34,032 nucleotides of DNA from Planctomycetota bacterium (GTDB lineage Bacteria; Planctomycetota; Phycisphaerae; Sedimentisphaerales; Anaerohalosphaeraceae), in NCBI GenBank assembly GCA_021157685.1, contig JAGGWF010000201.1:1-34032 (forward strand), read 5' to 3'. Positions within the stretch are counted from its first letter, which is position 1, and each line of letters opens with the position of its first letter. The notes below the pieces were generated by a model. It ran no database searches, was not told the DNA's origin, and saw only the letters and a program-made list of their open reading frames with translations. Below, one piece after another: positions 1-34,032 of this stretch. The translations under genes were made by a program, and so were the position numbers.

Positions 1-21
1 AATAAACGACGATCCGGAGAT

Positions 22-1797
22 ATGGAATATATGGCAAAACTGGACCCGACCACAATGAAGGACTGGCAGATCGCCGAAGCAGCCGAAGAGAATATGAAGC
101 CGCTTTACCAACTTGCCCGCGATCTGGGACTGGCCTACGGCGAGTTGCTGCCGATGGGCGAAAAACTGGCCAAGCTGGATTATGCCAAGATCACCGAACG
201 ACTGCGACATGCCCCCACCGGACGGTATATCGATGTAACGGCGATCACGCCGACTCCCCTCGGCGAAGGAAAAACGACCACGACCATCGGGTTGGTTCAG
301 GGACTGAGAAAACTTGGCAAACGCGTTTGCGGGTGTATCCGCCAGCCCAGCGGCGGTCCAACATTCAACATCAAGGGCTCTGCCGCCGGCGGCGGACTGA
401 GCCAGTGTATCCCAATGGTTCCCTACTCAATCCGAATGACCGGGGACATCGAGTGCGTCACCAATGCTCACAATCTGGCCATGGTGGCGCTGACGGCGAG
501 AATGCAGCACGAACACAACTACGATAACGAGCGATTAGCCAAAATCGGCATTAAGCGACTGGATATCGACCCGGAGAATGTGCAGATTAAATGGGCGATC
601 GACTTTTGCGCCCAGGCCCTGCGAAATATCACTATCGGCAAAGGCGGCAAGATGGACGGGCTCGAAATGGAATCCGGCGCCCAAATTTCCGTGTCAAGCG
701 AAGTGATGGCAATTCTGGCGGTCGCGAAAAATCTTCGGGATCTGCGTGAGCGGATGTCAAAGATCGTGGTGGCCTATGACAAAAACGGTAACGAAGTCAC
801 CACCGCCGACCTCGAAGTCGATGGCGCTATGACCGCCTGGATGGTGGACGCGATCAACCCTAATCTGATTCAAACGATTGAGGGCCAGCCAATTCTTGTC
901 CACGCCGGTCCATTTGCCAATATCGCTATCGGCCAAAGCTCCATTATCGCCGATCTGGCGGCAACGAAACTGGCCGATTATGTCGTTACCGAAAGTGGAT
1001 TTGCCACTGATATCGGGTTTGAAAAGTTCTGGAACCTGAAGTGCCGGATGTCGGGTCTGAAACCGCATGCGGTCGTCATCGTCGCAACGGTGCGCGCCCT
1101 GAAAATGCACGGCGGCGGGCCGGAAGTTAAACCCGGTAAACCGCTCGCTAACGAATACACACAAGAAAATCTTGAACTACTCGAAAAGGGATGCGAAAAT
1201 CTCATCGCCCACATTGACATTGTCCGCAAGTCCGGCATCCGACCGATCGTCTGCATCAATAAGTTCTCTGCCGATACCGACGCAGAAGTAAAATTGGTTC
1301 GCCGCATCGCCGAAGAATACGGCGCTGAGGCGGCTGTCTCGGACCACTGGCTCAAAGGCGGCGAGGGCGCACTGGAACTGGCCGAGAAAGTCGCCGCCAT
1401 CGCACAGGAGGAAAAAGAGTTTAAGTATTTGTACGACCTGAAAATGCCGCTGGCTGAACGCATCGAAAAAATCGCCACGGAAATCTACGGCGCCAAAGGC
1501 GTGACCTATTCCGAAAAGGCATTGAAAAAAATCCAACAAATTGACCGTACGCCTGAAATGCGGGAACTGGGGATCTGCATGGCCAAAACGCACCTGAGCT
1601 TATCCCACGACCCCACACTCAAGGGCCGACCGACCGGCTGGGAACTGCCAATTCGCGATATTATGGTCTATGAAGGCGCCGGCTATATCGTCCCCATCGC
1701 CGGGGATATCAAGCTACTGCCGGGAACCGGGTCGAATCCGGCCTACCGTCGTATTGATGTCGATGTCAATACCGGAAAAGTGCAGGGGCTTTTCTAA
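22..1797 (+). CDS. fhs: formate--tetrahydrofolate ligase
   Basis: 591 aa ORF; motifs [70 protein letters not shown] typical of FTHFS. True start may be ATG at 31. Confidence 0.97.
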
Positions 1798-1823
1798 ACA
1801 GTGGTTACCGGAGAGCTTTTTGG

Positions 1824-3362
1824 ATAAGCCCGCATTTCTCAAGTAAACAGTGACAAATGAATTGAATTATGATAGTATAGAGCTTATGGAGACCACTCAA
1901 GCCAGTTTTGACTATTCTGAATTGGAGAACCCAATGGGTGAAAGAAGCAAGGATGCTCTCGGGCTCGATTTTGACCGAAAATTGAAGGTCGAATTTCATG
2001 GAACCAAAGTCACCAACGATGCAAGTTTGTTAGCGTATCGAGAGTTGGATGAAGTCTTCGGATTGACGACAATGATAGAATCAGAACTCACAGATAGTCG
2101 AACAGGTAAGAATACCCAGCATGGACTTTTAGCATTGTTGCATCAGTCTGTTTACAGTCGGCTGGCTGGTTACGATGTAGTGATGCAGAGCGTATGTCCG
2201 TTGACCCTGCCATGCGTCAAGTTGTTGGCGGAAGAGCCAAAGAACGAACGGCAGCTTCAACAAGTTTGATGGGCCGATTTGAAACAGAGATACTGACCCA
2301 GCCCCCAAATATGGAGCTATTGAAAAATCTGTCAGGTCAATGGGTAGATAAGGTTCGCCAGCGAAAGTCACTCAAGCAGATTATCCTTGATATGGACAGT
2401 TCTGTCAGTCCAACCTATGGTAATCAGGAGGGCACTGCTTACAATGGATATTTTCAATGCACCTGTTATCACCCGCTGTTTTGTTTCAATCAGTTTGGTG
2501 ATATGGAGCAAGCTTCTCTTTGCAATGGAAACGTTCATAGTGCCGACAACTGGCAGAGTGTTTTGGAACCCATTATTGCCCGTTACCGATCCTCTGGCAT
2601 CCCGCGATTCTTTCGTGGTGATGCGGGCTTTGCAGATTCTGAGATTTATCGTTTTCTTGAATCTGAAGATTACTTCTATGCGATACGCCTAAAAGGTAAT
2701 AACATACTCCAAGGCCATATTACGCATCTATTGACTCGGCCTGTAGGTCGTTCACCGAATAAGCCGATTGTTGTGTATCATAGTTTTCGTTACAGGGCTG
2801 CCAGTTGGAGTATAGACCGCAGAGTGGTTGCTAAGATTGAATGGCACGCGGGAGAATTGTTTCCAAGAATAGGTTTCATTGTCACAAATCTTCGTTGGAA
2901 ACACAGCAATGTAGTAAAGTTTTACAACAAGCGTGGAACAGCAGAGCAATGGATCAAGGAAGGTAAATACGCCTTAAACTGGACACGGCTTTCGTGTCAT
3001 GATTTCGTTGATAATCAGGTTCGGCTCCAACTGTTTTCTCTGGCTTATAATCTTGGCAATTTCCTGAGACGTTTGGCTCTACCAAAGAGAGTACAGGAAT
3101 GGTCACTGCGAACACTCAGGGTAAAACTGATTAAGATCGGAGCTAAAGTTGTCAAGCATTCAAGGTATGTGATATTTCAGATAGCAGAGGTGTTGGTTTC
3201 AAAAAGGTTGTTCCATGAAATCCTTGAATGTATCCATCAATTAAAACCTGTGCCCAATGGATATGGCTAATGATAAGAATTGCTGAAAAACTTGGAGTTA
3301 TGAAGGTGCGAGCGGTCGCGGTTTGTGCAAAAGTAGGTTTTAGCAGAAAGGTGGGGCATAAG
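1824..3362 (+). mobile_element. IS1380-family-like insertion sequence
   Basis: Transposase ORFs bracketed by imperfect terminal inverted repeats: left ATAAGCCCGCATTTCTCAAGTAAAC (1824-1848) versus right GTTTTAGCAGAAAGGTGGGGCATAA (about 3337-3361, approximate complement with gaps). Exact ends and TSD not resolved. Confidence 0.7.
1850..3270 (+). pseudogene. IS1380-family transposase, frameshifted
   Basis: ORFs 1850-2269 and 2194-3270 are two frames of one protein. Family-typical ...GY(E)DVxDAERxSVDPAMRQVVGGRA... is split at GATGTAGTGATGCAGAG (about 2176-2192), consistent with a 1-nt loss; C-terminal part retains LDMDSSVSPTYGNQEGTAYNGY and FFRGDAGFADSEIYRFLE. Confidence 0.82.
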
Positions 3363-3621
3363 AAGCCAATTGTTCCTGCCAATTTCCAATAAAACCATAT
3401 CGAAAACGAAAATCCTTGATAGTTTAAGGTGGATTTGGTAAGATTGCAGGTGTATAGGAGACAGTTGTGCTTTTTAGACCAGACTCATACATTAAATGGG
3501 AAATGTCAGGTAGAATACATTTTGACCAAAATCAAAGGGACTTAAAATGTGGTTAAATAGAAGAAGCACTTTTTTTGAGTACATCACAGAAGTCTTTAAG
3601 TACTCAGACAAGGAGAGAGAA

Positions 3622-5373
3622 ATGTCCGCCAAAATGAAGCAAATGCTGATCACAGTTATTCTGATCTGTATGGGCCTCTTAATTTCCGATGCAAGTGCCA
3701 TGAAATTAACTCTATCCGATAAAGGTTTAATGCTACTTAATGAATATTCGCCTCACATGTCCGGTATCAAGGCAACGATATTGGAAAAAAGATACATTGA
3801 GGGAGTCGGCGTTGAGTTTGATATATACTTCCCTGGAAATGAAGAACTGGAGAATAGTATATATTACGTATTTTCCCCAGAAGGGACTGAAGAAGTATTT
3901 AAGGGGGTCGATGTTGCCTCCTGTGATGCATTTGAATTAAAGTTTACGATCGTTGCTGTTGACGGAAGCACTTCTGAGGAGAACACAGGTATTCTTATAG
4001 TTGGTGCCCACATGGGTGGTGCTTATCGACCGGAAGCCATATCGCTTGGTGAAATCCAGCCTAACACAGCCGTCTCCACGACTCCGATGGATACAGACAA
4101 GGTTTTCAGGGCAGGCTTTACAGCGCACATGTTAACCAAAAAAGGGTGGAAGCCAAACGGAACGACCGTAACATTGCTTATTGAACCTGCTTCTAAAGAT
4201 GGTATCCTAGTGCCATTGGATGATCCAAGCGAAATAATCGAGCCAACAAGCGGCATAATTTATGTTGATTCCAATGCCTCCGGTGCCGACAATGGCTCAA
4301 GCTGGACTGACGCATTTAAATATCTTCAGGACGGCCTTCATAGTGCATCTGAGGGAGACAAAATATGGGTTGCAGATGGGACATATAAACCGGATCAGGG
4401 CGAAAATAAAAAGAAAGGTGATAAAAGCCTTTCTTTTGTACTTAAAAAGGGAGTCGCAATTTACGGAGGTTTTCCTCTTGGCGGAGGACCATGGGAGGAA
4501 CGCAATCGACCAGGCAATACGATATTAAGTGGTGATTTACAGGGCAATGATGCCGCCGGAGTCGAACTAAAAGAGAATCTTGATGACAAAACACGAAGTG
4601 ACAACAGTTATCATGTAGTATCAGCCAGCGGAACAAATTTTGATACCATATTGGACGGATTTGTCATTATTGGTGGAAACGCTAAAGGACCTTCACAGAG
4701 CAGTTTTCACAAGGGGGGAGGACTCTATTTCAAATCCGGTAGTCTGACAGTATCAAACTGTGTGTTTAAGTTAAATTGCGGATTCTTTGGCGGAGCAGTG
4801 TGCAATCGAGATGGCAATCCGTTGATGTTTAACTGTAATTTTTCTAAGGATATGGGCGGGGCTGTTTATAGTTCGAAAGGAAGCCCGTTGATTTATAATT
4901 GTGTGTTCATTTTAAATCACGCCAAAGAAAAAGGGGGTGCCATATATAATGAATATAACAGCCCCATAATCACGAACTGTACCTTTTTCAGAAATATTGC
5001 ATATGCCGGTGGAGGTATCTATTGCGAAAAGAGTACTCCGATAGTCAATAATTGCATCCTCTGGGATAATAGCAGTCGATATGGAAAACTTGAACCATCC
5101 CAAATATATGCTGTTGAAGCGACTGTTGGCTATTCATGTATTCAAGGGCTTACAGAGAGTTTACAAGGAAATAACAATACGGAGCTCGACCCGGAATTTT
5201 TGGATGCAGAAAATAACATTTTTGATCTAAAAAAAGATTCACCCTGTGTCGACGCCGGTGATAATGGTTCATTGCCGCCAGAGCTGAATGTTGACATTGA
5301 TGGTACGGCGAGGTTAAAAGATGGCAACAATGATGGTACCGTTCAAATAGATATCGGTGCACAGGAATTTTAG
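3622..5373 (+). CDS. secreted right-handed beta-helix / choice-of-anchor-Q type protein
   Basis: Signal peptide MSAKMKQMLITVILICMGLLISDASA after SD AGGAGAGAG; IYVDSNASGADNGSSWTDAFKYLQDGLHSASEGDKIWVADGTY; repeated GGA(I/V)Y..SP.I.NC.F..N units; C-terminal IDIGAQEF. Confidence 0.85.
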   Translation: MSAKMKQMLITVILICMGLLISDASAMKLTLSDKGLMLLNEYSPHMSGIKATILEKRYIEGVGVEFDIYFPGNEELENSIYYVFSPEGTEEVFKGVDVASCDAFELKFTIVAVDGSTSEENTGILIVGAHMGGAYRPEAISLGEIQPNTAVSTTPMDTDKVFRAGFTAHMLTKKGWKPNGTTVTLLIEPASKDGILVPLDDPSEIIEPTSGIIYVDSNASGADNGSSWTDAFKYLQDGLHSASEGDKIWVADGTYKPDQGENKKKGDKSLSFVLKKGVAIYGGFPLGGGPWEERNRPGNTILSGDLQGNDAAGVELKENLDDKTRSDNSYHVVSASGTNFDTILDGFVIIGGNAKGPSQSSFHKGGGLYFKSGSLTVSNCVFKLNCGFFGGAVCNRDGNPLMFNCNFSKDMGGAVYSSKGSPLIYNCVFILNHAKEKGGAIYNEYNSPIITNCTFFRNIAYAGGGIYCEKSTPIVNNCILWDNSSRYGKLEPSQIYAVEATVGYSCIQGLTESLQGNNNTELDPEFLDAENNIFDLKKDSPCVDAGDNGSLPPELNVDIDGTARLKDGNNDGTVQIDIGAQEF

Positions 5374-5697
5374 TTCGGGCTGTTTTAAAATAACACCTCA
5401 GTATTTAAAAATCGTAAATGGGAAATTCTTGCTACCGTGTTTGTTCGTAACACAAATTGGCGATGTTGATTAAGCCAACCTTGAAATTCTTTAACTCCTA
5501 AAGGACTGTAATCAACAGTTGCAGGTCAACTGCTGTTATCTCTTTAATTGAACTCTGTTGCTTTATCCAATCAGGGGATTGTGCGATAAGTGAAAAAGAA
5601 TCCTCAAAACTCTCTTGCTAAGTGCATATACAATAGATAGCATAAGCGTGTCGCGCTATTAAAAAAGGGATTGTTGTTTTCTTGAAAGGATGCAAAA

Positions 5698-6069
5698 ATG
5701 AATGAAACCTCTGTTCAATACGATGTTAGTTCCGGAGGCCCTCCGGCCATTGTCATGGTTATTTATCTGGCAATCGTTCTGTTGATGATTGTTTCGATGT
5801 GGAAAGTTTTCACCAAAGCCGGCCAACCGGGCTGGGCCTGTATTGTTCCAATCTACAATATAATCGTCATGCTTCAAATCGCCGGCAAACCGCTTTGGTG
5901 GATTATCCTTTTCTTTATTCCAATCGCCAATATCATCATTCCTATCATGGTGAATATCGCGATCGCTGAGAAATTCGGAAAAGGTGCTGGTTTTGGAATT
6001 GGCCTTACATTTTTGGGATTCATTTTCTTCCCAATTCTCGCATTCAGTGATGCCCAATACTCTGGCTAA
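5698..6069 (+). CDS. small multi-pass membrane protein, DUF5684-like
   Basis: 123 aa; KAGQPGWACIVPIYNIIVMLQIAGKPLWWIILFFIPIANIII; SD-like GAAAGGA upstream. Confidence 0.8.
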   Translation: MNETSVQYDVSSGGPPAIVMVIYLAIVLLMIVSMWKVFTKAGQPGWACIVPIYNIIVMLQIAGKPLWWIILFFIPIANIIIPIMVNIAIAEKFGKGAGFGIGLTFLGFIFFPILAFSDAQYSG

Positions 6070-6221
6070 CAATATCTTTTGCTTTTGATCAATATAGAAA
6101 TCATGGGCTGTGTTCCCTTTTGCGAACGCAGCCTGTTTTCATTTAATTATTCTTGTCAAGCCAATATAATTCCATACAATGGACAGCTCATGTGAACCCG
6201 AAATTTAGGAGATTTAAGATA

Positions 6222-7103
6222 GTGACGGCACAAATTATTGATGGAAAACAGGTCGCCGCGGAGATGCGGGCCGAACTGAAAGAAAAAGTTGCCGAACTGA
6301 AAACCCAGGGCGTTACGCCGGGGTTGGCTGTTGTGCTGGTCGGCGAGGACCCCGCGTCCAAGTCCTATGTAACCGCCAAAGAGCGGGCCTGCGAAGAAAT
6401 CGGCGTTTTCAGTAATGACAATCGATTGGTGGCTGACACCCAAGAAGAGGACCTGCTGGCATTGATCGACAAGCTCAACAAAGATCCTAAGATCAACGGT
6501 ATTCTCGTTCAGTTGCCGTTACCGAAGCACATCGATGAAGATAAAATCCTGCTGGCCATCGATCCGGCCAAAGATGTGGACGGCTTTCACCCGGTTAATG
6601 TCGGCAAAATGGTCGTCGGGCAGGACGCATTTTTGCCCTGTACGCCGCACGGCATCATTCAACTTTTGCTGCGGAGTAATGTCAAACTCGAAGGGGCCGA
6701 GGTGGTCATCGTCGGACGCAGTAATATCGTCGGCAAACCCTTAGCGAGTATGCTGATCCAGAAGTCCCCCACCGGCAACGCTACGGTGACGGTCTGTCAT
6801 ACCCGGACGAAGAACATGGCCGAACATGTCAAACGCGCGGATATTGTCATCGCCGCAGCAGGCTGGCCCAATACCATCACCGCCGACATGGTCAAAGACG
6901 GCGCCGTTGTGATCGATGTGGGCGTCAATCGCGTGGAAGACGCGACGAAGAAAAGAGGATACCGATTGGCCGGCGATGTGGATTTTGAAGCGGTTAAGGA
7001 AAAGGCCTCTTTGATCACACCCGTTCCCGGCGGCGTTGGTCCGATGACGATTACCATGCTGCTTTACAACACAGTTCAGTCCGCCGAAAAAACGCTTCAA
7101 TAA
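6222..7103 (+). CDS. folD: bifunctional methylenetetrahydrofolate dehydrogenase / methenyltetrahydrofolate cyclohydrolase
   Basis: VGEDPASKSYVTAKERACEEIG, GILVQLPLPKHI, PVPGGVGPMTITMLLYNT. ORF opens at 6153, but GTG at 6222 (VTAQIIDGK) fits the FolD N-terminus and an upstream AGGAG. Confidence 0.96.
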   Translation: MTAQIIDGKQVAAEMRAELKEKVAELKTQGVTPGLAVVLVGEDPASKSYVTAKERACEEIGVFSNDNRLVADTQEEDLLALIDKLNKDPKINGILVQLPLPKHIDEDKILLAIDPAKDVDGFHPVNVGKMVVGQDAFLPCTPHGIIQLLLRSNVKLEGAEVVIVGRSNIVGKPLASMLIQKSPTGNATVTVCHTRTKNMAEHVKRADIVIAAAGWPNTITADMVKDGAVVIDVGVNRVEDATKKRGYRLAGDVDFEAVKEKASLITPVPGGVGPMTITMLLYNTVQSAEKTLQ

Positions 7104-7131
7104 ACCACCTCACAATCAACGACAAAACAAA

Positions 7132-7169
7132 AGCCCTTGTCGCACCTAAAAGTGACAGGGGTTTTTTTT
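7132..7169 (+). terminator. rho-independent terminator after folD
   Basis: CCCTTGTC...GACAGGGG stem followed by TTTTTTTT; lies between convergent genes. Confidence 0.8.
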
Positions 7170-7182
7170 CTGCATAGCCCGG

Positions 7183-7785
7183 CTATCTGACATCTTCAAT
7201 GGGCTTGTCGTTGGGCAACAACGAAGGATCACCCTTTTCTTCCTCAACAGATTCATCCAGTGTCAATAGATAATCAATCTCCTTCTCTGAATCGCCGTCG
7301 AAGCAGTGGAGGGAATATTCCCCAAGAAAATTACACACCTTGGCTACGCCGGGGACGGCCAGTTTCTGCATCTTTTCCCGTGGACACAGCCAGTCTGCTT
7401 TGCCCTGCATCGAACACGGTGTAACACAAAACACCAGAATTAACAGGACGCATACTACATAGCCACAGAGAAAGCCCAGGACGATTGAGCCAACCTTGTC
7501 GAGCAGCATAGGGAAGTAGTCCCCTCTGTGCCGGAGAAGAAAGAACCCGGCAAATGTTTGCAGCAAACCAAAAATCAGCACAAACATCAAAAAAATGCTT
7601 GCGGCGGCATAATAACCGGAGTGTTCAAAACCGGGGCTGAAACTTAGCAGCAACGACACAGAAAGCACCGAAATAAAAACTGCAAACATGAGATTGAACA
7701 GGGTTGCGAACATTACATACAGCCCCTTTTTAAACCCCACAAAAGCGAACATCAAGCTCACAAGTATTATCAGCCACACCAACAT
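7183..7785 (-). CDS. CvpA-like membrane protein
   Basis: Four hydrophobic segments, N-terminal GFKKGLY, 200 aa; ends 4 nt from the upstream ATPase gene. Confidence 0.6.
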   Translation of the reverse strand: MLVWLIILVSLMFAFVGFKKGLYVMFATLFNLMFAVFISVLSVSLLLSFSPGFEHSGYYAAASIFLMFVLIFGLLQTFAGFFLLRHRGDYFPMLLDKVGSIVLGFLCGYVVCVLLILVFCVTPCSMQGKADWLCPREKMQKLAVPGVAKVCNFLGEYSLHCFDGDSEKEIDYLLTLDESVEEEKGDPSLLPNDKPIEDVR

Positions 7786-7788
7786 AAT

Positions 7789-9585
7789 TTATCCCGCTTC
7801 CATTGTAATGCGTTTAATTTCTTTAAGCGTGGTCTTGCCGGCCATTACCCGTAACATTCCCTCTTTACGCAGGGAGGAGTTAAACCTGTTATCACCCTGC
7901 TTTTTCATGTCGCCGGGTGTCAGTTGCTTGTCACACAACAGGGTGCGAAGGTTATCATTCATGTACATGATATCCAGCATCGCGGTCCGTCCATAATAGC
8001 CAGTGCCGCTGCAATGGCCGCACCCGTTGGCTTTTAATATCTGCCCTTTCGACATGTTATGTTTTTGGCAATAATCAAGCTGGCTTTGTGTCAATGCTGC
8101 AGGCCCTTTGCAATATTCACACAAACAGCGAAGCAGCCGCTGTGAGATCACCACCGACAGCGCCGACGACAACAACAGCGGCTTAATGCCCAGGTCCATC
8201 AATCGCACCATCGCCCCTATATTACTGCTGGCATGAAGCGTGGCCATCACCAAGTGTCCTGTCTGGGCGGCCTGTGCCGCCATTGCCGCCGTTTCAGCGT
8301 CCCGTATCTCACCTACGCAAATCACATCCGGGTCCTGACGCAGGACACTTCTCAACGAATCGGCAAAGGTTACCCCCGCCTTGGTATTGACTTCAATCTG
8401 GCTGACATGCGAGAGAACATGTTCGACGGGATCTTCAATGGTAATCACATTTCGTTCTTCGAAATTAACGGCCCGCAACATTGAATACAAGGTCGTGGTC
8501 TTGCCGCTTCCGGTCGGTCCGCATACCAGAATCATTCCTTGCGGTTGCTGAACAATGTGTGTCAGCAGCTTAACTTGGTCGGCGGAAAAACCAATCTCTG
8601 AAAGCCCCATTACCTTGCGGGTCTGATCCAGCACGCGAATGGCCAGCTTTTCTCCTCCTAGAACACCGGAAGTGGCCATACGGAAAAATATCTCGCCTTC
8701 GGGAATGCGGGCCATAAACGCCCCATCCTGCGGCCGCCGCTTTTCCGCAATGTCCATGCCGGCAATCGCCTTGAGACTATTGATTATCGCATTACACTGT
8801 TTCGTTCCCAGCACTTCATGGACCCGCAGAAAACCATCCACACGATACCGAATGGTGTACTCGGCTTCATCTTTCGGATCAATCAGAATGTCTGTTGTCC
8901 GGCTGTTAACCGCATCCAGAATCATTTGCTCAGTCTGCTGCTGAATCTTCCGATCTTTTCTGTCCGTGCGATTCTGATTGGAATAAACATCATCAAATGA
9001 CCGGCCCGATGTATCATGTAATTCAATTTCAGGAACTGTGGCTATCCCCCGAGGCCTTCTTTTGACCGAATGCTCCAGAATGCAATCTAGTGTATAATTA
9101 GGAATCTCAGACAATCCCAACTCACCATCCTGTATTTTGCAAACCGTATCCGCAATAAAAAATACAACTAAATGCAGAGGGCCAATAAATAATGCGGCGA
9201 TATTTGACACATAGCGATATTTGTCATGAATCAGTGGACTGTTGTCGGAGCGTTGGACAGAATAGAGACAAAGATAGAGCCAGCCAATAAAAAAGATGGT
9301 CTTGAAAGGGCTATACGGAAGCGCAACACCATCGGCCGCCCCTAAAACCAGCCCAATAATATCTTGCCCAAGTCCCGTCATACTGAGAAAAAACTGTGTT
9401 ATTTGAGCCATAGTTAATCCCTTCCAATGCACCAAGTGTTCCCATGGTACAGAAATCCCTGTCGGCCCGCAAGCATATTCTAGAAATTTCATAGAGTCAA
9501 TGTCATCACTGCCCTCAAAAAAACACGATATCACCTTTAACATCCGTTCGAAGTCCAAATACAGCATCTTTTCCCTGATTGACAC
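7789..9585 (-). CDS. GspE/PilB-family secretion or pilus ATPase with N-terminal membrane-like segment
   Basis: Walker A GPTGSGKTTTLYSML, EDPVEH, LRSVLRQDPDVICVGEIRD, CEYC...CGHC zinc motif. Start GTG at 9585 or ATG at 9567. Confidence 0.93.
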   Translation of the reverse strand: MSIREKMLYLDFERMLKVISCFFEGSDDIDSMKFLEYACGPTGISVPWEHLVHWKGLTMAQITQFFLSMTGLGQDIIGLVLGAADGVALPYSPFKTIFFIGWLYLCLYSVQRSDNSPLIHDKYRYVSNIAALFIGPLHLVVFFIADTVCKIQDGELGLSEIPNYTLDCILEHSVKRRPRGIATVPEIELHDTSGRSFDDVYSNQNRTDRKDRKIQQQTEQMILDAVNSRTTDILIDPKDEAEYTIRYRVDGFLRVHEVLGTKQCNAIINSLKAIAGMDIAEKRRPQDGAFMARIPEGEIFFRMATSGVLGGEKLAIRVLDQTRKVMGLSEIGFSADQVKLLTHIVQQPQGMILVCGPTGSGKTTTLYSMLRAVNFEERNVITIEDPVEHVLSHVSQIEVNTKAGVTFADSLRSVLRQDPDVICVGEIRDAETAAMAAQAAQTGHLVMATLHASSNIGAMVRLMDLGIKPLLLSSALSVVISQRLLRCLCEYCKGPAALTQSQLDYCQKHNMSKGQILKANGCGHCSGTGYYGRTAMLDIMYMNDNLRTLLCDKQLTPGDMKKQGDNRFNSSLRKEGMLRVMAGKTTLKEIKRITMEAG

Positions 9586-9663
9586 CCACCTTAAATGCTA
9601 TTATTGCCATTCACGAAAATACTATGGGTGTCCCAAAAATCCTTTATCGAGGAGTTTTCAGCT

Positions 9664-10059
9664 ATGCCAACGATGTATAAGATTGTCAATGCCAAGGATT
9701 TTATCAAGGCCAAACCCAGCGGTATCACGGACCTGGAACAGAGTAAGCAGGTGTTGCTCGAACTGGCGATGATCGCGGGGCTTTCGCCGGAACACGAGAT
9801 ACTCATTGACATTCGGGAAAGTGATGCGGGATTGACACACGAGGAACTGTATGAACTGATCAAAGAATTGGAAAAAAACCGCTCCTTTTTCCACAACAAG
9901 ATCGCAGTCCTTTCCAGAGATGATGAACAATACAACAGTGCCGGTTTTTTTGAGATATGCGCCAACCTTGAGGGATTTTATGTGGCCGCCTTTATTGACT
10001 CTGAAAAAGCCGTTAACTGGCTGAACAGCACCGGTGGCCTGGAAGAATCATTCGAATAA
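9664..10059 (+). CDS. STAS/SpoIIAA-like small protein
   Basis: 131 aa from ATG 9664 (MPTMYKIVNAKDF...); EILIDIRES, KIAVLSRDDEQYNSAGFFEICA, VAAFIDSEKAVNWL pattern; SD GAGG upstream. Confidence 0.6.
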   Translation: MPTMYKIVNAKDFIKAKPSGITDLEQSKQVLLELAMIAGLSPEHEILIDIRESDAGLTHEELYELIKELEKNRSFFHNKIAVLSRDDEQYNSAGFFEICANLEGFYVAAFIDSEKAVNWLNSTGGLEESFE

Positions 10060-10102
10060 CGCTTTTGTGGGCAATGAATTTGGCTATGGGTGAAATCATA
10101 CC

Positions 10103-10738
10103 CTACGGCTGAATTGAGCTCACCGATGGTGTCTTCTGGAAACTGCCGATAGCTTTACGCAAACCAACACTGACGGCGGCCAGGCGCGAGAGTTCTTCTG
10201 TTTGCAGTGGCCGATGCGCAGGACAATACACCAGAACAAAACCGAGCGACTGCCCAAATTGTCCCAGCGGAAGCGCGGCAAGCGAAATCGTCTTGAGGAT
10301 CGCCGGAGAGCCCTGCAATCCCATGCGAAGGAGTTGCTCCAGTGAACAAATGCGATTCATCTGGCTAATACTTTGTACCATTTCTCGCGTAAACCAGTGC
10401 TGGAACTCTCTCTTTTCAACCGGATCGGAAACGCCAACATCAGCCATATGCACATCGAAACCATTCTCCGACAAAAGGAAAACGGCGGCATCTGCCTCTT
10501 TGACGGTCTGGCGAATACACCGTATAGCGGTATCCTGTAAATCGTCCAGACCGGTACACCCCAACAGGGATTCGTAGTAAGAGGCGACAAAATTCACGGT
10601 GGCCAGCTTCGTTGAAAATTCCCGGTGGGCCGAAACCATATCTCTGCACAGCACATCGATCTTGCCGGCCTGCTTTTGCTGACATGAATGTAGAGAGCGA
10701 ATCACCTTTAACGCCCGTTTGTTATCTCGTGTAGCCAA
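10103..10738 (-). CDS. GAF-like domain protein
   Basis: 211 aa, probable TTG start preceded by AGGAG; LEQLLRMGL..ILKTISLAALPLGQFGQSLGFVLVY resembles GAF core. Confidence 0.5.
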   Translation of the reverse strand: MATRDNKRALKVIRSLHSCQQKQAGKIDVLCRDMVSAHREFSTKLATVNFVASYYESLLGCTGLDDLQDTAIRCIRQTVKEADAAVFLLSENGFDVHMADVGVSDPVEKREFQHWFTREMVQSISQMNRICSLEQLLRMGLQGSPAILKTISLAALPLGQFGQSLGFVLVYCPAHRPLQTEELSRLAAVSVGLRKAIGSFQKTPSVSSIQP

Positions 10739-10889
10739 AACTCGCTCCTATACTTGTATTAGAACTTTAGTCAACTTCTCTAAGACAAGTATTTTTCGAC
10801 ATTTTACGAAACGAGCTTAACCACAAATTCCAAGAAACACCCTAAAGGAATGGCTGATTTATCGGACAGTAAACCCAGAGAAAGACCCT

Positions 10890-11753
10890 CTAAAGTTCGA
10901 TGCTTTTATGCCGGTGGCTGTGGCATTCGATATTGACGGCCACCGGAAGTGAGGCGATGTGGCACGGAGCGGTTTCGATGCATACCGCCAGAGCCGTGGT
11001 GTCGCCACCCAGCCCCTGCGGCCCCAGGCCTGTGGCGTTCAATGCAACCCGTAAATCTTTTTCCATCTGTGCATAAAATGTGTCCGTATGGAATGCGCCG
11101 ACGCGGCGAAGCAGCGCCTTTTTGCTGAGAAGGCAGGATAGCTCAAAATTACCGCCAATGCCGACGCCAACCACGAACGGCGGGCAGGCATTCGCGCCTG
11201 CGTTTTTGACAACATCGATAATCCAATCGGCAACGGTGTCTTTGCTTTCGGTGGGATTAAACATTTTGAATTGACTTTTGTTCTCACAGCCGCCACCCTT
11301 GGCCATGACGCTTATCTTTAGTGCATCACCGGGCGCAATGTCCAGATGAATAATTGCGGGCGTATTGGTTTGTGTATTCTTTCGTCCGTTCAGCGGATCT
11401 TCAACAATGCTTTTTCGCAGCAGGCCCTGATCGTATCCGGCGGCAACGCCGGTCTGGATCGCATCGATCAGCGTTGCGGCCGGAGTATCTTTCGGCGGGG
11501 CAATTTTTACATCCGCCCCCTGCTCGACAAACACCACCGTCAATCCGGTATCCTGACACAGAGGGATGCGATCCGCTTTGGCGATCCGGGCGTTTTCAAC
11601 CAACTGGTCCAAAATTCGTTTCGCACGAGGATTTGACTCTTTCTCACAGGCATCCTGCAACGCAGCCAGTACATCCTGCGGCAAATCATACCCGCAGCCA
11701 ACACAAAGCTGCCCAACAGCGTCAACAACATGTTCAAATGCTATTGTTCGCAT
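10890..11753 (-). CDS. fumarate hydratase alpha subunit / class I hydro-lyase alpha domain
   Basis: RIPLCQDTGLTVVFVEQGADV, MAKGGGCENKSQFKMFNP, CPPFVVGVGIGGNFELSCLLSKKALLR, GLGPQGLGGDTTALAVCIETAPCHIASLPVAVN. Confidence 0.93.
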   Translation of the reverse strand: MRTIAFEHVVDAVGQLCVGCGYDLPQDVLAALQDACEKESNPRAKRILDQLVENARIAKADRIPLCQDTGLTVVFVEQGADVKIAPPKDTPAATLIDAIQTGVAAGYDQGLLRKSIVEDPLNGRKNTQTNTPAIIHLDIAPGDALKISVMAKGGGCENKSQFKMFNPTESKDTVADWIIDVVKNAGANACPPFVVGVGIGGNFELSCLLSKKALLRRVGAFHTDTFYAQMEKDLRVALNATGLGPQGLGGDTTALAVCIETAPCHIASLPVAVNIECHSHRHKSIEL

Positions 11754-13933
11754 CAGGGAATCGTCACCTCATAGGTTTTGTATCGTGTATTCTCCAGGTC
11801 GTCAGCAACCGAAAAAGCGATCACATGCTCGCCCGGCTCCAAATCCTTGATCCGGATATTGAATGTTTCGGAAAGTGTGTCATAGATCAAGTCATCCGGC
11901 AGCGCCGTGATCCATTTTTCATGACTGTCAACGGTGTATCGCACGGAACCCAGCACAGAAAAGCCGTCCTCAATGAGCAGCTCGATGTTGACATTGTAGC
12001 CTTCGGCAACCAAGTGGGCATATTTAATCTCCGGAGCATTATTATCAATCACAAAAATATCACTGATACGGGAACCGGTCAGCATCGTTTCCGGCGTGTT
12101 GCTTTTGTGGTCATTTGCGGTTGCACGCACTTCATACCGTCCATCCTCAACCGTCCGCCCGTCCCACTCGAATTTCGGCTTATCCAACTCGTCTTTGAGC
12201 AAAATCCAACCGGTTCGGCCGGCCAGGCGAAACTCCAGGGTGTATTCCAGTTTATCCTTATTGTCATCTTTAGCGGCAAACGCGATCTCGGTCACATGGG
12301 GGTTTTTCTTGTCACGGGATCGCTGGGCTTTGACTGAAACAACATTTGGTGCCAGGTTTGGAATCACATGGGCCGCAGTCACCTGTCGAATCACAGGCGT
12401 TGCGTTGCCGCCAGCGTCTGAGGCCAAGGTCAAACGATACTGGCAGAACCGCGCGACGGGACAGTCCAGAACAGTTGGCTCTGTAAATATGACCGGAGCG
12501 CTCCAGTCAGAAAAAGTCGCATCATTTGGCTCCTTCACATTGCCGCTGCGGCAGGCCATCTCGATTTGACAGCCGTCCGGAATATCAGCCTCGACCTGCA
12601 ACTTACCCCAACGGGCGGGCTGACCGGCGTCGATCAATGCCGACTCAAAGGTTCCTTTCAATTCCAGCGTCTGATTCAGTTGCACCAAACGAGCAGGATT
12701 GGACATCCCAAGATAAATCGTCCCGCCAACCTGAACAGCAGAGGTAATCTGCGTCGATTCCGTATCTTCAAAGGCAATGGCTTTTTTCTCGGTCTGAGGA
12801 TCAATACTGAAAAGCTGCCCCTTGTTCCCGGTTCCAAGCCACAAGGTACCATCCGTTTGGAGCAGTGAATACAGCACCGAAATTTCGCTAAAGATATCCG
12901 TCACAAAACCGTCCGGAGTAATCCGATAGATATGTCCGGCGACCTTGGCAACCGGCGGCAAAGGCGGCTCAGTAACTGGTTTTTTCTTTTTATCTTCTTT
13001 GGTTTTGTCATTATTAGCAGTATTGAGCGAATCCGCTGTTGGGCTGGCCCCACCTTTGTCGCTGTTGTCGGGGCGGCCGGGCTCTTTTTTCAAAGAAACT
13101 TCGGAGGCCTTAAGCTGCATCCTGGCCGCCTGGGCACTGGTTGAAACAGCATAGACAATGCCGCTGTCATCAACCAGGATCGCAGGCACTTCATCCTGAT
13201 CAGAATCATACAGAACCTGCGCACGCTTGCCAGCAGGGTCGATCTTGTAAACCAACCCCCTCTCATCACTGCCCGCGTAAACCGCACCGTCATGGATGGC
13301 TAAAGAAAGAATGTTTTTATCCTTCGCGTCATAAACAACCTCGGCGTTCAGACAGAACGGATCAAGTCGAAAGATAAGCCCCTCCGGACCCGTGCCCAAA
13401 TAGATATTGTCATCCTGATCGGCCGCGATGGCAAAAATGTACTGCACGCGATCATCTTCAAACACAACCTCCGGCTCATCGCCTAGACGGATAAGTTTAC
13501 CCTTTTCGCCGCTGGCACCGATCAGCAAACGGCCCGCAATGTCCAGATCCATGGCAAACACATGCTCATTGCGAATGGAAGAATCGGACAATTCATTGGA
13601 ATCCGCTGGTTGGAGCGGATAGATTTCCCGAGCCTCTCCGTCGGCATAACGAATCACCTTCGCATTCGGGCCGGTTCCCAAAAACAACGCACCGTCCGCG
13701 TCCACTAAGATCGAGTGAACAGACCAGGCATCCTCAAGCAACATACCGCAATCGACCACCACACTCTGTTGCGCCAATCGCAATGTTCCAGTCGAATCCA
13801 CAACCACTTTTTCCGTTTCGCCTTCGATAAAATCCGTGCCCGCCTGATGACGCGTGATAACCGTTGTGACCGCCAGCGTCATCGCCGAAGCCCACAAAAA
13901 CATCCCTGATGTCAAAAGCCATTTATTTCTCAC
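11753..13933 (-). CDS. secreted beta-propeller protein with C-terminal Ig-like regions
   Basis: Recurring LFLGTGPNAKVIRY / IYLGTGPEGLIFRLD / VYAGSDERGLVYKIDP blades. GTG at 13933 preceded by AGATAGGGAG; ORF track uses TTG 13954. TGATG coupling with the fumarase alpha gene. Confidence 0.75.
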   Translation of the reverse strand: MRNKWLLTSGMFLWASAMTLAVTTVITRHQAGTDFIEGETEKVVVDSTGTLRLAQQSVVVDCGMLLEDAWSVHSILVDADGALFLGTGPNAKVIRYADGEAREIYPLQPADSNELSDSSIRNEHVFAMDLDIAGRLLIGASGEKGKLIRLGDEPEVVFEDDRVQYIFAIAADQDDNIYLGTGPEGLIFRLDPFCLNAEVVYDAKDKNILSLAIHDGAVYAGSDERGLVYKIDPAGKRAQVLYDSDQDEVPAILVDDSGIVYAVSTSAQAARMQLKASEVSLKKEPGRPDNSDKGGASPTADSLNTANNDKTKEDKKKKPVTEPPLPPVAKVAGHIYRITPDGFVTDIFSEISVLYSLLQTDGTLWLGTGNKGQLFSIDPQTEKKAIAFEDTESTQITSAVQVGGTIYLGMSNPARLVQLNQTLELKGTFESALIDAGQPARWGKLQVEADIPDGCQIEMACRSGNVKEPNDATFSDWSAPVIFTEPTVLDCPVARFCQYRLTLASDAGGNATPVIRQVTAAHVIPNLAPNVVSVKAQRSRDKKNPHVTEIAFAAKDDNKDKLEYTLEFRLAGRTGWILLKDELDKPKFEWDGRTVEDGRYEVRATANDHKSNTPETMLTGSRISDIFVIDNNAPEIKYAHLVAEGYNVNIELLIEDGFSVLGSVRYTVDSHEKWITALPDDLIYDTLSETFNIRIKDLEPGEHVIAFSVADDLENTRYKTYEVTIP

Positions 13934-13954
13934 AGTACTCCCTATCTTCTGCAA

Positions 13955-15748
13955 TTAGTGTTTGACTGTAATTTCAATTTCTGCGTTGCCATCAACGATC
14001 CTGTCCAGTTTGATGTGGTTTTCCGTCCACGCTTTATAGGCCTCAAGCGGCAACAACCGCTTAGTGTCCTGCATCAGCAGCATTTTTGTGGGAGGCAGCT
14101 GTCCCAGTTCGTGCTGGCGTATCACCACCCCCGATGCAGGAGTCGGCATCACCGCATAGAGCCGATCCCGGCGGTATTTGAAGATGTGGTTCATCGCCGT
14201 TTGTAATGAGGTCAGGTCAACCGCAAGAAATCGCTGCGGCGCCATCTCGGCGACGAAGGACTGATATTCGGGACCGCCCAGAATCCGTATTTTATAAGTG
14301 CCGGGCGCCAGTGTTTCGGGAATTTTCAAATCAATCGAAACGGTTTGTTCCTGCGAACGATACGACTTGAGGACAACCGATGCGGTCACCGTCTGCCCCG
14401 GCCGAACCGTTGTCTGGCTAACATTGACGGTCCAGATCGAAGCGGTCGTATTAACGGGTTCCATGTTCATTTTAATATCAATCGAATCAATGTTAACTTC
14501 TCCGAATGGATTGCTCAGCAATAAACCCACCGCTGAATAAAGTTCCATGGCAATCTCTGAGGCTTGATGGCCGGAGGAAACATTGTCGATAACAATGGAC
14601 TGGCCGCCTTTCAGGGCGATGCGCGCCGAATAGCGAATGGTATGCTCTAAAGGCAGGGCGCCTTGCATATTCGCGGCTCCATGTAATACGACCTGAAGGA
14701 TCATCGGGGTAACCTCCTGATCCAGCGCCAAGTAACAGTTATACACCCGGCTCTGGGGGTCATTGTACCGGTCCACCTCAATGTGTAACGGGAGCGTCCG
14801 GGGCATCCGGCCGATCGTCCCCCGAACCCCGCTGCTCTGGTCGAACTGCAGGGTGCCCGAAATGGGGCCGGGCGAGGAAAATTTAAATGAACTTTTGCGG
14901 CTGGCCACAACCGTGTGAATCACACCGGTCGCCATCGGCAAGTCAACGGCCCCCTGCCCCCGATATTGATGCCCAAAAGCATAGACCTGGTCGCCGACCA
15001 CCTCGGTCACGGTTCCGGTCGCCGCCAATGAGATATCCCCGCCGCACAGCACCAAGGCCAGCACGCCCCCTCGTTCATAGGTTCCAACTTCCTCGAAAGA
15101 CCGGCTTGGCAGCAACCCCGCCGCCGCAACAGACATAAACCCCATCCCCTTGTGGACAGGGTCGTGTTGTTCGAGAATTCCTGCCGGCAGGGAACTGGAA
15201 AGAGGCAGATACATCCGGGGACCGGAGTTCTGATTTTGTAACCGTCCGATCGATTGCTGATAGTAGGTTTTTATGTCCAGCGGCCGGGAAAAATCGAAGC
15301 CGCAGCTCGTCATATCATTTGCCGAAATGGCAGATTCCACGCTGCCGACTTCAAGCATGTCCTCAATTGGACGCACCAGATAGAGAGCATCTAAAGACCC
15401 ATCCCACCCCGCCGCCAGTGCTCCGGCCAGTCGTTCGTCAATAAAGACCGAAGAACCACTGCATCCGTGAACCGCACTGCTGTGCTGAAACCGTTCATCC
15501 GTACCCAAAACAAGGATCATGTCCCGTCCCGGCTCGGCTCCTCGCACGATGCTGAGAATTTTCAGGCCGAACTTTTCGACCTTGGTCCCCGAAAAAACGC
15601 TCAGGCAATAGGCCTCCATATCTGGGTGGATTTCATCGATTCCGATGTATTTTGAGCTGTCCAGTGCAAAACCAGGTGTTTGGATGCCCAAGGCGAAGAT
15701 CAGTAAAATAATAATAAAAAAGGATATCGCAGGTCCGTATTTTGTCAA
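13955..15748 (-). CDS. SpoIVB peptidase S55-like domain protein
   Basis: HGCSGSSVFIDERLAGALAAGW followed by GTVTEVVGDQVYAFGHQYRGQGAVDLPMATGVIHTVVASRKSSFKFSSPG; N-terminal signal/anchor. Confidence 0.78.
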   Translation of the reverse strand: MTKYGPAISFFIIILLIFALGIQTPGFALDSSKYIGIDEIHPDMEAYCLSVFSGTKVEKFGLKILSIVRGAEPGRDMILVLGTDERFQHSSAVHGCSGSSVFIDERLAGALAAGWDGSLDALYLVRPIEDMLEVGSVESAISANDMTSCGFDFSRPLDIKTYYQQSIGRLQNQNSGPRMYLPLSSSLPAGILEQHDPVHKGMGFMSVAAAGLLPSRSFEEVGTYERGGVLALVLCGGDISLAATGTVTEVVGDQVYAFGHQYRGQGAVDLPMATGVIHTVVASRKSSFKFSSPGPISGTLQFDQSSGVRGTIGRMPRTLPLHIEVDRYNDPQSRVYNCYLALDQEVTPMILQVVLHGAANMQGALPLEHTIRYSARIALKGGQSIVIDNVSSGHQASEIAMELYSAVGLLLSNPFGEVNIDSIDIKMNMEPVNTTASIWTVNVSQTTVRPGQTVTASVVLKSYRSQEQTVSIDLKIPETLAPGTYKIRILGGPEYQSFVAEMAPQRFLAVDLTSLQTAMNHIFKYRRDRLYAVMPTPASGVVIRQHELGQLPPTKMLLMQDTKRLLPLEAYKAWTENHIKLDRIVDGNAEIEITVKH

Positions 15749-15819
15749 TGTCTCGTTCCCGTATGTGTACGCTTATAAAGTTCTCTGGCTCAGAACCATG
15801 CAGTATTACTAAACAAAGA

Positions 15820-15848
15820 TTGCAAGTCAAGGTTATTTCCCCTATAAT
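15820..15848 (+). promoter_or_regulatory. sigma-70-type promoter upstream of the TPR-like gene
   Basis: TTGCAA (15820-15825) - 17 nt - TATAAT (15843-15848). Confidence 0.7.
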
Positions 15849-15948
15849 GCCTGACTTGTGCATTAAGAAATGGCATCAGGGGCATAGAGGCGCTCTGGAA
15901 CCGGTCACAGATAAGAACTAACGGTATTTTGAACAGAAAGGTTGATCG

Positions 15949-16755
15949 ATGGATTCTCAACACCGTCATGAATTGAAAACAAATGAACTGGCCGAAGGGT
16001 TAAGCCACCTGCCCCAGCTTCTAAAGGATAACGCAAATGTCATTATCGGCGTCATGCTGATCGGTGTCGGTCTGATCACCTGGCCAATGTTGACCAAGAT
16101 GACACGTCAGAAAGCAAAAGCCGAGCGAACGACAATAACCCAATCGATCCAAATGCTGGATCAGGATGTCTATGCTGTTCTGCAAGCCCCGGCTGACGAC
16201 CCACAGGCACAAACTGAAGCGTTGAATACGCTTTTGATTAACGCAGACGAACTGCTGGGTAGCGTATCGGACATTGACAATTCCAACCTGGCCGCCATGG
16301 CACGGATCAAAGCCGCGCAGGCCATACGCACAGAACTTCATCTGCGCAAAGAAGTTAACGCCGACATGCTCGAACGCCAGATCCAAAAAGCAAAGGATGC
16401 ATATCAGAAGGCATTTGAGGTTGCTGAAACCTCCACAATAAAAGCGATGGCTCAGTTTGGATTGGCGCTTTGTTCCGAAGAACTGGGACAAACCGATCAG
16501 GCGGCAGGGGTCTATCAGCAGATCGTTGACGATGAAAGCTACAAGGCCACCGTTCTGCCCAAACAGGCACAGCAGCGTTTGGATGCCCTTGCGGATAATA
16601 CCGAGGTCTTTAACTTTGCCGCCGTTCCGGTCATCATCGAAGAGCCAGTCGAAGTTGAAGAGGTCATCGAAGCGATCACTGCGGAAATAACGGACCCTGC
16701 CAATGCTGACCAACCTGCAGAGGAACCAACCGAACCACAGGCGGAAAAGAAGTAA
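15949..16755 (+). CDS. membrane-anchored TPR-like (YfgM-like) protein
   Basis: Single TM NVIIGVMLIGVGLITWPML then alpha-helical repeats (AKDAYQKAFEVAETSTIKAMAQFGLALCSEELGQTDQAAGVYQQIVDDE). Confidence 0.65.
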   Translation: MDSQHRHELKTNELAEGLSHLPQLLKDNANVIIGVMLIGVGLITWPMLTKMTRQKAKAERTTITQSIQMLDQDVYAVLQAPADDPQAQTEALNTLLINADELLGSVSDIDNSNLAAMARIKAAQAIRTELHLRKEVNADMLERQIQKAKDAYQKAFEVAETSTIKAMAQFGLALCSEELGQTDQAAGVYQQIVDDESYKATVLPKQAQQRLDALADNTEVFNFAAVPVIIEEPVEVEEVIEAITAEITDPANADQPAEEPTEPQAEKK

Positions 16756-16763
16756 CCATCGCC

Positions 16764-17843
16764 ATGGCCGAATCCAAAGAGAACCCCGTCGGCGAGAATG
16801 TTAGCGCGGACAATGTGCTTTCGGAAGACACTGTCGTCGAACTGGAGAACAACCTCACAGAAGATCAGGCCGAAGAACTGGTCGGTCAGCGGTTGCGTTT
16901 TCATGTAGGCGTCAACCTGAAGTTCAATCGGCTGGATAAATATCTATGCGGCCGATTTAGCTGTTTCAGCCGGACACGCCTTCAAAAGCTTATCAAAGAA
17001 CAAGGTGTCAATGTCAACGGACACCCCGCCAAACCCAGCCATAAACTACAGCCGGCCGATGAGATTGACCTGATCCTCCCCGCCAAAGAAGTGCGTGAGT
17101 TAATCCCCGAGGACATTCCGATCAATGTCGTCTATGAGGATGAGGATATGCTGGTCCTGAACAAACAGACCAACCTCATCGTCCATCCAGCTCGCGGCTA
17201 TAAAAGCGGCACGCTGGTCAACGGGCTGGTCTATCATTTCCAAAAACTCTCCTCCTGCCCGGATGACATCCGCCCCGGCATTGTCCATCGGCTGGATCGC
17301 AACACGACCGGATGCCTAGCGGTCGCCAAGAGCGACACGTCTCACTGGAAACTGTCGCGACAGTTCGCCGAGCGCACCACAAAGAAAACATATATCGCCA
17401 TTGTTCATGGCGCACCGGATCTGGATGCCGACTGCATCGACCAACCGCTGGGCGTCCATCCGACTATTCGTGAAAAGTATGCCGTTCGCTACGACGGCGG
17501 CAAGGAGGCGATCACCTTTTACGAAGTCCTGGAGCGGTTTCACGGGTTCTCACTACTGAAAGTGAACATAAAAACCGGCCGCACGCATCAGATCCGTGTC
17601 CATTTGTCATACCTGAAACACTCCATCGTGGCTGATGACATGTATGGCGGCAAAGTGGTCTATCCGTGGCAGATTGAAAACCGGGATTCCGCCCCGGAAG
17701 AGCCGCTCATGGCTCGTTGCGCTCTGCATGCCTGGCGGTTGGAGATCAACCATCCGAGGACAGATAAACGGATGAAATTCGAGGCCCCCCTGCCCGATGA
17801 CATGCAAAACCTGCTGGATAACCTGCGTAAGTACCGCCAGTAG
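16764..17843 (+). CDS. RluA/RluD-family 23S rRNA pseudouridine synthase
   Basis: S4-like N-terminus, GIVHRLDRNTTGCLAVAKSD catalytic motif, INIKTGRTHQIRVHL-type motif (VNIKTGRTHQIRVHLSYL). Confidence 0.95.
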   Translation: MAESKENPVGENVSADNVLSEDTVVELENNLTEDQAEELVGQRLRFHVGVNLKFNRLDKYLCGRFSCFSRTRLQKLIKEQGVNVNGHPAKPSHKLQPADEIDLILPAKEVRELIPEDIPINVVYEDEDMLVLNKQTNLIVHPARGYKSGTLVNGLVYHFQKLSSCPDDIRPGIVHRLDRNTTGCLAVAKSDTSHWKLSRQFAERTTKKTYIAIVHGAPDLDADCIDQPLGVHPTIREKYAVRYDGGKEAITFYEVLERFHGFSLLKVNIKTGRTHQIRVHLSYLKHSIVADDMYGGKVVYPWQIENRDSAPEEPLMARCALHAWRLEINHPRTDKRMKFEAPLPDDMQNLLDNLRKYRQ

Positions 17844-17993
17844 GGGTTCAGCGTTGGGGCAATTCTCTTTGAATCACTCTGATTCAGCGAAGGAGTTGTC
17901 TTGAAAAAAGACAAATAATGAGTTTCGGGGGAATTCTAACCTACTGCACGCAATAGAGTTATGATTTTGTTGAGAAAAATTAAACGATTTTCG

Positions 17994-18021
17994 TTGTATT
18001 AAACGATAATGAGCATATAAT
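17994..18021 (+). promoter_or_regulatory. promoter for candidate sRNA
   Basis: TTGTAT (17994-17999) - 16 nt - TATAAT (18016-18021). Confidence 0.6.
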
Positions 18022-18027
18022 TGATAG

Positions 18028-18161
18028 CGTAGTAATGCTCTTTTTCTTCTTATAGTAGTAGTATTTCTTCGGAAACTGAGGCGACTTTGTTATAAACTTG
18101 ATATTTTACAAATTTTGAATGCGTCTCAGCAGGGCCGGTATCATTGATGCCGGCCTTTTTT
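18028..18161 (+). ncRNA. candidate structured small RNA
   Basis: Promoter just upstream; hairpin AGTATTTC-TTCG-GAAACT (18060-18077, cUUCGg tetraloop); CTGAGGCG pairing with CGTCTCAG (about 18076-18083 with 18122-18129); terminator at 18133-18161; no convincing ORF. Confidence 0.5.
18133..18161 (+). terminator. rho-independent terminator
   Basis: GGCCGGTATC-ATT-GATGCCGGCC followed by TTTTTT. Confidence 0.88.
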
Positions 18162-18177
18162 ATTGCGCCGAAGCGTA

Positions 18178-18381
18178 TCAGGGGGTGTGTTTGCGACTAA
18201 CGGTTACGAAAGCCGCTAACAGGATATGCCGCAGCCGATCCGTACTGAGCTTTTCCAAATAATCCGAAGAAAAATCCATTTTCATCGGCCCGTCAAAATT
18301 CAGCAACCGCCGAACAACCTCCCGCTTGCCCATCGAGGCGATTTTAGAACACATTTTTTCAAAAGAAAAATCGGCGGACAT
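18178..18381 (-). CDS. small hypothetical protein
   Basis: MSADFSFEKMCSKIASMGKREVVRRLLNFDGPMKMDFSSDYLEKLSTDRLRHILLAAFVTVSRKHTP; compositionally protein-like, upstream GGGAAAGTGAAG. Confidence 0.5.
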   Translation of the reverse strand: MSADFSFEKMCSKIASMGKREVVRRLLNFDGPMKMDFSSDYLEKLSTDRLRHILLAAFVTVSRKHTP

Positions 18382-18569
18382 CTTCACTTTCCCAAATGAT
18401 TGCTCGTACACTGAATCTATCGGACAAAACCCAAAGGGCTTTAACCTCGTCTTTCAAAAATTGTAAAACATTTTCGATTACTAACCCCTGTTATCTCTAC
18501 GCATTCGGTCTTCATTCAGTTCGGCACTTTTTTTTTGAAAACCCTACCGAAACCTGCTACCCTTTCGCC

Positions 18570-19619
18570 ATGAAGACAGAAGACCTCAATTACACGCTCC
18601 CTGAGGAGCTGATCGCCCAGCATCCGTCTCAAAAACGCCAACAGTCACGATTGCTGGCACTGGATCGGGCCGCGAAAACACGGACGGATTGCCAGTTTAG
18701 TGACTTGCCCGGCTATCTTCGAGCCGGTGACTGCCTGGTTCTGAACAACACCAAGGTTCTGCCTGCTCGATTCTATGGGCGAAAATTGACCGGAGCGCAA
18801 TTAGAGGGTTTATTTATCCATGAAGAACCAGACGGCGAGTGGCAGGTACTGCTGAAGAACTCCCGCAAAGTCAAATCCGGCGAGGAAATTGAGCTATTGG
18901 ATCGAACCGGAAGCCCTTGGGGACGGGTCATCGCCAAGCAAAGCGAGATTGCGGGTCAATGGCGATTGAAGCCGAACCATCAAATCGATGTGTTTTCGGC
19001 ATTGGATCAGATCGGATTGCCCCCCCTGCCACCCTATATCAAACGCGAACGGGAAGATACTTCGACACCCGAAGACCTCCAGCGATACCAAACGGTTTAC
19101 GCAACCCAGCCCGGTGCCGTTGCGGCGCCGACTGCCGGACTGCATTTTGAACAGACAATGCTTGACCAAATGAAACCTCTCGGTGTCAAAATCGCCTATA
19201 TCACGCTGCATGTGGGCATCGGGACATTCCGGCCGGTACAGACCGAAACACTGGATGAACACCCAATGCACGAAGAACGCTATGAGATCGGGAGAGAGGC
19301 CGCTGATACCATCAATGATACCGTCGATTCCGGTGGACGGATTGTCGCCGTCGGAACCACCTCGGTCAGAACGCTGGAGAGTGTCGCCAAAGATCGCCAT
19401 ATCCAACCCGCACAGAAGGAAACCAAACTGTTTATTCAGCCCGGCTACGAGTTCAAGATCGTCGATGCAATCGTTACCAACTTCCACCTGCCCAAATCCA
19501 CGCTGCTGGCGTTGGTTGGGGCATTCGCCGGAATGGAAGCGGTCCTGGACGCCTACCAACACGCTATTGAGCAAAAATATCGCTTCTATTCCTATGGCGA
19601 TGCCATGTTCATTTATTGA
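18570..19619 (+). CDS. queA: S-adenosylmethionine:tRNA ribosyltransferase-isomerase
   Basis: MKTEDLNYTLPEELIAQHP, CLVLNNTKVLPARFYG, GAVAAPTAGLHFE, LHVGIGTFRPVQTETLDEHPMHEERYEI, NFHLPKSTLLALVGAFAG. Confidence 0.96.
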   Translation: MKTEDLNYTLPEELIAQHPSQKRQQSRLLALDRAAKTRTDCQFSDLPGYLRAGDCLVLNNTKVLPARFYGRKLTGAQLEGLFIHEEPDGEWQVLLKNSRKVKSGEEIELLDRTGSPWGRVIAKQSEIAGQWRLKPNHQIDVFSALDQIGLPPLPPYIKREREDTSTPEDLQRYQTVYATQPGAVAAPTAGLHFEQTMLDQMKPLGVKIAYITLHVGIGTFRPVQTETLDEHPMHEERYEIGREAADTINDTVDSGGRIVAVGTTSVRTLESVAKDRHIQPAQKETKLFIQPGYEFKIVDAIVTNFHLPKSTLLALVGAFAGMEAVLDAYQHAIEQKYRFYSYGDAMFIY

Positions 19620-19814
19620 CAACACCGCTTATCAGTACAGGTATTAGCCAAACCAAGCAATTTTATTAGATTCCTGTGGATTTTTGCGTCTGTTTTGTGC
19701 ACAATGAGCCCCTTATTTTGTGGAGCCGCACAGTTTGAGAATATGCATCCCGGAAACAGGGCCGAAAATCCGCAAAAACGCTTAAAAACGCATTTTGAAC
19801 AATAGGAGAATGCG

Positions 19815-21392
19815 ATGTCTTCCGAAAAAGTGATGGTTTTTGATACAACGCTGCGGGACGGCGAGCAAGCCGCCGGCAGTCGATTGGGTGTGCGCGAAAA
19901 GCTCGAAGTGGCACGACAACTGGCTCGATTGGGTGTGGATGTCCTCGAAGCGGGGTTTCCTATCTCGTCGCCAAAGGATTTTGAGGCGGTCGAACTGATT
20001 GCCAAAGAGATCCAAGGACCGATTATTTGCGGGTTATCGCGAGCTGTGATAGCGGATATCGACGCCTGCGGCAAGGCATTGGCCAAAGCCAAACGCAGCC
20101 GGATCCATACGGGGCTGGGCGTTTCGGACATCCATATCGCCGGTAAGTTTGCGGATGATAAGTACGGTAAGACGCTGGGTGAGAAAAAAGTCAAGGCGAT
20201 TGAGATGGCCATTACGGCGGTCAAGCACGCCCGGCAGTATACCGATGATGTGGAATTTTATACCGAGGACTCCGGCAGGGCCGAGCCGGGGTATCTGTAC
20301 GAGGTGCTCGAAGCGGTGATTGACGCCGGGGCGACGGTGCTGAATATCCCGGATACGACCGGCTATGCAATTCCGTATGAGTTCGGAAAGCTGATTAAGC
20401 AGATTGGCAAAAAGGTTCCGAATATTGATAAGGCGACCATCAGCGTCCATTGCCATGACGATCTTGGGATGGCGGTGGCGAATTCGCTTGCGGGTGTGCG
20501 AAATGGCGCCCGGCAGGTGGAGTGTACCATCAACGGCATCGGCGAGCGGGCGGGCAACGCGGCGATGGAAGAAGTGGTCATGGCAATTCGGACGCGTCAG
20601 GATTTCTTTGATGTCGATACGAATATCAATGCCGTGGAGTTTTGTCGGACGAGCCGGATGGTATCTGATTTGTTAGGGTTTATCGTACCGCCGAATAAAG
20701 CAGTCGTCGGCGGCAATGCGTTTGCGCACAGTTCAGGGATTCATGTGGACGGGGTTTTGAAAAAACGCGAAACCTATGAGATTATGAAGCCCGAAGATGT
20801 CGGGGCACAAAAAACCAAGGTCGTGCTGACGGCACGGACGGGACGACACGGGTTGCGGCATCGGCTCGAAGAAATGGGATACTCACTGTCTGCTGAAGAA
20901 CTGGATCATGTGTATGAGAGTTTCCTGGTCGTTGCTGATAAAAAGAAAGAAGTCTTTGATGAGGATTTAGCGGCGCTGATTGGCGATGAGGTTCGGATGG
21001 TCAACGAAGCGTATCATCTGGAATACATGAGTGTTACCAGCGGCACGGGGACGCTGCCGACGGGCGCGGTAAAGATTCGCACCGAAGACGGGCAGACACT
21101 TCAGGCAGCGGCTTGCGGGGATGGACCGGTGGATGCGGCCTATGAAGCGATCCGTCAGGCAACGGGCCAGTCGCCCAAGCTGGACCATTACAGTATTCGC
21201 TCGATCACCGGCGGCACCGAAGCAATGGGCGAGGCCACGGTGCGAATTGAGAACGAGGCGGGCCGTGTGTTTATTGGCCGGGGCGTCTCGACGGATATCA
21301 TCGAGGCCAGCGCCAAGGCCTATATCGATGCGATCAACCGGATGGCGGCGGCCCAAGGGGATAATACCCCCTTGGAAAATCCTAAATTATAA
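19815..21392 (+). CDS. leuA: 2-isopropylmalate synthase
   Basis: [88 protein letters not shown]-terminal regulatory domain; followed by leuC, leuD, leuB. Confidence 0.94.
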
Positions 21393-21866
21393 ATACTAAG
21401 CACTAAACAAATTCTAAATTTTAAGCATTAAGTCTTAAACAAAAAACAAAGTTTGAAAAAAAGAAAATAAAAAAACTTATGACCTTGAAGATCGAACTCT
21501 TCAATTCGCCAAGGATATTCGTAAATTTACACGAGGGTTTTCGAAAGATTTTGCGGCTTATGAAGATTTAAAACAACTTATTCGATCAAGTGGCTCTGTT
21601 GGAGCGAATTACATTGAAGCAAATAATGCATTAAGTAAAAAAGACTATCGAATGCGGGTTAAAATCTGCAAGAAAGAGGCCAAAGAAAGCACCTATTGGC
21701 TTCAACTGCTGGAAACCGAAAATAATCAAACAGAGTAAGATCGTATCAAACTTGAAAAAGAGTCTGAAGAATTGACCTATATCTTTGCGGCGATTCTTCG
21801 AAACAGTCAGTAGGTTTTAAGATTTTTTTGTTTTGAATTTGTTTATAATTTAGTGCTTAGAATTTA
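21390..21866. repeat. inverted-repeat-bounded unit around a decayed four-helix-bundle gene
   Basis: TAAATACTAAGCACTAAA (21390-21407) versus TTTAGTGCTTAGAATTTA (21849-21866), 17/18 complementary, plus shared inner AAACAAATTC block. Confidence 0.65.
21478..21813 (+). pseudogene. four-helix-bundle protein (S23 / 23S rRNA intervening-sequence protein-like), disrupted
   Basis: Manual translation: YDLEDRTLQFAKDIRKFTRGFSKDFAAYEDLKQLIRSSGSVGANYIEANNALSKKDYRMRVKICKKEAKESTYWLQLLETENNQTE*DRIKLEKESEELTYIFAAILRNSQ*. In-frame TAA at 21736-21738 and no in-frame start (A-rich frameshift at 5' end). Confidence 0.8.
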
Positions 21867-21892
21867 GAGCTTTTAATACGGAGTATTAGAAA

Positions 21893-23155
21893 ATGTCAAT
21901 GACGATAACGGAAAAAGTTTTGGCGCGGGCGGCGGGGAAGGATCGTGTTGCTGCTGGTGAGTTGATTAATGCGCAGGTGGATATGATCATGTGTCATGAT
22001 GTTACGACACCACCGGCGATTTCGATGCTGAAGGAAAAGGGCATCGACAAAGTATTCGACCCGGAAAAGATCGTGGTGACGCCCGATCACTTTCAGCCGG
22101 CTAAGGATATTAAAAGTGCTGAACTGCATAAACGGTTGGACACTTGGGCTAAAGAGAAAAAACTGCCGTATTATTATAAAATCGGCCGTGCGGGCGTGTG
22201 TCACGCATTGCTGCCGGAGCAGGGACACATTCGTCCCGGCGAGGTGATTGTTGGCGGCGATTCGCATACCTGCACCTACGGTGCGTTTGGGGCATTTTCG
22301 ACAGGAATCGGTTCGACCGATCTGGCCGCGGCTATCGCGACGGGTGTGCTTTGGTTTAAGGTTCCCGCATCGATGAAGTTTGTATTGAACGGTTCACTGA
22401 ACAAAGGCGTGTACAGCAAGGATGTTGTGCTTGAGGTGATTCGCCGCATCGGAACCGATGGCGCATTGTACAAAGCGATGGAGTTCGTCGGACCGGCATT
22501 GAAAGAGATGTCGATGGCGGCCCGTATGACGATTACAAATATGGCCATCGAGGCCGGCGGCAAAAACGGGGTCATCGGATTTGACGAGACGACCCAGGCG
22601 TATCTGGACGGCCGGCTCAAGGGCAAGACCGATTATACCGTGTTCGAATCGGATGCGGACGCGGTGTATGTGCACGAAGATACGATTGACTGTTTGGCAT
22701 TGGAGCCGATGGTGGCATTTCCGAATTTGCCGAGTAACGGTAAGCCGATCAGCGAGTGTGCGGGCGAAGCGATGGACCAGTGCTATATCGGAAGCTGTAC
22801 GAACGGCCGCATTGAAGATTTGCGCATTGCCGCTGGGATCATTAAGGGCAAAGAGGTTGCCATTCGGACGATTATTGTGCCGACGACGCCAAAAATCTGG
22901 AAACAGGCGATTGATGAGGGTCTGGCAGAGATTTTCTATGACGCTGGCTGCGTAGTCAGTGCTCCGACCTGCGGTGCGTGTCTGGGCGGATTTATGGGCA
23001 TCCTTGCTGCAGGCGAAAAATGCGTCAGTACCACCAACCGAAACTTTGTAGGCCGAATGGGAAGCCCAAAAAGCGGGGTCTATCTCGCCAGTCCGGCAAC
23101 GGCAGCGGCTTCTGCGATTGAAGGCAAATTGGCTGATCCGAGAAAATATCTATAA
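21893..23155 (+). CDS. leuC: 3-isopropylmalate dehydratase large subunit
   Basis: [111 protein letters not shown]. Confidence 0.94.
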
Positions 23156-23253
23156 GATAAAGAAGAGATAAACTCAGTAAACCCGGATTAACTAAATAAA
23201 TTCTTGAAAAAGAGCGATTTTAATAAGATTGCCAATCTAAAAAGGATTGAATT

Positions 23254-24207
23254 ATGTTTCGTAATCGTTTGCATGGAAAAACAACGGTTAGAACGAGAGC
23301 TAAGAACGGCATAAAAAAAGCTATTGCGCCCATTATCATTTTAACACTTACATGTTCCGGAGGCTGTGCTGTTAAAATGAAAAAAGCTGCTATCGATTTA
23401 AACAAGTCGCATTTTGCCAGTTATCATATTGGCAATAGTTTGACGTGGGATATGCAACCTCTAGGGCTCGCAGAATTAGCCCGTCAAAGAAACTACGAAC
23501 ATGAAACGGGATATCATATCGAATGCGGCAAGCCGTTGAAGCATATCTGGAATAATCCCAAGAGTACCTGTGTGGCTCCAGTGAAAAAATTTGGCTACTT
23601 TGATGATGCTTTACCGAACCACTCGTGGGATCTCGTGTCCATACAGCCCTACAGTGGCGATTCAACATTACTGGATGACGAAGAAGTTATCCTTAAGATG
23701 ATTAAGCTTGCTCAGGGTAATCCCAAAAATAAAAACACCCGCTTTTATATATATGCGGCCTGGCCTAAAAGAGGTAACTACCAAACTAAATGGACTACTG
23801 ATGTGTCGGAAAACGACCGGGCAGCCACTGTTCTTGCACGTGAGTATTTTAAACATCTGATTGAACGTGTTCGTTCACGGACGACTGCACAGGTTTTTAT
23901 GATTCCTGTTGGTGAAGTTTTATATGAACTGGATAAGAAGCTAAAAGCCGGTGAAGTTCCCGGTTATACAAGTGTCGATCAAATGTATCGTGACACCAAC
24001 CATCTAAGTCTGGACATCGGTAGATTTACCGCCGCCACAACAACATTTGTGACAGTTTACGGTTCCGATCCGATTGGAATTGTCCAGCCGGCGATGTATT
24101 ATGGTGAACAAGGCGCTCAATTTACTCCAGAAGTCTATACCGCCATATATTCAACCGTTCGTGATGTCGTTTTTAATTCTCCTTATACGGGAGTGTCCGT
24201 CAGGTAA
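23254..24207 (+). CDS. predicted SGNH-hydrolase-like lipoprotein
   Basis: Lipobox-like TCSGGC; HIGNSLTWDMQPLGLAELA (GxSLT block I-like) and DTNHLSLDIGRFTAATTTF (DxxH block V-like). Confidence 0.6.
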   Translation: MFRNRLHGKTTVRTRAKNGIKKAIAPIIILTLTCSGGCAVKMKKAAIDLNKSHFASYHIGNSLTWDMQPLGLAELARQRNYEHETGYHIECGKPLKHIWNNPKSTCVAPVKKFGYFDDALPNHSWDLVSIQPYSGDSTLLDDEEVILKMIKLAQGNPKNKNTRFYIYAAWPKRGNYQTKWTTDVSENDRAATVLAREYFKHLIERVRSRTTAQVFMIPVGEVLYELDKKLKAGEVPGYTSVDQMYRDTNHLSLDIGRFTAATTTFVTVYGSDPIGIVQPAMYYGEQGAQFTPEVYTAIYSTVRDVVFNSPYTGVSVR

Positions 24208-24274
24208 ATAGTGAATGAAAAGAAACTGTTTCTTTATAGTAATATTTTTTTAGTAAGGTAAAAAAAGTCAAATT

Positions 24275-24303
24275 CTAATCCATCTAATCCGCGAAATCCG
24301 TGG
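24275..24303 (+). repeat. 9-nt phased half-array CTAATCC-at-CTAATCC-gc-GAAATCC-gtgg
   Basis: Heptamers at 24275, 24284 and 24293; no inverted partner found nearby. Confidence 0.65.
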
Positions 24304-24324
24304 TTTAAAAAAGGAAAAACAAAA

Positions 24325-24807
24325 ATGTCAAAAGCACATGTATATAAACGGGATCATGTTAATACGGATGAGATTATTCCGGCACGGTATCTCAATACCG
24401 ACGATGTCGCCGAATTGGCGGCGCACTGCATGGAGGACTTGGACACGGAATTTATGGCCAAGCATCAGGCGGGCGATGTGATTGTCTGTGGTGATGACTT
24501 TGGTTGCGGTTCCAGCCGTGAACACGCCGTCTGGGCGATTCAGGGCGCCAACATCGGCGCGGTGATCGCACAGTCGTTTGCGCGAATCTTTTATCGCAAC
24601 TGCATCAACTGCGGCTTCTATCCGATTGAACTGCACGGCGCATTGGAAAAGATCAACGACGGCGATGAGTTAAAAATCGACTACAACGCCGGCACGATTG
24701 ACAATAAGACGCAGGGAACGAAAATCGAGTTTACGCCACTGCCGGACTTTGCATTAGAAATCGTCAACGATGGCGGTCTGCTAGATCACATTAAAAAGCA
24801 AAAGTAG
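24325..24807 (+). CDS. leuD: 3-isopropylmalate dehydratase small subunit
   Basis: HVNTDEIIPARYLNTDD, VIVCGDDFGCGSSREHAVWAIQGANIGAVIAQSFARIFYRNCINCGF. Confidence 0.95.
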   Translation: MSKAHVYKRDHVNTDEIIPARYLNTDDVAELAAHCMEDLDTEFMAKHQAGDVIVCGDDFGCGSSREHAVWAIQGANIGAVIAQSFARIFYRNCINCGFYPIELHGALEKINDGDELKIDYNAGTIDNKTQGTKIEFTPLPDFALEIVNDGGLLDHIKKQK

Positions 24808-24832
24808 TGATACAAAATGAACGAGTGTTTTA

Positions 24833-24901
24833 ACCATGAAGCTCATGAAGGACATGAAGAAAAATAATTAAAAACTTCATGCTCTTCATGTTCTTCATGG
24901 T
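24833..24901. repeat. 9-nt phased CATGAAG palindrome
   Basis: CATGAAG at 24835, 24844, 24853; inverted CTTCATG at 24875, 24884, 24893; 15-nt AT-rich loop. Confidence 0.9.
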
Positions 24902-24959
24902 AATTTAAGGTTGAAACGACGAAAATAAATGGTATGGATAATAGAAAGGTAGTATCGAA

Positions 24960-26045
24960 ATGAAGAGTTACAAGATTGGTGTGATGGGCGGGGACGGAAC
25001 CGGCCCGGAAGTGACCGTTGAGGCGGTCAAGGTCATGGAAGCGGCGGCGGTAAAGTTTGGCTTTAAAGTCGAGCAGACTCCGTATGATTTCGGTGGCGAA
25101 CGGTATATGAAAACCGGTGAAATCCTACCGGACGGCGCTGTTGACGAATTGAAAAAGCAAGACGCGATTCTGCTGGGTGCTATCGGCCATCCGGATGTTA
25201 AACCCGGTATCCTCGAAAAAGGGCTGCTGCTGCAGATGCGGTTTAAGCTGGATCAATACATCAATCTGCGTCCGGTTCGTCTGTTCCCCGGCGTGGAAAC
25301 ACCGATCAAGGACAAAGGGCCCAAGGAAATCGACTATGTCGTCGTCCGTGAAAACTCAGGCGACATCTATACTGGTTCCGGCGGACTGATGATGGCGAAC
25401 ACTCCACACGAAGTGGCCACGCAGACTGCTGTCTATACCCGTTTTCAGGTGGATCGCGCCTTGAAATACGCCTTTGAATATGCCCGCAAGAACGGCAAAA
25501 AAGCCCGCGGCGTTGGCGAAGAAAATACACTCGGCCTGGTTGGCAAGACCAATGTGCTGACTTATATCTATGACCTGTGGGAGCGGGCATTCCATGAAAT
25601 GGGCAAAAAGGACTATCCGGATATCCGCCGGGATTACTATCATGTGGACGCGACCTGTATGTGGATGGTCAAGAGTCCGGAATGGTTTGATGTACTGGTT
25701 ACCGGCAACCTGTTCGGCGATATCATTACCGACTTGGGTGCTATGACGCAGGGCGGCATGGGCATCGCTGCCGGCGGTAACATCAACCCCGAAGGCGTCA
25801 GCATGTTTGAGCCCATCGGCGGTTCGGCGCCGAAGTACACCGGTATGGGCGTGATCAATCCGCTGGCCGCAATCTGCGCGATGCAGATGATGCTTGAAAC
25901 ACTGGGCGAAGAGAAAGCCGCCGCCAAGATTGACGAGGCAGTTCGTTTCGTTACAGCCAATAAACTCAAATCGATGGCTGCAAGACAAATGGGTTACACC
26001 ACCAGCGAAGTCGGCGACATGGTTGCTGAACTGGTCGCTCAATAA
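24960..26045 (+). CDS. leuB: 3-isopropylmalate dehydrogenase
   Basis: YKIGVMGGDGTGPEVTVEAVKVMEAA, VVRENSGDIYTGSGG, TCMWMVKSPEWFDVLVTGNLFGDIITDLGAMTQGGMGIAAGGNINP, SMFEPIGGSAPKYTGMGVINPLAAI. Confidence 0.93.
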   Translation: MKSYKIGVMGGDGTGPEVTVEAVKVMEAAAVKFGFKVEQTPYDFGGERYMKTGEILPDGAVDELKKQDAILLGAIGHPDVKPGILEKGLLLQMRFKLDQYINLRPVRLFPGVETPIKDKGPKEIDYVVVRENSGDIYTGSGGLMMANTPHEVATQTAVYTRFQVDRALKYAFEYARKNGKKARGVGEENTLGLVGKTNVLTYIYDLWERAFHEMGKKDYPDIRRDYYHVDATCMWMVKSPEWFDVLVTGNLFGDIITDLGAMTQGGMGIAAGGNINPEGVSMFEPIGGSAPKYTGMGVINPLAAICAMQMMLETLGEEKAAAKIDEAVRFVTANKLKSMAARQMGYTTSEVGDMVAELVAQ

Positions 26046-26050
26046 ATAAT

Positions 26051-26126
26051 TGCCACAGAGGACACAGAGGTTCACAGAGAAATTGTTTTTATGAAATCCT
26101 CTGAGTTCTCTGTGTACTCTGTGGCA
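26051..26126. repeat. CACAGAG palindrome with about 9-nt phasing
   Basis: TGC-CACAGAG-GA-CACAGAG-GTT-CACAGAG (26051-26079) opposed by CTCTGAG-TT-CTCTGTG-TA-CTCTGTG-GCA (26099-26126). Confidence 0.9.
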
Positions 26127-26147
26127 GGTTTTTTGTCAGAGGTCGTA

Positions 26148-27128
26148 ATGCCGGCTAACTTGACACAGCAGTATAAAAAAGCCGAACAGCGGTATAAGCT
26201 TGCCGGGACTGATGCTGAGCGACTTGATGCATTGGAGGAGATGCTGCGAGAAATCCCTAAGCACAAGGGGACCGAGCACTTGCAGGCCGACCTGAAGAAG
26301 CGACGCAGCAAGCTCAAAGCGGCGATTGAGGGCAGTGGCAAAAAGAGCGGCGAAGTCAAGCATGTCGATGTATTCCATATCCCAAAAAGCGGGGCCGGAC
26401 AGGTGGCGCTCATCGGGATGCCTAATGCTGGCAAAAGCGCGATTCTCGCGGTGCTAACCGGCGCCCATGTTCATGTGGCTGACTATCCGTTTACGACAGA
26501 TAAACCCGCTCCCGGTATGGCCCGGTACGAAGATGTTCACATACAGCTTGTCGATGCTCCGCCGATAACGGCTGACTATGCACCGCCGGGACTGGTAAAC
26601 ACCTATCGCAATGCGGATATCTTGGCCATCGTAATTGACCTGGCGGGTGAGGTGCTGGAACAGATGAAGGTCTGCACGGCGTATCTGGATTCGCACACAC
26701 TGATTCTGGATGAAACAGCAAACAATCCGCTGGCACGCAAGACATTTGTAATCGCGACCAAGGCGGACATCGCACCGGACAGCACGCTGGAGACGCTGAA
26801 GGAATTGACCGAACGGCCGTTTGAGTATATCGAGATTTCGTCGGAAGCCCAGACCGGACTGGACGGATTGTTGCGGCGGATCTTCGAGATGTTGGATATT
26901 GTCCGGGTCTATGCGAAAAAGCCCGGCAAGCCCGCGGACATGACCGACCCGTTTACGCTTAAACGCGGCAGCAATGTACATGATCTGGCCTATCATATCC
27001 ATCGGGAACTGGCTGATAAACTTAAGACCGCTCGCGCCTGGAACTCGCCCAACATCCACGACGGCCAGAATGTCCCTCGTGAACATGTGCTTAGCGATAA
27101 GGAAATTATTGAATTGCATTTTGGATAG
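26148..27128 (+). CDS. DRG/Obg-type GTPase with C-terminal TGS domain
   Basis: GQVALIGMPNAGKSAILAVLTGA, YPFTTDKPAPGMARYEDVHIQLVDAPPI, ATKAD, C-terminal TGS-like KRGSNVHDLAYHIHRELADKLKTARAW. ORF track start 26091 lies inside the CACAGAG palindrome; 26148 (MPANLTQQYKKAE) is more likely. Confidence 0.9.
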   Translation: MPANLTQQYKKAEQRYKLAGTDAERLDALEEMLREIPKHKGTEHLQADLKKRRSKLKAAIEGSGKKSGEVKHVDVFHIPKSGAGQVALIGMPNAGKSAILAVLTGAHVHVADYPFTTDKPAPGMARYEDVHIQLVDAPPITADYAPPGLVNTYRNADILAIVIDLAGEVLEQMKVCTAYLDSHTLILDETANNPLARKTFVIATKADIAPDSTLETLKELTERPFEYIEISSEAQTGLDGLLRRIFEMLDIVRVYAKKPGKPADMTDPFTLKRGSNVHDLAYHIHRELADKLKTARAWNSPNIHDGQNVPREHVLSDKEIIELHFG

Positions 27129-27147
27129 CCCGGAGGGAAGATTTTAC

Positions 27148-27172
27148 CATGAAGAACTTGAAGAACATGAAG
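27148..27172 (+). repeat. 9-nt phased CATGAAG half-array overlapping a start codon
   Basis: CATGAAG-aa-CTTGAAG-aa-CATGAAG at 27148, 27157, 27166. Confidence 0.8.
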
Positions 27173-27568
27173 ACAACAGTGATGTGTGGTGTGGTGTTAA
27201 TGGTATCCAGTTTTTTCTGTGGTTGTTCGAATCGCGTTGGTACGGCAATCAGTTACTATCATGCTACTCGGTCGCAGATACAGCTTGGCATGGACAAGGA
27301 TAATGTTCTGATGATTCTTGAGCCCACGCAAGAAGGTTTGTCATTGCGACAGACGCGTGGGCCGGAGCAATACACACAAGACGGCGTCCATGTGGAAATT
27401 CACTTTTTCCGATCCCATGCCAACTATGATAAAATCCTGACCGATGACGAGTTTACTCCTTATGTTTTTCATGATGGAAAACTTCAGGCCATCGGCTGGA
27501 CAGCCATTGGCGGGCCCAAAACACAGGCACAACCTATCCCGGAACAACATATCACAATTATTCGATAA
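27149..27568 (+). CDS. DUF3192/BamE-like small lipoprotein
   Basis: Signal MKNLKNMKTTVMCGVVLMVSSFFCGC; IQLGMDKDNVLMILEPTQEG, VEIHFFRSHANYDKILTDDEFTPYVFHDGKLQAIGW. Confidence 0.65.
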   Translation: MKNLKNMKTTVMCGVVLMVSSFFCGCSNRVGTAISYYHATRSQIQLGMDKDNVLMILEPTQEGLSLRQTRGPEQYTQDGVHVEIHFFRSHANYDKILTDDEFTPYVFHDGKLQAIGWTAIGGPKTQAQPIPEQHITIIR

Positions 27569-27675
27569 TTTTGCTCATTCTAATAAAAGGGGGAAAACCG
27601 CAAAAAAAGCCGAGCGGGGGGATTTCGATTGCACTATAATACCCAAAAATAATAAGCGTTTAGAATGGAGAAGAT

Positions 27676-28239
27676 ATGTCACTATTAATGAAACAGATTA
27701 AAGAGTGTATCGAGAATCAAAGATTCGTGGAGATTTATCGGGGGCGTCTATGTGAAGATGATGCTATTTTTGGAAAAATCATTGATGCTTCAGATGATTT
27801 TGTCAGCATGGTCACTTTTGACGCAGATTTTTATGATGGGATTTCTGTCATAAGAATTGAAGATATTACGCGATTGCGCTGGGGGGGGAATAACCGAATT
27901 TCCCAAGAAACAGTAATACAAAAAAAGACTCTGGATTTACAGATACCACGAATTGGCATCACTTCATTTTGCAAAGCTCTTGACGACCTTAATAAAGCAT
28001 TTGATTGTGTGACAATCCATACGGAAGAAATCGATGATGACATATGCTTTATTGGAGAAGTTAATCAGCTCGATGGTGATCATGTGCAACTTCACGAGTT
28101 TGGCACAATGGACAATCTTGATAGATCCTATTTGACGCTTCCGTGGCGAGATATTACACGAATTGAAGCCGACTCTAAGTATGAACGGGATTTAATGTAT
28201 GTTCACAGTAAAAAGAAAGAGATTCTTTCGTCAAAATAA
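27676..28239 (+). CDS. hypothetical protein with two Sm-like repeats
   Basis: Repeat 1: RGRLCEDDAIFGKIIDASDDFVSMVTFDADFYDGISVIRIEDITRLRWGG; repeat 2: FIGEVNQLDGDHVQLHEFGTMDNLDRSYLTLPWRDITRIEADSKY. Confidence 0.6.
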   Translation: MSLLMKQIKECIENQRFVEIYRGRLCEDDAIFGKIIDASDDFVSMVTFDADFYDGISVIRIEDITRLRWGGNNRISQETVIQKKTLDLQIPRIGITSFCKALDDLNKAFDCVTIHTEEIDDDICFIGEVNQLDGDHVQLHEFGTMDNLDRSYLTLPWRDITRIEADSKYERDLMYVHSKKKEILSSK

Positions 28240-28256
28240 AAAACAATAGGGATTCC

Positions 28257-29978
28257 ATGAATATACAGGATATTGAAAAATACAGTTCGGCGGTTACGCT
28301 TAGCGACATGGAGGTGTTTGTCTTTCCGGAGCTGATGTACAGCTTGGTTTTGGCGAATATTATGAGTCCGATCTTCTGGCGGTGGCGAGAAGAAGAAACC
28401 TTTAAGAAACTTGAGGGTAAAAGTACTTACCGCCGACTAATGCGGATGCGGCAGTATGTGATGGATGAGTACGAGTTCAACCTCGACCTGAACACCTGGG
28501 GGTTGACGCATAAGGATGCTGAGCTGAAACGCTTTGGTGATTACATTTCCCCGGAAGATATTGGCCGCAGCAATGCGCTATTTGGTTATACTGGCGACAA
28601 GTACTATTTCGATGTGGATATCCGGCGGCACTTTGGGTTGGATCAATATGACGGCGACATTATCCCGTACTGGAAAACGGAGACTATCGAGGCGATGAAC
28701 GCGTTCCGCCTCAAAGACGGATACGAGGCGGGCGCGGGTGAATGTGTGTCGCTTTCGACGCTGTATGCAGCGGCGGCGTTTGTGGTGTGCGGGATACCGC
28801 TGGATGATATTTATATGGTCCTGACGCCGCTGCACTCGCAGAACTTTATCGACATTAACGAGGGGATCATTACCAACAACCGCCGGCTGGTCACCAAGCC
28901 GATGTGGTTTAACGGGACGGAAATCTCCGATAAGGCGCAACGGGCCATTCGCAATGAACAGGTTACGGTCGTCGCCCATAACACCGGGTACATTCATTGC
29001 TTTTATGATACCGCCACGATTGACGCCGGCCGTTATCAGCACTTTACCCAGCGGTTGGACGGCTATCTTGACGCGAAGCTGACCCATCTGAACTTTGCCA
29101 ACTTTCTGCGATCGAAGGGGGAGTACCAAAAGTACTTCCAGTTCTGCCGCCATCGACGGGGTGAGCGGATGTTTGTCAAGGCCGAATCGCTTTATGGCTA
29201 TGAACACGGCAGCCGTTTTCGCATTCATGATGAGACATTTTCTAAACTGCTGGCCGATGTTTCCGAAGAAGACTACTCACCCTACCAGCTTGAGGGGCGT
29301 TTGTGCTGCGAACAATTGATCGGGTTTTCGGAATATGAAAATATCGATATTCAGAACGCCGAAGACCAGAGGAAGTTCGCAACCTTTATTTCACCGTTCG
29401 CCCAGCAGGACGCCGAATCGTGTATTAAGGATTTAGCAGAATTTCTGCGGGTTGTGCCGCGGTTGCCGCACACCCCCCAAGAGCACAAAACCGCTGATCC
29501 GATCCAGATCGATCCAGCTTGGTCGCGCGAGGAGGTGATCGAATATCTCGAATCCATCCGGGACACAAATATCACCGCCGACCTGGCATTTTATGCCTAT
29601 CGGGATATGACTCGCTGCGACTGGCGGCCGTTTATCAAGGCGGCTGTTGAGCGGTGTCCGGTTTCAATCGAAAAATACAGCGATGAAAATATCGACCGGA
29701 TTTACAGTCAGCTCAAGGAAATGACGAACGAATCGATCTACGACGGCCCGCGATTGGCCCAGCCGGACGAAGTGGCCAACTACAACACCGGCGACGGTAT
29801 CGAAAAAGCATTCGTGCTGGCCAATATCCTGTACAAGCGAACCTCCGATCAACCGGTTAAAATAGACATCGGCAACGGCAAGGCGATTGTAACATTAGAT
29901 AAGGAATATGCCTTTACGACATCAAAGGATCTTGAACAACACATAGATATCTCACCGGATGGTGTCGAAGTTAACTGA
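28257..29978 (+). CDS. hypothetical protein, possible transglutaminase-like Cys/His fold
   Basis: 573 aa ORF 18 nt after the previous gene; AGAGECVSLSTLYAAAAFVVCGIPLDDIYMVLTPLHSQNFIDI resembles a TGase-like Cys helix followed by His. Confidence 0.6.
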   Translation: MNIQDIEKYSSAVTLSDMEVFVFPELMYSLVLANIMSPIFWRWREEETFKKLEGKSTYRRLMRMRQYVMDEYEFNLDLNTWGLTHKDAELKRFGDYISPEDIGRSNALFGYTGDKYYFDVDIRRHFGLDQYDGDIIPYWKTETIEAMNAFRLKDGYEAGAGECVSLSTLYAAAAFVVCGIPLDDIYMVLTPLHSQNFIDINEGIITNNRRLVTKPMWFNGTEISDKAQRAIRNEQVTVVAHNTGYIHCFYDTATIDAGRYQHFTQRLDGYLDAKLTHLNFANFLRSKGEYQKYFQFCRHRRGERMFVKAESLYGYEHGSRFRIHDETFSKLLADVSEEDYSPYQLEGRLCCEQLIGFSEYENIDIQNAEDQRKFATFISPFAQQDAESCIKDLAEFLRVVPRLPHTPQEHKTADPIQIDPAWSREEVIEYLESIRDTNITADLAFYAYRDMTRCDWRPFIKAAVERCPVSIEKYSDENIDRIYSQLKEMTNESIYDGPRLAQPDEVANYNTGDGIEKAFVLANILYKRTSDQPVKIDIGNGKAIVTLDKEYAFTTSKDLEQHIDISPDGVEVN

Positions 29979-30050
29979 TGTGCGAGTAGCCGAAGCCTCC
30001 GTGCTTCGAAATAAAATCAGAATCTGCCAGAGGTGAATGGCTTTTTTAGT

Positions 30051-30070
30051 CTCAAGCAGGAACGCTTGAG
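30051..30070. repeat. perfect short palindrome between convergent genes
   Basis: CTCAAGC-AGGAAC-GCTTGAG; a second hairpin CGAAGC-CTCCGT-GCTTCG lies at 29991-30008. Confidence 0.65.
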
Positions 30071-30075
30071 CTATA

Positions 30076-30648
30076 TTATTCTGAGCGTGCCCGTTTCCAT
30101 GCGGTCTTTCGGCTGTGTTTGCGGGTGCGGTAGCCGATGATGAAATAGTAGCTGAACCAATAGCCGATCTTGGCGACGATGGCGCCAAGAATAATCCCGC
30201 CGATGAGTGTTTCAAGACCAATCTTTGTACAGACCGAACCCACCTGCCGCCAATAGTCCGCCGTAAAGAGATGGGTTAGTATATAATTCAGGGAAAATGT
30301 CTGATCCAATAGCGTTTGTATCTGCTCCGGTTCGACCTTTGGCTTTTGATGGAAAAAAGGTAAGACCAAACGACCCAGACGATAACACGGGTAATAGATC
30401 AAAACAAAGGTCAGGGGATTGCTTATCCAGACGGCAATCAGAGCGAGGACTTTATTGGCGCGAATCAGTTGAGCAAAAAGAAAAGCCAGCAATAGATGCA
30501 GACCAATAAAGGGCAGGTAGGCCACGAAAAAACCCGCCGCGACGCCTCTGGCCATCCGCTGCGGGGAGTCATCGACATGCAGAATGCGAAACTTAACAAA
30601 CCGCAGGACCGGACGGAATCGGAGTAATAAGCGAAGTCTGTAATTCAT
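30076..30648 (-). CDS. DUF2062 domain membrane protein
   Basis: SPQRMARGVAAGFFVAYLPFIGLHLLLAFLFAQLIRANKVLALIAVWISNPLTFVLIYYPCYRLG. Confidence 0.88.
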   Translation of the reverse strand: MNYRLRLLLRFRPVLRFVKFRILHVDDSPQRMARGVAAGFFVAYLPFIGLHLLLAFLFAQLIRANKVLALIAVWISNPLTFVLIYYPCYRLGRLVLPFFHQKPKVEPEQIQTLLDQTFSLNYILTHLFTADYWRQVGSVCTKIGLETLIGGIILGAIVAKIGYWFSYYFIIGYRTRKHSRKTAWKRARSE

Positions 30649-31688
30649 TTTGCCAACTGTAACTCAATCTTTTCCAGAACCATTTCAACCATTACATTTT
30701 CAATTCGGTGTGCCGGATTTGTATCCTTGATTTCAATACCGCGCTTTTCCGGATCGACAGCAACGACACACTCCGGCCGCTGATACGGCCCCAGCCGTAA
30801 GGGATTGGTATTGCCGAAGATCACAACCGCAGGAGTCCCGGTTGCCAGTGCGATATGCCCAGGGCCGGTATCGTTGGAGACCGCCGCGGCCGCCTGATCG
30901 AACAGCGCAACCAGTTCCGGGATGCTGGTCTGCCCGGTCAGATCGACAACGGGCGAATCAGTATTCGCCCGGACGGCCTCCGCATAGCTGCGATCGCTTT
31001 CGGTTCCCACAACGACCGCCTCCCAGCCGTGTTGGCGATGGAACGCTTCGGCCAGCTTCGCGAATTGCTCGGCGGGCCAGCACTTATAGGCATGGGCCGA
31101 ACTGGGGATCAATACAAGAAATTTCTTCGGCGTAAGCTGTGCGGCTTCCAATTTCCGCCGGATCGAGTCCTGTGCGGCTATAGGGGCGGTCAGGGTGCAA
31201 TCAGATGAACAGCTCTGAACACCAACCGATTTAAGTATGGCAAAATAAGTGTCTAAAATATGGACCGAATCATCCGGGCGATCAACCTGATGCGTATAAA
31301 ACAGATGTGCGAACTCCCGGGCCTCTTTCATCCCGACCCGGCGGGAACATCCGGTCATTTTCGCAAAGATCGCGCTGCGAAGCAACCCCTGCAAATCCAG
31401 TACAAGGTCAAAGTGTCCCTCCCGAAGCTGCTTTCTGAAATCACACAGACACCGAAATGCTCGCGGACAGCAAAACCATTTCGCCATCCCTTTTCGGTCA
31501 AACAAAAGCATCTCGTCCAGCCCTTCGGTGCATTCTAAGAGAGGAGCAAACTCTTTACGCACCAGCCAGGTCAGCTTGGCCTGCGGAAACGCCGCCCGCA
31601 AAGACGGCAACACCGGCAGCGCATGAACAATATCCCCCAGCGCACTGGGCTTAATGACCAAAATATTTGTATAGTTCGTTGTCTTCAT
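30645..31688 (-). CDS. glycosyltransferase family 9 (LPS heptosyltransferase-like)
   Basis: NILVIKPSALGDIVHALPVLPSLRAAFPQAKLTWLVR, DLVLDLQGLLRSAI, AVSNDTGPGHIALATGTPAVVIFGNTNPLRLGPY; 4-nt overlap with the DUF2062 gene. Confidence 0.93.
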   Translation of the reverse strand: MKTTNYTNILVIKPSALGDIVHALPVLPSLRAAFPQAKLTWLVRKEFAPLLECTEGLDEMLLFDRKGMAKWFCCPRAFRCLCDFRKQLREGHFDLVLDLQGLLRSAIFAKMTGCSRRVGMKEAREFAHLFYTHQVDRPDDSVHILDTYFAILKSVGVQSCSSDCTLTAPIAAQDSIRRKLEAAQLTPKKFLVLIPSSAHAYKCWPAEQFAKLAEAFHRQHGWEAVVVGTESDRSYAEAVRANTDSPVVDLTGQTSIPELVALFDQAAAAVSNDTGPGHIALATGTPAVVIFGNTNPLRLGPYQRPECVVAVDPEKRGIEIKDTNPAHRIENVMVEMVLEKIELQLAK

Positions 31689-31938
31689 CGTTGCCGGGTA
31701 TTCTATTCGATAGCCGGTATTTTCGCAAATAGCTTGTTATGACAAATGCGAACAGTGGATAAAAACCGCTTGATTGGGGCCATTTTATTGGGGGCCATGC
31801 CGCCATCACTCCATTTTTTCACTAATTTTCTTGCAAAATAGGTGTTCTCTTTGTAAAGTACTCGCCGCTTTGGTTTGTATGTTGGTATTGTAGGCCAACC
31901 TGTAACGCCCCACAGGTGTTGCAGGAAAGACAGGTAAC

Positions 31939-33323
<1,385 letters not shown>

Positions 33324-33325
33324 TT

Positions 33326-33517
33326 TCAACCCCGTTTCTTTTTTGGCTTTAATTCTAAATCCAGATATTTACAAAGCTGCTCTGCCACATTTAAGGAGCA
33401 GATTCCTTGGTTGACAAGACGAGACAGTACAGCTTGGTCGATTTTCGTATCCTTGCTGATTTGATACCGGCTTATACCGGACTTCTTGATAGCTTTTGTG
33501 AGTTCTTCTGCAATCAT
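33326..33517 (-). CDS. XRE-family HTH regulator
   Basis: AIKKSGISRYQISKDTKIDQAVLSRLVNQGICSLNVAEQLCKYLDLELK. Confidence 0.85.
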   Translation of the reverse strand: MIAEELTKAIKKSGISRYQISKDTKIDQAVLSRLVNQGICSLNVAEQLCKYLDLELKPKKKRG

Positions 33518-33525
33518 ATTTTGTA

Positions 33526-33554
33526 ATAATATCCTATACTTGCTAATATGTCAA
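33526..33554 (-). promoter_or_regulatory. sigma-70-type promoter for XRE/integrase
   Basis: On minus strand: TTGACA (33554-33549) - 17 nt - TATTAT (33531-33526). Confidence 0.75.
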
Positions 33555-33570
33555 GCGGTAAATATGTTTT

Positions 33571-33747
33571 TTACGAAATTACTGTTTTTGCCTGCTCGAT
33601 AAACTCATCAAGGTCAATCGGGTCAAACCGAATCAATCGGCCCATACGAACTGTTTTGATTTTTCCGATGTTTTGCAGGTTCCACAAAGTTCGTTCAGAA
33701 ATACACAAATAGTTCGCCGCTTCCTTGCTTTTCAATAATCTGCTCAT
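33571..33747 (-). CDS. excisionase / MerR-type helix-turn-helix protein
   Basis: 58 aa below ORF-track cutoff: MSRLLKSKEAANYLCISERTLWNLQNIGKIKTVRMGRLIRFDPIDLDEFIEQAKTVIS. Confidence 0.85.
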   Translation of the reverse strand: MSRLLKSKEAANYLCISERTLWNLQNIGKIKTVRMGRLIRFDPIDLDEFIEQAKTVIS

Positions 33748-34032
33748 TTTTCATCCTCATAAAGGTCTTGGATCATTTTCTGTTGACGCTGTTTGGTCTG
33801 CTCTGGGGTCAAAGGAGTGCCTTTGGTAGTTTTATTAAATGCCTTCGCTTGCCCCAGAGTAGGCAAAGGCGGGGGCATTTGTTTTATATTCTCTTTCTTA
33901 TCTATTTCTAATAGGTCGTCCGTTTGTTCGGGCAATAACGAACAGTTGTTCGGGTTGTAACCGTCCACTTGTTCGGGCTGCTGACCGTCCATTTGTTCGG
34001 GCTTGATCCATTTGGAGTCAAGTTTACAGCGT
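33744..34032 (-). CDS. partial hypothetical protein running off the right edge
   Basis: Frame stays open past ATG 33992: RCKLDSKWIKPEQMDGQQPEQVDGYNPNNCSLLPEQTDD...; 4-nt overlap with the excisionase-like gene. Confidence 0.55.
   Translation of the reverse strand, partial: RCKLDSKWIKPEQMDGQQPEQVDGYNPNNCSLLPEQTDDLLEIDKKENIKQMPPPLPTLGQAKAFNKTTKGTPLTPEQTKQRQQKMIQDLYEDEK
33924..34001. repeat. four direct repeats of TTGTTCGGG
   Basis: Exact 9-mers at 33924, 33946, 33969, 33993 (spacing 22, 23, 24 nt); extended consensus near ACCGTCCAyTTGTTCGGGC. Confidence 0.8.

Follow-up and report, generated by a model that had tools for sequence, protein, structure and literature searches.

A phased CATGAAG palindrome between leuD and leuB of a planctomycete as a probable gene-less member of a mobile hairpin family

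Between leuD and leuB of a planctomycete genome, three CATGAAG heptamers face three CTTCATG heptamers at a 9-nt phase. Is this palindrome a site that serves the leu operon, or a copy of something that occurs more widely? The window (the whole stretch of DNA analysed, 34,032 nt) was studied together with the source genome and its relatives. The hairpin and its host genes are arranged as follows:

24325..24807, + strand: leuD, host gene upstream of the hairpin (Pfam Aconitase_C)
24833..24859, + strand: left arm, AC followed by CATGAAG three times, spacers CT and GA
24860..24874, no strand assigned: loop, 15 nt, A/T-rich
24875..24901, + strand: right arm, CTTCATG three times, spacers CT and TT, final GT
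24960..26045, + strand: leuB, host gene downstream of the hairpin (Pfam Iso_dh)

The three facing heptamer pairs at 24833-24901, as described in the first-pass annotation, were confirmed. The arms are 27 nt each with a complementarity of 85%, and the CATGAAGNNCATGAAG pattern was matched four times within the window, with 0 matches expected from shuffles. Folding was much stronger than that of shuffled sequences both as RNA (z = -8.0) and as DNA (z = -6.7). The earlier statement that only the spacers are unpaired holds for Watson-Crick pairs but not for the RNA fold, in which one spacer position forms a G-U pair. Neither a promoter-like or terminator-like match nor an Rfam family was found at the hairpin, and the G/C-rich stem followed by a T run that marks an intrinsic terminator is absent. 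The palindrome is neither a terminator nor coding, as had been proposed.

Several other phased features were found in the leu operon of the window, including an element with an ORF of the four-helix-bundle (FHB) family:

21382..21443, + strand: left arms of the leuA-leuC FHB element, phased 7-nt TAAA-type repeats
21490..21780, + strand: decayed four-helix-bundle (PF05635) ORF with one in-frame stop
21831..21868, + strand: right arms of the FHB element, which is the second element and lies in the leuA-leuC gap
24286..24306, + strand: CGGATT-type right arm standing alone (AATCCGCGAAATCCGTGGTTT), upstream of leuD
26052..26125, + strand: third phased hairpin, CACAGAG units, directly 3' of leuB and extending over the predicted start of the following gene

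A TGS/MMR_HSR1 GTPase ORF (26091-27128) begins, as predicted, inside the CACAGAG hairpin, where its start and N-terminus (26091-26125) occupy the hairpin's loop and right arm; it could also start later. A solo left arm, ACCATGAAGAACTTGAAGAACATGAAG (27146-27172), supplies both the start codon and the N-terminal part of a DUF3192 lipoprotein-like ORF (27149-27568), whose L022 ortholog has one 9-nt unit fewer, in frame. A tRNA gene is located at 31939-32011 (Rfam RF00005).

A genome-wide pattern search, as suggested in the first-pass annotation, revealed several further sites with the CATGAAG hairpin pattern in the source genome, a 2.3-Mb planctomycete MAG. Matches were also present in 23 of 60 related genomes, with up to 54 per genome, while the same pattern reversed, used as a control, gave 0-1 matches. 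Relatives were named by means of a leuB search and comprised Sedimentisphaerales, Phycisphaerae and other Planctomycetota.

Orthologous sites were then compared by querying genus relatives with the joined flanks of eight elements. At the leuD-leuB junction the element was, depending on the relative, one unit shorter, absent or replaced. G007 and L022 (Planctomycetales bacterium 4572_13) carry a CATGAAG hairpin at the same junction with two right-arm units, i.e., one 9-nt unit fewer. No element is present in G003 (L218). A half repeat of the CAGATT type is found in G010, whose junction is identical to that of L021, an FHB gene with AAAATG-type arms in G001 (L220), and other phased hairpins in G006 and G002. 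In the more distant L024, L029 and L047, FHB-like coding sequence, read by eye, lies immediately 5' of leuB. Other elements were similarly variable. The L017 element, which carries an ORF of the GxxExxY family, is absent from G010 (flank identity 86%), and the L020 GxxExxY element is absent from G010, G007, G004 and G009. The L012 hairpin is missing from eight relatives, with a CACGAAG hairpin in the same gap of G005. In G002 the L101 FHB element has an altered unit number, and it is absent from G003, G009, G005 and G004. At the orthologous sites compared, no target-site duplication was recognised, and no movement of any element was observed. A lack of other genomic copies and of length polymorphism at the orthologous locus had been named as evidence against the earlier reading; both copies and polymorphism were seen.

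These data bear on the suggestion that the palindrome is recognised by a protein or RNA in place. A hairpin with a regulatory or mRNA-stabilising role, selected at leuD-leuB and bound by protein at its heptamers, would be in line with the strong fold, the strict unit phase and the retention of the element in the G007 ortholog. However, the same hairpin occurs in many unrelated operons, and orthologous sites of close relatives are empty or hold unrelated phased hairpins. The comparison therefore favours a mobile family over a leu-specific site, and the regulatory explanation is considered improbable.

To characterize the spacers, 38 distinct CATGAAG hairpins were collected in a selection step that was blind to spacer sequence. 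The left flank of the core was AC in 38/38, usually preceded by A/T, the termini AC...GT were fixed, and most loops measured 14-20 nt. The 7-nt units matched at 94.9% of positions. Facing spacers, by contrast, were Watson-Crick complementary at only 5.3% of positions versus 28.4 +- 4.3% expected from shuffling, and none of 57 spacer pairs was fully complementary (6.4 expected). In three-unit hairpins, spacers matched at 2/72 positions in register versus 29/72 across registers (P = 2e-8). The effect persisted in the 34 unique spacer combinations (7.4% versus 28.7%), so that common descent from one master hairpin does not explain it. Spacer mismatches in CATGAAG hairpins thus appear to be maintained. 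The heptamers act as units, as first proposed, and the facing spacers, beyond being merely unpaired, avoid pairing. G-U/G-T opposites were not avoided in the spacers, and RNA and DNA can therefore not be told apart as the selected form.

The maintained mismatch is established for the CATGAAG type only, and the CACGAAG type shows a weak trend. No anti-pairing was detected in ORF-framing arms of other types, where variable bases matched better in register than shifted, a result biased by an alignment chosen to maximise matching. The RCRGAG pattern was neutral in the spacer test, and the GATT set was too small. A close precedent for the CATGAAG spacer mismatches is the E. coli REP hairpin, in which TnpA-REP processing depends on a conserved 2x2 mismatch and activity is lost once pairing is restored (PMC8266576).

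The spacers also bear on the possibility that tandem heptamers were made by slippage and inverted by chance or local template switching, with no mobile system involved. Such an origin would fit the differing unit numbers among orthologs. Against it stands dispersal with fixed AC...GT termini. Moreover, template switching would yield matching spacers, whereas the spacers avoid matching, and slippage is hence largely refuted and extremely unlikely.

Which genes accompany arms of this kind? In the source genome, all four GxxExxY genes (PF13366, TIGR04256) adjoin phased arms that belong to the ACCAYGAA type or resemble it, and most of nine FHB genes (PF05635, TIGR02436) are enclosed by arms built from other units. 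Framing was scored from how well the 300-nt regions upstream and downstream of a gene complement each other locally, a score of >=20 being regarded as strong. This threshold was reached by 21/33 GxxExxY genes, 17/38 FHB genes and 3/32 leuB controls, the control positives being partly such elements themselves. When upstream and downstream regions were swapped between loci, 5% (GxxExxY), 0.4% (FHB) and 0.8% (leuB) of the pairs reached >=20. Framing extended to other phyla: in 43 genomes with non-planctomycete records, labelled Armatimonadota, Kiritimatiellota, Verrucomicrobiota, Lentisphaerota and others, 15/23 GxxExxY genes scored >=20 versus 1.2% of swapped pairs. For both families together, a strong arm match was found at 53/94 loci in several phyla (swapped, 0.4-5%); a substantial minority of the genes in both families shows no arms.

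Arms match within a locus, and the unit sequence varies between loci. C-R-Y-(N)-GA units on both sides were found in 16/33 GxxExxY arms and 0/38 FHB arms (P = 4e-7); the GxxExxY arms are of the CATGAAG type, the FHB arms are not. AACCATGAAG ends are common to the leuD-leuB hairpin type and some GxxExxY elements (for example L017, L141 and L154). CATGAAG hairpins were not clearly enriched in GxxExxY genomes (18/23 versus 24/37, many genomes being incomplete). Two GxxExxY paralogs of one genome (L379/L380) share 83.5% identity over 467 nt, with homology ending just beyond the arms. The 1.6-Mb assembly of G061, to which L056 belongs, contains 18 GxxExxY matches, full or partial, several of them on separate contigs with phased arms.

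In 1.05 Mb from two relatives, phased inverted pairs outnumbered those in codon-shuffled controls (7 versus 1 and 19 versus 0). In the unbiased 1.05-Mb scan, phased pairs with 300-450-nt loops enclosed FHB genes in 4/4 cases; the genes were recognised from a family search (G038, L314:15655) or a sequence motif. The strict stem threshold in the G038 scan yielded mostly unrelated palindromes. Among 61 ORF-bearing loci with both neighbours called, albeit crudely by ORF length, 55 lie between co-directional genes, and within these pairs 51 ORFs are in sense and 4 in antisense orientation (P = 2e-11).

With regard to the two proteins, the invariant positions of GxxExxY are E, D, E-x-K and Q-x-x-x-Y. 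Cas4 profile matches were weak and obtained for 8/15 members, and a PDB search with the GxxExxY profile gave no match. GxxExxY is a predicted nuclease of the PD-(D/E)XK kind whose motif resembles that of Cas4/RecB. Among solved proteins, FHB matches 2GSC; it corresponds to the 23S-rRNA-IVS protein family and is a relative of the DGR protein Avd. The dN/dS was 0.07 between two GxxExxY paralogs and 0.11 for one FHB ortholog pair.

The FHB family and the sense orientation of the ORFs within operons are points in favour of insertion at the RNA level as in 23S rRNA IVS. According to this explanation, the hairpin is tolerated by folding in the transcript, spread occurs via reverse transcription, and the mismatches block RNase III cuts in operon mRNAs; Avd, the relative of FHB, is a reverse transcriptase partner in DGRs. 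Stems with mismatches every 7 bp would be poor RNase III substrates, which likewise counts for this explanation. However, reverse transcriptase was found neither in the source genome nor in 9/10 genus relatives, and G-U opposites are not avoided in spacers although they pair in RNA. Spread driven by reverse transcriptase in the source genome (88.7% complete) was rejected, as no RVT_1 match was obtained at E <= 1e-10. Altogether, the RNA-level explanation is unlikely, though less so than the regulatory one.

Mobilisation of REP/REPIN-type elements by resident RAYT (Y1) transposases was also considered. Y1 transposases occur in 44/60 genomes, with four in the source genome, and REP hairpins likewise carry a required mismatch. 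However, in 11/19 loci the Y1 genes are flanked by different, G/C-rich hairpins of the GCCCTGAAAGGGC type and not by A/T-rich phased units. This comparison of the flanks of 19 Y1 loci led to rejection of a RAYT/REP origin, and mobilisation by the resident enzymes is very doubtful. RAYT/Y1 genes with flanking G/C-rich REP-like hairpins were seen at L246, L247, L250-L255, L261-L263 and L265 and are apparently planctomycete REPtrons.

Comparison with known systems places the elements beside several of them. 23S rRNA IVS with an IVP/FHB ORF (PF05635, TIGR02436) also have a small FHB ORF between complementary arms inside a transcript, and this arrangement was found in the FHB elements (17/38) but not in the ORF-less leuD-leuB hairpin. 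Unlike IVS, the elements described here lie in intergenic gaps of protein operons rather than in the 23S rRNA gene, their arms are locus-specific phased repeats, and most CATGAAG copies have no ORF. REP/REPIN with TnpA-REP (RAYT) share dispersed short intergenic palindromes, a mismatch with a function and a partner element that bears a gene; here, however, the phased units are A/T-rich and the partner ORFs encode GxxExxY or FHB instead of a Y1 transposase. At the 19 Y1 loci the flanking hairpins were of the other, G/C-rich type, and the GTAG/CGTC tag of REP/REPIN was not found, with no GTAG among the listed flanks of the CATGAAG hairpins. Like MITEs and other small bacterial mobile palindromes, which are non-autonomous and intergenic, the elements have terminal inverted repeats, are dispersed and vary at orthologous sites; they differ from MITEs in having no known transposase family, and no target-site duplication was recognised. 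Heptamers of cyanobacteria and Beggiatoaceae (STRR; TAACTGA) are also short, phased, intergenic and variable in copy number (PMC4679880). Those heptamers are described as direct repeats, TAACTGA being known from Beggiatoaceae, and the 170 sets of the BOGUAY genome include a single inverted case (PMC4679880), whereas facing inverted arms are the rule in the elements described here. The reverse transcriptase nearby or in the genome that characterizes DGRs (Avd) and retrons was not found.

The leuD-leuB palindrome is therefore probably a non-autonomous, gene-less member of a family of mobile hairpins, larger members of which carry GxxExxY. Support for this conclusion comes from dispersal, presence/absence at orthologous sites, the framing of both ORF families, the maintained mismatches and the sense orientation. 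Members of the family consist of inverted arms of 2-4 short phased units each, enclosing a short A/T-rich loop, as in the leuD-leuB copy, or a small ORF. In the CATGAAG type, the 7-nt cores pair, the 2-nt spacers stay mismatched, and the ORF is GxxExxY; other arm types carry FHB protein. Elements may settle between operon genes with their ORF in sense and be tolerated while co-transcribed with the host genes. The folded mismatched hairpin would be the form recognised during movement, and GxxExxY or a host enzyme might process it, serving gene-less copies in trans.

More tentatively, GxxExxY and FHB could be the factors that move a new class of hairpins which spans several phyla and has no known transposase, a proposal we regard as possible rather than probable. 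Locus-specific phased arms with mismatched spacers would then constitute the recognised hairpin, and some mechanism would keep both arms in step as units change between elements. In the literature searched, which left most subscription journals outside its coverage, no published link of GxxExxY or FHB to phased repeats or planctomycete palindromes was found. Both are very common 'hypothetical' families with no assigned role outside rRNA IVS. The frequent framing of their genes by arms and the occurrence of gene-less hairpins of matching type add up to a testable case for a widespread mobile class inside operons, and the maintained mismatches provide a concrete structural signature that would explain a repeat class of many uncultured bacteria.

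Follow-up and report, generated by a model that had tools for sequence, protein, structure and literature searches.

A phased palindrome of inverted heptamers between leuB and a GTPase gene in a planctomycetote, and its association with genes for GxxExxY proteins

The short palindrome lying between leuB and a GTPase gene in a planctomycetote contig is probably a gene-less, mobile-element-like array of phased inverted heptamers, of which the cognate protein would be GxxExxY, a predicted nuclease of the PD-(D/E)XK type. Arrays of the same layout bracket GxxExxY genes in many phyla, which suggests that they belong to a type of very small mobile element that has received little attention. GxxExxY proteins form a widespread family without a known function, and their link to DNA arrays provides a predicted substrate that changes clade by clade; it also accounts for repeats strewn through the intergenic DNA of many environmental bacteria, which were formerly read as regulator sites. 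If the enzyme does move the arrays, they would constitute a REP/RAYT-like system that arose around a different nuclease fold.

The palindrome occupies positions 26052-26125 of the window, i.e. of the whole 34,032-nt stretch that was analysed (Table 1), and is lengthened at both ends by GC/GC. The original prediction of a phased element at this location is borne out, but one of the left-arm steps measures 10 nt: the steps are 9 and then 10 nt, leaving the third CACAGAG one base off phase. The right arm keeps exact 9-nt steps (CTCTGNG x3), with one mismatch in its CTCTGAG heptamer. An unbiased scan of the entire window for triplets of phased 7-mers detected period 9 only, with none at 8 or 10-19, and the triplets so detected correspond to the CATGAAG palindrome upstream of leuB, to the leuB-GTPase palindrome, and to a lone CATGAAG-type half arm, in agreement with the earlier view that the two palindromes share one architecture. 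Their cores had been described as unrelated, which is not wholly the case, as CACAGAG and CATGAAG both fit CAYRRAG. The ATG at 26091 had been regarded as a false start of the GTPase gene; indeed, it is embedded in the palindrome, and the gene begins at an ATG aligned with 26148 (MPANL...) in 8/8 readable congeners. Arrays of this class generate false starts, and they generate false ORFs as well. A predicted lipoprotein ORF at 27149-27568 takes its start codon and its first residues (MKNLKNMK) from the half arm.

Table 1. Features of the leuB-GTPase interval and related elements in the window
Feature	Position	Strand	Remarks
Sister palindrome, same class	24835..24899	.	CATGAAG x3 / CTTCATG x3; just upstream of leuB
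leuB (3-isopropylmalate dehydrogenase), upstream neighbour	24960..26045	+	Family read from sequence; order kept in congeners
Left arm	26052..26079	+	GC, then CACAGAG x3 at 26054, 26063, 26073
Loop	26080..26098	.	AT-rich, 19 nt; contains spurious ATG 26091
Right arm	26099..26125	-	CTCTGAG at 26099, CTCTGTG at 26108 and 26117, then GC
T6 run	26129..26134	+	Directly past the palindrome; terminator role for hairpin possible
GTPase gene, downstream neighbour	26148..27128	+	True start MPANL
Lone arm CATGAAGaaCTTGAAGaaCATGAAG	27148..27172	+	CATGAAG-type; inverted partner not found

The element is by no means confined to this spacer: a search with CACAGAGnnCACAGAG gave 22 matches in the 2.32-Mb bin, compared with 0 for the reversed control, and this sequence is present in 42 of 59 relatives, in which the control matches total 1. 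Sampling of 199 genomes from across the phylum revealed complete CACAGAG palindromes in 12 of them; the highest number in a single genome was 38 matches, overlapping matches within one array being counted. The loops of copies from the same genome are hardly alike, only slightly exceeding shuffles in similarity, and therefore the copies are not plain recent offspring of one master element. Like MITEs (PMC10969869), the elements are short, have an AT-rich middle and inverted ends, and are intergenic and patchy among relatives; unlike MITEs, they end in phased heptamers, have hardly homologous loops, frequently occur as single arms, and show no target-site duplication that we could see. Plain MITE copies were rejected as an explanation, since homology along the length of a copy fails at the loops. 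In G056, the richest relative inspected, most CACAGAG arms are solitary, without an inverted partner, and the loci L330-L368 of this genome consist chiefly of lone three-heptamer arms. Among G056 copies with downstream flanks aligning at 80% or more, the number of heptamers varies from 2 to 3, and the flanks differ at 14% of positions and the dinucleotides between the invariant heptamers at 61%, an excess that should be treated as a lead only, because the pairs are non-independent and the heptamers were fixed by the arm-finding procedure.

We gathered GxxExxY genes (PF13366/TIGR04256) from the relatives by protein profile, independently of the repeats, and then read their flanks. Perfect 7-mers in 9-nt phase are found at a density of 4.4 per kb at distances of up to 300 nt from these genes, and of 0.73 per kb farther away; for 80 cross-phylum loci, taken from other genomes of many phyla, the respective values are 3.1 and 0.6 per kb. 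Of the 110 GxxExxY genes, 49 have a scored arm upstream and 40 have one downstream, compared with 8 of 333 equally sized background windows; the absolute fractions are biased upward because the core panel was built from GxxExxY loci, and the identical panel was applied to these genes and to all controls. Orientation is fixed: among the 86 labelled loci, 72 have the forward core 5' of the gene, and in 38 the gene is bracketed by a forward/reverse core pair. About half of the GxxExxY genes (54 of 109 rows) have no arm. Two other mobile families of small genes from the same genomes, used as controls, were rejected as partners: genes for four-helix-bundle proteins (23S_rRNA_IVP) share spacers with the arrays, yet arms accompany 0/30 of them, and Y1_Tnp transposase genes likewise yielded 0/30, although their density correlates with that of CACAGAG. 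A search of phages gave no GxxExxY match of the clade sought, and GxxExxY matches were contained in seven plasmid records, all at less than 60% identity.

The fullest unit measures about 450-500 bp and consists of three copies of a core in 9-nt phase, the GxxExxY gene, and three copies of the reverse-complement core. Compact complete units were identified in Burkholderiales (L221), Spirochaetota (L269), Hydrogenedentota (L219) and Marinimicrobia (L223), and further ones in Stieleria tagensis (L296, CACGAAG), Opitutaceae (L292, CACGGAG) and Planctomycetales (L247, CGCCAAG); they terminate in AACC- or TAGCC-type sequence and are located between host genes. In the CACAGAG clade of Planctomycetota, the unit is often followed by another forward arm and another gene, the latter being DUF5677 in L049 (854-1603), while in L048 (95-835) it is HEPN_AbiU2 and lies between arms. 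Arms were also seen to bracket or adjoin a nucleotidyltransferase/HI0074 pair (L056:1743-2463), and all of these small defence-like genes look as if they were travelling as cargo. We also observed GxxExxY genes with differing cores adjoining gatB, in L127, L133 and L148 from Planctomycetota and in L292 from Opitutaceae, and the gatB neighbourhood is perhaps a favoured site.

The core of an arm agrees with the clade of the adjacent nuclease. In the relatives, core labels placed on a tree of their 109 GxxExxY proteins need 29 changes (53.3 when shuffled) and the CACAGAG label 2 (9.7 shuffled), on a joint tree including the cross-phylum loci 29 changes suffice for 86 labelled rows (60 shuffled, minimum 55), and the cross-phylum rows alone need 13 (18.2 shuffled, 0/300), these tree-based statistics, as well as the genome-based ones given below, being inflated because close loci inherit their arms by descent, which was partly controlled. 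CACAGAG arms accompany 9 of the 10 members of the CACAGAG clade, and the upstream arms that were reached only via a protein of this clade read TTTTGCCACAGAGnnCACAGAGnnCACAGAGATATAA, which differs little from the left arm of the palindrome in the window. The original prediction of a class defined by architecture rather than sequence is upheld insofar as many cores occur in one layout (CACAGAG, CATGAAG, CACGAAG, CACGGAG, CGCAGAG and CGCCAAG, plus a GATT-type series), but the core follows the GxxExxY subfamily and is therefore not arbitrary.

Copy density shows the same correspondence, being higher in genomes with the matching clade than in those without it (p=0.0004 for CACAGAG, p=0.0001 for CATGAAG, p=0.011 for CACGAAG), with p>0.05 in all six mismatched core/clade combinations. 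With Y1 and four-helix density entered as covariates, the matching clade retains t=2.4, 3.9 and 2.6 for CACAGAG, CATGAAG and CACGAAG, respectively. The density of CACAGAG additionally tracks that of Y1 (rho 0.65; t = 4.5 in the covariate model) and of four-helix genes (rho 0.54), i.e. it also reflects general mobile load, and Y1 density does not predict that of CATGAAG or CACGAAG. Despite its 22 matches to the search sequence, the bin, which is 88.7% complete, yielded no CACAGAG-clade nuclease. It does have a GxxExxY gene of the CATGAAG clade (G000:C216:6564-6908), found beside CATGAAG arms and an MntA-like/HI0074 pair, at a locus between purL- and purQ-like genes.

In a 45-row alignment of GxxExxY proteins, D61 and K73 are kept, and E71, Q85 and Y89 nearly so (E71-x-K73, Q85-x3-Y89), a combination which we take to be the PD-(D/E)XK plus QxxxY pattern of the Cas4/RecB branch. 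A sequence search of the PDB returned no relative of GxxExxY, and we therefore resorted to a predicted fold (pLDDT 95, pTM 0.87). The solved folds closest to it are those of Cas4 SSO0001 (4ic1), human MGME1 with single-stranded DNA (5zyv), and lambda-type exonucleases, at moderate TM-scores of about 0.5. Judged by this model, GxxExxY is predicted to be a nuclease of the PD-(D/E)XK type whose fold resembles those of Cas4 and MGME1.

Comparison of orthologous spacers in congeners reveals turnover of the arrays. The leuB and GTPase genes are adjacent in most congeners, and the spacer between them, far from being invariant, changes strongly: it contains an ordinary terminator in G005 and G006, a palindrome that has the same layout but a different core (CACGGATT/CGCGGATT type) in G002 and G009, and an intact four-helix-bundle gene in G001 and G008. 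A broken gene of the latter kind (23S_rRNA_IVP), with one internal stop, is present elsewhere in the window, at 21490-21780. Upstream of folE, arms of several cores are stacked: the bin (G000) has a CACAGAG palindrome together with apparent remnants of a CATGAAG palindrome and of CACGAAT-type arms, in G006 and G009 a CATGAAG palindrome is positioned next to CACGAAT-type arms, and G002-G005 have no such element. The spacer 5' of mutL carries a CACAGAG element in G000 only, its close congener G009 being without it; in G004 and G002 (L323, L324) we noticed in this spacer a dispersed palindrome of another type, CACCCCGGATTTGATCCGGGGTCCAGGG ... CCGGATCAAGTCCGGCATGACA. These differences among congeners, seen in the spacers at leuB, folE and mutL, mean that the elements are gained or lost within the time span of a genus and that they pile up on each other. 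Inspection by eye disclosed no target-site duplication in the flanks of the elements or in these three spacers; the latter have diverged too far to offer exact empty sites, and no such site was found among the spacers compared.

From the association, the agreement between core and clade, and the turnover, we infer, as the simplest explanation, that the arrays are mobilised by the nuclease. It would recognise its own heptamers, probably when single-stranded DNA exposes them as a hairpin or cruciform, and would cut at the arrays and thereby spread them; the dispersed palindromes and single arms could then be non-coding, non-autonomous relatives of the gene-bearing unit, and the leuB-GTPase copy may double as a terminator by virtue of its hairpin and T6. 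It should be kept in mind that this reading is weakened by the armless state of half of the genes, the failure to find a target duplication, the non-homology of the loops and the frequency of single arms. More tentatively still, and with a probability that we would put below even, GxxExxY elements might form a class of their own among minimal mobile DNAs, driven by a lone Cas4/MGME1-like PD-(D/E)XK nuclease that recognises a phased triplet of heptamers; its core specificities would be numerous and distributed through bacterial phyla and some archaeal ones, palindromes and single arms would be the non-autonomous forms, and the dinucleotide spacers would be reshuffled by the activity of the enzyme.

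The palindrome could instead operate at the RNA level, as a terminator or as a processing or mRNA-stabilising hairpin serving host expression, in which case the likeness among copies would be due to selection on the hairpin. It folds as RNA with -40 kcal/mol (z = -6.05; 0/200 shuffles equal), T6 follows, and it separates a stop codon from the following start, at a place where two congeners possess an ordinary terminator; a simple terminator scan was silent on it, its stem-loop exceeding the size rules of the scan with the 19-nt loop. We nonetheless consider an RNA-level role, including the RNA processing raised in the original prediction, unlikely as the explanation, and RNA structure as the selected feature was rejected, because pairing is accomplished by the heptamers and the spacers between them pair little across the arms. 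A weak excess of complementary inter-heptamer bases was seen (23/60 versus 18.8 expected, p=0.16), and 7 whole spacers are complementary, versus 3.4 expected (p=0.04). Furthermore, single arms are common, the link to GxxExxY and the core-clade match would be left unexplained, and the Rfam search with the palindrome gave nothing over the gathering score, its best matches being miRNA models far below their cut-offs. Mobilisation in trans by another enzyme, such as a Y1 transposase of the IS200/RAYT type, with GxxExxY as a passenger or as a defence- or toxin-like nuclease using the arrays for self-regulation, would agree with the abundance of Y1 genes and the parallel between their density and that of CACAGAG, as well as with the arms that bracket HEPN_AbiU2 and DUF5677 or adjoin the MntA-like/HI0074 pair, genes which are defence- or toxin-antitoxin-like. 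However, none of the Y1 genes scored has arms, and CATGAAG and CACGAAG densities are predicted by the matching GxxExxY clade and not by Y1, and we regard this alternative, too, as improbable.

Arrays of comparable layout have been reported from Geobacter metallireducens, in which class 2 sites consist of three tandem TCTCCGTS[Y] repeats of about 9 nt and are dispersed, with the two members of a pair on opposite strands and a varying distance apart; Aklujkar et al. 2009 proposed that they are bound by IHF/HU and called them unique to that genome (PMC2700814). By the published consensus, they are a CACGGAG version of the layout of the window element, and by analogy our arrays could be putative binding sites of nucleoid or global regulators. 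This has very little probability in our view: the attribution to IHF/HU was itself a prediction, and a general DNA-bending protein would explain neither the clade-matched cores nor the presence and absence of elements between congeners. The cited report makes no link to GxxExxY and does not group other cores into one class. Our search for heptamer or palindrome repeats retrieved only REP, REPIN and Geobacter reports, and the parts of the literature it covered contained no paper joining GxxExxY with repeats; as far as they show, the DNA layout was known before, and the class and its enzyme had not previously been joined.

The closest functional parallel to the nuclease-array pairing is offered by REP/REPIN palindromes and their RAYT transposases (PMC2817692, PMC3116915); RAYTs have inverted flanking repeats, co-evolve with their repeats, and correlate with them in abundance. 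In that system as in ours, the repeats are extragenic, dispersed and often arranged as inverted doublets, inverted copies border the gene of the cognate enzyme, the enzyme varies together with the repeat, and the abundance of the repeat correlates with the presence of the cognate enzyme, here the GxxExxY clades. This is a parallel and not membership: GxxExxY is a PD-(D/E)XK protein and RAYT a Y1/HUH tyrosine transposase, and the repeats are three heptamers at 9-nt phase as opposed to the single GTAG- or CGTC-tagged stem of REP. The window palindrome lies outside REP/RAYT, the flanked gene of its class being PF13366, the Y1 loci being armless, and neither GTAG nor CGTC tags occurring in the stem flanks within 26040-26140. 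We know of no phased inverted arrays beside genes for Rpn/YhgA-like proteins, which belong to PF04754, as opposed to PF13366. These proteins resemble GxxExxY in being stand-alone PD-(D/E)XK enzymes, which were once annotated as transposases and were later tied to recombination and phage defence (PMC5350276, PMC10327210). The TAACTGA heptamers of Beggiatoaceae, which looked alike at first, were set aside as different in sequence, and the similarity between CACAGAG and the V(D)J heptamer CACAGTG is taken as coincidence.
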